Source: Ischnura elegans (Eukaryota; Arthropoda; Insecta; Odonata; Coenagrionidae). Taken from it: a stretch of 64,000 nucleotides of DNA. The DNA lies in the NCBI RefSeq assembly GCF_921293095.1, contig NC_060252.1, forward strand, positions 79,070,866 through 79,134,865, written 5' to 3'. A model generated the notes under the pieces. It worked only from the letters and a program-made list of their open reading frames with translations. It was not told where the DNA came from and ran no database searches. A program made the translations under genes and the position numbers. The number at the start of each line of letters is the position of its first letter. Positions within the stretch are counted from its first letter, which is position 1. Of the stretch, positions 1 to 64,000 are shown in pieces.

Positions 1-1628
1 CCTTTTTAGGCACTAGAAAAGCTGGGGAACACCAGTTTGAATTGGAAACCTCAATCACTTTCTTATCAAGTAAAGATTGGATGTGTTTCTTCATTAAATT
101 AGCCTTTGGAGGTGACAACGAATAAGGATGGGATCGAATCGGAGTTGAATCTAGCAGTTCAATTTCGTACGTCATAACAGATGTGACCCCCAATTCTTGA
201 GAAATCACATCAGGAAACTTTGACAATAAACCCTTCAACTTATCACACAACGTAATTTCAGTGGACGACAGAACATGTGATTCGGACGAGTTACTAACTG
301 GCGCCGATTTAAACGCTTCGCAATTTTCCGTAAAAGAAAAGAGAGAATTCGGGGCATTTTCAAAACTGACATTCGTCGCACGAATGGTCATCTTTGAATT
401 ACAAATAAAATCCACACCCAGTAACACGGGAAACGGGATTTTGGTTAGATAAAACACGTGGTTCCAAGAAAACTTGCCTATTTGAACCTTGAGTGAGACA
501 GAGGAATTGATATGAAAAGGCTGCCCCGACACCGTGATTAAATCGACGTCAACATTCTTACGAATAACCTTTCTCCGGCAACATTTCAGAGAAGCAAAGA
601 AATCTTCATCACACAGTGAAACTGAACACCCAGTGCCAATTAAAGCCTGGCATGGCATAGAATGAAGATTAATATATAATAATATTGGCAGTCGAGTCGA
701 ACTCTTGTCACGGACACTCATCAAACTCACGGCAGGCTGAGTAAATCGTCGTCTTTTGCGACACTCGTTCACTTTGTGGCCAGGTTTATGACAGTAAGAA
801 CAATTAATAGGAAAAGAAACTTCCCTATACGCACTGGAAGAGGCAACAGAAGACGTGTTCCTAGAGATACGATGGAAAGTGTTGGAATATTCAGCACAGT
901 CCATTAAGTGTTTATAAGCCTGCGTGATAACAGAGTCCAAATCTTCAAAAGTGTTGGGCTGATTTGAGAACATAATTGCAGATTTTGTTAAAGGATTTAA
1001 CCCTTGAATAATGAGTCGCACAATTGAAGACCCGGAATACTGCAAACCCAACACCTGAGTGGCATTACGCACAGAACACACGAAATCGTGGGGAGTTTCG
1101 CGAGGGAATTGAAATCTCTTTACTTTCGTAGTGATCAAGCGTTCAAACTCTCTGTCACTAACAATTCTAGCCCAAACTTTTTCTGTGATTTGAGACCATG
1201 CGAGATTCAAGTTTAACATAGACAACCAAAAATGACGAGAGCTGGCAGGAAGTTTAGATACTACAAGGTACAATAACGTTGACAGAGGAACCAAAGACAA
1301 AGAAACGATTTCATTAACTTTTAACATGAAATTAAACCAATTCTCACTGTTTGACACTTCAAATGGCGGAAAATCACTGAGTAATTGTTTGACAATTACT
1401 AACCCTTCAGAAACTGGCAATGTCTGAGAAGCAGACATTTCATGAGAGACGTGAATCTCACTACTTTCCTCGTGCGTTAGGCGAGGTGGAACCACTTCTA
1501 AAGAAGATTCCCGTTCATTATTAGAAACTTCACTTCCATCGGACAAATTAGCCTTATTCCTAGCCTTACGATCCTCGCCCGTGGTTAAATAAGTTTTTTC
1601 GTACGGGTTGTCAGTACCTCCAGGCATT
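1..1628 (-). mobile_element. Ty3/Gypsy-type LTR retrotransposon, gag to start of pol (fossil)
   Basis: Read on the minus strand, an open frame starts at 1,628 and runs off the left edge of the window. In order it shows a gag-like region, a CCHC zinc knuckle (CSYCHKPGHKVNEC, near 770-810), an aspartic-protease-like stretch and the N-terminal part of a reverse transcriptase ending near the edge with the motif WCSPAFLVPKK. This order, and the style of the RT entry sequence, fit the Ty3/Gypsy group of LTR retrotransposons. The visible portion looks whole; the rest of pol and the 3' LTR lie outside the window. Age cannot be judged because only one LTR is present. Confidence 0.8.
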
Positions 1629-2003
1629 TTGAAAAGTGAAGTGACGACAACAAGAAAAAGAGAGAGAAAGAAAACGAGAAATAAAACTATCTATCGCTGC
1701 TAGAAGAGTCCAATCGAGATAAAGGGGTGCGAGAATAACTGGCTGCTATCCATACTATCAAGAACATAACGAAAAAATGTCAAATGGCATATGACCACGA
1801 GGAAAAATGTCGTGAGCCCTAGTCACGTAATCCCACACGAACCAAAAAGCACTTAATGGAACATAAAATAACTCACTTTTAAGAGGAGAAACGACCAGAA
1901 ACTGCAAAAAGTGGAGAAATAGTGGAGAAATGTCACCATTGTCCAGCACTCGGAGACCTCGACGAGAGGACAGGAAATCGAACCACGGTCTCTGCTACCA
2001 AAA
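1629..2003 (-). other. Leader of the LTR element with candidate primer-binding site
   Basis: This is the stretch between the gag start and the LTR edge. Next to the LTR, the complement of 1,983-2,000 begins TGGTAGCAGAGACCG, the form expected of a site pairing with the 3' CCA end of a tRNA. No gene is seen here; short open frames are incidental. Confidence 0.5.
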
Positions 2004-2350
2004 TGTGACGTTACGTCGTAAATCTAGTTGATTGTTCACGTAAGTCCAGACATATTGAAATGCTCCAACCGTCGGTCACAAGCTGGATCAGGGAAAGACT
2101 CCACAAACAAGAAAAACAGCTCACAAGAAAAAGGTAGCCAAAAATAATTTACGAGTTATTACCGTTCGATATCTATTCAAAATAGAGTATTCAAAAATCA
2201 GAAGTATTACAGAAAACAATGATAGTAATTCATGATCCCAAAGGAAACATTACCAGCTAAATACCACCAGAATAATTGCTCTAAATTTGCCATGTCTCAC
2301 TAGACATGCGTCCACGACCAGGGCACGAGCAGAAGAGAGCTTGCCTATTG
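2004..2350 (-). repeat. Probable 5' LTR of the Gypsy-type element
   Basis: The sequence immediately outside the primer-binding site begins TGTGACGTTACG on the + strand, so the LTR on the element's own strand ends ...CGTCACA, as expected of a TG...CA LTR. The outer end is a guess, because the partner LTR lies outside the window and no target duplication could be identified. Confidence 0.4.
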
Positions 2351-4249
2351 CAAGACGAGACAGGATTTGAGGGGAGGGGTCTTTCCAAGCGGCGGAGGGG
2401 GTACTCAAGGCGAATTCAACCACTGCGCCACTGCTCCCGTTGACCGGCCGCTCCGCAAAACGTCATCCCCTGGGTTCGAGTCAACAGCATACCACCCAGA
2501 ATCCTCCCCTCAAACTTCTGGGGGGGGGGGGGAACACTAAAAAATGCCACACCAGGTGAGCATTTGCTAGCATAAACTCAAGCATCAACTCCCTTTGGTG
2601 ACTGGAGATGATCTTAGCACCTGAAAAACACATCAAGTGGAAGAAATTAAATGGGTAGAAACTTAGAAATAAGGAGTTTGTGCTAACCTTAAAGGAATCG
2701 CCAATCATCACAAATCCCCTGTGTACAATATAATTCCTAATCTTTGTTCTAGGAATAGGATATGCATGAAAGTAGAGTAGGCTGGAGTAGAATGGCTATG
2801 AAGGAATTATCCTTTTGCCCTTCTGTCCTCTACGTTCATTTGTATCACTAGAATTTGTATTAAAACTACAGAATTCACAGAAGACTGACTACCTATATAA
2901 ATGATGGTCAAATTGAAAGGCTAGCTCAATTCAGCTCTTACAAAAGATATATTTTTGCATGACTTTAAACTTGAACTCTTCTTTTCTCCTGCCAGGAAGT
3001 GGCTGATGATGCAGACTTGGTTTCCTGAATTTAGGTTTCATCTTGTACACTGGGTTGCAACGCTTGTTCCGTGTGAACATTTTTTCTAATTGCCAACTCA
3101 AACAATTGTTTGTACTTGATGTATCTTTGTGCTATATTCTCATATCCTGTTTATTGGCCCTTAATGCTGGTAAGCAATTGTCTTGGCCACACTTGTTCTT
3201 TGTGTGAATTATTTTATTTTGTCTCTTTGAATAAATATATTGCTGTGTATGTTCTGGTTTCCTTATATTTATTCATCCTTGATCAATGCTATTAAATATA
3301 TGATTTCTATAAATGTTCATTGAACTTACTTTTCTCAGCACTTTTGAACAGAATAAAATTCCTTCTGGATGTAAAAAAATAACTAGTGTAACTTTTACAT
3401 TTTGCATAGGTGCACCTTATTATGAATAGTATATTAAGTGGATGCTTGGGCCAGGAAATCAATATGTGTCATTCATGTACGAGGGCCTGTAGATATAAAT
3501 GTATATTTCATGCATGGGTATTCAGATTTCTAATTTGCGATATGCGCGTATACATACATCATGAGGGAATTTTGAAGCACTTTTACATGAAATAAACAGA
3601 CGCAATACGATCGTATTCCATCTTATACATATGTTTTTGGTCATGTATTTTTCGTGTATTATTGATGCAATACAAAATGTTGTGCTGTCTGGGACGGAGC
3701 CTCAATTAAATATTTAATTCCTCACAAACAACTTTCAAATTAAAATAAAGATAATAATTTTCGCAGTAATTGCTGCACGTGTTTTTAATCTCCAATATGA
3801 GGAGAACGTTCGTCTGTCAGACCCCTGTTTCCCTCCAGAAAAAGTTCTAAATCCGTTCTTGCGTTCATTGATAGAATTCAGAAGGAACTTTCTTAATGAC
3901 AACTACATTACATAGGTTTTATGGTATAGCAGTATCCGGGACCAAAATGTATGCATGACAATACGTCATAAAGGATAATTGAATTAATTCATTCCAACAA
4001 CAATCTCCATCATATGCGAACTATTCGATGTTGTAATATTGTTTCATACGCCTTTGTAGGCTGAGCACTACTACCACATTATACAAGATATTTTAACAAG
4101 TTATACAATATCAATTATCTTCATCTATGTAACAACTTCCACAAATAAAAAGATTAATACAATGACAACAAAGTACGTACCGACGCCTTCCATTTTTTTT
4201 AGTCTTAGCGGTCATTCAACATTTTCAGTCTTCACACTTGTTTCCACAC
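2351..4249. other. No recognisable gene
   Basis: AT-rich sequence with a poly-G run near 2,521-2,532. Open frames here are short, without recognisable domains or credible splice structure. I see nothing I can support. Confidence 0.5.
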
Positions 4250-4870
4250 TTACCTTTCATTGGTGGAGACACGTCGAATAACTTCTAACTTCGGGTGTAT
4301 TCGGCTTTTCCCTGTTTGGGAAGGAGGGGGAACCGTACCGACTTGTTTGATCGAATACTGAATCGTTGAACGTGCCGTCGTCGGTATGGAAACCGTCATC
4401 GGTACGGAATGATGTGCTGTCGGTGGGCTGGGAAGGGAAACCAATCGGTGCGGTACCGACGAAATACAGAATACGGCCCCTGAGTGCAAACTATGCACCC
4501 AATAACTCCAGGAAATCCTCTCCATGAATCTGAAATATATTTGTTAAAATACTTAATGGAACTAAATATTGATGAGAACCATGCAATAAAATAAGGGATA
4601 GCAATAGGGCCACCCTAAAGGATAAGTCAATTTTTTGCCTTGGCCCCCAAAGATTTTTAGTTTAAGATTTAAGGTTAGTATGGAGTGAAGGACAACTGTG
4701 CCTCAAAGGTGTAACCACCTCAGACCTCCAAATACATCATGGCATTAATTTAATTATTTCATTTTATACATACCAATGAGAGGAGGAATCACTAAACTGT
4801 TCTTTATGGCCTGCCGCTCTTCAAATGTTCCAGGAAACATGTACGATCCAGGCGCAAGTATATCAGTCAT
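4250..4870 (-). pseudogene. Possible Harbinger-like exon remnants broken by a small repeat
   Basis: On the minus strand a short exon-like frame starts at 4,870 and ends at a GT donor near 4,772. A second one starts after an AG near 4,527. The second begins with a frame readable as GFPGVIGCI, resembling the segment before the first catalytic Asp of DDE_Tnp_4 (PIF/Harbinger) transposases, then loses similarity. The loss point coincides with a segment (about 4,310-4,490) rich in repeated CGGTA/TACCG words in both orientations that begins GGGGCCGTATTCTG on the minus strand, perhaps a small inserted repeat. Identification is weak. Confidence 0.25.
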
Positions 4871-4879
4871 TGCTTACTT

Positions 4880-5720
4880 TCCTTTTGAGTTACTGACGGA
4901 TGCTTGTCCCATTGATAGGTGAAAATCCTGGCCGACACATCTAGGTCGGAATTTTTGTAATAATTTCTTATTGAAAATTTTCCAGTTAGCGTTTCTTACG
5001 AGGGTAGCTTGAGAGCTTGTTCCTTTGCTATTAATTCCAACAAGAGCATTACCGATTTCTTCTTTCAACGTTGATCTATGCTATTTTAAATATCTCCATT
5101 GATATTGCCTATTATCTCGAGATATTGGTCTGTAGCTTTTTTATTTGCGGGGAAAGTTCTAACACCGGTGCGATGATCATTTTTACTTGCCTTTAAGTGC
5201 AGTGGTAGCATGTCGTTGCTTCATTTTTATTCTTGCAATCCTCAAATTTATGTTCTGTTTCGCTGCAGTGTGAACACTTATTGTTTGCATAAGCAATTAT
5301 TTGCTCCGTGGCCATAGTTCTGGCATTTAAAACATCTTCTTACCGTTATGAATCCTTGACATTACACCATCTATCCTAAGTTAAGTTACTTTTTTCCCTT
5401 TTTCGTATAAGGTGTCAGTCTGTGAGAGCTTTCGAATACCCAATGCTATTCCTGGTTGTTTTGCCACTTTTATTTGGTGTAATCTGGTAATTTCTTGAGT
5501 AAGTTCTTGTTTCACAATATTTTTGGCTGTTTGTTTCTAGATCTCGTCGTATACTAAGTCTTCTTTGGTACCTTTTGGAACATCGTACATTATCATCTGT
5601 GGCCTTCGCTGTGCCTATTTTTTGTATAATTAGATCTTTGTTCTCCGCACGGGGGGAAGAGGGTGATCTCTTCCTTTGGGGAGCAGCGCCCCCACGGGCC
5701 CGAGCCCACCGAGGAGACAA
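4880..5720 (-). pseudogene. Decayed non-LTR retrotransposon ORF1 (gag-like, zinc knuckles)
   Basis: Minus-strand frames here read as a nucleic-acid-binding ORF1 of a LINE. The support is two CCHC knuckles of the CX2CX4HX4C form: one reads CFKCQNYGHGANNC near 5,295-5,335, and the next reads CSHCSETEHKFEDC near 5,240-5,285 in a different frame, so at least one frameshift separates them. Upstream, a lysine/threonine-rich frame runs from 5,720 to 5,415. There is no matching ORF2 beside it, so this is a fragment. The jockey/I-type assignment is an inference from the knuckle spacing. Confidence 0.5.
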
Positions 5721-6016
5721 CGTCGTTAAAATAACCCCTGATAGGTATAGGGTATTGTCCGGACAGTCTTGTGAACCTTAATGTCTGTGAGAGGCGATAC
5801 CATCTTGCCTTAGCCCACCCGCGTATTTGCCGTGTGTGGCAACCCGTGTCGCAGGGAACGGGGATCCTGGTGGCTGAGGGTACCTTCTCTGTGGGAGGGG
5901 AGAATCCCCAACACTCCACTTTGGCCTCTGACTCTCCTAGACGGGTGGCCGGGAACGAGCCCAGTCCCGGTCAATCGGCGAAATGTCATAATGTCAATAT
6001 GGGTTGCCTTGCATAG
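5630..6016 (-). repeat. GC-rich segment, probable LINE 5' untranslated region
   Basis: A sharply GC-rich island inside AT-rich DNA, directly upstream (on the minus strand) of the ORF1 remnant. Several open frames cross it on both strands, which is what high GC produces, and none has a recognisable domain. Its position and composition match the GC-rich leader at 37,520-38,030 in front of the better-preserved LINE, so I read it as a LINE 5' region with internal-promoter potential. An unrelated GC-rich repeat is the alternative. Confidence 0.4.
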
Positions 6017-6689
6017 CAAAAAATGGAAAAATTAATTAAGCACTTACTAGACATATCCATCTAAACTATCCATCACCATAATAGTATAAAACTCTATCAT
6101 GGCTTTATACAAAGTTTGCTTCTTTTCTCAGCCAGTATTTGATGATAAATCATGGGCATTTTCAATATCAAGTTTTAGCAGAATTAATCCATGTTTTGGT
6201 GATACCTTTGAATTAGACACTAATATGATGTTTGATAGCAGAAATAGTTCTAAGCAGCCTAGTATTTAAGATTAGTTGAACTTTTTAGTGATTGTGGGCA
6301 CTGTACAATTTTGGGAGCAAATACTAGCCAAGGGAAACGTAGAAGGCGTCACACCTATAGGTATAAGCCCAGAAACATTAAAACTTAATTTTTCAATGGT
6401 TTTTCAATAAGACTAACTTCTGTAATTTATGATGACACAGTAAAACAATAGGAGCAACCTAAGATTTATATTGTACTCAAGGAGCAGGCCTATAAATTTC
6501 ATTTTAACTATTCAGTGTCCTAGTGGCAGTCCCTTACTTGTTACCCAACGCCGATAAAATAACTAGTAAGTGACAGTTTTTCGTCATTTCATCAACGAAC
6601 TATCCCAAAACAGTCAATTATATTGTACCATTTGCCTAATTTTGTTTTCGATGCTGAATATGTTTTTAAATGGTCACTTGTACTTGGCT
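6017..6689. other. No recognisable gene
   Basis: AT-rich sequence between the LINE leader and the RTE element. I see no coding signal, tRNA or clear repeat. Confidence 0.5.
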
Positions 6690-9600
6690 GGCAAAATCCT
6701 ATCATCACCTCCTCGCGGTGCCGGCTGGATATCCAACCAACGATGAAGGTCTTCGACGTCAGACGGAGCGACGCGTCGGTCGAAGTATTCTCGGTCGCAT
6801 AAATATGCAATGTCGAATCAAACTTTGGATTGTAAGGTTAGGGCGTCCCCCGCAAGCGACGCGCGTCGTCCTCGCCCGAACGGCGTGAGAAATATGCGAA
6901 GGCTCCCCGCTAATGGACGGAGCGGGCTAAAGAAGCGAGTCCAAATTCGACTAGCTACTATCAACATCGGTACAATGACTGGAAGAAGTCGAGAACTGGC
7001 ATCCGCCCTGAAAACACGCCGTGTCGACATAGCATGCGTCCAAGAGACGAAATGGAAAGGAGCCAAGGCCAAGGAGATCGGGGAAGGATTCAAGCTGTAC
7101 TACAACGGCATACGGACTAACCAAAACGGCGTCGGTATCATCGTCAAGAGCAATCTGTGTGACAACGTTGTCGAAGTCACCCGCATCTCCGATCGTATAA
7201 TGTCCATCAATATCAGTGCCAGTGAAACCACCCTCAGGGTCATCAGTTGCTACGCTCCGCAAACGGGCTGCCCCGATGACATCAAGGAAGAGTTTTGGGA
7301 TCAGCTGGATGACCACATCCGATCGGTGGGACCTGATGAACACCTGGTGATTGGGGGTGATCTGAATGGCCACGTTGGATTATCACGCGACGGTTATGAA
7401 CATCAACATGGCGGATGCGGGCACGGAGCCCGCAATAATGATGGGATTAGAATTCTTGACTTCGCGGAAGCACACGATCTTGCCGTAGCGAATACGTTCT
7501 TCAAGAAGAGGCGATCACATCTGCTCACGTAAGCCAGCGGTACACGTGCGTCCCAAATCGACTACTGGATGATACGCAGGCGAGACTTTAAGCTCGTGGT
7601 CGATGTAAAAGTTTTACCATCCGACAACGTCGCCCCACAACATCGTCCCCTCGTCATAGACTTGCGGCTGGACATTGGGCAACATCGACGAGTGCGCACG
7701 ACCGGACCAGCCCATATCAAGTGGTGGCGATTAAACGATAACAAAAATCAACTGAAGATAGCCCTAGATCATCTGAGTGTCGATCCCGACCAGCCGGTGG
7801 CTGACCTATGGCGCAGTGTAGCGAACCAGATCCAAGAGGCCGCCTGTGAGGTCCTTGGGCGAACGAAACCAGGAACACGCTTTATCGATAAGCAGGTGTG
7901 GTGGTGGAATGAAGACGTGCAACGCATCGTCAAAGAAAAGAAGATGGCCTTCAAGAAGTGGCGCGAGACAAACCATATTGTGGACTATGAACAATACCGC
8001 ACAAAGAAATCTGCCGCGAAACGAGCAGTTGCTAAAGCAAAGACAGCACACTACGACCAGCTGTACGCCGACTTAGATACACCTGGAGGTGAAAATAAGA
8101 TCTACCGCCTTGCCAACTCCCGACATCGAGCAACTCAGGATTTTAGCCAGGTCAAATGCATCAAAAACGACGATCACCAGATACTACGAGACCCACCTGC
8201 CATCCTTCGGCGCTGGAGAGAACACTTCTCGGCCATCTGTAACACAGAATTTCCCCACCCACCGATCATTAGCGCGGACCCTATATCCGGACCTGTGCAA
8301 CACATCAGTGAAGCTGAGGTAGCCGCCGCTATCAAGGAGATGAAGAATGGAAAGGCAACGGGCCCTGACGACATTCCAGCGGAAGTGTGGAAGCTACTTG
8401 GCCGCAACGGCGTTGTCATCCTCGCCGAGTTATTTAACAACATCATCATTGACAACGAAGTTCCCTACTCCTGGCGGACCAGCATAACTGTGCCCATCTG
8501 GAAGGGTAAAGGCAACGTCGCAGAATGCTCCAACTACCGCCCGATCCGGCTTTTATGCCACGCCATGAAAATATTCGAAAGAGTGATTGATGCTAGGCTC
8601 AGACACATTGTTCACATCACACCCAACCAGTGTGGATTTGTAAAGGGGACTGGCACAACAGATGCAATACACGCAGCTAGACTGCTCTTGGAGAGGCACC
8701 GAGAGAAGAACAAGCCAGTGCATATGTCTTTCCTTGATCTGGAGAAGGCCTTCGATCGCGTGCCACACGACCTTATCTGGCATGCCCTCAGATCTCACGA
8801 CGTCCCTGAAGTCTACGTGTCATGGGTGAAGCTTCTCTACACCAACGTCACCAGCTCCGTCCGTTGCCCATCAGGAATATCACCGCCTTTCCCAATCACT
8901 GTTGGCGTCCACCAAGGATCGGCCCTCTCTCCGCTCCTTTTCATCCTGTGCATGGACACAATCACGGCCTGTCTCCAAGAATCGCATCCTTGGTCACTAC
9001 TGTTCGCCGATGATGTCTTCCTTGCCAGCACCACCAGACCCGAATTACAGCAGCGAACTCTACTATGGAAGGTACGACTCGACAACTATGGGTTGCGATT
9101 AAACATAAAAAAGACTGAGTACATGGAGTGTGGGCCTCAAACCGATGGCACGATCAGCATCGACGGCGACGACCTTGAAAAGGTCGAGAAGTTTAAATAT
9201 TTGGGCTCTGTCATCAGCAACGATGGAAGCACAACCGCCAACACACGAGCTCGAATCAATGCAACATGGCTGAAATGGCGCCAAGTGACTGGCGTATTGT
9301 GCGACCGTCGAATGCCTGAACGATTCATGGCCAAAGTATACAAGACCGTAGTCCGCCCAGTGGCCCTATATGGAGCAGAATGTTGGCCAGCCACAGCAAA
9401 TCAAGAACAGGCCATGCATGTCATGGAAATGAGGATGCTACGATGGATCCTAGGCATCTCCCGCCTGGATCACATCAGGAATGAAGACATTCGGAAAAGA
9501 ATGGGAGTTGCATCGATCACAGACAAGATGCGGGAGGCTCGACTGCGGTGGTATGGGCATGTGGTGCGTAGTGATGAGAACTCCGTGGCCAAAACAGCAA

Positions 9601-9789
9601 TGCGGCTGAGTACTGAAGGACGCCGACCACGAGGACGACCAAAGATGCGCTGGCTCGACAAAATTAAGGCGGACATGAAGACCATCAACGCCACGTCAGT
9701 AGACGCCCTGGATCGAGCCAAGTGGAGAAGGCTTTGCAGAAAAGCGGACCCTGCAATAGCGCGGGACAAACGCTAGGAAGAAGAGAAGA
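6690..9789 (+). mobile_element. RTE-clade non-LTR retrotransposon, nearly full length
   Basis: The element carries one long reading frame (6,810-9,776) with a GC-rich leader before it. The 3' UTR is very short: the stop codon TAG is followed at once by the purine stretch GAAGAAGAGAAG. A tiny 3' UTR ending in a short simple repeat instead of poly(A) is characteristic of RTE elements. The 5' edge near 6,690 is set only by the base-composition change, so it may be some tens of bases off. Target-site duplications were not identified. Confidence 0.8.
6810..9776 (+). pseudogene. RTE endonuclease-reverse transcriptase, one in-frame stop
   Basis: A single frame of 989 codons encodes the pol-like protein of an RTE LINE. 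The N-terminal ~250 residues are an AP-like endonuclease: INIGTMTGRS, the metal-binding QETKW, GGDLNGHVG, then SQIDYWMIRR and the closing NVAPQHRPLV. The middle holds the reverse transcriptase, with SNYRPIRLL, SFLDLEKAFDRVP, GVHQGSALSPLLF and the catalytic LLFADDVFLAS. The C-terminus has the WYGHVVR and RPRGRPKMRWLDKI stretches typical of RTE. The frame is interrupted once, by TAA at 7,530-7,532, inside the endonuclease just after HLLT, where relatives have a tyrosine or similar. The halves are otherwise in the same frame, so this is a young copy with a nonsense substitution, or a sequencing error. GC content is clearly above the surroundings. Confidence 0.9.
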
Positions 9790-10004
9790 CTTTGGAAAAG
9801 TTTAGTACTCATAAGCATGAAAAAGCAAATTCCTTTGGAAATTCCTCAACATAGCAGCATTGTAAAATGTATAGCAACAGCAGTCATATCTGGATATATG
9901 TTGGATAGCATTATTATGATATATTTCCAAATATTTAAATTGACTCTGGAGGATAAGCAAGAAAAATAAGTCCTTTTGAGATAAACTACTCTCATGACAA
10001 TCCA

Positions 10005-10130
10005 AGGCAGCGTGTTGCGGCAGCTACAAAGTTAGCAGCCAATGCTGTGGCTGCCGGCAGACAGCAGCGAGAGCTCTTTGAGCTCCAGAAAGAGGAGTTA
10101 ATGAGGAAGATTGTAAATTTAAACTTGCAT
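10005..10130 (+). pseudogene. C-terminal remnant of a second Myb/SANT-type transposon protein
   Basis: A short + strand frame encodes an alanine/lysine-rich helix ending QQRELFELQKEELMRK. Such amphipathic C-terminal helices are common in the Myb/SANT-like accessory proteins of PIF/Harbinger elements. It faces the minus-strand Myb gene next to it and is probably from another copy. No upstream exons are found, and the call rests on composition and context only. Confidence 0.3.
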
Positions 10131-10231
10131 TTATTTATAATATTTATTGTTTGGGGTTTGGCAAACCTCAGTTATTATTAATGGTATCTCTAACAGAATA
10201 AATTGGCGTGTGAAATTGGGATGGATAAGTT

Positions 10232-11586
10232 TCATGAGAAGGTTAACCCCTCCTCAACCTGGAATTTAGCTGCTACCTCGTGAGCCTCTGCAGCTGCACG
10301 TAGGCTGGCCGAGGCAGCAGCTTCATTCTCGGCTGAGAGGCGCTTAGCAGCTGCGGCAGCACTTTCATCCTCCTTCACTTTCATATCCATCATCAGCAGC
10401 TCCCGCCACATCTGGCAGATGTATGCTTCTTCTTCCCTGAGGCAACGGACTTTTTCCAACCTCTCTTCAGCATCTCTCTCAACTACACTCCTTTTACTTC
10501 CTTAACCGTGCTTAGACGTAGAAGGAGGTACTTCATGTACCTCTGGCACAGCAGTAGCTGCAAGGAGAATGTGGTATTTTACATCCAATTCAATTCTTTT
10601 TATTTTAATGGAATCAATTCAAGTGACACTGGAATCACTGACCCTTGGTATTGGAATGTTCATTAATTACATCCAGCATATTAAAAGAAAAATTATTTTT
10701 TCCAGAGAAAGATAATAAGACTCAAATGGCCATTGTCATGTGGGTTACAGTTCCACTGATGCAGATTATCATATTTAACTAATTGTCGTAGCGTTTTCCT
10801 ATATTATTGTATTGATTAGAATGTGGAATAAGCGTTAAATCCTAAATTTAGTGACCACGGGACAAAAACTGACAAAATAATGATAACCTTCTTTAACTGA
10901 TATTATAGCGGTTTATAAAGCAATTAGGCTATTTTAATGAATATGAATGTACTAAGAAGTCTCAATGCAGGAAATGTCGTATTTATGAAAAGCGCACACT
11001 CATAATTATGTACACTCTTCTTCGAATTCATTATAAAAGCACAGATTACACGTACCAAACCGATCAAGATTCGATTACCTACCCTCTACCGTTGGCACCT
11101 CGTCCGAATTTGTGCTCAATGGACGGGTAAACGACTTCCAACTCCGGAGTCGTGTCCACGACCTGCGGGACGTATGGTCCTCCCCCAGTTGCCATCCTCT
11201 GCTGGTTTAGAGCAGCTAAATCCCTCTTCCTTTTCGCCTTTAGGTTTTCCCACGACCTTTTCAGTTGTTGCCACGTCCGCTGTTGATTAAGTAAACACTT
11301 TATTCAATCACGATAATACAATTCTTCTAAGTTCTACTGAATTTGAAGATACAAACACAATACAATAAAGCACACTTATGACAACACTGCAATAGTTGTA
11401 GGACTAGTATATACCTTCGAAACTCCTTCTCGCCCATTGAAATACACCGCAATCTCCGTCCATGCCATGGTTTTCTGGCTGAGAGCCACACAATCAGTTT
11501 TTTTTGCTCTCTACGACATTCTTTTTTTCTCCAACCAGATCCACTAATATATCTTTTTCCTTAGCCGTCAACCTCTTGGCCTCCAT
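10232..11586 (-). pseudogene. Zeste/Myb_DNA-bind_5-like protein, partner gene of Harbinger element 1
   Basis: Three exons can be read on the minus strand. Exon 1 starts at ATG 11,586 (MEAKRLTAKEKDILVDLVGE) and ends at a GT donor at 11,414. Exon 2 starts at 11,279 and reads RTWQQLKRSWENLKAKRKRD, giving together the trihelix/zeste-type Myb domain with its conserved tryptophans. It ends at a donor near 11,090. Exon 3 (about 10,556-10,232) encodes a glutamate/alanine-rich helical tail ending in TFS and a stop. Breaks seen: a frameshift in exon 1 within the A-run near 11,490-11,500, and an in-frame stop near 10,503 in exon 3. Proteins of this kind accompany PIF/Harbinger transposases and are thought to bind transposon ends and help import the transposase; the transposase gene lies just upstream on the same strand. 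Confidence 0.7.
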
Positions 11587-12062
11587 TTTTGTTGTTAACT
11601 GAGATATGGCGATATTGGCGTTTCAATTGTCACGTATAGTTTACTCAGCGGCAGCGATGCCCGGTGAATTGGAATCTCCAAAAAATTAAGAGATGGATCA
11701 CTGTTAATTAAAACTAATAACGAAGCACAAAGAGAAAAGCTATTGAAAATGGTAAAATGTAACGAGATACCTGTTAAGGTCCAGGTGCACTAAAGTGCTT
11801 TAGCGAAAAGAGGTTTTTGTGGCTATCTTTTCACACACCACCAGGTAATTTGATTACTGCACCTGAAATACACCTCCATTTAGCCAAAAAATTCTATTGA
11901 TCAAAGGTCATGTACCAAAATCTGGTAATTACTTATACAGATATTCCATAGTTACCAACCTCACAGAAAAGTCATCATTCCTGCCCAAAGTGCCGCTGAA
12001 TAAAAGCAGCGCGTTCAGCAGCTCCTCGTTCGCTTCTTATATTTGCTGCAACCACAAGGACA

Positions 12063-13619
12063 TCAATAATCAGTATCTGGCACCATATCAGGTAAATCGT
12101 CACTTTGCAATCGAGCAATATTGTGGAGGATGGCAAAAGCAAAAACAGTTTTCACTGTTGTGTGCAGTTTTGTCCTGAGTTTAATGGATAGGCAAAGGAA
12201 TCTCCTCTTCCATACCCCGAAAGTTCTTTCTACGATAGACGTTGTAGCAATGTGTGCTACATTATACCTGTAGCAATTGGGTGCAGTCAGTTGAATATTG
12301 GATTTTCCAATGGTGTGTACAAACAAGGTAGCTGAGGCTAGCCTCTGTCTCCCAGCAATAATCCTTTCAACTCCCTTTCTTTCTAGCATCAATTTCAGTC
12401 TGCTATTGTTAAAGATGCGCGCATCATGTGTCGAACCAGGCTATGTAGTTACAATGTCCATTATCTGCATGTTGGGTCCGACAACAACCTTGAGGTAATG
12501 AACAGTATTTTATTTCAACATTAACCTTTTTTCTACTATATAAGCGTTAATGCAAATCTGATCATATTCTCAATAAACGTCATCACGCCTATTTCTGTTA
12601 TTTTTTTCTTACAATAATTATAGTAAGTCACAGGCTATTATAATGGAACTATTCTATTTTTAAAAAGACGTACCTGGACATTCAGGGAGAACCAACCCTT
12701 TCGGTTCCTGAAACCTTTAGCATTATTTCCACCAGGGCTCGTTATAGGTACATTAGTGCAATCTATGCATCAGGGAACTCCAGGGAATAGCCTCACTGCG
12801 AAGAACCGCTGCTGGTAATCAGCTGTTTCTTCCCCAGTGCGTGAGGTTTTAATGCATTCCCTAAGGTGGCTCGCAATTTCAGACAATCTACAATGTGTAC
12901 AGGGAGAATAATACCATCATGACTGAAACATGCGTAACTGTTCCTTCATCTTGAATCTTAAATACTTAGTTCATAAAAAAAATTTGTATTCAATGGACAT
13001 GGAAACACAAAACATGTGATGCAAATAATGACTTGGCAGATCGTCGGGCGAAGTGAGATGTTAATATGAAGATGATAATGCTGTAACAACCAACCCACCT
13101 TAATGAGACGCGAGACAGATGGTTGGGAAACTTTCAAAAGATCACCGCACACAACCTGAAAGTGAAAATATTATACAAATAATGCAAATGGTATTTAAGC
13201 AGGCAATGATTAGAGCCTGGAATTCATGAAAATTGTTGAAGTATCCCATTAATTTAAAAAATCAATTTAAGTACATGATTATTTTTAGCAATCGTTGGAT
13301 ACAGCCTGATAAATCAAACAGGAGCTGGGAGAGTGGCAGGTATCTCATTGCCTAATTACTCGATTCTCATAATGTGGAGAGAACACATACCTGAAAACTA
13401 CCGGTGGTATAAAATCTCAAGCAAGTGAGGACTTAATGCATCGGCGGCAGGGGCAGCCCCCTTAGGTGCATATTCTTTGTTGAAACTAGGGGTAGAATGG
13501 TGTCTCAATGTTTCCTTCGAATAACGGTATCTGACCAGAATTTCTTCTTCAGAAAACAGCTCCATCGGGTTTTCTCTATCTCTTAAATATGTCCTTGGAA
13601 TGGGGATGTAGGCATCCAA
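12063..13619 (-). pseudogene. PIF/Harbinger (HARBI1-like, DDE_Tnp_4) transposase, element 1
   Basis: Minus-strand exons together read as a Harbinger transposase. 13,619-13,398 is the N-terminus with a proline- and aspartate-containing lead and the RYRYSKETLRHH stretch. Near 13,160-13,099 is the helix-turn-helix VCGDLLKVSQPSVSRLIK before a GT donor. Near 12,860-12,672 is the first catalytic Asp (CIDCTNVPI) and FRNRKGWFSLNVQ before a donor. 12,490-12,063 carries the second Asp region (MDIVTT then PGSTHDARIF) and the final block VERTFGVWKRRFLCL ending AILHNIA. Damage: a stop where Trp precedes PGSTHD (near 12,444) and an extra base or stop beside the first Asp. This is a dead copy. Its Myb partner lies downstream on the same strand, an arrangement known in this superfamily. 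Terminal inverted repeats were not identified. Confidence 0.8.
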
Positions 13620-13639
13620 TACATTTTGAATAAATTCGT

Positions 13640-14650
13640 TAAAAACATCGTCTACTACGTGCTCGTTCCTGTTGGCGAAAACTTGTTTTCAAAAAATATT
13701 TGAGTACGACCTTTTCGCATGCAAGGTGGATAAGACAATTTGAAAAAGACAGGATTAAAATAATGCTACGATATTCCATTGCTGGGTGTGCGTCGAGGTC
13801 TTCCATCAGCTCGTGTGTGCTGAGCAAGTGTGACTTCTTCGCCCTTCCACGTGTAGGATCGTATTCATTCTTGATATAAGAATTGAATGTAGATGCCGAA
13901 GATCTATAGCAAATTCAAAATCTTTTAGAGAAAGTGATACTTTGCCTTTCTTAAAGCAACGCAAAGTGTTTTGGTAAATAGACCCATAAAGTTAATTCAT
14001 AATTGCTACCTGGAGAATAACATAGACATGTTCCTCAGACATGAGAGATATATAGTTTACTCTAATCTATTCGTGATGTGGTTACAACGTACTGATTCAC
14101 ATTTCAGCGCACAACATTAACAGCTTGAGGCTGTCCTAATGTTCCTTTGCTAGGCCTAGAAGACTGTGAAAAAAAGGAGAAATTAAAAGAAGATTTAAAA
14201 TGTCATCTTAATCAGTTCATGTAGGATGATACCATAGTAAATTCGTGGGGATAACTTCTCGAATAAGATACTTACTTCATTAACGACATCCATTTTTCTT
14301 TGCAACCGGTACACGGCATCATCGTCCTCGAATACGAAACTTATGAAAACACCTGTGTGAAATACAAGTATGCGGATGTCGTTCAGGAACCTGAAATAAG
14401 TAAAAAATGTAATAGTATCAAATATAGGTTAAAATACAATATAAACATCGCTAAAATAAAATAAAAAATAAGTGCATAATGGAGGACGTACTTCGCCTGA
14501 TCCTTGGTAGGTGTCTCTTTATCATATCTTATTAACTCAAGAACAACAAACCTAGCATGCCAATAATGTTCAGCTGGATTAGCTTGATCAATAGGTATCT
14601 TTCCTTATAACACATTTTAAATTCAGTATCTTTTATCGAAGTAATTACTC
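13640..14650 (-). other. Unidentified exon-like frames
   Basis: Several minus-strand open segments are bounded by plausible splice sites. One (about 14,600-14,490) reads NPAEHYWHARFVVLELIRYD and continues to a donor GTACG. One (about 14,395-14,278) reads GVFISFVFEDDDAVYRLQRK up to a GTAAG donor. One (about 13,890-13,700) contains KNEYDPTRGRAKKSHLLSTH. The segments could be exons of one decayed gene lying upstream of Harbinger element 1, or of another transposon. I do not recognise the family and have not shown that the frames join in phase. Confidence 0.3.
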
Positions 14651-14779
14651 ACTTCGTACTACAACGCACAACTCAGTCAGGAATGGCCACCGTTAGTGGT
14701 TATCTTGGTGATTAATTGTTTCGACTTCATTGTTGTCTCGGCGTTCATAAAAACCAGGGTCCTGGAACATCAAGGGAGA

Positions 14780-14945
14780 GTAGTGAATTTTCATTGTTGC
14801 TCCGCTCGTAACCACCGCTCCGGCCGGAGCGGAGCGAATTCGGAGTGGAGTTCTGGGGTGGAGTTACATTTCGGAGCCCCCCGGAGCGTAGAGAATAGCT
14901 ATAATGATGCTCCGCTCCGGTATTTCGGAGTGTCTATGAGGTTAA
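14780..14945. repeat. Cluster of GGAGCGGAGC / GCTCCGCTCC motifs
   Basis: A GC-rich block has multiple imperfect copies of GGAG-type words in both orientations, including a near-palindrome around GCTCCGGCCGGAGCGGAGC at about 14,815-14,835 and GCTCCGCTCCGG near 14,910. It could be the folded end of a small inverted-repeat transposon. No target duplication was found. Confidence 0.35.
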
Positions 14946-15144
14946 CTTTGGTAATTCTATTGCCACTCGGAAGTGCGTATTTTCCAAATGGCATTTCTCA
15001 TAATTAATCGCACATGAATATTACTATAATATAGGGAAATACTCGCATGTAATGGTAATCCGATATTTCACTTCAATTCACTTAATGTGTTGGATGAAAT
15101 CTTCTCGGGTTTCCAACCAGGTCAGGGTCTGCATTGTGTAGGCC

Positions 15145-15179
15145 GACGTTTCGTTGGGAGACTTTCCCAACATCCTCAG
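15145..15179 (-). ncRNA. Hammerhead-ribozyme-like motif of the Penelope-like element
   Basis: On the minus strand the conserved core CTGAGGA (fits CUGANGA) at 15,179-15,173 is followed by a stem II hairpin, GTTGGGA pairing with TCCCAAC, and then GAAACGTC at 15,152-15,145. The last string supplies GAAA, a one-base-pair stem III (C-G) and the UC cleavage site. Penelope-like elements are known to carry such minimal hammerheads with an almost absent stem III, thought to act as dimers. Self-cleavage of this copy is an inference. Confidence 0.6.
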
Positions 15180-15198
15180 GGCTGATGATGCCGATGTC

Positions 15199-16178
15199 AC
15201 TAATTGTCCGCGCCGAAGGGGCATTTATTCCGCTGTACCGGTGAGAACAAACTCACCACAACCAGCCAGTTTACAGAAGAAAATTAAATAAATGGCGCTT
15301 ATGTTGTGTTGTCAGTGTTAGTGATTGTAATGAGAAAAAGAAAAGCAATTTTATTTTTATTTTGCATAGTAAGGAATGCATTAAGTAATCCATTTTGATT
15401 TTTAAAAATCTTTTGAATAGCTTTTAATGGATTTAAAAATATATTTTTTTCATCACATTTGGAAATCCAGTTGCAGGTAAAAGGTACCCAAATTAAAAAA
15501 AAACCATCTATACCTGTGATTGGAAGGAGGTAAGACATAGTAAAGACACATATACATGAGAATAATTAAGGCAGTGTAATTTGTAATGAATAAAAGTCTG
15601 TATTAGTTTTATATTTTGCCCTGTAGCCTGGAAAATTTATCGCGAATGAATAATTAGTAGTTGGGAGAGTAAAAATGATTTCTTTTCTGCTATTGTAGTA
15701 AGTGACGACAGTTGAGAATTGATATCGAGAAACCAGGAGAGGAGTTCTTGATTTTCAGAGTTGGAAGGAGCGGAGGAGGATTGATTCGGAGACAGGGAAG
15801 GAAAGGAGTTAGGATTTGCGGCAGAGGCGAAAGGTTTTGTAAGGGGAGGTGGTTGGGCAGGGATTTGGGAGACGGTTGCACGACGAGCGGTCATTGCTGC
15901 TTTGGCCTCTTTGTGCTTAATACAGCCACGGTAATTGGCAGGATGGGCTTCACTACATAAGGCACATTTTGCCGGATCTTTTGATTTTGCACAATCTTGA
16001 CTGAGATGGTCTTGTCCGCAACGAACGCACTTTGGAGGAAGCGTACAATGGTTTTTGGTATGTCCAATGCCTTGACAGCGATGACATTGGACAGGGACCG
16101 CAGGTTTAACATAGTTTGAAATTGAAACTTTAAGTCCAAGAACAGATTGAAGATTGAAAAATGCCGGAATATCAATAT
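15199..16178 (-). mobile_element. Jockey-like LINE fragment inserted in the Penelope-like element
   Basis: The insert is exactly delimited by two copies of TGATGATGCCGATGTC (15,183-15,198 and 16,179-16,194), a 16-bp target duplication typical of LINE integration. On the minus strand it contains the C-terminal half of an ORF1 and then about 440 bp of 3' untranslated sequence. No endonuclease or RT is present, so the copy lacks ORF2 as well as its 5' part. The 3' end (15,205-15,320) is shared with a sequence at 54,600-54,735 and contains a GCGCC/GGCGC-type hairpin that may be the RT recognition structure. This is an old, incomplete but well-bounded insertion. Confidence 0.75.
15637..16178 (-). 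pseudogene. LINE ORF1 (gag-like) C-terminal half with zinc knuckles
   Basis: The frame encodes an RNA-binding ORF1 fragment with three CCHC-type knuckles in tandem: CHRCQGIGHTKNHC, CVRCGQDHLSQDC and CALCSEAHPANYRGC. A proline/serine-rich stretch follows, then the tail ELLSWFLDINSQL. This is the same layout and close to the same wording as the ORF1 at 35,645-36,780, so both belong to one LINE family. The apparent upstream start codon near 16,230 lies in the Penelope-like flank and is not native. Confidence 0.8.
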
Positions 16179-16818
16179 TGATGATGCCGATGTCGCTGTG
16201 TTTTGATATATATATACCCTCCTCCTTCACCTAGGTGGTCTCTGATTGGTCTGAGATTTTTCCTCCTTTCTCCTACTATTTATTGCCAGGTTCCAAGCGC
16301 TACTTAGCTGCAGACCTCGTGGACTTGCAAGTGGCTGTATCCGTTGTCTATGAAGGTCTTCTTCAGAGGTTTCAATTCTCCTTGTAAATTATCCTCGTCG
16401 GAGATCTTTTTGGCCCTATGAATTAATGAGGATAGGACCGCGTTCTTCTGTGATAGATGATGGTGAATTTGCCCATTGAGGTATAGATCGGTATGAGTGG
16501 GCTTCCGCTATACCTTGTGCCCCAGGGTTCCATCTCCCCTGCGGCGGATGAGGATGTCCAGGAAGGGTAACTCTCCGTTCGTTTCAGTCTCCATGGTGAA
16601 ACGTATGTTGGGGTGACGGCTATGCATGTGGTCGACGAAAGAGTGCAGGGTATCTCTTCCGTGGGGCCAAATGATGAATGCCGGGTACAGGTATCTCTGC
16701 AAATTTTATTTTCTTGCTGCTTTAATTGCACTCTTGAACGAAACTAGCTGCATTTATTACAGGAGAACCAGACTTAAAAGCTACCAAGGTCATCTTTCTG
16801 CCTTTGCCACCTACTACA

Positions 16819-16968
16819 TCAACACCACCCTTGCCATGACCTTTTACGATCTCGTTGCTGCTCTCTATTCTTCCTTTTTAATGCCTCGCATTCACCGCAT
16901 TGCTTTTTCCTCTCACGATGCTCGCGCTGTCTCTTTGCTCCCGTCTTAGCCATCTTAATCAATCCTAT
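16819..16968 (-). CDS. Basic N-terminal fragment of an unknown transposon-linked protein
   Basis: A short frame starting at ATG 16,968 encodes MAKTGAKRQREHRERKKQ followed by further Lys/Arg/Glu-rich residues, then stops at 16,819, just before the Penelope-like remnant. Highly charged bZIP-like leaders of the form MAKT..RQREfReRrK are common at the start of uncharacterised arthropod transposon proteins. Only the leader is left, so no function can be assigned. The longer open frame reaching 17,238 is upstream read-through and is not supported. Confidence 0.35.
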   Translation of the reverse strand: MGLIKMAKTGAKRQREHRERKKQCGECEALKRKNREQQRDRKRSWQGWC

Positions 16969-16989
16969 ATGCTGCGAGTAACGATTGCT

Positions 16990-18300
16990 GATCCAAACAA
17001 TCATTCCGCTCCTATGCCCCGCTTTCACAACAAACGTACCGAAGCGACGCGACGACAATGAAGGTGACGGTGATACGCGGCATGCCGAAGTCAACAATTG
17101 GCAAATAAATATAATACTCCGCTGTATAAACAAATAATTTTCTAAGAACAATAAAACTGATATAACATTATTACTTGAGGAACATATTATGCCACGAATT
17201 TGGCGTACCAGTCGGGGGCAATGAAGCGCATGCACCAATTTTGTAACTTGAGCAATACCAAAGCTTAAAATGTCCGTCAGTGACGGCGGTCAGGAACAAA
17301 AACGGTGTATACTGGGGATTTTTTAAATTATGATCTTTCATCCTTGGGATGGACTTGATTTGGATACGAAACGATTTATCTCCCGCATCCTTCGATTTCG
17401 ATCACCGGTAAAAAATGGATGTCAATCGTCACTGACTGACACCAAAACGACGCACTGTGGCGTTATATTCCTCTGCGTGAACATGTGATTTCAGGTATTG
17501 ATTAAATGGATTGGTAAGTAACAGTCATGATTGGGGAGGATGATTAATTGGAAATTTTCATAGAAAAATCGTATCTTACTTGCGAAAGCTTCAGTAATAG
17601 AATGGCTCAGGAAACGGAATCATTTGCTCATATGAATCGAGAGCTCAATTTCGCGGCGTTTTCGTAAAAAAAAATGGTTGGAGTATGGCGTGAAACAAGT
17701 ACGGATTATTGAAATTTGAAATGTTTACACCATTTCAGGATTTTGAGCGGTGCATTTATCTCATATTGAATTTTTGAACCCTAGTATGACAGTTACGTAG
17801 AAACGCTCTTGTATGTGTAAATATCCACAGTTGCCAAACGGATGGAGCGATTTTGACCAAATTGGGTATGCGGTTTTAGTTAATGAATAACCGGATATTT
17901 TATTTCCCTTTTTTCACGTTGATTTTTAAGTTTTAGTTGACTAAGGTAACTTTTTACTAAAATTAATCTTTAGAAAAAATTATCTCCAACGGTTTTGATT
18001 AAATTTAGGCTACACTGTCTATAGCCTACTGAATGCTTAATAAAAATGTCTTAAACTGCATCTCTCCTAAAGTTGGCGTTCGGAAGTAATGAAAGTTAAT
18101 TATAATTTTCTTCAAATTTTATAAGAATAGCTAATACTAGTAAGGTAGTACAATTGTCCATCCCAATCTACTTTAGAGAAAATTTGTGTCACTGAAGTGG
18201 TACCATGCATAGCTATATGTTTGGCGTTGTACTATCTATTCACTATCTTCTTCATACAATCTACAATTTTTAGGTGACTCTTATCATTATCTGATGTATT
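16990..18300. other. No recognisable gene
   Basis: Noncoding-looking AT-rich sequence. I see no domain, tRNA or delimited repeat. Confidence 0.5.
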
Positions 18301-18302
18301 TA

Positions 18303-18466
18303 TTCTTCTTGCTAATGTCACGCAAAGCTTCCTGATTTTTCACGCGGCTTCTGTAATCTTTCAGTGTCACATTCCACAATATTTCGCATTCTTCATATAA
18401 CGTAATAAGTTTTTTTGTCTCCAAGTCCGACCATTTGTAACTACTTTGCTCAAGGGGATTTTCCAT
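18303..18466 (-). pseudogene. MADF-domain N-terminal exon
   Basis: From ATG 18,466 the minus strand reads MENPLEQSSYKWSDLETKKL then ITLYEECEILWNVTLKDYRSR. This is the first half of a MADF/Myb-SANT-like DNA-binding domain, with its conserved tryptophans, the ITLYEE helix and the LWN..LKDY segment. The frame ends shortly after ALRDISKK, where an intron could begin, but no second exon is recognised downstream. It could be the accessory gene of another transposon or a host exon. The GC-rich sequence just upstream (about 18,540-18,900) could be its promoter. Confidence 0.5.
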
Positions 18467-18539
18467 CCTTTTCCCATCATCCAATGACAAAACAACACGA
18501 CACAAAAAAAAACAAATTACAGGAGACTCGAGAGACAAC

Positions 18540-19080
18540 ACAACTACACTTCAGCCCAACTTCCGCAAAACTGTCGGGGAATATCTCCCACGGTTTGATC
18601 AGGCGACAGTGCGAACGCGAGAAATTGCTAGAGCTAAGTTTCATGTTAAGACGTGCGAGTCGAAGTGTCAGACACTCCGCCGCCCAGCTCGCGGCACTTC
18701 TCGCGACAGCTTTCGCGGCACTGCTCGCCGGCCTGTTTACACTTGCAATTTTGTCAGTCAGACAGAAAACTTGCGCAATTTCTCGCAGGTGTAAACCTAG
18801 CTTTACTGACGATAACTTTCCCGGCGAGGGATACGTTCACCTGCCGGGCGAGAGATCAGCGACGAGCACAAAAGAATATGGTGGAGGCGCGCCGACTGGA
18901 GCGACAGTGCTCTGTCAATTCCATGATGATTCCCTATTTCCACGTCTATTCTATTGCCTTCTAATCCAGAATTAGCGTTAAAATGAAATACAAAGTTTTT
19001 AGCTAATCAAATAGAGTCTTTTGTATGAAATAACGTCACCTAAAATTGATAATTTTTTACTACAGGTTAATGCAGTAACT
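18540..19080. other. GC-rich segment then plain AT-rich DNA
   Basis: Bases 18,600-18,900 are unusually rich in GCGAG/CTCGC words, in several imperfectly inverted positions, upstream of the MADF exon. The open frames crossing them have no recognisable domain. I read this as a promoter or a transposon end; no boundary is provable. Confidence 0.35.
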
Positions 19081-19084
19081 GTTT

Positions 19085-19644
19085 AGGTTAGCAAAAGTTC
19101 AATACGTATAGCTAAGTCTTTGCAATATCAATAATTTCATTGTGTTCATGATTATAACTTTTTTTTCAATTCCAGTAATAACATTACATCTATTAGATTC
19201 TTTTATAGCTATTTCTTGAAATCCTTTTCGAATTTTATGATAGAAATCAATATCTAAAATAAATGTGATATCTAGATATTTAATTTCCACTAATTTGTTT
19301 AAGTCTCTTATTAGACTCAAGGCAACACCTAGTCCATACCCTTGATACGCAATAGTTGAATCGATAAATCGATCACAAATAACTGTCTTTCCCTCTTGAA
19401 GAGCTGGTAGTATTTATTCTTTCATATGTTCATATCTCATTGAGGTAAGTAATAAAAGTTCAGAAATTGGATCAATATTATCCTTGAGTAGTAACCCTCT
19501 TATTTTCTCTGCAAAATCAGTACCACCTGGTTCTCTAGTCAATACGACATTATTTTCACCGTGAATTTGCTTGAAATAATTTGCAAGTAACTCAGACTGT
19601 GTTGTTTTACCAGAACCATCTATTCCTTCGAAGGTTATGAACAT
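19085..19644 (-). pseudogene. tmk: Thymidylate kinase fragment of Wolbachia/Rickettsiales type (horizontal transfer)
   Basis: The minus-strand frame from ATG 19,644 encodes MFITFEGIDGSGKTTQSELL: the bacterial thymidylate kinase start with its P-loop GIDGSGKTT. It continues with VVLTREPGGTDFAEKIRGLL, LLLTSMRYEHMKE, the DRF motif in VICDRFIDSTIAYQGYG, and LVEIKYLDITFILDIDFYH. The wording and length pattern fit Wolbachia/Rickettsiales Tmk (dTMP to dTDP), not the eukaryotic enzyme. It is broken: an in-frame TAA at 19,414-19,416; a missing stretch of roughly 20 codons between ITFILDID and FYHKIRKGFQEIA relative to the family; and a probable slip in the A8 run near 19,150-19,165, after which HNEIIDIAKT is readable in the next frame. 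It is flanked by arthropod transposon DNA, so it is probably integrated in the nuclear genome. Assembly mixing is the alternative. Confidence 0.8.
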
Positions 19645-19739
19645 AAATTTTATAATTACAATGCTAAATGCAAACAGTACATAGAAACCATTTGACATTT
19701 AAGCAATAAGATCATAAATTATGGTATACAATTCTATGG

Positions 19740-20509
19740 CGGAAGGAAACAATGACACAACCGAGTTCACGACAAGGGAGGCTCATTTCGGGAAGAAATC
19801 GGAGCGAATATGGGATAAATGTCAGAAGAAGAAAGTGACTGTGAGAAGATCGCGAATGATATATTTAGGATACGCGAAAATAACATAAGAAAGGACGAAA
19901 ATTGGGCGGAGAGAAGATGGAAGAAAGAAAAGGGGAAGAGAGCGAAATTTAAAATAGGGGATAAGGTTTTAGTACGTACCAATCCAGTATCCGATAAGCA
20001 GAGGGGAGGCTTTTTGGCATCATACGAAAGTCCAGAAGAGATTTCATAATTCCGAGGGCCCGCTAAGTGTGTAGTGTTTAATCCACAAACGAACGAAATA
20101 CGAGGCGCCTTCCACTTAACCAATATTAAAATATATAGGGAATAATAGCACAGTAATTGGTACACTCACATCACACATGCACACGAGAAGAGGACCGAAG
20201 CACAACTGACTTGAACTGAGGAAGCCCTTGCCGCAACTTCATAATTTGATCCGTTTTAGCAAGAGAGAACTGTTGGCCGATGTTGTACATTGTATCAGGG
20301 CCCGACATAAGAGCGGAGCTTACGAACGAGAGAGAGGGTGAAATAGGCGGCAGGTGGATTTGTATACTATGTTTCGTTTTACTCTTTTTTCAGTTGTGTA
20401 TATATTCAGTGTCATGTTGCCAATATTTGATTCGTATTCGCTTATGTGTGAATGGGCTCGTGGATGTAAATTGGGCCGGAAAGAGGGAGATTAGATCTCA
20501 TGAAGGAAC
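19740..20509 (+). mobile_element. LTR-retrotransposon integrase tail with probable 3' region (fossil)
   Basis: The + strand here reads as the C-terminal part of a retroelement integrase. A charged helix is followed by FKIGDKVLVRTNP and a GPY/F-like YESPEEI stretch, ending near 20,145. The following ~360 bp, up to the piggyBac boundary at TTAA 20,510, have no coding signal and may be the 3' LTR. The element is an incomplete, broken fragment; its partner LTR is not present. Family is Ty3/Gypsy-like by the integrase tail. Confidence 0.5.
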
Positions 20510-20513
20510 TTAA

Positions 20514-22801
20514 CCCTTTGCACTCAGAATTTTTCACCCCCTATACCAGTAGTCTACTCGGAATTATATTGTTAAAACCCCCTGAATTTGAGGATGAGTA
20601 TATCTTTTGAAATGAAGTTTTATATTTCTCTAAAACGAAGTGTTTATTAGACAAATCAGGCTTTCAGATATAGTAATAAGCATCAAATATTCATTAATCT
20701 CTAAATTTTTCCAAACAGTGATACCTTCTAAAACATTCCCCCACATGAAGCCTTGGGTGGTTTTCACATGTTTCGCAAAAGTAAATTGTCTCTCTTCTTC
20801 CTCCTCCAACGTTTCTTTTTGGACAAACTACACAGTCCTTGTGTTTCCTTTCAGAATGTGGCATGATGATATGGAGTTTTCCATTCAACCTTTGTAGAGG
20901 GTCTAATGGTTTTGGTCGGCCCCTGGGAGTTGTACCACCCATCCTGTAATCTCCAACAAGTTCTGCAACTAACTCCCTAATGAATTTCACATACGAAATA
21001 CACTTTTCACCTTTCATTTTTTTGCACTCTTTGTATAAAATGTACCAATTTACTGCACTAACTTCTAAGCCCCAGAAAAATAGCTTTCGCCACCATTTCA
21101 ATGTCTTTCTTATGAAACAATAGGTACTTGTATAGTGATCAGCAGTGTCTACGCCACCCATAAATTTGGTGTATTTCACAACGACTTTCGGCTTGACTAC
21201 TCTCTGAATTTCAGCACTACCTCGAACCCTCCTTTCCACTACCTCCGTTTCAGAAGTGTCCCAGGTGCTTAGTAATGTAACCACTCTTTTGTCCTTCCAT
21301 GAGAGGAGTAATGTGTCCCTGTCTCTATAGGCAACCAACTCTCCTTTTTTCGTCCTGGGATTTTTTATTAGGGCTGGGTTGTCTTTCCTGTTGGGCATCA
21401 GAGTTCCTGTCAAGTGGCACTTATATTTTAGCAGCTCCTTAGCAAGTGTTGCACTTTTGTAGAACCTATCAGTAAATACATGAAATCCCTGGGCTTCAGG
21501 AAGAGATTGCTTCAATCTGCCATAAAGTTCTACAACAATTTTTGAAGTAAATGGTAGATCAGATCTAGTAAGGGAGTCAGATGTTACAGAACCGAAGTAA
21601 GGAACAAAAGGATAGATGTAACCACATCGGGAATCTGCGAGGACATAGATACGAATTCCCCATTTGGTGGGTTTTTTGGGGTCGTACGTAATGAAGCGCA
21701 CCTTGCCCTTGAAACCCACAACAGACTTATCAATGGCTATCTCGCGCCCTGGACAGAATTTCTCTCTGAACTTCATATCTAAATAATTCAAAAACGAGCT
21801 GACCTTCTCTTTTCTGGTTCTTGTATCATTTATCCCCGCTTTTTCATTTTTTAGATGTAGCATCCAAAATATTTGCAAAAACCTTTCCTTTGTGAAGATT
21901 GCACGAAAAAATGGCACATGAGAGACAAACTCTAACGACCAATAATCCTGTATATTTGGTTGATGAATAATGCCCATGTTCAACATAATGACGAAAAATG
22001 CCTTCATTTCCTTAGCGGTGACGTCAGTCCAACTATTCCAAGTTGATCTCTTGGCTAGTATCCTATTTTGAAGTTTACTCTTAGCATAGATATTTGTTTC
22101 ACAGGCTATGCTTTCTATCAAGGCATCTGTAAAAAACAACTGAAAAAATTCAATGGGCTTCACACAGTCACCGGGAACCTGTGAACCAACGCACACTTGT
22201 CCAGTGGAGAAGAGATACCATTTCGGAGATTGGTCATTCACGCTGACATCAATCCATTTTGGCGTTAGTTTTTCACTTTGAATGTCATCGTCATCGCTTT
22301 CGGACTCATCTACACTGTCACTACAATAAACAATTCTTTGTAGTTTTCTACGTTTTTTATGTGCAACTTGGGTGTCACTTTCACTGTCACTTTTTGTCAG
22401 TTCCTGCTGATGAAATCGGCAATTCCTCCTTTTTGCAGGTTTACTAGGAACGGCAACAGGTTCAACTTGTGTAGATTTATGACTGTTGGATAATCCACCT
22501 TCATCACTAGAACTACTTCCGGTTATATCTTCACTTCCAAAGTAAAACTCACTGTCACTGCTTTCACAAAGAATTTCATCAACAAATTTGCTGAACTTTT
22601 CCATGGCTAACGCGTTGAGTTCTGGGATAGAAACTACAAACTACTACCTCTGTGAAGGATTCAGTTCCCATTTATTAGGTGTCATAAAGAGAGTGAGTTG
22701 AAATAGTAACGAAACAAATGTAAAAAATGTATACAAAATAATCAAGTAATAGAAATGAGTCATTCAAGCAGCGAGCGTATTGTATTCGGTGTGCTCTCGG
22801 A
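20514..22801 (-). mobile_element. piggyBac element 1, flanked by TTAA
   Basis: The left end is TTAA followed by CCCTTTGCACTCAG (20,510 on). At the right, TTAA at 22,802-22,805 is preceded by sequence whose complement reads TCCGAGAGCACACCG, an imperfect match to the left end. This gives a 2,288-bp element with the TTAA duplication diagnostic of piggyBac. It holds a single open transposase gene. The right boundary is less certain because the inverted-repeat match is imperfect. Confidence 0.65.
20694..22604 (-). CDS. piggyBac transposase, intact open frame
   Basis: A 636-codon intronless frame starts MEKFSKFVDEILCE. The N-terminal ~150 residues are acidic and serine-rich, with the basic patch KKRRKLQR. 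The core is the DDE_Tnp_1_7 domain. The three catalytic aspartates are recognisable in IAIDKSVVGFKGK (about residue 295), VFTDRFYKS (about 375) and FMGGVDTADHY (about 490). The last ~45 residues form the cysteine-rich domain CVVCPKRN...CETCENHPRLHVGECF, which binds the element's ends. The protein excises and inserts DNA at TTAA without a scar. Length and motif set match full transposases, and I see no stop or frameshift. It may be recently active or domesticated; the flanking ends favour a mobile copy. Confidence 0.9.
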   Translation of the reverse strand: MEKFSKFVDEILCESSDSEFYFGSEDITGSSSSDEGGLSNSHKSTQVEPVAVPSKPAKRRNCRFHQQELTKSDSESDTQVAHKKRRKLQRIVYCSDSVDESESDDDDIQSEKLTPKWIDVSVNDQSPKWYLFSTGQVCVGSQVPGDCVKPIEFFQLFFTDALIESIACETNIYAKSKLQNRILAKRSTWNSWTDVTAKEMKAFFVIMLNMGIIHQPNIQDYWSLEFVSHVPFFRAIFTKERFLQIFWMLHLKNEKAGINDTRTRKEKVSSFLNYLDMKFREKFCPGREIAIDKSVVGFKGKVRFITYDPKKPTKWGIRIYVLADSRCGYIYPFVPYFGSVTSDSLTRSDLPFTSKIVVELYGRLKQSLPEAQGFHVFTDRFYKSATLAKELLKYKCHLTGTLMPNRKDNPALIKNPRTKKGELVAYRDRDTLLLSWKDKRVVTLLSTWDTSETEVVERRVRGSAEIQRVVKPKVVVKYTKFMGGVDTADHYTSTYCFIRKTLKWWRKLFFWGLEVSAVNWYILYKECKKMKGEKCISYVKFIRELVAELVGDYRMGGTTPRGRPKPLDPLQRLNGKLHIIMPHSERKHKDCVVCPKRNVGGGRRETIYFCETCENHPRLHVGECFRRYHCLEKFRD

Positions 22802-22805
22802 TTAA

Positions 22806-23307
22806 CATGCAGGCAAGCAAAAAGTGTCTATTTCAGCTCCGCTCTGGGGGGCACGTAATAAAAAAAATCTGATTTAGCAAAACTCGCCGTCACTCCGAAT
22901 AAAGATTACCTTTTGCACTTTGTGTCAGTATCATACCTTATGTACACATGTGGCTTGATCAGAAATATATGATAGTAAGAGATACGATACAATTGATATA
23001 TGAATAAAAAATACAACAAAATAAAAGAAGGCACACATCCCGATAGATGATAATGGTATAAGTAACATTGGAATTATGCACTACAACAAATATGCTTGTT
23101 TTTCGGGCTATTTCTGGGCGATTTGAAGTATAAAGGGAACGATCAGCGTGTGTACGAAAATTAGAACCAAGGCCCTCCATGGCCAAGAATCCTCATGGCT
23201 GATGGTTTAAAGAAAATATGATATTCTGAAAAAAATTACGATTTAGGACATGAGAGAAGGACATACATTTTTTTACACTGTCAGAAAAATATAAAAATGA
23301 TTTTTAC
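22806..23307. other. No recognisable gene
   Basis: AT-rich sequence between piggyBac element 1 and the P-element exons. It would be expected to hold the next P-element exon on the minus strand, but I do not find it. Confidence 0.5.
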
Positions 23308-24500
23308 CCAGGTCTCTTCATTACTTGTAATGAAGTTTCTCAAGTTCTTCAGAAGGTGTGGGAAGTCCGAGCAGAACCATAGCCTCCTGGAAGAGAGGCA
23401 AGGGTGTTCACAACTGCCCCCAGTTTCATCCACTCCAAAAAGCCTCCACATACTACGGTTCCATTGGGCACCGTCACAGGTCACCACATCCACAAAATAG
23501 CCAGCCCTCTCCAGCAGAATTATGCATTCCAAAATAAGGTGGCGCAGGACTGTACTGCTGGCACACCCCTTGCTTAGGAAGCATGCCAACACCTGTACCC
23601 ATCTCCCCCGGAAAGGCTGGAACATGAACACTAAGGCGTGATCTCCCATTTCCTTTGCTTGATGGGCTGGAGTGTATTCCCCCAAATCAGTAAACCCTTC
23701 ACATCTAAGGGTGTTCTTGTCAAAGGTCAACCCCTTGGAGAGCTTCATCTCATCCAGGAGTAATGCACCTGGAAAGGATAAAGTGTCTTCATTAACATAG
23801 AACTTAATTGGAACTCATGGAAAAAGAATGGGAACTACTATTGCAGGACTTACCTCTACGCTCTGCAGAAGGCAGCCCTTCACATTTCACCTTCATACAG
23901 TCAAATATACTCTGCTGAAAACCATAAGCCCCCTTTATGGTCTTCATATATTTGCTGAGTGTGACTAGGCTTGGAAGGCACAGAATCCCATTAGCCCTCA
24001 AATGGTCATAGGCCTTCCTGCTTTTAATTCTAAGTAGCAAGCACTCGTACACCCAACGGAGTGTGTAGCGCCTGCCCTTAGCATTTTTCAGCTTCGAAGC
24101 TGCGAAAATAGCCCTCACACCTTCCTGCTGATTCTCTGGGAGGCTGGCCAATTGAGCAGCAATAGCTTCTTCACTGGCCAGAGAACACTTCCTCTTCAAT
24201 TCCTGCACTTCAGTGCTCAAAGTTATCACCTAAAGAAACGAGGTAAGGGATATAATGAGGATACAATAAGAATGCTAAAAATTCATTACAAATATAAATG
24301 TTCTTACCTTAGTGGCGAGTCTTTTATTCTGAATCCTACAGACTTTTAAGACCGCACTCCGTGATTTTACATTTGTGGGACCTTTCTTCTTTCGAAGGCA
24401 GTCCACCGCACGCTTGTGACGTGTACTGCAAGGAGGGCATCTCACAGGAACACTATGCCTAAGGGTCGCACGCTGCTCAAGGTACCCTTGACATTGAGAC
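23308..24500 (-). pseudogene. P-element (THAP9-like) transposase, central exons
   Basis: Three minus-strand exons have clean splice sites. 24,500-24,308 starts GTCTCAATG and ends ATK before GTAAG; it is a basic, cysteine-containing linker. About 24,232-23,855 is the coiled/dimerisation region LKRKCSLASEEAIAAQLASL, then LPSLVTLSKYMKTIKGAYGF. 23,769-23,308 is the core with GEYTPAHQAKEMGDHALVFM, WVQVLACFLSKG and the Asp-containing VVTCDGAQWNRSMWRLFG. These are the Tnp_P_element domain blocks of P-element/THAP9 transposases. The next exon of the minus strand is missing. The frames are open in these exons. Confidence 0.8.
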
Positions 24501-24662
24501 CTAGACGAAAGAAAGGTAAGTACACTCAGGTAAGGTAACAAGAAAGTAAAGTTAAGAACATCATTCATCATCATCAATGATGGTTAGAATATAAGCTGCA
24601 TGAATTACTATCTGATTTATAGCTTTGACATCATATGCCTTATTATACATTAACACTTTCAG

Positions 24663-27295
24663 ATAATTGAGAGCTTCATTAAGTACCTTAATGAATGGGA
24701 GGCAGAGGCAGTGGAAATATCTTTCGATTTTATGTCAAGGAACATCTGCATTGGGCTAAAGGTGACGTTAAACGCAACCTTGGAGCTGTCCAGATACCTG
24801 GAGGAGGAATGTGGTTTCCAGTATCTAATGACAGCCAGAATGAATCAGGATGCATTGGAGGTGTGTGTATTATGTGTAAAATGATAATGTTGCTTATTAG
24901 TGATCTGAATGCTTTCAACACATTCAGCATGGAGCATGTCAATTGACGTGACTTCGATTTATGTAACCTGGCCTGGGTGAGGCCACAAGTTTTGTATCGG
25001 TTTATCTTACAGCAAAAGCATAATATTTTTGGCACGCAGGCCGATATAAATTCATGCTTTTGCTGTCAAGCCTTGGGAGTATTTCGTTCTCTCTGTACTG
25101 TAGTCATTTGGCAGCCTCCGGTCAATCACAGGTTCAGCATGGTAAAGTTAAATAGAAAAATAAAAATATTTTAATAAAAAATAATATATAATAAAAAAAA
25201 TAATATATAATAAATAAAAAATAATATAAATGAAAATAACATAAATGAAAATAACAAATACAAAATAAAATAAATTAATAAGTTGTAAATAAATAACTGA
25301 CCATATTTATAACTTAAACAGGTCGTAAAATATTAAAATCAAAATGGAAAAGTAAAAACATGAAAACAATTACATTAAATAAGTTATAAGAGTATTACTC
25401 TGAATGAATTTATGAGTTAAAAAATTAAAAATTGAAAAAATGATAAAAGTTCAGGGAAAAATCAAAAAGTGGCAAAAATTATAAATGAATTCCGTAAAAA
25501 TCTTTGGAATAAACCATAATGAGTTAAAGTAAAAAATGCAGAAACAGTTATAATTGAGGCTAAAAGACGGTTTAAAAGACCCTAAAATGGGTAAAAGCAT
25601 TCATTAAAAAGGAATAAATAATTAAAAGAAGAATAAAATGTTTACCTGAATAAATACTCAAAAGACTTGACTAGGCATAATGACTCAAAAAATGCTTTTT
25701 TAGTTTCGCTTTAGTTGCGTTGCACTTCAACTCCTCGGGTAGTGAGTTAAACTCCCAGGCAAAAGTGACAGTGAATGATCCCGCCATCCTGGACGATGTA
25801 TGGTGAGGGATGATGAACAGCCTCTGGGAGTTCCAGGTGTTAACTTGATGCACCTGCCCCAGGAGTTGCATACCAATGAAGATATACCTCGGAACCTCGG
25901 TGTGCCAAATCTTGAGTCCTGTCATTATTGTCCACATTATTTTCCTTTCCCTCATTTTGAGGATATGGCATAGTAGGAAGTCATGTGTTCTGCCCACCCA
26001 GGCTGCAAAGTGTACCTGATGCTCGTGTTTCGCCCCACCTGGAGCCTCTCCAAGTCCCGGCCAGATAGGTCGGAACAGGGCACCATGCAGTAGTTCAGGC
26101 TGGGGAAAAACAGCGACATGATCAGGCATAACTCGGTCCTAGCATCGGGCTTGAAGTGCATCCCTCGAAGGAGGCGTAATCCCCAATGGATCCGTGACAA
26201 GGTCGCCGAGACCATGTGATCCCAAGACAAGCCCTCCATAATGGTAAAGCCGAGGTATTTGATGCTTGATTTGTACTGAATGGTAGAGCCATTGAGGGAC
26301 ACCGGGAGAAACTGTTTCCCATGCCCCTTATCCCTGATTCTTTCATGGCTGACAACCTTGGCACTGCACTTTGCAATGTTGATGGAGAGCCTCATTCCAC
26401 ACAGACATTCTTTCACACTCTCTAAGTCCGCATTCATGCCATGCCATTCACACTCGTTGAAGGAAGAGGCTTCAGTTCCGTCAATTGACATGCTCCTTAT
26501 CTCGGCTGGGATGGGGCCTTTCTCCGCCTCCGTATGTGACTAATATCCACTTACGAGTCTTCTGATCATGTGCACGGCCTTCAGCAAGCATCCCTCTTTC
26601 GTCCAGTGCGCGCTGTTTGAAAATAGCAGTATTTGAACGGAAGTTATGGAGAAAACCACTCTATTTTTCCTTCTTATTTTATCGGCTGTATCTTATGATG
26701 CTCATGAAAATCGGGCCTGCATTGAATGCGTTAATATGTTAAGATCTATCTTCACTTCAATCTGTTGCAGAGGTTCTTTGGCATGATGAGGGCAGCATGC
26801 GGGTCACATGACCACCCAGACTCCATCCTGTTTCTGCAGTTATTCAGATTGCTAGGCACATATTCACTTGTGAAGCCATCAAAAGGGAGTAATGTGTCTG
26901 GACCTGATATCCTCGGGACAATAATGAAATACAATGATATTTCCCCAGGTGATAACAGAAGGGCTCAGTACCAGACAATCCTTTATGGCATAGTGGAGAA
27001 CGGTGTGCCTGATAAAGTAATGCAGTGTTGACAATACTAATCACAACTACAGCACTACCGTCACACCAGACTTTGTGACCACATACTTCGCAAGCTATGT
27101 GGCTCGCAAGGCTATGCGATTCACCTCTTGCGAACTGTGCAAAGCGTCACTGACGTCTATAAGTGGGGGTGCACTTACTAGGGAAAACTTTCTGACCGAT
27201 CAGAATAGAGGATACCTAAAGTATGGCTCAGATAAGCTTTTCTCATAGGTGAAGGAACTTGAGGATGCGACAGTGAGACTCCTTAGAGCACAATG
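24663..27295 (+). pseudogene. P-element (THAP9-like) C-terminal exons, inverted relative to the rest
   Basis: On the + strand, exon 24,663-24,860 (66 codons) reads YLNEWEAEAVEISFDFMSRN, then YLEEECGFQYLMTARMNQDALE. Exon 26,771-27,016 (82 codons) reads RFFGMMRAACGSHDHPDSIL, then TYSLVKPSKGSNVSG. An exon from 27,050 reads YVARKAMRFTSCELCKASL with ISGGALTRENF. These are the C-terminal blocks of the P-element/THAP9 family. They run opposite to the N-terminal and central exons on both sides, so the element carries an inversion (or two copies are nested head to head). At about 27,300 the + strand exon meets a short minus-strand duplicate of the linker exon. The intron between the first two exons holds a LINE fragment. 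Confidence 0.75.
25145..26545 (-). mobile_element. LINE ORF2 C-terminal fragment with AT-rich 3' part
   Basis: Minus-strand frames read as the thumb and C-terminal region of a non-LTR reverse transcriptase: MNADLESVKECLCGMRLSIN, then SIKYLGFTIMEGLSWDHM, and a second frame ending in FAWEFNSLPEEL and LKKHFLSHYA. One frameshift near 25,955-26,010 separates the two. Downstream (25,145-25,670) is very AT-rich with AATAAAATAA-like words, probably the 3' UTR. It sits in the intron of the inverted P-element exons, so it inserted there later. No RT catalytic box is present: the copy is 5'-truncated, as usual for LINEs. Confidence 0.65.
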
Positions 27296-27628
27296 CCTAG
27301 GGGACGCACACTGCTCAAGGTACCCTTGACATTGAGATGTTGACGAAACAACCCAAATTTTTATTGTTAATGTTGCACTCAACTAGTCAACTACATGAAA
27401 AAACATCCATTTGCATTTTCAATGCCATTAGAAGATGGCTTGGAAGAAGGGAGACATCCCAATCTCCTTCCAAACCATTTGCATACGAATGAAATGAAGA
27501 TGGATGTCAAAGTTGAAAAGTAGTTTCATTACCCTCACATTTTAATGGACTGAAGTCCAAAAATATGGAGGTGAAATTGTTAATTACATAGAAAAATGTC
27601 AACCATGGTAATTCATAATATATCATAC

Positions 27629-28430
27629 CTCTCAGTGCCTACTAAACCCGGACATTCCTTAAGGTCGTCCACCAAGGTCAGGATTGGAGAAATTCTACTG
27701 GAATCTGTGACATCCTTAACCCCCGGAATGTTCACTTCAATGCCTCGAAATAAAACCTGCATTTGAAACCATAGTATGATAGGAATAAGTCATTCTGAGA
27801 TTATGCACATCCTATTAAAAGAGGCAAGCAATGTAAGGGGATATGTAATATCATTGAACAAATAGACTTACCTTCTCCTGCATGTTATTGCTTACAATAA
27901 CAACCCTCTCTGCAGAGAAATCTTCCCCGACCCTCAGGAATATAAAATTCGTGCCCACAGTAGCTTGGGCCCAGTTCAAACCTGGCAATTTCACATTGCT
28001 GAAGGCAGTGGCATGGCAAGGCACTGGAACTGGTGCACAAGAGGTAGCCGCCTCAGCCAAAATACTCAAATCACTAAAATCAGGCTCCCTCTCCAATGTG
28101 AGAGAGCCCCCCCCCCCTGATCGGAGAGATCATCAAATGAAGCCTCCAATTCCATACGATGACCTGCATGATTTGGTATTCTGCCTGAGGGTGGTTTCCT
28201 AGGGCATATATGCTTAGTGAAGTACTTGGGCAAATTAGGAAAAACTGATGGCACGGCATCACAGGATAGCTTGGGCTTGGTCCTTGGCATCCTGTGGATG
28301 CTTCCATCAGGCATTTTAGTTTCATAATGCCTCGAGATGTCCTGCTCCAGAAAATGTAGCTCACAAACAACATTGTGAGCTTCATAGAGGCGATCCTTCC
28401 GTGGTATCACTCGCCTCCATTTGTCACGCG
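27629..28430 (-). pseudogene. P-element (THAP9-like) N-terminal exons with THAP-domain remnant
   Basis: After an AG near 28,440 the minus strand reads TEAPRDKWRRVIPRKDRLYE, then HNVVCELHFLEQDI. This is the second half of a THAP zinc finger (the CX2H pair and the W between them). The downstream part reads PKLSCDAVPSVFPNLPKYFT. It continues in another frame after the C-run near 28,109-28,120 (EREPDFSDLSILAEAATSCA) to a GTAAG donor at 27,872. A further exon, 27,756-27,629, reads FRGIEVNIPGVKDVTDSS. The first THAP exon with the CX2-4C pair is not found. The frame change sits exactly in a homopolymer, so a sequencing slip is possible. The THAP domain binds transposon DNA. Confidence 0.7.
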
Positions 28431-28990
28431 GTGCCTCCGTCTGGGTATAGAAATTAATTTACAGGGGGATACAAATAACCAATATAAAAGTACATAAGAC
28501 CCTTCTAGCCAGTAAGAATACTTACATGAACGAGAAATTTATCATAGAAAATGCATTACCTGTAAGTAGTGAGTAACTGGACAGTTGTAGGCTATTTTCA
28601 AATTGGTGAGGAAGGTAGTCAGTTTCTCTAACTGGATCAGTATATTTGCAGCAAATGGAAGCAATAAACGTTAGCAGTACAATCTACACAATAACCTGCT
28701 AGCCACCTCTAGGGTGTTTAGCAGGGGATGACCAATCACCAACATGCAGCAAGCAAGAGGACAGACACATGCACACTGCACGGTCATAGTAATATTATAC
28801 ATACTAGCGAAATATGCATGCATATTCATAAGACAAAACTTGCCAATGGTTATTTTAATGCTTATAACAAATACATGCAAGGTTGGAAGTTATGGGGAAA
28901 AAAGTCACATGCTTTGAGTCATCCTAAGAAGTGACACTTTTATTCCTATTGAGACACAGTTGCTATATAGTACGAGGGAAGAATGACATA

Positions 28991-31900
28991 CCGTAAAATG
29001 GGGTGACTTTGTGACAAGTTTTGCACTTTTTCACTCGCACGCTGATTGATTTTTAAGATAAACTGAAACGAATGGCGTCACAAGATAGCTTCAACTTTCC
29101 TTTACAAGATTATGTCTTCAAAAAATCTGTATCTTTAATATGAACAACTATATAAAGGGAAAACGTTGTCACAAAGTCACCCCACCCTGTGGGGTGACTT
29201 TGTGACAACATTTTTTTCAGGTTACAAAGTACAGGAAAAAATTAATGTCACAATTTCGACCAATTAAAAAGTATATTTACTTAATGTAAAAGTGTTTTAT
29301 GCTTTGGCAAAGCTACAACATTTTTACAAGCGTTGAAAAGGGATCTCCCTAATCGATATTTTTCACCTCAAAGAACCCTCGCTTTCCTACAGCTCTTGGG
29401 GGGTCGATGGCATACAAAACTTCTTCCTTAGAATATAAAATAGCATCTTCTTTAGTAGGCCACTTCCAGTACATACTGGTCCTCTCCATTACACTAACGA
29501 TGTATCCCTCGAGTTTTTCTTCCGTCACCCTTCCTGGAAAAAGTTTCCCTTCAAAGTTGACCACTACAAAATCATCCACTTTGAAGATATGTTTTTCAGG
29601 CGCCATGCCGTTGATTCCCAGGACGTCTTTAGCATTTGGAATCACCGTGGTGGGAGTCGTTTCAACATCTGAATCCTCCAAATTGCTGAAAGATTCATCC
29701 AGCACGTCGGGGTCACTGGGATCTTCATCCGTCCAGTTCTTCTTTCCGTCGTTGACTTCGTCTGAAGAGCTTTCACTGGCGCTGCTTTCTTCAGAGAAAT
29801 TGACTACCGGTACAGCCTTTTTCTTGCCACCGCTGGATCTAGAAGCAGGACTGGCTTTTGTCTTCTTCCCTTTCGGCTGTTCTGCCCTACTGGCTTCAAT
29901 TTCGGCACTTGAGATACTTTTGCCCGCTGGAACGGCGAGCCTTCTCCTTCTCTTGGGGGCCCGGCATCCTGTAACCTCTTTTCTCTTCTTGTTTAGTTCT
30001 TCTATAAAGATCTCACCAACCACTCCTGGTACGGACTGCAGGCTCTCTTCCAAGACGGCCTTCGGAAGTCTTCGGAGAACTTCCATTTTGTTGAGTGGAA
30101 AAATCCCAGTCTTCCTGAACCCTGACTGGAGATTTTTTATGATGTTCTCCTGCAGCTTGTCCATCATTTTCTTTAGCAGACCTGGCAGTTCGTCTTTTGG
30201 GACGGACGTGCACCGGCTACCGGACGTCGACTGCTTCCAATTGGACAAAATTTCACGCCAAATCAGTTTTAGAACTCTGAATATTGCGACATCTAGCGGT
30301 TGCAGTAGATGTGTCGCATTTGGTGGGAGTGCGATGAATTTTATCCCATATTTTTCGCAGAGACGAATAACCTCCAGGTTAATATGCGAACTCAAATTAT
30401 CGCCAATAAGAACTTTTTGGCCGTCTTGTTGTTTCAGTATGGGGAGCATAAGATTGACGAACCAGTCTTCAAACACTTGGTGATCGAACCATCCAGATTT
30501 AGTACGATTATACCGGGCTCCTTCAGGTCCATTGTCGGTCCAGGTCGACCACATGTTCTCGGCCTTGTAATTTATATATAGTGGAGCCAACTGTCCTGCG
30601 GCGTTCCCACAGACCATAATAGTAGTACATGCTTTCGAACAATTTTGTATCCGCTCAGGATATTTTGCTCCTCTTCTGACAAGCACTTTTTTGCTTCCCG
30701 GATCGTCCTGGACGTTTGTTTCATCATAATTCCATATTTTTTCTGGCGGAATATCCTCTAGCTCCTTCTCTAAATGCTGAAAATATTCGTCAATCACTTC
30801 ATTGTCAGTCGCGGCTCTTGCATAGGTGATATTTTTGGCGACGCGTTCGGAGAGAATATCCTTGTGCCGCTTCATAAATGACATGGCCCACTCTCTCCCA
30901 GGTAAGTTTTTATTAGTAAACGCGGGAACTTTTCTCCCGGTTCGATCAAGATATGATTTAACGACGCAACGCAAATCAAAAGACGTCATTGGGAAACCGT
31001 AAGCTGCCATTGCAATGGAATGAGCAACGAACGTATCCTCTTCTTCTTTTGTGAAAACAGGTTGACCCCCATGCTCTCTTTTAGGTTTGACTGTCTCTGG
31101 GCTTAGGTTGGCTGAACCTTTTATCTCTTTGGTTTTGTTCCACAAGGTGTTTCGATGAATATTGAATCTAAGAGCAGAAAAAATGAACGTATGAAACGGT
31201 ATACCGCACCGGTACCTGATTTTTTAATTCTGAGAAAAATGGCTTTTAAAAGATGTTTAATAGAAAAAATTTTCCAAGAATCTAAACATTATCAGATTTT
31301 TAAGAAGGTAGGCTTATTGCTTGCACAGACCCTTCCTTCATCAAGGAAAAATGCCAAAAGTTGCACATCGGGTTTAAATACCCGTTAAATGACAGCAAAG
31401 TTGGTATGAATGGCTACTAACCTTTCAGATGCTGCTCGCAGGGTCATTTTCTTTGTTAAAACCAATTTTACGGCCTTATTTAACGTCTCTGGAGAGTAAT
31501 TTCTATAGGATCGTGCACCCAACTTCTTTTTATAAGTCCTCATCTTCCTTTCAGTATTGTAAAAACAAAAAACATGATAAAATTTAACCTAAAGCCATGG
31601 TGGGGTGACTTTGTGACAAGTTGGCGTGTCACAAAGTCACCACACAAATTGCGTGCATTTCAGTTTTTTTGTCATATGTTCAACAAATATGGCTTGATTT
31701 AATCGATACTCTAGGATAATTTGCCCAACATATTAACAAGCATATGTACATACCTGTTTTAGATGTGTCTTGAACAGAAAAGTTTTCACGATATAAAGTT
31801 TCACTCCTTTTACGAAAGCGTAACAAGTAGTATTGCCAGGCAATGGCGTCGGAATGAACTACACGTGTGCAGAAGCTCCACCCGGCTTCCACTACATGGC

Positions 31901-32038
31901 GCCGCATGTCTGACAAAGGCATTGTACGGTACATCTCTTTCCTGAGACGAGCTGTTGCGACGCGAGATTTAAAATACGAAAACTGAACCCCTTGTCACAA
32001 TGTCACCCCACCAGTCACAAAGTCACCCCATCTTACGG
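28991..32038 (-). mobile_element. pogo/Tigger DNA transposon that looks whole
   Basis: The ends are matching inverted repeats: CCGTAAAATGGGGTGACTTT from 28,991, and its near-perfect complement ending at 32,038. They are flanked by TA on both sides (28,989-28,990 and 32,039-32,040), the Tc1/mariner-superfamily target duplication. Length is 3,048 bp. Inside is a two-exon transposase without stops. The core word GGGGTGACTTTGTGAC, in either orientation, also recurs internally: as a head-to-head palindrome at about 29,168-29,207, as a pair at about 31,600-31,643, and next to the right end near 31,994-32,010. These may be extra transposase-binding sites. Confidence 0.9.
29349..31543 (-). CDS. pogo/Tigger transposase (CENP-B HTH + DDE_1), two exons
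   Basis: Exon 1 is 31,543-31,422 (MRTYKKKLGARSYRNYSPET, the start of the psq-type helix-turn-helix). The intron is 31,421-31,168 (GTTAG...TTAG), and exon 2 is 31,167-29,349. They join in phase as ...AASE-R-FNIHRNTLW..., giving 646 residues. Exon 2 continues with the CENP-B-type HTH (about residues 60-130). The DDE_1 catalytic domain shows its acidic residues in WNYDETNVQDD, VLIGDNLSSH and LLQPLDVAIF. A lysine/serine-rich nuclear-localisation-like tail and a C-terminal segment VDDFVVVNFEGKLFPGRV follow, the last Tudor/chromo-like by appearance. There are no stops or frameshifts, splice sites are consensus, and the gene sits inside intact ends. It is the best candidate in the window for a functional mobile element. 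Confidence 0.9.
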
Positions 32039-32157
32039 TATTTAATCTCTCTGCTTTGCAGTCCATTTCTTTCATTTCCTTCTATTTATCACGCCTGCTA
32101 TAGTACGACGGTAAACGAATATGTTTCACATAGTCTGAGAAAATGTCTTCTTTGAAT

Positions 32158-32385
32158 TTAAAGTAAATGTAGCCTATACTTCGATCTACGCTTCTGCAAA
32201 GATTCCCATCCTAACTCGTGTGAAGTACTGCAAGCGCTGCACTTTTTTTCATATAAAAAACTCATCAAAAATCTGGCCGCCCTGCAATATACTCGATAGA
32301 TTTCAGCTATCAGTCCTAATTCATAAGGGTCCGATATACCAGCAGCATATTCTACGTGGGGCCTCATTACTCCGGTAGTTTATCT
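32158..32385 (-). pseudogene. LINE reverse-transcriptase C-terminal fragment
   Basis: The minus-strand frame reads MRPHVEYAAGISDPYELGLI, then CRAARFLM and HELGWESLQKRRSKYRLHLL. This is the conserved stretch after the RT domain in jockey/CR1-type LINEs (consensus RPhLEYAs.vWdPy...rAaRFi...LgWesLq.RR...RL). The expected Trp before DPY is replaced here. It is a short relic with no other part of the element nearby. Confidence 0.7.
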
Positions 32386-32389
32386 CTTT

Positions 32390-33893
32390 CACCTTTTTTG
32401 GGCATTTACTAGGAATTCTATTTCAATCCCAGTTTACGGTTACAGTAACCTATTCTAATTATTTCCCACGAATTTATGAAAAGGCATTCATGTAAAATTA
32501 ACGTCATATGTTATACAACGCCCTAGTCTTTACAGGTTCCGAGTTCAACAGTAAGTCCTTCTTTAAAAACAGTTATTGGTTTCAGGAATATCAACGTATA
32601 TTTATAATTTTGAAAAAGACCCGTTGTCCCTAAGGGACGCAAGTGTTATCCCCAAAAGAAAAGCACAAAAACCGATACTGTGGTTTGTAAATTGCTAGAT
32701 AGCTATTGATTGAGAAATTATCGGAGGCAGCAGAAAAAAAGAATGAGGTTTCTCACTTTGTCATTTGATGTCAACTTACGACAACTTTCTTCCGGATTCT
32801 AGTGTTTCAATACCGAAATCGCTTATTTGAGTCGAACTACAAAAAATAAGTATTTCTTCATCTTAACCACGCCGTCGGATTTCGTCATCATACCTCAATT
32901 TAAGGAGAAATGACACGTACATTATGAAGGAGTTTTTGGCGGTATATACCCGGCTGAACAACCTTCTAAATCTAATGGCGAAGGGAAATGAACATCAAAA
33001 TTTTCACGCACATCGGCCTACTACAAATTATACACAGAGAAAACTACCTAATAAGTCTCTTAATAGTCCCTATGAAAACCAAATGTCTTCTCAGCTAGTA
33101 ATACATAAACATGTTGACTCCAAACGACGACAGCGAGACCCATTACAGGTCTGAAAACCATGAGGTTGCAAATAACTTTTCAATGGCTATCTTCCACAAC
33201 GGACCGAACAAAAATTTGTTTAAAAAAATATTATATTTCAATGCAAATACTCGTTCGGCCGTGCGACAACCAATAGGCGACACATGTTACTTAAAAAAAT
33301 TAAAACAAAAACGTCAACAACCACATGCGGCCATCTTGGAATAAGGTGGAAATTAGTGAGCAGCAAAAACAGCTGTTCCATCTACGTACGAATGACAGTT
33401 AATACGGACACAAAACTGCATCATTCGTATTGTGTACCTCAATTTAATTGTTACCATCAATGAGACCACGGCACTTCACCGTCATCACAACTTACACACA
33501 TGCAAAAGAAACAACTTATCCCAAATTACATAACAGCACTCACTGCACTTACCGCCGCCTTAAACAAATGGGCATTTAAAATGCCCAGTCTGGAATTTTC
33601 TCTCCTCGTGCTCCTGTACCCTGACTTGCAACCAGGCACAAAACACGTCCTGTTGTCGTGAACCATGGCGTTCACGGTGAAGTTGACGGTATATCACCAC
33701 TAACGTACAACGAGCGACCGCTAGGAATATAATTGAAGTCACTGCTGCTAAACCACAGCTGATTTTTCTGTGCTAATTGCACCACTCCCTAGCCACTACA
33801 CACAGTTATGTTCTGTAAGAAAATAAAAACTCCACAAGGCCTCCTAACCACTGAAAAAATGGAAAAAAACACCACAAGACAGCGTTTCGCCTA
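32390..33893. other. No recognisable gene
   Basis: Mostly AT-rich DNA with several short open frames on both strands (for example 32,924-33,154 + and 33,560-33,742 -). None has a domain I know. The part after 33,350 is less AT-rich and could be a promoter or first exon of a host gene, but I cannot show it. Confidence 0.4.
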
Positions 33894-34054
33894 TCATCGC
33901 CATGTTAATTTTCCTACAACTAGAAACCATGGGCACCCTAGCGCTACCACTCGTTCAAAAGAGGAACTATTTGGTGTCGGAAGATTGAGACAACAGCGCC
34001 CCCTGCCGATTTCAATTCGAACCTGTGGAACATTTGTAACCAGTATATAGGGGC

Positions 34055-35648
34055 CTTGGACAAGGATTTCGAATATTTTGGACAAATTAGAGAGGAGGGA
34101 GATTGGTCGGGAGTTACCTGGGACTTTGGGGTCTTTTCCGGGTTTGGGGAGAAGGATAACTTTGGCTTTTTTCCAGGGAGATGGGAAGTATGGGAGTGTG
34201 AAGCAAAGATTGAATAGATTGGATAGAAGGATAGGAAACTTTGGGCAACGGCCGGCATATCGGAGTTGGGTATTGCTGATGTTATCAAGGCCGGGAGCTT
34301 TTTTAACAGAGAGAGAGTTTAGTATGGCAAGGACTGCGGAAGGAGTGGAAAGAGTGACGTTGGCAATGGAGTGGGAGGGGAGGTTGTCTACATATTCGTT
34401 GACCGCCTCTTCAACTGGTGAGAGGGATTTATCAAGGGACATTGTATTTTGAAGATGATCAGCCTGAATTTCTACTTTTTTAGTGGGATCGAAGATTAGG
34501 GTTGAATTTAGAGAGATAGGGTGAAAGAAAATTTTATCAGTATTTTTAAGAGATCTCATTGTCTTCCATATGGATTTTGTGTCAAAGGGTGCTGGGTTGT
34601 CAAAGGTTAATTTTTTGATATGGTTTTCCCAGTTTCGGAGGTTGATATTAGTAATTTCCTTTTTGATGTCATTTGAGAGGCGGTTGTAAGTGATTTTATA
34701 TTGGGGTGCTCGTTGTCTTTGCCATAGCCTTCGGGCAATGTTGCGGCGCTTGATCATATTGACAAGGAATTGGGGGAATTTGGTGTGATCTTTATTTCGG
34801 GGAGTGAAGGAACGGAAGGCCAATTCTTTGGCAGAGGCTAAGGCGGAGGTGATTTTTTCCACCTGATTGTCTATGGTTGCGGGAGTAGAGTCTGTGATGG
34901 GATCGATTTTGGAGAGGGACTCGTTAAGGTGAACAGTGAATTTATCCCAGTCTGTGACGTTCATGGTTGAGGGGGAAGGTGGCTGGTTGTGTAGGGGAAG
35001 GGAAAATTTTAAAGGGAGGTGATCTGAAGTGAAGGAATAGATTACTGATGGAGTGAAGGAAATTGGTAGGTTATGGGCAAGGCCGAAATCGATGACGTCA
35101 CAGGATTTAGGGGAATAGTGAGTAGGTGAGAGTGGAGCCAGGACCTAGAAGTCTTTATTTTTGATATAGGAATGTAGTGTGTTTCCATGTTTGTTTGTCC
35201 TATTGCTGTTCCATATTGGGTGTTTACAGTTCCAATCGCCGAAGTAGACGCCGCTTGGAGTGTAGAAGAGGCGTTCCAAATCGTCCGCTGTGAATTTTTG
35301 GTTCGGTTTACGGTAGACTGTGAAAAGGTTGAGTGGACCGGCTTTGGTGTTTAACGAGATACCAAGAGCTTCGAATTTGGTGGGGTCTGGAGAGTTTAAG
35401 AGGGAGTGAGGGAGGGATTTCCGGATAAGGATTGCTACTCCTCCGCCACGTGTTAGGCGGTCCAGTCTGTAAGTATTGTGTGGAGAGTACAGTGTTTTGT
35501 CTGGTGTAAGATGTGTTTCTTGTAATAGAATAATGTCGATGTTGTTGTCAAGGGCATACTGGAGGAGTTCGTGTTTTTTAGCCAGTATGCCGTTGCAGTT
35601 CCAAGATATGCCGTTTAGTGAGTTATTGTTGTTGGGGTGTGTGTTCAT
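34055..35648 (-). pseudogene. LINE ORF2: endonuclease and partial reverse transcriptase, one in-frame stop
   Basis: ORF2 starts at ATG 35,648, sharing ATGA with the ORF1 stop. The endonuclease reads GISWNCNGILAKKHELLQYA, then LLQETHLTPDK, RGGGVAILIR, VYFGDWNCKHPIW and, past the stop, VIDFGLAHN and SDHLPL. The TAG at 35,145-35,147 follows NKDF and is the only stop in the frame up to the RT. The linker (about 34,960-34,450) leads into RT blocks KKAPGLDNISNTQLR, WKKAKVILLPKPGKDP and RPISLLSNLSKIFE. Beyond about 34,055 similarity ends, so the catalytic FADD box and C-terminus are absent. The endonuclease lacks any break except the stop, which may be a C-to-T change. Confidence 0.85.
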
Positions 35649-37518
35649 TGTTGGGCTTGGAGGAGTAGCATTTGATTGAGTAGGAATATTTTTCTTTCCA
35701 CTGTTGAGTGGAGAGAGAAAAGGTGGGAGCTTATGTCCTTGAACCAGGTGAGTAGTTCACTGACTTCGTTTTGGGGAGCGGTTGAAGGGTATAAGGAAGG
35801 GAATCCAGGGTTCGTGACAGAAGCGAAAGAGCGGGTAAGCGGGGGAGGCTGGGGAGCAGATTGCTGGTTGGTACTTGCTAGGCGGCGGGCTGCCATGGCG
35901 GCTTTCGCCGCTTTGTGTTTATCGCACCCGCGGTAGCTGGCCGTGTGTTCCTCTGCGCATAGCGCGCATTTGGCTGGAAGTTCTGGGTCTTTCTCACATT
36001 CAGTTGAAGCGTGGTCTCCAGCACATTTTACACACTTAGGTGGGAGACTACAATGGTTTTTTGTGTGCCCTATGGCTTGGCACCGGTGGCATTGTACCGG
36101 TATGGCAGGTTTCTTAAATATGTCTATTTTTATGCCTACTCCGGCAATGTGCTTTGTTGCCATGAATTTGGCGGCATCAATGGTGTTTTCTGTGATAATA
36201 TGTATGGTTTGGGTAGGGTATTTGGGAACTGAGAGCGTTCCTTGATCACGTAATCTTTGAGATGGTCTAGTTGAGTAGATACGATGGCAGGAGAGAACGG
36301 GGAATCCTAGTTGTTGTAGGTCAGCAAGGATTTGTTCCTCTGGAATCGAGACAAAGATTCCGCGTAGTGCGAATTCTCTTCTCCTATTTTCAGGAAGAAA
36401 GTATGTATTGTAGGGTATGTTGAGATGTTTGAGTGTGTTTTGTGTGGCAAGAAAGTCGGCGGTTGTTGAATATTTGATTATTGCTGTGTTTTTGGATGTT
36501 GCGTGGGAAACTGGTGGGAATTCGCAGTTTTTTAGCAGTTGGGAGTGTAGAGTTGGCCATTTGGAGGTGCCGGCCAAGTGAATTGGAGGGATGTTGGATC
36601 GTTTTTTGGAAGTGTCGTGTGTTCTTTGCAAAGTGCTAGCTTCAGCATTGTTATTAGTAATGGTTGGTGATGGGCTGGTTGAGAGGAGATCGGCTTGTGC
36701 GATAATTGCGTGCGTTTCAGTGATATTGCTGCTATGAGGGATGGGAATGGTACTTGCTGGGCTATAGGGGGATGAGGTTGGCCTAGGGAGGCGGGAGTAG
36801 GGTTGTCAGAAGTTACCAGTGCTGTGGGAACGGGTTTTTGAGATTGCGTGATTTTGGCCCTCTTAAGGGCCACTTCGGTTTCCGCTTGTCCTAGGACAAC
36901 GGGAGTCAGGTTTTCGTTATTGTAGGTGAGTGGAGATTTCATTTCTGTAATAATCTCAGAATTGGTCCTCTTAAGGGCCGGGGCTAGGTTGCCTTGAGGA
37001 GGCGCCTTGGAGGGGTTTGTTAATCTTTGAGGTTTGGGTTCAGGGGTGTTTACTGGATTTTCATTAGCCTTAGACTTTTTCCGAGATGTCTTACTGATGG
37101 CACCTTTGTTTTTGGCGTTATTGTCGTTGTCAGGAGCCAGAAGGGCGTATTTACTTGGTTGAGCAAAAATTGGGGTGACTATGACATTTTTTCCTCTGCT
37201 GCGCGAGGTGGGGTTTTGGGATTTGTTGTCCAGACTCTTACATGGGGGGGTTTGCGACTTTTGCCTCTGGCTGGCAGGGTTGGCAGGAGGAGTTAAAGTG
37301 GTTGGCGGTGGTGGAGCTGGTGTCGCAGCTGGAACGGGGTTGATTGTTGCGACGGGATTCAGCTTTACTGTTGTCACGGTGGCATTTAAGGTCCCTGCGA
37401 GGACCTCGAGGGCGTCCGGTGGTAGCCTGGCAATCAGGTCAGTGATCGCCCGCAGCAGTGCCGCGGGGTCATCACCGGCCGTTGTCTCGGTGCTCGGTTG
37501 GGCCGCCATGGACTCCAT
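35645..37518 (-). pseudogene. LINE ORF1 (gag-like RNA-binding protein), one frameshift
   Basis: The frame starts at ATG 37,518 (MESMAAQPSTETTAGDD) with a proline/alanine/threonine-rich N-terminus. The C-terminal half (frame ending at 35,645) holds a region ending KIDIFKKPAIPVQCHRC, three zinc knuckles (CHRCQAIGHTKNHC, CVKCAGDHASTEC, CALCAEEHTASYRGC) and a proline/serine tail ending LLQAQQ. The two halves are in different frames. The change lies near 36,780, upstream of the point where a frame readable as SSPYSPASTIPIPHSS begins. The stop codon overlaps the ORF2 start as ATGA. The protein would package LINE RNA. It belongs to the same family as the ORF1 at 15,637-16,178. Confidence 0.8.
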
Positions 37519-39030
37519 GGTGGCCTGTTGTCTCGTTGGGGAGGACAGGGGTGGCTTTACGGGCCTAACTCCCTAGCGAGGGGACCCGGCCGGGTCCCCC
37601 AGGCGTGCAATGAGTTAGACTCTAGTGCCTGGGGTAGCGGCCGGGACAACCTGGGGAGTCGCTATTGTGAAAAGGCACCACCCGGAGGTGATAACCACGG
37701 TGACCGGGTTCGATCGGTAGGTACGAGCCCAGTCAGCCGCGGCCCCCCGGGTGCCCTTTTAGCGACGGGAGTGGCGAAGAATGCGCTGCCGAAGCAGTGC
37801 TTGAAGGCGGCCGATGGTGATGCAGTAGAAGCGGCTGAATATCGACTTCACGGTAGAAAAGGCCCTTAAGAGGGCCAATGTGGCGAGAGATTCGGCTGCT
37901 GCGCTGGACCAAGTCCTCAGCTGGCTGAGCTCTTGAGGGCGCTCGGCTTCTCTGGTCCTCCGGAAGCTGTCCAGATGGCTTCCAGAAGATTTTTGGGCTG
38001 ACCGTTGTAGACCACGTGTTGGCGTTGATTTGTCGTTAAAAACGTTACAATTGACTTATTCTTATACTTATACTATGGATTATCAATAAAATACATCAGT
38101 AAAGAAAAAAAAACATGTCTATCTTCTGCAGCTCTTTAACCTGCAAAGAAACATAAGAAATAATTAAAGTCATCTCCATTCTAGGCATTACCAGTCTTCA
38201 CAAATCCCAGGAATCGTTGGGTTTGTTGATGGTACTCATGTGGCCATAAGAGCACCATCTGAGAATGAGCACCTCTATGTGAATAGAAAGTCTTTTCACT
38301 CCATTAACCCATTACTGCCCAAATGATTTTTTTTACAAAAATTTCAATTTTTTAACCTGAATTACTTTATATGAACTCATTGAAACAAAAAAATGATTTT
38401 TTAAATTTTTTGCATTTTTCAATCTAAAAATATTTACATGCAACTCAAGTTGCTCGTGGGCACTTGAGTGAACTAAATTCAGGATCTTCATTAGTATTGT
38501 AATGAGAAAGATACTTTTTTTTAAATGTTACATGTTATTCATTTTATTCTTTTATATCACTAATTCGGATGCATCATAGATACAATGAGCATAAAATATT
38601 AGACAGTGACATTTTTTTAAACAGTTTTTACCGGGTGTTTCCACCATGCACAAAATATTTCGTCATTTCTCATGAAATGCAAGAAAACATTCTGGGTGTA
38701 AAGAAATATTACATTTTTTGCAAATGCAAACTGCTCTTTTTTACACTGGGCACATACTTTATACTTTGATGACCCTTTAGTTATCAAATGGTCTAAGTGA
38801 TCAGTCCTCATTTCCTCAGCCCCTGTATGTGATTGTCTAAAACCACGTCCAGCAGATGGAGATCCAAACTGCCTCATCATGTACAGAGCGCATTCTCGTC
38901 GAAACTGTAAATTGTCTATTGTACTCCCCACATGTCGGTGTAACAACCAGCCCTGAACACATGACACGTCTACTGCCCAGGCAAAAAATGGCCACCACCA
39001 CTTTTTTGTACTGATGTTCACCCTGTACAT

Positions 39031-39422
39031 TAGGCCGGCCCTTATTTTTCAGAATTGCGAAAAGTTATGTTTTCCTAGTCTCAAAATGATCCAAATGAAG
39101 TTTATATTCACATGTTAAAATTTGGTTACTTTAAAATAACGGCAACCCGTGCCCCAAGGGCCCTAAGTACTGAGGGCCCTCAATTGAGTTTTTTGGAGCA
39201 GAAAAGGTGTTATCCCTATGTAAAACGTAAAAGTAATGCCCTTTAGGGCCGATTTTCTGTTTGTTTTGACCTATCTCTAAGCGTTTACGAGATATCGTCC
39301 GTCGTAATGCAATCCACCCCCCAGGGCGCAACCCCGCACCGCGACGCCGCTGAGGTACGGCCGCACCACTTACTAGAGACTTCCCCTCCACCCCCTCCCC
39401 TCCTTTGACAAAGTCTTTGCTC
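39031..39422 (+). repeat. Left terminal inverted repeat of the unclassified element
   Basis: It matches the complement of 41,163-41,552 almost base for base, including the subterminal AAGGGCCCTAAGTACTGAGG block and a GC-rich stretch near 39,310-39,400. A read-through frame exists in both copies only because the repeats are nearly identical; I do not treat it as a gene. Confidence 0.9.
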
Positions 39423-39966
39423 CCACTGGCAAGATCTATCCTCTGAAGAAATGTGCTTACTTTAGGAAGAATTAAATTGCAATGACAATATTTCCAATCC
39501 AATTGATCAATTTATTTTCACGCTGGTCATGAATTTCTGTAGATATCAACCAAAATAAAATACATTTTCAGAGTACTTCTAATCTTTCACTGACACCCCA
39601 TATTTGGCACATAAAGTGTCTTTGCGCATGTTAGGGGTTGTGCTATGATGAAAATTCGCACTTAGCAATACATTTTTAAAGCTTTCTTCCTAAACTGACT
39701 TAAAGCCTTGAATTTGTTTCACCCCTCACTCTACACAATCATTTACCATTTGAGGACCGCGAATAATTTGCAAATCGTTCTTGGTTGTTCATCCCATCCT
39801 CGCATGTGTGAATCAAAGAATGGAGTGCATATTTACGATGTATTAAATAGCTTTCTCGAATTAGTAGTGACAAAATTGGATATAGATACCTTAGTCATGT
39901 CTTTATGTTCATAGAATGCCTTCTTCGGTGGATCATATTTTCCCTCACATGTCCTCATACGGAGTA

Positions 39967-40474
39967 TCACGTTTTCCTTTTCACACCTAGAAAAGGATCC
40001 GTCAAAGAATGCCAGGCCGACAACTCCTCACTCAGGTACCACAAGTGGTTTGAAAACCTCTTTTGTCCTGCTTTCGCTATGTCCAGGTTAACACTTTTGC
40101 AATTAACAAATCTTTTTAGGAACTGAGGGTCACTGTTGGGAGCAGGTGCACCACAAGGAGCGGAGAACCACATCTTTTTCTATCTTCTTGAATATATTGA
40201 AATCTATTCCACCAATAACTGCATTTCGTGCTCCTCTTTGATTGCGTAAGAATTTTACTTCTTCTGCCCAAGCACATTTATCCGAGAGATTAACTTCACT
40301 TTCCTCCTCGTGCGTCAAAAAATCAATGGTACCGCGCCTTGCAATGTCAAACAAATCATCAAGTTTTGTTACGAAAGATTCTCTTCTCTTTATATCCACT
40401 ATATTTCGAGCTTTCTCAATATTTCGTCGCACGTTCAACCATTCTTTGCGTAATTTTTCTAGCTTTTCAATCAC
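39967..40474 (-). pseudogene. Gene remnant inside the unclassified element, unknown arthropod family
   Basis: Two overlapping minus-strand frames. The first (40,474-40,130) reads MIEKLEKLRKEWLNVRRNIE, then ESFVTKLDDLFDIARRGTID and FLRNQRGARNAVIGGIDFN. The second (to 39,967) reads PNSDPQFLKRFVNCKSVNLD and RFSNHLWYLSEELSAW. Both wordings recall uncharacterised arthropod (especially hemipteran) proteins with KLDDLFDIA and FSRHLWYLSEEL blocks that are repetitive in genomes. The frame changes near 40,170. No nuclease or DNA-binding motif is evident. Its presence inside long inverted repeats suggests the family is carried by this element. Confidence 0.5.
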
Positions 40475-41162
40475 TTTATTTTCCGTAATAACAGGAATTC
40501 TCGTTTTGTACCATGGATGAAACGCATTTCTTACGGTTTTTCTTGCTCTAAGTCAAATGCATTTCGAACCCATTAGGTGATAGAGAAAACACACAGTACT
40601 ATTCTCACTGTAGGTAACCTTCAGCCAAGTTTTTCTTGACTTTCTTTTCCAACCAGTTCAATGCCTTGATTTATTCTTGATTTCATGCCTTTCCTTGTTG
40701 GCCTATTCTTAAAATGAACGTCACGTGTATTCATGATAAACTAGTTATTTCGCTTTAATTCTCCTTACATCCTGAAAAACTTAAAACTTACTATCCTTTG
40801 CACACTGTACACCAGAACTATCTCTCCACTGTCCGTGAACTGACCGCCTCGTTTCTTCTTCCTTGAATATTTCTATCTACTGTTGGAGCCTTGGAAGCCC
40901 AACTCATCTCCATCATTCCTTTGTAATTCACAGACTCAATGCTTGTAATATTTTGTATATAAAGAGCATTTTAGAACTTGCTGGAATGGTTCACGGTCGT
41001 ATGGTGGCAACAAATTAAGGTTTAAGGGGTCGGTACCCAGTGCATAGGATGGCACTGAAGGGTTAAAATTGACATTGTACGCTTAGACAACATTAATCAT
41101 GACACGAGAGGAACAACCTGTTCAATTCTGTACCAATAGCATGTAAATATTGTCATCAGGAG

Positions 41163-41552
41163 GAAAGTCTTTGTCGAGGGAGGGGAGGGGGTGGAGGGGA
41201 AGTCTCTAGTAAGTGGTGCGGCCCGTACCTCAGCGGCTCCGCGGTGCGGGGTTGCGCCCTGGGGGGTGGATTGCATTACGACGGACGATATCTCGTAAAC
41301 GCATAGAGATAGGTCAAAACAAACAGAAAATCGGCCCTAAAGGGCATTACTTTTACGTTTTACATAGGGATAACACCTTTTCTGCTCCAAAAAACTCAAT
41401 TGAGGGCCCTCAGTACTTAGGGCCCTTGGGGCACGGGTTGCCGTTATTTTAAAGTAACCAAATTTTAACATGTGAATATAAACTTCATTTGGATCATTTT
41501 GAGACTAGGAAAACATAACTTTTCGCAATTCTGAAAAATAAGGGCCGGCCTA
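41163..41552 (-). repeat. Right terminal inverted repeat of the unclassified element
   Basis: Inverted partner of 39,031-39,422. Differences by eye are few: for example, one base near 41,304 and a small cluster in the GC-rich part near 41,225-41,245. This supports recent insertion. Confidence 0.9.
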
Positions 41553-43145
41553 CTGTACATGGCCAATAGTTGGTCGCATAAATCTACTCCTCCCATGAAT
41601 TTGTTGTACTCTGCAATGGCAAGAGGAATAGGAACAGTAACATTTTTTTTCTCTTTCCTTGAGTAACGGTTTACAACCTTATTTCCTCCCTGGATACAAT
41701 TTGTCATCATTGTTACCACTGCATTATCGTTCCAGCGAGTAGCAAGTATGTCACCATTGGTTCTTTCCTCCATCGTTCCTCTAGCTTCTTTTTTGAATTT
41801 ATTTTTTTCTGTTAACCCATAATCTGCATACTTCACTCGATTTTCACGTAGTGTGCCGGTACCTCCAATTTGCATATCCTTTAAAGTGTACAGTAACTTT
41901 TCAGATGTGAAAAGGTTATCGAAGAACAGCCTTGAACGTTTTTCTAGTTGACTCTTTTCCAATAAGCCCACAACTACATCACCTCCTGGCCCAAGATCAG
42001 ACTTCGGTATTCGAGTACACAATCCTCCATAGGGCTCTGCGTGAATTATATGGCCATTTGATTCTGCCAGACACCATAGTTTGAATCCAAACCTAATTGG
42101 TTTTCCTTTTATAAACTGCTTCGCGCCATGTTTTCCATAATATGGAATTATAGTTTCATCAACACAGCAGTTCATCCTTGGAGGTAATAGCTTAAAATTT
42201 CTGTTTAAAAATTGAAATATTGGCCGTATTTTATATAATCTATCAGAAGTATCAAGGTTTGTGTTGTCTGCTAAGTGTAAGTAGCGGAGAATATCATCAA
42301 ATCTATTCCTTCTTATTGTTTCTCTGACAATATTGACATTGCAGTCATCATCTGTGTTCCAAAAGAGGCGTTTTCTGGGTAAAAAAAATGCATATATCTC
42401 TTCACTAGCTACGCTGAATCCATGATTTCCTCTTTAAGTTCGCATACATATTTGTTTGTTCTACTATGTGCAACACGAAATCCTCAGAAAAGAAAACCCT
42501 AAAGGAATCAAAGGGTGACTGATTGATCGAGAATCTACTCAGAGTTAGAGGGGGGATAAGCTCAGGTAATTTAAAATTTAACTCAGTTTAATCGCGCGAC
42601 CATTTTTTTGTTGAATCTTTTAACTTGCGTTTTTTGGCCATCCTTTTGCACCCTTTGAATGTCGACGGTTGCTCTAACTGCGATTCTTCAGGCAGAGTTT
42701 CCCTCGAATGAAGCTGTCCTTCTGCATCCAAAACACGTCGTGGTAGATGCGTTGGATCTCCAGTCACTTCCGCATCTGATTCATCGGAATCTTCATCCGT
42801 AATAGCCTCAGCACCTTCCTCCGGTCCAGTTATAATTATTGTCTGCGGCCTGTGTTCGTCACCCTCTTCCTCTAGTATATTTATTATTTCATTTACGGTC
42901 AGACGCTTTCGAGACCTGAAAATACATCATTTTAATTTATATTTACACGGAAAATCGTAAATTCATATGATATAAATAACTTGTTAAATGAACCTACATT
43001 TGAAAAGAATGTCTCAATAGACGAACAGTCTCAGCAAGAACAGCCCTCACTGCAAATCACTCTGCACCTACAAATGCTAATAGCAAAAAAGCTAGTTCAT
43101 AATTGTTATAGACGTTTAAAGCATGGAATTGATCAATATTATGTA

Positions 43146-43695
43146 AGGTAATGTGGGGTAAGTGCGACCCCTAAATAGCATACATCAATTTTAACTAGCT
43201 TAGGAAAATTTTCTAGGTTTGCTAAAACATGAGATTCAATGTATAATATGTAGGTGAATCACTGAAAAAGATAATTAGATTAAAAATCCTCTCTCTATAC
43301 GGCGGGGAAAGTCCCCCCATCTAAACTAAATATAATACCCGAGTTCCAAAATTTAAAGTAAAGCAAGGAAAACCATTCCATAAAGAAGATTAATCAAGAT
43401 ATATTTCTTACCTTACACCTCCGATGCGTTTATTCTTAGAGAACTGCGGTGTCGCCTCTCATCAAAACCAACTAAGACTACGAGATGAATGGACGGGTAT
43501 ATTTCCTAAGCATGTGAAACGAGAACTAAAGGGATAATTATTATAAAGTTGTTGGCTCTGGTTCCATTACAACGTATGGAATATGTTGCACTGCCGCCAT
43601 CTGCTTTGAGAACAGAAATACGATCTTCCTCAAGGGAGGTCGCACTTATCCCGCAGTCGCACTTACCCCGCAGTCGCACTTACCCCACCTCACCT
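43146..43695. mobile_element. Short inverted-repeat element (MITE), TA target duplication
   Basis: The left end reads AGGTAATGTGGGGTAAGTGC from 43,146; the right end is its imperfect complement ending at 43,695. Both are flanked by TA. Length is 550 bp with no coding capacity. Near the right end the unit GTCGCACTTACCCCGCA (or close variants) is repeated three times (about 43,638-43,688). Ends and TA duplication suggest a non-autonomous Tc1/mariner or pogo relative. It lies in the 5' part of piggyBac element 2. Confidence 0.65.
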
Positions 43696-44750
43696 TAACA
43701 TTTAGTAATACATAAGAAAAACCTTTTTACAGCTTGTTGAATGCATGGGAAGAACTGAAACCGGTATTCAATCTTTCAAGGCAAAGGAGACAAATTCTAA
43801 GGGAAAGGCAAAAATTAGTACTACTATGTGCCCACGAGCAACTTCAGTTGCATCAAAAGTTTGACCATCAATAAAAAAATTATTTTCAAGCCAAATCGCG
43901 AAATATTTTACTCAAAGAAAATTACATATTTACTTACCATTTTGGAGTATTCAAATCCAATATGCATTCCGCTGGGCAGATGGTATATATTCCCGAGCAG
44001 CACAGAGTCAGAAGCACAATTGGCGGCGACGGACCCTAAAAGGATCGGCGTAGCAAAGCCCCGTTATCTCTTTGCTTGGACGCTTTTAAAAAATAACCTA
44101 GTTAGAAGGAGGAACAACCCTTAAATAGGGTATTCTCCTGCATATTTGTGAGCTTCCAGGAGGGAAGGAGAATTTTTTTTCCTTGATGCAACTGAAGTTG
44201 CTCGTGGGCTTTAATGGGGTTCAAATTGTAGGTTTTGACATGAAGGTCACCTAGATAAAATAAATATTCACACTATGATTCTTATTTTGCGCATTTTTAG
44301 GTGTGTGACTCTGTCCTTAAAATTTTAAATATGAACGCCAAATATCCAGGCAGCTCACATGATTCATTTGTTTGGACAAATTCTGGTGTTAGGGACGTCC
44401 TGGAAAGAGTATGGAGAGGAGGTGAAGAATGTTGGCTCTTAGGTATGAAAATTGAAATTTTTTATAGAGTAAGAAATGGATAATGCTTAAAAATAACGCG
44501 GGTATAAATATCTAAACAGGTGATTCTGGATACCCGAATGAGCCATAGCTGATGACTCCCATCCTCCATGCAGAAGAAGGTAGTCCCGAAGCCAGGTACA
44601 CCCATGCACGGGCAAAATGTGCAGTGGAGAGATGTATAGGGGTTTTAAAAGGCCGTTTCCGGTGCCTAAATAAGGCACGATGGCTGGAGTATGCCCCTCT
44701 AAAAGTATGCAAAATAATCAATGCATGCTGGGTGCTGCACAATCAGTGCC

Positions 44751-44944
44751 TGTTTTATATTCTGGATTACTTTAAAGTTTGAAAGTATACACATAATTAT
44801 TCAAGATTTTACTACTCTTTTAAACGTCTTTAATTCACAACGGAACTCAATACACCATTACACAGGTTAACACACAACCGCTCTGACCGTCTTCCGGTCA
44901 TGGGGTACCAACCTTACATTTATGTCAGTTACCAATCTCTAACA
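44751..44944 (-). repeat. 3' LTR of the LTR retrotransposon
   Basis: It starts TGTTTTATATTCTG and ends CTCTAACA, and is paired with the copy at 47,643-47,834. The adjacent purine tract (complement of 44,945-44,960, GGGGGAGA) is a plausible polypurine tract. Confidence 0.85.
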
Positions 44945-47642
44945 TCTCCCCCTTTAAGAAGAATACCTTTGGGGAAGGTGTACAGCTCTCCCTGAGCGAG
45001 TTACATATGAGCTTGAAGCTGAGCTTTTATTACTCCCTTCAGGAACAGTACACAAGGATTACATACATTGTTAGATATAACCCTTGAGTCACTAATCATG
45101 CACTGGTCAAAGTCAAGAAGTTCTCTTGAGCTATGCATTGGGGAATTAGAATAACATTTTCTTAAATGCATAGTGTTTCTTCGCACTACAGTGCCACGTT
45201 CAGTTTTAACAAGGTATGATCTGGGTGAGTAGTGTTTGTTCACCACTGTAGCCTTTTCCCAAATGTCTGTGTTTTTGCATTTTAACCATAACCATCTCCC
45301 CCTTTTGAAATGTTATTTTACTTCTTCTAGCATACACACCATGAAAGGGTTTCATTTTAGAACTAGCTTTTGACAGTTCCTTGACAACAAGATTTGGGGA
45401 AATGACACAGGGTTTCAGGGATTCATAGGACACAGGAAGATTAGTGCGTAGTCTCCTACTGAACAATAGTTGTGAGGGAACCAGTCAAGTCCTGTCAAAG
45501 GACGTTTACGATATTCGCACAGTAACAACAGATACGATGTTTTAGTTTCAGCAGCCTTTTTTTATTTTTAATTTCTGACCTTCACGAACACCCGCTCTTC
45601 TCCTGGTTGCTATGACTTCTCTTCCTACCTCCCCGATTCACTGCCTTTACGTAATCCCTAGACCCCCCCTCCTTCAAAGACCTTCTTATCACGCATCTTT
45701 TTAGTCAAACTGTTTCCCCCCCTCCCTTGCTATCCTTTCCACCCCAACTTTCTCTTGCTGGACGGTATATAAAGAACTTGGAAAGCCAAATTGGTACCTT
45801 GATAATGACACTACGTGTCGAAACCGGGTCGGTACTTAAGTAAATAAAATTGTGTGGAAGGTTAACATTTTAGTTTATTCTCATGAAGTAAGGTTGTTAT
45901 CGTTATTTAAGATAACCTTATGGTGTTTCCTGTGCACCTGAACTGTTTCAAAAATACATGGAACAAAATTTTGGGGACATTCCAGGTGTGGTATTATTCT
46001 TTGTTGATTTACTCTGTACTGAGGTGACAGAGAAAAAACATGATGAATGTGTGGCTGAGGTAATGGCAAGGGCCAATTCACTAGCGGTAAAGTTTTATCC
46101 CGATAAATTACTATATAAAGTAACTGAAGTAAAGTATGTGGCCAAGTCTTTTCAAAGGAAGGCATGAATGCTGATCAGGAAAGGGTACGAGCTCTATATA
46201 GTTAACCCCCACCAAATAATGTAAAAGAATTTCAGCGAACTTTAGGTATGTTCAACTATGTGAGGTCATACATCCCTAATATGGCATCTATTAGTGCACC
46301 ATTAAGAGAGCTGTTAAAATCATCAGTTACTTGGAATGGCTGCCTATGCATCAAAAGGCATTTGAGCAGTTGAAGCAACTTATTGCCAATGCCCCTGTGT
46401 TAGCCACTTTTAATCAAAGTTTAAGGCTTGTAATTCAGTGTGATGCCTCTTAAAGTGGGCTTGAATGTGTTTTATTTCAAGAAGGCCTTCAACCTATGGT
46501 CTTCAACCTATGGTCTTCAACCTATTCATATTGCATCAAGGTCATTGACTTGTTCAGAGAGTAACTACTCCCAAATAGAATAAGAATTATTTGCAGTTCA
46601 ATATGCCACTCAAATTTAATTACTATATCTATGGCAGAACAGTTAAAGTTCAAACAGATCACAAGCCACTTGTGAGTGTAATATCAAAGGCAGTTCATCA
46701 GATAGGATCTGTTCGCCTTCAAGCCTGTTGCACTCTGCATGACACTGGAAAGTGGTTTAAGATACCACATTTATTACACTTCTTCCCGTAAGCAGGGCAC
46801 TCTCTCACTTTGTGTGATGTGTTAAACCTTTTGCACTGAATTAAGTCTCCTTTACATTTAGAAGACTTGTGAAATACCTTGTTGTGGGTGTGAGTTTTAC
46901 CTCTAACTGCATCGACAGAGGCTGCTTCCGCATGCTGTTTGTTTTGGACTTGAGTGTTCATCTCCTGGGCCTGTTGACGGCTAACTTCAACCGTTCTACA
47001 GTAGCGTTCCACCTTTTCTAGCGTAACGTCTTCCATCCGCAACAAACTTTCACGGACTGCATCATCGCGGATATCGCGTACAATTCTGACTATCATTAGA
47101 TGGTCTTCTTGAGCTTCTTCCTTGTCATAGCCACAATACTGAACCAATCGCCCAAGATCTGTCAAAAAGTGATCAAAAGTCTCTCCTTCCTTTTGTGCCC
47201 TCATATCAAAGTGGAAACTATCGTATATGCGATTCATTTTAGGCTGCGCAATAGGAATCATAAGCAGACTACACTTTACTATAATCATTCGCGTCGGCCG
47301 CTGGTAATTTAAACGTATAAAATAACTCCCTTCATTTGGAGCCTAGCATATTTTTTTGTAACGCTATCTTAACTGTGTCCTGGGACTCGTCTTGGCCAGT
47401 TGCAATAAGATAGTTTTCAAAGTCCCCAATAAACGTCTGCCAATCTTTGAGTGCCGATGGACCCTCCAAGTCTACCGACTCTGGAAGTTTAACTAAATTC
47501 ACATCCATCTTATCCACAACAGCAATCACGGAAAGTAAGGATTAAACTTTCGCCCCCACTCACCGGCATGGCCTTAAACACTCGCGTGTTAAAATTCAAT
47601 AGTCATCGTAGGTGCAATATATTACTCCACACGACTGCGCCA

Positions 47643-47834
47643 TGTTTTATCTTCTGAATTACTTTAAACTTTGAAAGTATACACGTAATTATTCAAGACT
47701 TTACTACTCTTTTTAAACTCCTTTGATTCACAACGGAACTCAAGACACCATTGCAGGTTAACACACAACCGCTCTGACCGCCTTCCGGTCAGGGATACCA
47801 ACCTTAAAATAATGTCAGTTACCAATCTATAACA
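47643..47834 (-). repeat. 5' LTR of the LTR retrotransposon
   Basis: It starts TGTTTTATCTTCTG and ends CTATAACA, and matches the left copy over its whole length with scattered substitutions. It is followed by the GTGCC duplication and the resumed Harbinger exon. Confidence 0.85.
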
Positions 47835-48059
47835 GTGCCTCAGGGTGAACCTTGAAGAGCCAGTTCTCTTGGAAGAGGAAGATGGGGAATTAGCTCAAGA
47901 CCCTGTTGAAGCACTGGGGCAAGTCGGTGATGTCGCCAGGGTAGTAAGGAGGAGATTAGTGAGGCGACTATTTCAGAGATAGCCTAGCCTAGATCTTTTA
48001 TAGGCAGATGACAGAGGCCACTGTACACCCGGGCGTGGCTGGTCCTCTGTCATTCGTTA

Positions 48060-48250
48060 CAGATTCTACAGGGATTGGGTTGGTGTGGTGGTTAGAGTGC
48101 TGGCTTTCCACCCAGTCGGTCCGGGTTCAAATCCTGGCAGTGGTAGAGATTTTTCAGACTGCCCAATCCCTGAGTGAGTGCCTTACAGAGGGCACTTTAA
48201 CTACAGCACTCCATTCATCAGATGGGACATTAAGTTGTGGTCCCCTTGCA
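48060..48250 (+). mobile_element. tRNA-derived SINE
   Basis: A Pol III promoter is visible: an A-box-like TGGTGTGGTGGTTAGAGTG at about 48,082-48,101 and a B box GGTTCAAATCC at about 48,123-48,133, spaced as in a tRNA. Downstream is the block GATGGGACATTAAGTTGTGG, which recurs in many animal SINE bodies. A tRNA gene is unlikely because the 3' acceptor end does not pair. The 3' end near 48,250 is approximate. Confidence 0.65.
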
Positions 48251-48254
48251 GTGG

Positions 48255-50149
48255 GGGAGCAAGAAATTTCATTTGGGGCGAAGGGGGGGGGGGCAAAATC
48301 AGGGGGAAATTTTTTTGAAAAACAGGGTACTAAGTAGAGGGTTTTAAACTAATTTCAGCACTTTTCATAATCAAAAATTTTAATTTGTCAAAGAAATCTT
48401 TTGTAAATTCAAAATTGTTCAGTATTTTCCCTTTCCTCATGGTGCAAATGACCTCAGCTGTTGGCTACCTACTCCAAATACCATGCCACTTAATCTACCC
48501 AAAACTTACTCATGCAAAATTTCTCTCATCAACTGAGGTATTTCTTTTGCCATTGTGGCCATTGCGTCAGCCATCTTTTCTGAGGTCGCAACACTTCGCT
48601 CCTCCAGTGAAGAGGCATCATCTATGGGATAAAGATCAACATTACAAGAACAATATTATAGATTATAGGCTTACAAGTAACATGAAATATATTTGTTTAA
48701 GTGCGAAAAATCCTAATTCATAGTGACAATGGCGTAGGATCTTTGGTAAAACACCTCATTACTCTAGGTATCTTTATTTTTATGATCACACAGAAAGATG
48801 ATATCAGCAATGGAATACAGTCCCAGAAGTATTGTTTTTTACTTATGTGCTTGAAAGGAAACGATGCATACAAAGGGTAAAATAGGAGTTGGTTGTATGT
48901 TTTCCCTATCTACCGATTCGATCGATGGATTTTTCTTCCTCATAGGAAAATCCACTAGGATTGGTAGAAAATTAATTGCGTATGCTTGGTTTCGCTATTT
49001 AGTGGGCCCTTTTCGCTCTGTAGCGTTAAGGTGTTTTTCCCCGTCCCCTCCCTTCCGCTCCTAACCTTTCCCAGAGGCGTCGGCGGGCTCCCATCGCGGC
49101 GGCGCCTCTATCCTTTTTCCTTCCTCTCCAGCCCCTCCCCGGGTGATCGGGCGTATAAGCCACGGGCTTGGTTCCCGGCCCCGGTGTGTTGTATCCTTAA
49201 GAGGGTTCGCCTGGAACACTCATGATCATTGTATGTTTTCCCTATTGTTGAAACTTGTGCAAGAAATATGCCTTGTGTGGAATGACTGATCAGAACAAGC
49301 GCTCCTGTGGAGCTGGCTATCCACAATGCAAGTATAGAAATTATTTAATTATACTATTACATGCTGTTGGTTGTTGAAATTCCATGCAACTACCATGCAA
49401 ACTTCATAGTTCTCTTTAACAATTACCTTTTTTACTTTACCCTGTGGATGATATCGATTAGGGGCATGAACAAAAAACTGTCACCGTGGAAACTAAAGTA
49501 AAAACTGTGATTTTTACCCATACCAATCTGGCGTGAGACAGCTATTTCGATTGGCATGTGTTTTCTGCACACTAGTCATTGCATAACTTTTTTCATAATT
49601 GCAATGTATTATTTGATATTGATCGTGTACATTTCTTCCTTTGTGCATTCATTGCTGCAGTACCTACTTGTATAAATGGCTGAAATGATAAGTATTCACC
49701 GAATACAATTGAAAAAATTATATTTGTAGTATTGTTTTCCTTAATGTATTTCTATTCTTAGATATTATTGTGAATTAGAAAATGAAGGTCAAATACAATT
49801 TTCCCCCTTTTGAAATAATATAATTTTATTCCGCTCATATTCAATACATTACATCGAGAAAAAACAGTAATAATTGTGGAATATATAGGTACCCCTTTGT
49901 GGAAAAGTTTTGAAGCTACCATCATACACTATTTAGAACATGACTGGTGCTAACATACATAAAAAAAATACATTTATTTCGTTTAATTGAATGATTTGTT
50001 TTCTTGACAATTGCATTCGATTGTGAATTTACAGTAATTTACACATGGATAACTTTTCTTAGCACACACACTTTCATAACACACTTTCTCTAATAACGCA
50101 TAAGAATTACATACATGATACCTTTATTTGAAAACGGTTATAACAACTT
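48255..50149. other. No recognisable gene; one GC-rich block
   Basis: AT-rich DNA inside the Harbinger 2 interval. A pyrimidine/GC-rich block at about 49,000-49,220 stands out and might be a repeat or promoter, but it has no readable domain. The part after 49,340 is probably the 3' untranslated region of the LINE fragment that follows. Confidence 0.45.
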
Positions 50150-50400
50150 TCTTAGCAGAAACTCTACTTCCTCGTACTGCATAAGCCATTTTTTAACTGC
50201 GGATATAAAACCCCATCTCTTCTCCTTCTTTGCCACATTTTTTGGCAACATACTATATAATTTTGGCCCCAAGTATTGATATGACTGTCAATATATTTCA
50301 GTCGTTGGCCTAGGTATATCAAAGTTCCTCCAAGATCTGATGTCATAAGTTTGTGGTCTGGCCTTTTCACCGCTACGGTTATAGAAAACTCTTAAGGACT
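50150..50400 (-). pseudogene. LINE ORF2 C-terminal fragment
   Basis: In one minus-strand frame the sequence reads RPQTYDIRSWRNFDIPRPTT, then SYQYLGPKLYSMLPKNV and KKWLMQYEEVEFLL, with one stop inside. The IPRP...YLGPKLYNSLP...KKWL pattern is the usual C-terminal tail of jockey/CR1-type LINE polyproteins. The rest of the element is absent. Confidence 0.65.
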
Positions 50401-50649
50401 TTATAAATGAATAGATGCCTTAGTGGGAGGATATCTAATTTTTTGAAAAGAGGAAATGAGTGGCAATTAAGTGGCACAGTGGAAATTAACATGAAGGTAA
50501 AGGAATATCCACGAGACTTAACATGGGCATGGATAACTTAATAAATTCTCGTGAAAAAAAGTTAAACCTTCCAATCAATGTTGTTATGAATGATAGTTCC
50601 CTATAATAATTGAAGAATTGAATGGAATTGTTGGTATGCAAGAATTTAC

Positions 50650-51280
50650 CTTTCTCGAGGCGGCACCTCTTCCGTGGCGCTGGAGTTGGAACAGATGTCT
50701 CCTCATCTACGATGACTTCCAACTGAAATGAAATAATACAGGGCTAAATATGCTGTGCAACCACTGTTTAACAATTTTGTTTCATTAATTCCCAAAATAA
50801 TCATATGTACAAGTGAGAAATTTCAATGCTAACCTCAATGGGATCCATCACCCCCTCCACACCAGTGACTGCCACCTCTCCAATGAGACCAAGAAGTCTC
50901 TCTTTCAAATTGGGGAGGGGCGTCACAGGCAATGGGGGTCCACCACCGGTGCCAAGGGGATGGCGACGGATTTTTGACGCCTTCTGCTTGACGTCGCATT
51001 TCCAGTCCTGCCAGCACTATTATAACAATCACAGTAGCATCAAAGTACAAGTTTTACGACAAAAGAAAATCGTAAAGAAGTATTTCATTTACTTCGCCCA
51101 CTTCCCCACATCTTTGGTAGCCCCACTGGGACAGGAATTCAGCTTTTGGCTTAATTCCTGCCACAGCTTCTCCTTGACTACCGTGGGGGCCAACCAACTT
51201 GTTATGAGTAAGTCCCGACCTCGGGGAAACCTAGCTGAAGTACCAGGAGACAATCCCGAACATGTCTCTCGGATCATCAC
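50650..51280 (-). pseudogene. Myb/SANT-like partner gene of Harbinger element 2
   Basis: Exons on the minus strand: about 51,280-51,093 reads RGRDLLITSWLAPTVVKEKL, then WQELSQKLNSC and KDVGKWAK (the first helices of a trihelix Myb/SANT-like domain). 51,016-50,834 reads WQDWKCDVKQKASKIRRH, then a glycine/proline linker and LKERLLGLIGEVAVTGVEG. 50,722-50,650 reads LEVIVDEETSVPTPAPRKRC up to a GTAAA donor. The exon 2/3 junction is in phase; the exon 1 donor looks damaged by about one base. The C-terminal exon is not found, and LINE debris follows. It converges on the HARBI1-like gene, the classic two-gene layout of PIF/Harbinger. Confidence 0.65.
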
Positions 51281-51429
51281 ATTCTTTCGCTTTACGGACC
51301 TTTTTAATAAAACATAAATACTTCTCTTTTTTAAGAATTTCCGATCATATTTTAAGTTCGACCTTTTTTAAAATCAGTATTATTTATTTCTTTTTTCCAA
51401 TAATTAAGTGGTGCAAAATGGCCCTAGCC

Positions 51430-51683
51430 GCCGACGAAGCCTTTAAAACTAATACTACTATTCATATGTGCGAAAAATTTCACGCATGTAGCTTGATCTG
51501 GGGCCATCTCTACCCTTATCCGTTCAAACCAACGTTTGGGATGAAGAACTGAGAGGCTTTGGGTCTTTGGATTTGCGGTTGGTGAAAAGCGTGCGCTTAT
51601 TATTCTTGTGGTAGAGAATGAAAAAACTCGTGTAAAATTTTCCGTGAAGCGGTATGCCACCGCTACCAGAGTGTTTAGAATGC
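51430..51683. other. No recognisable gene
   Basis: A 78-codon minus-strand frame (51,660-51,424) exists but has no known domain. This may be the outer part of Harbinger element 2; no terminal repeat was identified. Confidence 0.35.
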
Positions 51684-51921
51684 GTTTTCAAGAATTTCAT
51701 GGCAATCAGATGATTTGTGTGGGTTGTTGTCTGTGTGAAATTTAAAGATTAAATTTAAAGGTAAAGTTAGTCCAAAAAAGTTGCACATGGCAGGGAAGTT
51801 TAGTTTTCAAGAATTTCATGGCAATCAGATGATTTGTGTGGGTTGTTGTCTGTGTGAAATTTAAAGATTAAATTTAAAGGTAAAGTTAGTCCAAAAAAGT
51901 TGCACATGGCAGGGAAGTTTA
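51684..51921 (+). repeat. Perfect tandem duplication, two 119-bp units
   Basis: Two adjacent copies (51,684-51,802 and 51,803-51,921) are identical by eye, each running from GTTTTCAAGAATTTCATGGC to AGTTTA. They lie just downstream of the otopetrin-like gene's stop codon. A recent duplication or an assembly artefact are both possible. Confidence 0.85.
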
Positions 51922-52017
51922 GTTTTTTAACAATTCATGTCTTCTATCACTTTTTTGTATTTTTAAAATTTTTAGCGATACATAATAATGTTTGGAGGTA
52001 TTTTCCAAGTGCGTCTC

Positions 52018-55000
52018 TTATTCCGTTGCTGGCCTCGCTTTGTATGCGTGCTTCCACACCTCGTAGAGGCAAACGGTTGAATGGAATCGGTAGCAAAGCA
52101 CCAATGGCATGCACAGCCTAGTGATGATGGTCCACGCCCATACGCCGTAGAACTCCATGAGGGCAGGCTGCAACTCGGCGCGGTTGTTCTTCAGACGATT
52201 TAGGGCCCATAGTGCGACGTTCGCCACCAGGAGAAACGAGATGACTTGGCGTCCTGGTTTGCTCCTCAATTGTGATGCTGAAACGCATCTTCTCCTCCAG
52301 GCGTCTAGGAGTGCCAGCGTAAGGCACGTGCTTTGAGCGGCAGCCGCGACAGGGGTCAGCGCCAGCAGTAGGGCTGCAGGAGTGTCGGGAACCAACAGCC
52401 ATGCACCCAGGCCCTATTATGTAATCAGAAAGCAACATTGTTGAAGGATTTGATGTAAGTGGCCGTGGATTCTTGTCGCGTTCGGGATCCATAAATTTCC
52501 CCCACTGCTTGTTTTTAAAAATTGTTTCCGATATAAGCTATCAATTAGCTGTTCCTTGTAGCCGTTATTTTTAGCAATTAGTTTAATTGTGTTTAATTCC
52601 TCGTTGAAATTGATAGGGGACATCGGAATATGGAGCAACCTATGTGACATGCTGTGTAAGGCTAACTTCTGAGAGAAACAATGTCTTGAACTGGAGTGTG
52701 ACTTTAAGTGACTTTAAGATTTACTATTTAATGTCCTTAAAAATTCAGAGTATTTAATGAAATGTCTAAAAGGTTGGGTACACAGGAAAAACCATTTCCT
52801 TGGCAACTGCTTAGTGCATCGAGAATAAAATTTGCGTTACCATGGCTCAGTAAGTAAGAAGTTGCGACTCCATGCTTATGTACGAAAACTACTTAAAATT
52901 GTCTCCCCTATCGCCTCCTGAAACACATTGTATATCACCAACGTTACAGACGTCTCGTCCGTCATCATGAGGAGTGAATTAGTTTGAATTAATAGAAAAA
53001 CCGTTGAGATGTATCCATAAACAGCTACAAGTATCATGTTGCCCGGTTACTTCTTACTGGCCGGAAAGGTCTTGGGAATCTGAATTAAATGGTGAGTTCT
53101 ATCGTTTTTGATCCCCGTAAAAAAAGGGATTCCGCTGATTTATAAGGTTACGACCTGTGTATGGATTAAAATTATTTTTATTAAGTCGGTTCTCAACGGC
53201 CTCCTTATCAAGCTTGTCTCAGAAGTTGCTGGAACGATAGACTAATTTTGCGCTATTTCATTCTATCCAGGGGTCCCTAGTGATACTGTTCAGCCGCAGT
53301 AAACTTGTCTCGTTGTCCAAGCCTGCCCAATGCCTACAATGGTCCCTAAGCCTGTTACTCTGAGAAAATATGAGCGTTATATCTAATGCATTTGAGGCGA
53401 TTTTAACGCCTGCTAGGAGTTTCAAACGATTCAAAACTAGCAAATCGACTGGTGTAAGTGGAACCATAATAACTAAGTATTTGACTGAAAATGAAAATTT
53501 TGCTTCTTCATCTGAATTTCGTTTGTAACATTCAATCGCGTTTCGAAATGAAGGTGAAAGTGAATAGCTTTTCTCTTCACAGGGAATGAACCTAGCATCC
53601 TACTCGGATCTTTAACTAGCCTGCGAGTGGAAGTACTGAGTGAATGATGCAGTACATAATGCTAGCTTTGAGATAATATTTTTTTAAATCGGCATTATCT
53701 CACCTGGAAGAGGCAGTATAGGTAGACGCCAGCTTGTGTGACCATTAGAATGATGTGCTCCAGCTGCAAGCGGCGTTCACTTTGAAAGTGCAGTTCCCGT
53801 ACCCGCACCATGCATCCAATGGCTCCCAACGCTGATGCGGCGTACACCGCCAGCTCCCATGCCCGTAAGGGTACGGTGGCTGAAGGGAGTGTCTGTTGTC
53901 GGGACATGGCCAGCGCGGTGAGGAGTGACGTCAGGGTCAGAACAAGCACCAGTACTCCGAGGAATAAACCCCTTCCAGGAACAATATGGAACGAAAAACT
54001 TGTTGAATGAAAAAATAGCAAACTGAGGTCAACAGTATAATTTTGTACCCTTTGAGAGGAGAGAATATACGCTACGTCATCTAGATGCGATAGAATTCAA
54101 TCCGGCCTCATGAACGGCTACTTTAAAGGGAAAAGTTCTTTCGGATGGGTAATCGAATCTTTGCTATAAATAAACGTTTATCATTGTCGGCGTTTAGATG
54201 GGTGACTTGGAGCTAATGAGCCGGTCAAGACAAACACCATGTCATGTCCTAATGACAATGGACAACGCGGCCATCGAAACATCGGCGGAGATGTAGAATG
54301 TGACTTTTATTTGGATTTCCCATTTCTCTGGAATGTATCTCTTGGCTACTAAGCATGTGGAACTGTAAATTATTATGCTCGGCATTCATTGCGTTGGAAT
54401 ATTTAATTTCAAATTATGCTGCTCCTTTTTTGAATTACAATATATACATTATATATTTTTAATGCCTTCTCTCCTTTTATTTACCGGCATACATTTTACG
54501 ACAGCCTAGCGGTTTTCAGTTTAGGCACTTGAGTCTTACAATTTTGATAATACTATAAAAATATGCTACACGGATTAAAATTTCTATCCCTAGCTAATTT
54601 CTAACGACTTCCATTGAATAACCGCGCCGAAGGCGCTAATATATGTGCTGTAGTTGTAGGCCTTGGCTCACCCCAACCAGCCAGTTTACAACAAACAATT
54701 AAAAATAATAGCGCATGTGTATCGTTGCTGGTATAAAGTGTTGTCTGTGTGAAATATAAACTTGAAACTAGATTTTTTTCAATACTAGATTTACAATAAA
54801 AATTCAAAACAGACATTTAAAATATATATTCCTTTTTTCTTTTTTATTGATCAATATTATTTTTTTAATTACCATTCTCGTAATAAGTAATTTTATTATT
54901 ATTTTTAATCTTTTACACAATTTTATTATAAAAATTATAGGAGAATTATCAACAGTTTTTAATACATTATGTTTTTTAATTTTCATTATTGTTTCATTTA

Positions 55001-58000
55001 TGCATAGTGAATTGAACCATGATTAGAAAATAGCCTTTGATTAGAAGGAGATCAGGATACAGTACAGACTCATATGATGGGACTTACACATACATATAGT
55101 AATACCCTATGAGACTGAGAGGTGGCATTAAGTTATTTCAGTTGAGGAAAAAGCTCAGCATGATGCAGAATATGTTTTTGTCGCAGTGGAGGTAGTTGCG
55201 GTCAGTTTGCAGCCAGATTACTGTGCGGTGTCCACCGACGGATTGTGACAAATACCGCTTCGCAAGGGACAAATAACGCTACGCAAGTGCCACCTCTGCC
55301 CCGCCCTAGTTCCGGGCCTGACCTTGGGAACTTGTGATTATAGTTATATCTAGATTCTACGATGCAATCATAGAAGCAAATTCATTCAATAATCCCAAAA
55401 CAACCGTCGCTTGTACTACTTGCCTGTAGGAGGATGCGCAGTCGACGGAGAATCGGCTGCCCGCCCTGCCGGCCCTCCTGATGATCACGCTGACTCCGCT
55501 CTCTTCCCTGCTGCTGTCCGCGTGGGACGAGGGCGTGTCGCGGAAGTAGGGGGCATTGGCGCTGCCCCACATGACGGCCAGGATGACCGCGCAGAGGAGG
55601 CTGTACTCGACGGTGAAGGGGAAGAGGAACGGCGAAGACTCCTCCAACAGCGATGCCATTATGTGCGTGTTGCGGCAGCGAAACTTGGTGAGGTGGGCGT
55701 CGGAAGATACTGAAACACAAACGCCGTTTAAAAGCAGAAATTCAGACACTGTTTTAGTATCACGGGGGAAAAATACCGTCCAATTTTGGCAGTTGTGAAT
55801 CGCTTCTGGCGGTGAGGTATATCCTTTACGAGTGCGAGAAGTACAGGGTTTTTTTTTGCACGGATGACAAAAAAAATAGGTTGGTAGAGAATATTTTAAG
55901 GAATGATAATAGAAGTAAATAGAAACTTGAAGCTTGTGCGAGGTGGAAGGGCTCCATATTATCTATATAAGACACATCTGTTATCTCCACAATTTATAAA
56001 AAAATTGACCGGTTTCGGCTGTTCAACCATTATAAAAAAATATTCAACCATTATCAAGTATAGAAAACACATTTTTATGCACTGTCATATAAGTACAGAA
56101 AATATGACAGTACATAAAAAATGTATTTTCTGTACTTGATAGTGGTGTAAGAGCCGAAACCGGTAAAAAAAAATATTGTGGAAGTAACAAAGGGTCTGTC
56201 ATTGTTTATAATGGAACAATGAAAAGCGCAGGTCTTATGAAAGAGCCAAAGCTCCTATCTCCTTTATTTACGAGAGTTGCCCAGGAAGGAATGCACCGTA
56301 TTTATTTTCTTCGACTTTTATTTTTTGCACAATATGAGAATTACACAGACGAAAGAATGATGTTTTAGCTACAGCCCCTATTTTTCCACTTATTCTCCTT
56401 CCCATTCTGTGGCCTTCCTCAAGCGCGAAACAATGACGTGTATGCCTTGTTGGTACCTATCCTTGCTCTGGTCACGGATCCATTTCTTCACTGAGTGAAT
56501 CACGCCCTCGTCATTCTCATAATGTCTTCCATGAATGGCATCCTGTAATGGCCCAAACAAATGGAAGTGGAATGAAGGGAGGTCAGGGGTATAGGGTTAA
56601 TGGAGTAATGCTGTCCTATCCTGTTTTTCCATGTGTTCATCGTAACATTTCCTCGGTTTTTATGGCGCCGAAGTCGCCGGAAGAGCGTCTTGAGGTATGT
56701 TAATGTGTTGACTTATGGTTCTGAATTAATGGTTCCTCCTCGCTGCATCAACAGTATGACAATGGCAACACCATCTCGCTGCAACATGTCAGGTTTGACA
56801 GCCATGGATGGTCCCTTCGCAGGCCAACTTTTTCATGTTCTTTTTCAAGACTTCAATTTTTGAGCTATTTAGGGTAAAATAAGCATGCTCATTTCAAAAC
56901 TATAGTTCTTCTTTCATGTCAAGTTTTTCAGTATTCCTAGTGTAATTGTGACCAGTCACTGCTTGATTGAGCGTCGGTTACAGGAGTCATCTTCGCTCTC
57001 CAATTGGCTGACATTAACCTTATGCGGCTCTTGCTGGGTGACTGACACCGTTGGAGGCCAGCTACAAGCGCATAGTTGTCTACTTATGAAAGTTTTAATA
57101 TAGTGAGACGCAGGCACGTAGTCCGAAATTTTTTCAACGGGGTATTTCAATGTTTTGCGGTTTCCATGCGCTGAATTTTGTTGTCATTTCACGCGCATCG
57201 GTAAACCGCAATATTTAATATATCACCTAAAAATTTCGTTTGAATATTGCTGAAAGTTAAATTCACCGTTGGTTATTGTCAGGCGTTATGAAATGTAACT
57301 GTATCAAGAAGTGGAGGGTCAGAGTATAGGTGCTCCTAGGCTGCAATCTGACGTAGAATGCGAGTTTCTTTTTACAAAGTTAGCAGAGTTAAGTTTTTAT
57401 TTACATCCATTTTCCGTCTTGAATTTTTTTTATTTCAAATTATTTATATATTTTATTTATATATATGGACAAATTCCACTCCATCACGCTTGGTTCTTCT
57501 AATTTCCTGTCTGCTTGTGCTAGTCGACCTCTTAAGACAAACAGCAATGCACTCGTTAGGCAAGCCATTTGTTTGCCTATTTTAAGGTGAACATTAGTGC
57601 TCAAGATAAATCATTGGCCCCGCACAAAGTGAACAAGCTGTATTTCAGGAGTAAACTGACCTGGAGGAAAGGATTACTATACATTTCTATTTGGTATTAC
57701 TATGATTTGGCGAGAGCCCAAAGATCACTCACGTTGTTGCTTTTTAATAGCAAAAAAAGTCTGTATACAACAAGAAAATCAAATGTGAAAATGAGTAATC
57801 TAGTTATTCATCATATATACGCCCTGTGCTTCATCTAGCTAAAATTCCAGTGCCAATTTTCAATTTATCTCATTTCATCTCTTTGCAAATGCAGGAATAC
57901 GAATCTGGTGAATATTGAATTGACCCCTTTGATGAATATAATGAAATTGATGGTGATTCCGTTAGCAAGGGATCTGTTCAGCATGAGTCGAATGATTTGG

Positions 58001-61000
58001 AACGAGACTGGAAACTCTCTTAAATAGATTGTCACAGATAAATGTCCAAAAATTAAGCACGCCAGAAAAAAAAGCTTGACGCGAAAATGTTTACCTTAAT
58101 ATTTATATGTTTCGTTTATTAAGAAATCCACTATTTGATTTATTGCAATTTTTACTTGCAATAACTTTATATTGCTCTTATATGAATGAACTCATTCTGT
58201 ATGGGCAGTATATGATGTAAAACTTCCCTTTAAAATCATTCTTATGCAAATTTTGTATAGCACATGAAACTAAAAGAGGATATACTGTAGCTCAAAAAGT
58301 TGAAGTGATAGATAAAGACTGAGATTATTTTCTTATTCAGGAAGCAAAAGTTAGTCAAAAACTAAAGTCAATCAAAAACCAAAGTAAAACCAAGACTCAG
58401 ATCTAAGACAATACATTTTTTTCCCAGTGTAACAGGTCATCAAAATTGAATTGGAGATATGGAGGAAAATCTTATGGAATGTGGCAATGATCGTAATAGC
58501 GTGGGATATTGGCGATGAAAAATTAAAATAAATAATATAATTTTCGCGAAAAAATACACTCCTGAGGTTAGGAAACAATGGAGAATCCTCCTGTAATATC
58601 TCTTCCTGGCGTAAGGTGCGAGTGAAAGTGCGGGGAGGAGAGACTCCGAAAACAGTCACCTGAGCTAAGATCATTACATCTGAGATTAAGGGACGAATAG
58701 TCAGACGGTACGTGCTTATTGGGAGTGAGACTTACCTCCCTCGTGTTCCATCTGTCGATTGTGAAGTAGATGAAGGATATCGTGCTTGGTCTCCTGGACG
58801 AGAGCGTTCAGCCATTCACACATGTTGGTTGCAATCATATGCATTAGGCCAAAGCGGACTACTATCTGGTATTTGCGGAGCGCCATTATCTGTAATGAAT
58901 CACTGAATAATGAGGTGCATTTTTTAAAGAGTAATAGTTGATAATTGCTCATAATTAATGACAATACTGTGCGATGAAAATGAAAGTTGAGGAAATATGG
59001 AGATCAAAACTTTCATCTGCTGTGGTCTTAGACATTTTTTCTGCTGATACGTTTTTTATGGCACCATTTTACCCAGGTATATATTAGGCTAAAAGTCACG
59101 CCTTTCTTTACTCCTGGTTATATAATATTGGAGGTCGCAAGTAGAATTACATGGCAATGCGCCTGCAATATTTCTTGGCGTGTGCAATCAATTTGTTATT
59201 ATTATGCAATGAAAAATACCCATGTTACACATATACACTTGCAGTTCACGGTCATCTTAGCTATTTTGGCATCTATTCCATATGAATTAAGATACGCGTT
59301 ATTCAATCAACTACCTATCTAAAATTGGTAACCATTGTGATTGGCTAAGGCATCATCGTTGCCCTTCTGGAGCATAATAACATTAATTGCAGTAAAATAC
59401 ACTCTTCGTGCTTTACAACTGCAATTTTCTGCAGAGGATATATATCTTCAAGAACATTTTTTATTATTGTGCGAATCGACTTCTATGCATGGGGTCAAGA
59501 TTGAAATGCCCAAAACGTAGATAACATAATGAATCTGGAAGGGATGATTGGCTTACTATGACGATAATCCTTTTTTCATGTTTTTAATCTATATTGGAAT
59601 TTTCATTTCCAATTAACAAAATATTCTCGAAGAAGGAAAAGAATCTTACTGTTAACGCAATATATTCGCAGGTTTACAATTTACTTTGCTATTTTCATTT
59701 CTCATAGTAGGAAAGTATAGGTTTCAAAGTTGGGCTAAGATCTTGAATACTGCGTAGTCAGTTTTCACGCTCTCGTTAATGTTTTCCTCTTAGTTCACAC
59801 CATTTCACCAAAGTTTGGCACCATTTCAGCCAAAATACTTTACATTTTGACTTAAAAAAAAATAACTTTACGTTGCCTCGATGAAAGGGCCAAGTAGATT
59901 TTTTGAGACCAACCTTATTGTTAGCGAAGATGAAGACCATCTGGACGGACGTGAAGACAATGCGTGAGAGTGGATTGATGGCCAGGAACACGTTGCTACA
60001 CTCGGGGCCTTTGATTAGTTCGAAGTATTGACCGAACTCCAAACCCGAGTAAATGACACTACCCACGCCAAACGCTGTAGAAGAAGGAGATAGAGGTGAG
60101 GTTATTGTGCAATGGTCTTGGTCACCTTATAGCGAACGTCCATTAATTCGCGAGACAATTTTGACAACTTTCGCACTCCTTCTCCCCTTAGCTTTGGTTC
60201 AGCCCTCTCCTCCTATGTCACGTGATATTTATCAAAATGTGTATTTGTATGAAAATTTTTATTTGATTGCGTTGGATTTACTTGAAATACATTATTTGCG
60301 TCGTTATATTTTTTAGACTAGTACTTTAGAGTACAGCAAACATAGACTAGAATCATAGTATGAAATGGAACTATTAAATTCTTAAAGAACTGCTTCTCAC
60401 ACTTAAACTCAGTTTTTTTTGCAGAAGTAAGTAGTTTATACGCCGAGATCTCTGCTGACGGTACATGAGATTCGGCTCGACCCTCTCCCCCTTAACCACT
60501 ACATCATTGACCACAGAAGTACGTCTCTCTTTGATCCTTCCGCATATATCAGCCATATCCATGGATGGGATTTGAATACTTACCTACTACTCCAGCTCGG
60601 AGACAAAAGCAGCCATGCCGTACTTGTCGAGAGTCCGATCGTTTTACGCGTAGCATGCTTCCTGTTGTGAACAAAATTTTTTGGTTGTTAAATACGACTC
60701 CATATATTTCATGCCCTTTTTAAGCTGATTACCTTAAAGGTTAATTACATTAGTATGCGAAACTACGATCACTTATGTCACAATCTTGTAGGGGCGGCAA
60801 AAACTTGGAAGTAAAATGATTTTGGTGTACCCCTTTTAGGAATAATATCTTTAAAATGTTAACTATAGGAATAATTGTGTTTTTATTTATTGCACTATTC
60901 AAAGCTTAATGTCGTCAAGCGGTGAACTTACCGCGTCTTTTGCCTTCAAAATTTTCCATTGACTTTTAGAGGATGCTGACTTAAACGCAAGCATGCCGCG

Positions 61001-62798
61001 AATGAGTGGTAGGAAACCTTGTGTCTTACTTAATAAACTTTGTTTTTGAAAATTTTGTAAAGAATTAATTAACTGTCCTAACGGAGATCAGCGTAGGGAA
61101 TTTATCATTCTATTCAACCACATAAAATATTCGTTATTTATTTTCTGCTCATGGAGCTCTATGAATTTTGCATCATGTAGCTTCGAAATATAGGAAAATA
61201 TAAATTTTCACTGAAGTCCTCTCAGTTTTTCATGAAAATCACTCTTTAAGCCCTTTTTTGTCAACCGTCGTATGGTGCACCGTAGTATATGAATAGCAAG
61301 TCTATTCAATGCTTCTAGTTAGTCTTTATTTTTTTCCTATTTCAAAACCTCCTCATAACGAGTCTTTCTGACTTATTCAGGAGGTTTGTATTTTCTATAT
61401 TTATGTTGGATATGAGATTAAAAAGATATGAAAGCAAGTGAAAAGCTCTTTCGACTGCAACTCGGGCTATTCGCTGGGAAAACACCCAGTCCTTCAGATC
61501 TGAAGGTATAAAACCAATCAATGAGTTAATATTATGGGAAATATGCTATTTCATGAGGCCAACGAAAACTGAAATGAATCGCTAATCACTGGCTGCGACG
61601 TCCTCGAATTGGATGCTAAAAGGAAATTATCCTGCTCTATATTATCCAGGCATTTCTAACGAAATCAGTAGATGACGGTAGAAAATGTTTTAATAATAGA
61701 AATATTTTTACCGTAACGATTTATTTCGATAATTTTTGATAAAATGTAAAACTTATAAGCCAAAAGCACGAGAATTTTTTTCGGTTACGGCAACGTTCAA
61801 ATTTTTACCTTCGGACTGAAAATACTAAATATCTTGTATACCCTCTCAAACTACGAGTAAATAAATAAATATTGAATTTTTTATTCTGAGTATTACGGCT
61901 TACCGGAATGAGTCTGCGAGGCCGATGCGTCCGGATGCTCTCTTAGGAGCGAAGCGTAGGTGAAGAGCAAAAAGAAAAGGCTGCCATGGTACAAGTAGAG
62001 CTTGAATGCCTGTTGGGGTGATAGTTATTTTAACGCCTTCTCTCTCACAAGGAGAATGGCTGATGAATCATAATGTATCTAAGAACCTATTTTTAGTTAT
62101 TTTCACAGGATAAAAACGTCAACTAGATTAAGAGCAAGATATTGGATGCTAGAAAATATGTGAAAATATATCTGTAGGTGTTAGCCCTACGTGTGAGACC
62201 GACGCAAAATTGATAATGCAATGAAAAAAATGGAAATAGATCACACGGAAATAGTAATAATTGACTGAAATTTGAAAACGAAATATCTCCGAATTTTTTT
62301 TAGAATTCTGGGAATATATAAGAAATTGTGATGCCGTTCTGGGGAGAAATTATCTGGTCTATTAATTTTTTGGCCTAAATAACATCGAATGACACACGTT
62401 TGGTCACATTGTGTTATGTATGGTTCTGAGTGGTCAATGAACCAAAGAAATACTGCCGAGAATATGTACTTCAATGTGTACATTTCTATGGTGAAGTATG
62501 TCTACGTTATCATTTTATCTCATTAGTTTGACGAATCTTTCGACAAGATCAGTTTCATACTGTGATGTAAAGATAACAGTTTTACTTTCGTGACAGATTT
62601 GTGGAGTGGTGCGCGTACTGTTCGGATGCGTCACGGTGAATCTAATTATCTCACGCAGTGAAAAGGGTCGATATGCTCACATCGTGGAATCCAGACGGTG
62701 GCTGGTCGACCGCGACTGCTTCAGTGACAGGCAGTGCCACTCCAAGGACCACAACTAGCTTACCGTAGAAGGCGGAGAGTGTTGCGACCAAAGCGGCG
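52018..62798 (-). CDS. Otopetrin-family proton channel, seven exons, 5' part outside the window
   Basis: A multipass plasma-membrane proton channel. Exons: 62,798-62,681; 62,009-61,904; 60,074-59,914; 58,889-58,736; 55,709-55,424; 53,971-53,704; 52,413-52,018 (stop). All have AG acceptors, and the junction phases agree throughout, giving about 495 residues. Diagnostic stretches: LSAFYGKLVVVLGVALPVTE, GSVIYSGLEFGQYFE, FGLMHMIATNMCEWLNAL (then QETKHDILH), SPFLFPFTVEYSLLCAV and, near the end, EFYGVWAWTIITRLCMPL (then CYRFHSTVCLYEVWKHAYK). The hydrophobic segments fit the second half-barrel of the 12-helix fold. The exon at 55,424 uses a GC donor (CAG then GCAAGT); all others use GT. The N-terminus and first helices must lie upstream (beyond 62,798, probably beyond the window). 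I see no stop or frameshift; it looks functional. Introns carry several transposon remnants. Confidence 0.9.
52420..52665 (-). pseudogene. Penelope-like/other RT fragment in the last intron (fossil)
   Basis: The frame reads MSHRLLHIPMSPINFNEELN, then TIKLIAKNNGYKEQLIDSLY, resembling the stretch after the RT core in Penelope-like reverse transcriptases (RL..iPLs...y..El..Ik.iA..NGy). It is a short, broken remnant between the last two otopetrin exons. Family assignment is tentative. Confidence 0.4.
54600..54735 (-). repeat. LINE 3' untranslated region fragment
   Basis: The sequence from CGCGCCGAAGGCGC through CAACCAGCCAGTTTACA to TAGCGCATGTGT matches, with substitutions, the 3' end of the LINE fragment at 15,205-15,320. 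On the minus strand the shared end can fold as GCGCC-TTC-GGCGC. It lies in an otopetrin intron. The following AT-rich stretch (54,830-55,020) has no gene. Confidence 0.6.
55985..56190. repeat. Foldback (long hairpin) repeat
   Basis: The two arms are inverted copies. One runs GACCGGTTTCGGCT, ACCATTATCAAGTA, AAAACACATTTTTATG, ACTGTCATAT (56,008-56,090). The other runs ATATGACAGT, ACATAAAAAATGT, GTACTTGATAGTGG, AGCCGAAACCGGT (56,102-56,167). Transcribed, it forms a hairpin with about 70-80 paired bases. The end word CGAAACCGG also occurs in the short repeat at about 45,820, hinting at a mobile family. Confidence 0.7.
56395..56850 (-). pseudogene. Mariner transposase C-terminal remnant
   Basis: The minus-strand frame reads VTMNTW-like sequence, then FHFHLFGPLQDAIHGRHYEN, DEGVIHSVKKWIRDQ and IHVIVSRLRKATEWEGE. 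The FHLFGPLK...GrhF..DeeV...v..Wl.eQ pattern is the C-terminus of mariner (Tc1/mariner) transposases. The part upstream (to about 56,850) has GGTINSEP, then a stop, and LKTLFRRLRRHKN in line with the family, followed by loss of the catalytic HDNARPH-like block. At least two stops are present. It is an old relic in the intron between otopetrin exons 58,736 and 55,709. Confidence 0.7.
56900..58735. other. Otopetrin intron, no recognisable gene
   Basis: AT-rich intron sequence with short open frames of no known domain. Nothing delimited is visible. Confidence 0.5.
60075..61903. other. Otopetrin intron, no recognisable gene
   Basis: AT-rich intron sequence. A 62-codon minus-strand frame at 60,374-60,562 is basic but unrecognised. 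No transposon ends were found. Confidence 0.5.
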
Positions 62799-62809
62799 CT
62801 GCAACAGGA

Positions 62810-63180
62810 GAGAAATGGTGAGGCATATTTAGCAAGGAAAATGAGACTACAACGACGCCATTGAGAACCCTCGGATTCTGTCGATGTTTTTGGCGAAAAA
62901 AACAATAATGTGCAATATTGCAGCCTTGTGAGCAAGATGTTATTGGAGAATAAAAGAAAATGTAAAAATGCGCTTACAAATGAATAGTTAATCAAAGTAG
63001 GAGCAGTCAAACAGTAATTGATTGAATGACAAAATGATAGGCATTACTTGGATAAAATAGCTATTGCTCTCTTTGTCAGAGGAAACTTAAAGGAATGGTC
63101 ATATATACTTTTAATTATGTTTTAAAAGGTTCCACAATGTAGCAATATAGTTAATCGTTTAGGCAAGCTTCTCTCGGGAT
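62810..63180. other. Otopetrin upstream intron sequence
   Basis: The frame reading upstream from 62,798 stays open for some codons, but its wording is not otopetrin-like and an AG acceptor (CTGTTGCAG) precedes the exon, so this is intron. No further exon was found up to the window end. Confidence 0.5.
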
Positions 63181-63182
63181 TT

Positions 63183-63260
63183 CCACCGCGTTGGAAACTT
63201 CATTTCTGTAGACGCTTCGAGCTCCAACTAGGGGTTCATCCTCAGGGCTACTGAGTTTCG
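63183..63260 (-). repeat. Penelope-type terminal module with degenerate hammerhead core
   Basis: On the minus strand CTGAGGA (63,245-63,239) is followed by a possible stem region and GAAGCGTC (63,218-63,211). The tail CGCGGTGGAAATCCCGAGAG then matches the copies at 15.1 and 63.7 kb. The GAAA core is changed to GAAG here. Confidence 0.6.
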
Positions 63261-63639
63261 TTTCGAGGAAATTAGCTTTTTATCGTGAAGTTATTTGTTT
63301 CTGGTTAAATTTATTATAGTCTGATACAACGATAATATAACCTTGAGGAAAGATTAAGCACTCAAAAAACCGTAAGTTCGACTGTGGCGGCGTCAATCAC
63401 TCCCGCGGCGACTTTAGAATTACTCTCCACGGAAGTAGGTTATTCCAGGGAGTCTTTTTTTTCGTTATGTTTTACCATTTTTTCTCGTTTTAGTGGGCCG
63501 CATCACGTAAGAGTAGTTTGAACGAAACGAATTAAGGTCAATAAATGGCGAAAATGATGCACCAAGTTAATTGTAACCATGTGACACAGCAATAAAAAAG
63601 CAAATAACTCCACGATAACAAGTTTAATTCCCTCGGAAC

Positions 63640-63725
63640 GACATATAGCAGACCTGAGGATCATCCACGAGTCGTAGCTCGAAACGTCGGCAGAAATGGA
63701 CTTTCTAACCCGGTGGGAATCACGA
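63640..63725 (+). repeat. Penelope-type terminal module with hammerhead-like core
   Basis: On the + strand CTGAGGA (63,654-63,660) is followed by a CGAG/CTCG hairpin and GAAACGTC (63,681-63,688). Next come GGCAGAAATGGACTTTC and CCGGTGGGAATCACGAGAG. It is the same module as at 63.2 kb but inverted relative to it. The element body is absent. Confidence 0.65.
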
Positions 63726-64000
63726 GAGAAGTTTACCCGCATAATTCGCCGGGAAAGTATAATATCTTTTTTCATATTTAATCGTAGCTTGGGAAGAAAT
63801 TTTGGAATTCACCGTGAATAGCATCTTAGCGTTCGTAGTGGTATTTTTTTTGTTCGTCTTTCTCTTACTTTCCTTCGCGCTTCCACTTGCGGCTTCCCCA
63901 TCTCACCACCCGATGACCTTTGCCGCTGCGGACTGAGTCACACCGCGTTCTATTATCAATGAATGCCGATTCCGGAGAGTAGAGCGCACTGCGGGACAAA
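63726..64000. other. No recognisable gene at the right edge
   Basis: The last ~150 bp are more GC-rich and could belong to a promoter or first exon of the otopetrin-like gene, but no frame here joins the next exon in phase. Confidence 0.35.

Follow-up and report, generated by a model that had tools for sequence, protein, structure and literature searches.

A piggyBac-like transposase frame in a 64,000-nucleotide stretch of the Ischnura elegans genome (contig NC_060252.1; hereafter the window) is interrupted by a sequence with long inverted ends, and this locus raises the question of which kind of DNA transposon entered it and to which superfamily that transposon belongs. A reading made from the sequence alone had described an unclassified DNA transposon with an 8-bp duplication and remnants of a protein carrying KLDDLFDIA and HLWYLSEEL blocks. 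With a probability that we put at roughly 60%, the window element is an internally deleted copy of a family, here termed family A, within a separate lineage of DDE transposons of the CxxH group that is hAT-like in mechanism.

A transposon insertion in a piggyBac-like frame

The element occupies positions 39031–41552 (2522 bp), with termini TAGGCCGGCCC from 39031 and GGGCCGGCCTA up to 41552. Comparison of both flanks identified CTGTACAT as the left (39023–39030) and right (41553–41560) copies of the target-site duplication, and arm-to-arm alignment delimited a left inverted repeat of 393 bp on the plus strand (39031–39423, first letters TAGGCCGGCCCTTAT) and a right one on the minus strand (41159–41552). 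The two arms were 97.97% identical over 393 positions in a gapped alignment, and an ungapped one gave two blocks, of 340 bp (99%) and 80 bp (88%), in agreement with the near-identical long repeats and exact 8-bp duplication of the sequence-only reading. The datable boundary that it proposed does not follow from arm divergence alone, because the two arms may already have been different before insertion.

The interrupted piggyBac-like frame, which is the target and lies outside the element, is an open reading frame on the minus strand whose 5′ part (41561–42433) continues in a 3′ part at 39022–38617. At the occupied locus this frame enters the element and then stops, while joining the flanks at one copy of the duplication gave an open frame across the site (...GGVDLCDQLLAMYRVNISTKKWWWPFFAWAVDVSC...), as the sequence-only reading had noted. 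In the host genome, exact 8-bp duplications were found at 28 of the 34 family-A insertion sites compared, a count that excludes copies retrieved with a single end and comprises 32 distinct sites (identical 30-bp flanks dropped) together with C14 and C19 (C16 shares the C14 flanks). The nTnnnnAn pattern was present in 26 of these 28 exact duplications, with the consensus nTGTACAn. Since the same ends recur with exact duplications at 28/34 sites, a chance origin was rejected; the element is a genuine transposon insertion and a crippled copy of family A.

Intact and core-deleted copies of family A

Intact 4-kb elements were present at three distinct sites and encode a spliced 775-aa protein. The full-length copy carries a four-exon gene, uninterrupted in its spliced frame and flanked by inverted repeats similar in kind to those of the window copy (approximately 390–410 bp in family A), and its 187-aa core segment was identical at four loci, corresponding to three distinct insertions. 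The repeats of the intact copy and those of the window copy were just 85.6% identical, so that, among the loci retrieved, the autonomous partner of the window type itself was not found.

Two remnants of this protein were detected in the window element by tblastn and open reading frame analysis, both on the minus strand. The N-terminal remnant (40175–40734) aligns to residues 1–187 of the intact relative and includes the KLDDLFDIA block, located in the ORF 40130–40552; the remnant of the C-terminal third (39582–40176), spread over several frames, aligns to residues 573–775 and includes the HLWYLSEEL and AER region, with the FSNHLWYLSEEL block in the ORF 39967–40179. Residues 187 to 573, which hold the catalytic core, are missing, with the junction near 40175. 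The same catalytic middle was absent in 41 of the 42 protein-matching loci (tblastn), a proportion skewed to the window type because the loci were gathered by similarity to the window copy. These 42 were obtained from 52 searched entries, 49 of which had a protein match (the exceptions being L018, L021 and L023), by subtracting the window copy (L029) and six loci fetched twice. Thirty of the 41 coreless loci align exactly to residue 187 and again from residue 573, and 11 stop nearby or miss a piece.

In the leftover frame of the deleted copies, the ratio of nonsynonymous to synonymous changes was 0.98 times the expectation for all changes (1.19 for singletons, 0.78 for changes in 2–3 copies and 0.88 for those in 4 or more), and a single stop was present in the majority sequence. 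The window copy is a non-autonomous, core-deleted derivative whose leftover frame evolves neutrally; a selected, repressor-like protein in the deleted copies was considered and found unsupported, given this near-neutral ratio and the stop.

Predicted transposase core and related families

The protein contains the motifs D, D, CxxH, RW and AER, with distances of 65–67 between D1 and D2 and of 29 between D2 and C; D1, D2, C, H, RW and AER are invariant in all families covering them (five for AER). The core was predicted to adopt an RNase H/DDE fold (pLDDT 75.1), in models built on shallow alignments (18 and 14 rows, approximately six families). In the predicted placement, strand 1 leads into D1 (VHWDGK), strand 4 into D2 (DTT) and strand 5 into CxxH; beyond CxxH comes a long, mainly helical insertion that would bear the conserved RW and for which model confidence is low. 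The top Foldseek match for the core was the Mos1 strand-transfer complex (E 9.9e-5), with the P transposase also among the rows (E 0.012). Judging from sequence conservation, the catalytic glutamate would be that of NDxAERxV, which falls outside both predicted models. HLWYLSEEL was also considered as the motif of the catalytic glutamate and set aside, as family B has D at that position.

Related families in the same genome, among them B, C and D, have TAGG ends of their own. Family B has a 13-bp inverted repeat only, with an 8-bp duplication in 2/2 copies and an nTnnnnAn target in 2/2, whereas families C and D have inverted repeats of 180 bp or more and 9-bp duplications (4/4 copies, two from each family); across A, C and D the repeats range from approximately 180 to 480 bp. 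The intact copy and the predicted DDE core support the earlier assignment of the KLDDLFDIA/HLWYLSEEL protein to a group of DNA transposons. Long repeats, in contrast, do not define this group, given the 13 bp of family B, and the 8-bp target-site signature holds for families A and B but gives way to 9 bp in C and D.

If the KLDDLFDIA protein were instead a captured passenger gene and an unrelated enzyme moved the elements, the broken, neutrally evolving pieces carried by most window-family copies would be in keeping with it. We regard this as very improbable: each of the four divergent families (A, B, C and D) holds the gene within its own TAGG ends, the gene is uninterrupted in the full-length copy with a core segment identical at distinct insertion sites, and the predicted fold and conserved acidic residues are typical of a DDE recombinase.

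Placement among DDE superfamilies

No transposase-named match was obtained in Pfam, NCBIfam or PHROGs, in agreement with the initial decision to leave the superfamily unassigned; all Pfam and NCBIfam matches were below the cut-offs and the best library match was to a DUF (E 0.002). A sequence search of the PDB was negative with the family-B protein, and with the core profile it gave a single irrelevant match (E 0.88). Relatives of the family-B protein were not found in IMG/VR, prokaryote contigs and phage records, collections that are viral or prokaryotic and hence uninformative on distribution among animals. No published description of the group was found among the matches listed (titles and starts of abstracts, with subscription journals and preprints mostly uncovered), and the lineage may already be catalogued in Repbase or Dfam, libraries beyond those compared here.

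The earlier assertion that no usual superfamily with 8-bp duplications has such ends was too strong, as hAT elements are similar in target pattern, in the order of the motifs and in D-D spacing. Families A and B share 8-bp duplications and the nTnnnnAn target with this superfamily (the preference of Hermes being nTnnnnAn, PMC10368747), the motif order D-D-CxxH-RW-ER is the same, the D1–D2 distance is 66 in hAT, and the predicted RNase H core with CxxH and a helical insertion is alignable to Hermes. These features would be expected of a true but highly divergent hAT lineage, with the same enzyme and flank-hairpin mechanism and with long inverted repeats gained secondarily. Profile comparison with two hAT proteins was weakly positive with hhalign (score 24.1, compared with 23.2 after column reversal, and 7/300 permutations as high), and 9/500 permutations reached the observed score with the core alone. 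The nearly equal reversed control makes this similarity unconvincing, but the weak signal counts against the separateness that we favor. Nevertheless, we consider such a lineage unlikely, albeit a serious contender. The hAT Pfam models (PF05699 dimerisation and hAT RNase-H) and the BED finger had no match in the scanned pieces of families A–F, while the host hAT proteins L084 and L085, used as positive control, match PF05699 (2.1e-23 and 4.6e-20), although a missed HMM match alone leaves room for remote kinship to hAT. Moreover, the D2-to-C distance is 29 against 19 in hAT, families C and D have 9-bp duplications, retroviral integrases outscore Hermes in the structure list, and the repeats of A, C and D exceed the 10–25 bp of hAT elements given in PMC3942097, only family B being short.

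MULEs have CxxH and long duplications, and many have long inverted repeats. MuDR/MULE is, on these shared features, the most plausible of the other CxxH superfamilies to which the lineage could belong; membership in any of them is improbable in our view, as MULE/MuDR, P and other transposase Pfam models had no match in the scanned pieces and the repeat of family B is just 13 bp.

For the separate, hAT-like lineage that we favor, the 775-aa DDE transposase encoded by the four-exon gene of the intact 4-kb relatives would recognize the TAGG ends and cut the element out, probably via a hairpin on the flanking DNA, by analogy with Hermes. Insertion would then occur at palindromic nTGTACAn sites, with cuts staggered by 8 bp or, in relatives, by 9 bp, and deleted copies would be mobilized in trans, the leftover frame being passenger sequence. 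That this lineage represents an unrecognized eukaryotic superfamily of DDE transposons of the CxxH type, marked by TAGG ends, by a palindromic nTGTACAn target in one branch and by duplications of 8 or 9 bp depending on the branch, is a tentative proposal to which we give somewhat less than even odds. According to published counts, Repbase distinguishes 23 or 24 superfamilies among eukaryotic DNA transposons (PMC10045372, PMC12730594), a list that would grow by a further lineage whose copies are uninterrupted and very recent. If true, a new superfamily would account for a class of repetitive animal proteins labeled 'uncharacterised', and it could be a sister group of hAT among flank-hairpin enzymes. 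Repeats that annotation currently lists as unknown proteins would also gain names and boundaries, and related transposases that set an 8- or 9-bp stagger would offer a natural comparison; the recent full-length copies make laboratory testing feasible.

Partial resemblances extend to other superfamilies. Merlin, according to PMC8101967, has 8- or 9-bp duplications and repeats of 24 to 462 bp, features in which it resembles the present families, but its termini carry a conserved GG and it has a DDE_Tnp_IS1595 domain, while the ends here are TAGG and the corresponding Pfam model had no match in the scanned pieces. The P element, according to PMC3706591, has ~8-bp duplications and the D/CxxH motif, both shared here in addition to the Foldseek row, but THAP and P-type RNase H Pfam domains were unmatched in the pieces scanned. 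Dada, placed by the same paper in the D/CxxH group of DDE transposases to which the present protein would also belong, has 6–7 bp duplications, and its U6 and U1 families are described there as devoid of terminal inverted repeats, in contrast to the 8–9 bp duplications and inverted repeats observed here.

Boundaries and target sites of family A

The window copy occupies 39031-41552, with TAGGCCGGCCC and its complement as ends, inverted arms matching at 97.97% over 393 positions and CTGTACAT duplicated on both flanks, which bears out the ~390-bp inverted repeats and exact 8-bp duplication of the sequence-only reading. It interrupts a minus-strand piggyBac-like frame that, in the occupied locus, enters the element and then stops; as had been proposed, joining the flanks at one copy of the duplication leaves this frame open across the site.

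The host genome (1.72 Gb) contained at least 41 matches to the repeat of the window copy and at least 150 to the N-terminal protein block. When flanks were compared at 34 distinct family-A sites, with both ends in hand at each, the 8-bp duplication was exact at 28 sites, carried one mismatch at four and was worse at two, and it extended to 9 bp at none of 26 exact sites (from the first 32 of the 34 compared). In 26 of the 28 exact duplications the second base is T and the seventh is A, and 20 read TGnnCA; the symmetrised target pattern of these 28 sites was a palindrome centred on TGTACA, with G/C preferred two bases outside the duplication. A 774-bp copy (L018:361-1134), with the exact 8-bp duplication TTGATGAT, consists of two inverted repeats face to face and almost nothing else. 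Flanks as well as element are common to copies on different contigs at L012, L013 and L014, and likewise at C14 and C16 (L072-L075), pointing to segmental duplication or to sequence assembled twice, not to new insertions.

Core-deleted copies and an intact element

Alignment to the protein of an intact relative shows the window copy to be a deletion derivative: residues 1-187 and 573-775 remain, and the region carrying both aspartates, CxxH and RW is gone. Of 42 distinct loci that matched the protein, 41 are without the catalytic core, and 30 of these 41 have identical 187/573 edges. Since the core is missing, the nonsynonymous/synonymous ratio of the leftover N-terminal frame is 0.98 times the neutral expectation (41 copies) and the majority sequence of this frame includes a stop, these copies appear to be passengers mobilised in trans.

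The intact family-A element (L059:258-4286, 4029 bp) is flanked by ATGCCCAC on both sides; its repeats, of about 410 bp, are 98.8% identical, and the four exons of its gene, separated by GT-AG introns, form one open frame of 775 residues. Such proteins are presumably common among uncharacterised arthropod proteins. With 150 of 189 candidates scored, the 187-residue core segment had 100% identity at no fewer than four loci, below which identity falls to 40%. By their flanks, the 100%-core loci represent three distinct insertions: C2 (duplication ATGCCCAC), C14 and C16 (same flanks, ATGGGCAC in both) and C19 (ATGCTTAG). Cores that are identical at different sites show that the intact element has moved recently. 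The window type's own autonomous partner did not turn up among the family-A copies examined, since the repeats of the intact element match those of the window copy at just 85.6% identity.

Related families and likeness to hAT

The spliced protein of family B (L060, L061), about 757 residues long, is 34% identical to that of family A over the core segment; the family has TAGGGTGTCCC ends, a 13-bp repeat and the 8-bp duplications GTGAGCAG and GTGTCCAC. In family C (L068, L069) the arms measure 342 + 137 bp and the ends are TAGGGTGGCCC; family D (L070, L071) has 180-bp arms and ends TAGGGTGTCCC, with a changed end base in one copy. Both show a 9-bp duplication in two of two copies and B one of 8 bp, so duplication length varies within the group. 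The long-TIR group with an 8-bp signature that had been proposed stands for its long repeats in three of the four families, but not for B, at 13 bp, nor for the duplication in C and D.

The D2-CxxH stretch is absent from both L070 and L071 and present in the family-D loci L078 and L081; in family D, too, a form without the core thus seems to be the one that multiplied. A family-C element apparently lies within a long frame (L069:2-295 and 3971-4336) that by eye resembles a retroelement reverse transcriptase, which would be a further nested insertion.

We take the W in the hAT block TRWNS to be Hermes W319. Hermes prefers 8-bp nTnnnnAn targets (PMC10368747), and two further papers link CxxH and tryptophans close to the hAT active site to hairpin formation, with the W319 equivalent not essential in Kat1 (PMC4763223), and place hAT hairpins in flanking DNA (PMC6900584). 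The target pattern and motif order of the family agree with hAT, and D1 and D2 lie 65-67 apart, compared with 66 in two hAT proteins encoded by the host genome (L084, L085). However, D2-to-C is 29 as opposed to 19, repeats are long in three of four families, C and D duplicate 9 bp, hAT Pfam models had no match in the protein pieces scanned, and profile alignment to the two hATs scored barely above the reversed control. We infer that the group works like hAT, yet we do not file it as hAT. The MuDR, P, Dada and Merlin features tested were not found in the group; Kolobok and KDZ were compared with it by Pfam alone.

The superfamilies of eukaryotic DNA transposons in Repbase number 23 (PMC10045372) or 24 (PMC12730594). 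A literature search with partial journal coverage found no description of the A-D group; because Repbase and Dfam lay outside the comparison and many journals outside the search, it may already be catalogued, perhaps as an unclassified 8-bp family.

Other features of the window

Long open frames at 6747-9773 (+), 20697-22640 (-) and 29352-31223 (-) probably come from other mobile elements. Three long frames, of 416, 386 and 346 aa, lie on the minus strand of a G+C-rich, strongly skewed stretch at 33897-37572 (-), and 43639-43686 is a short tandem array with 2.8 copies of a 17-bp unit.
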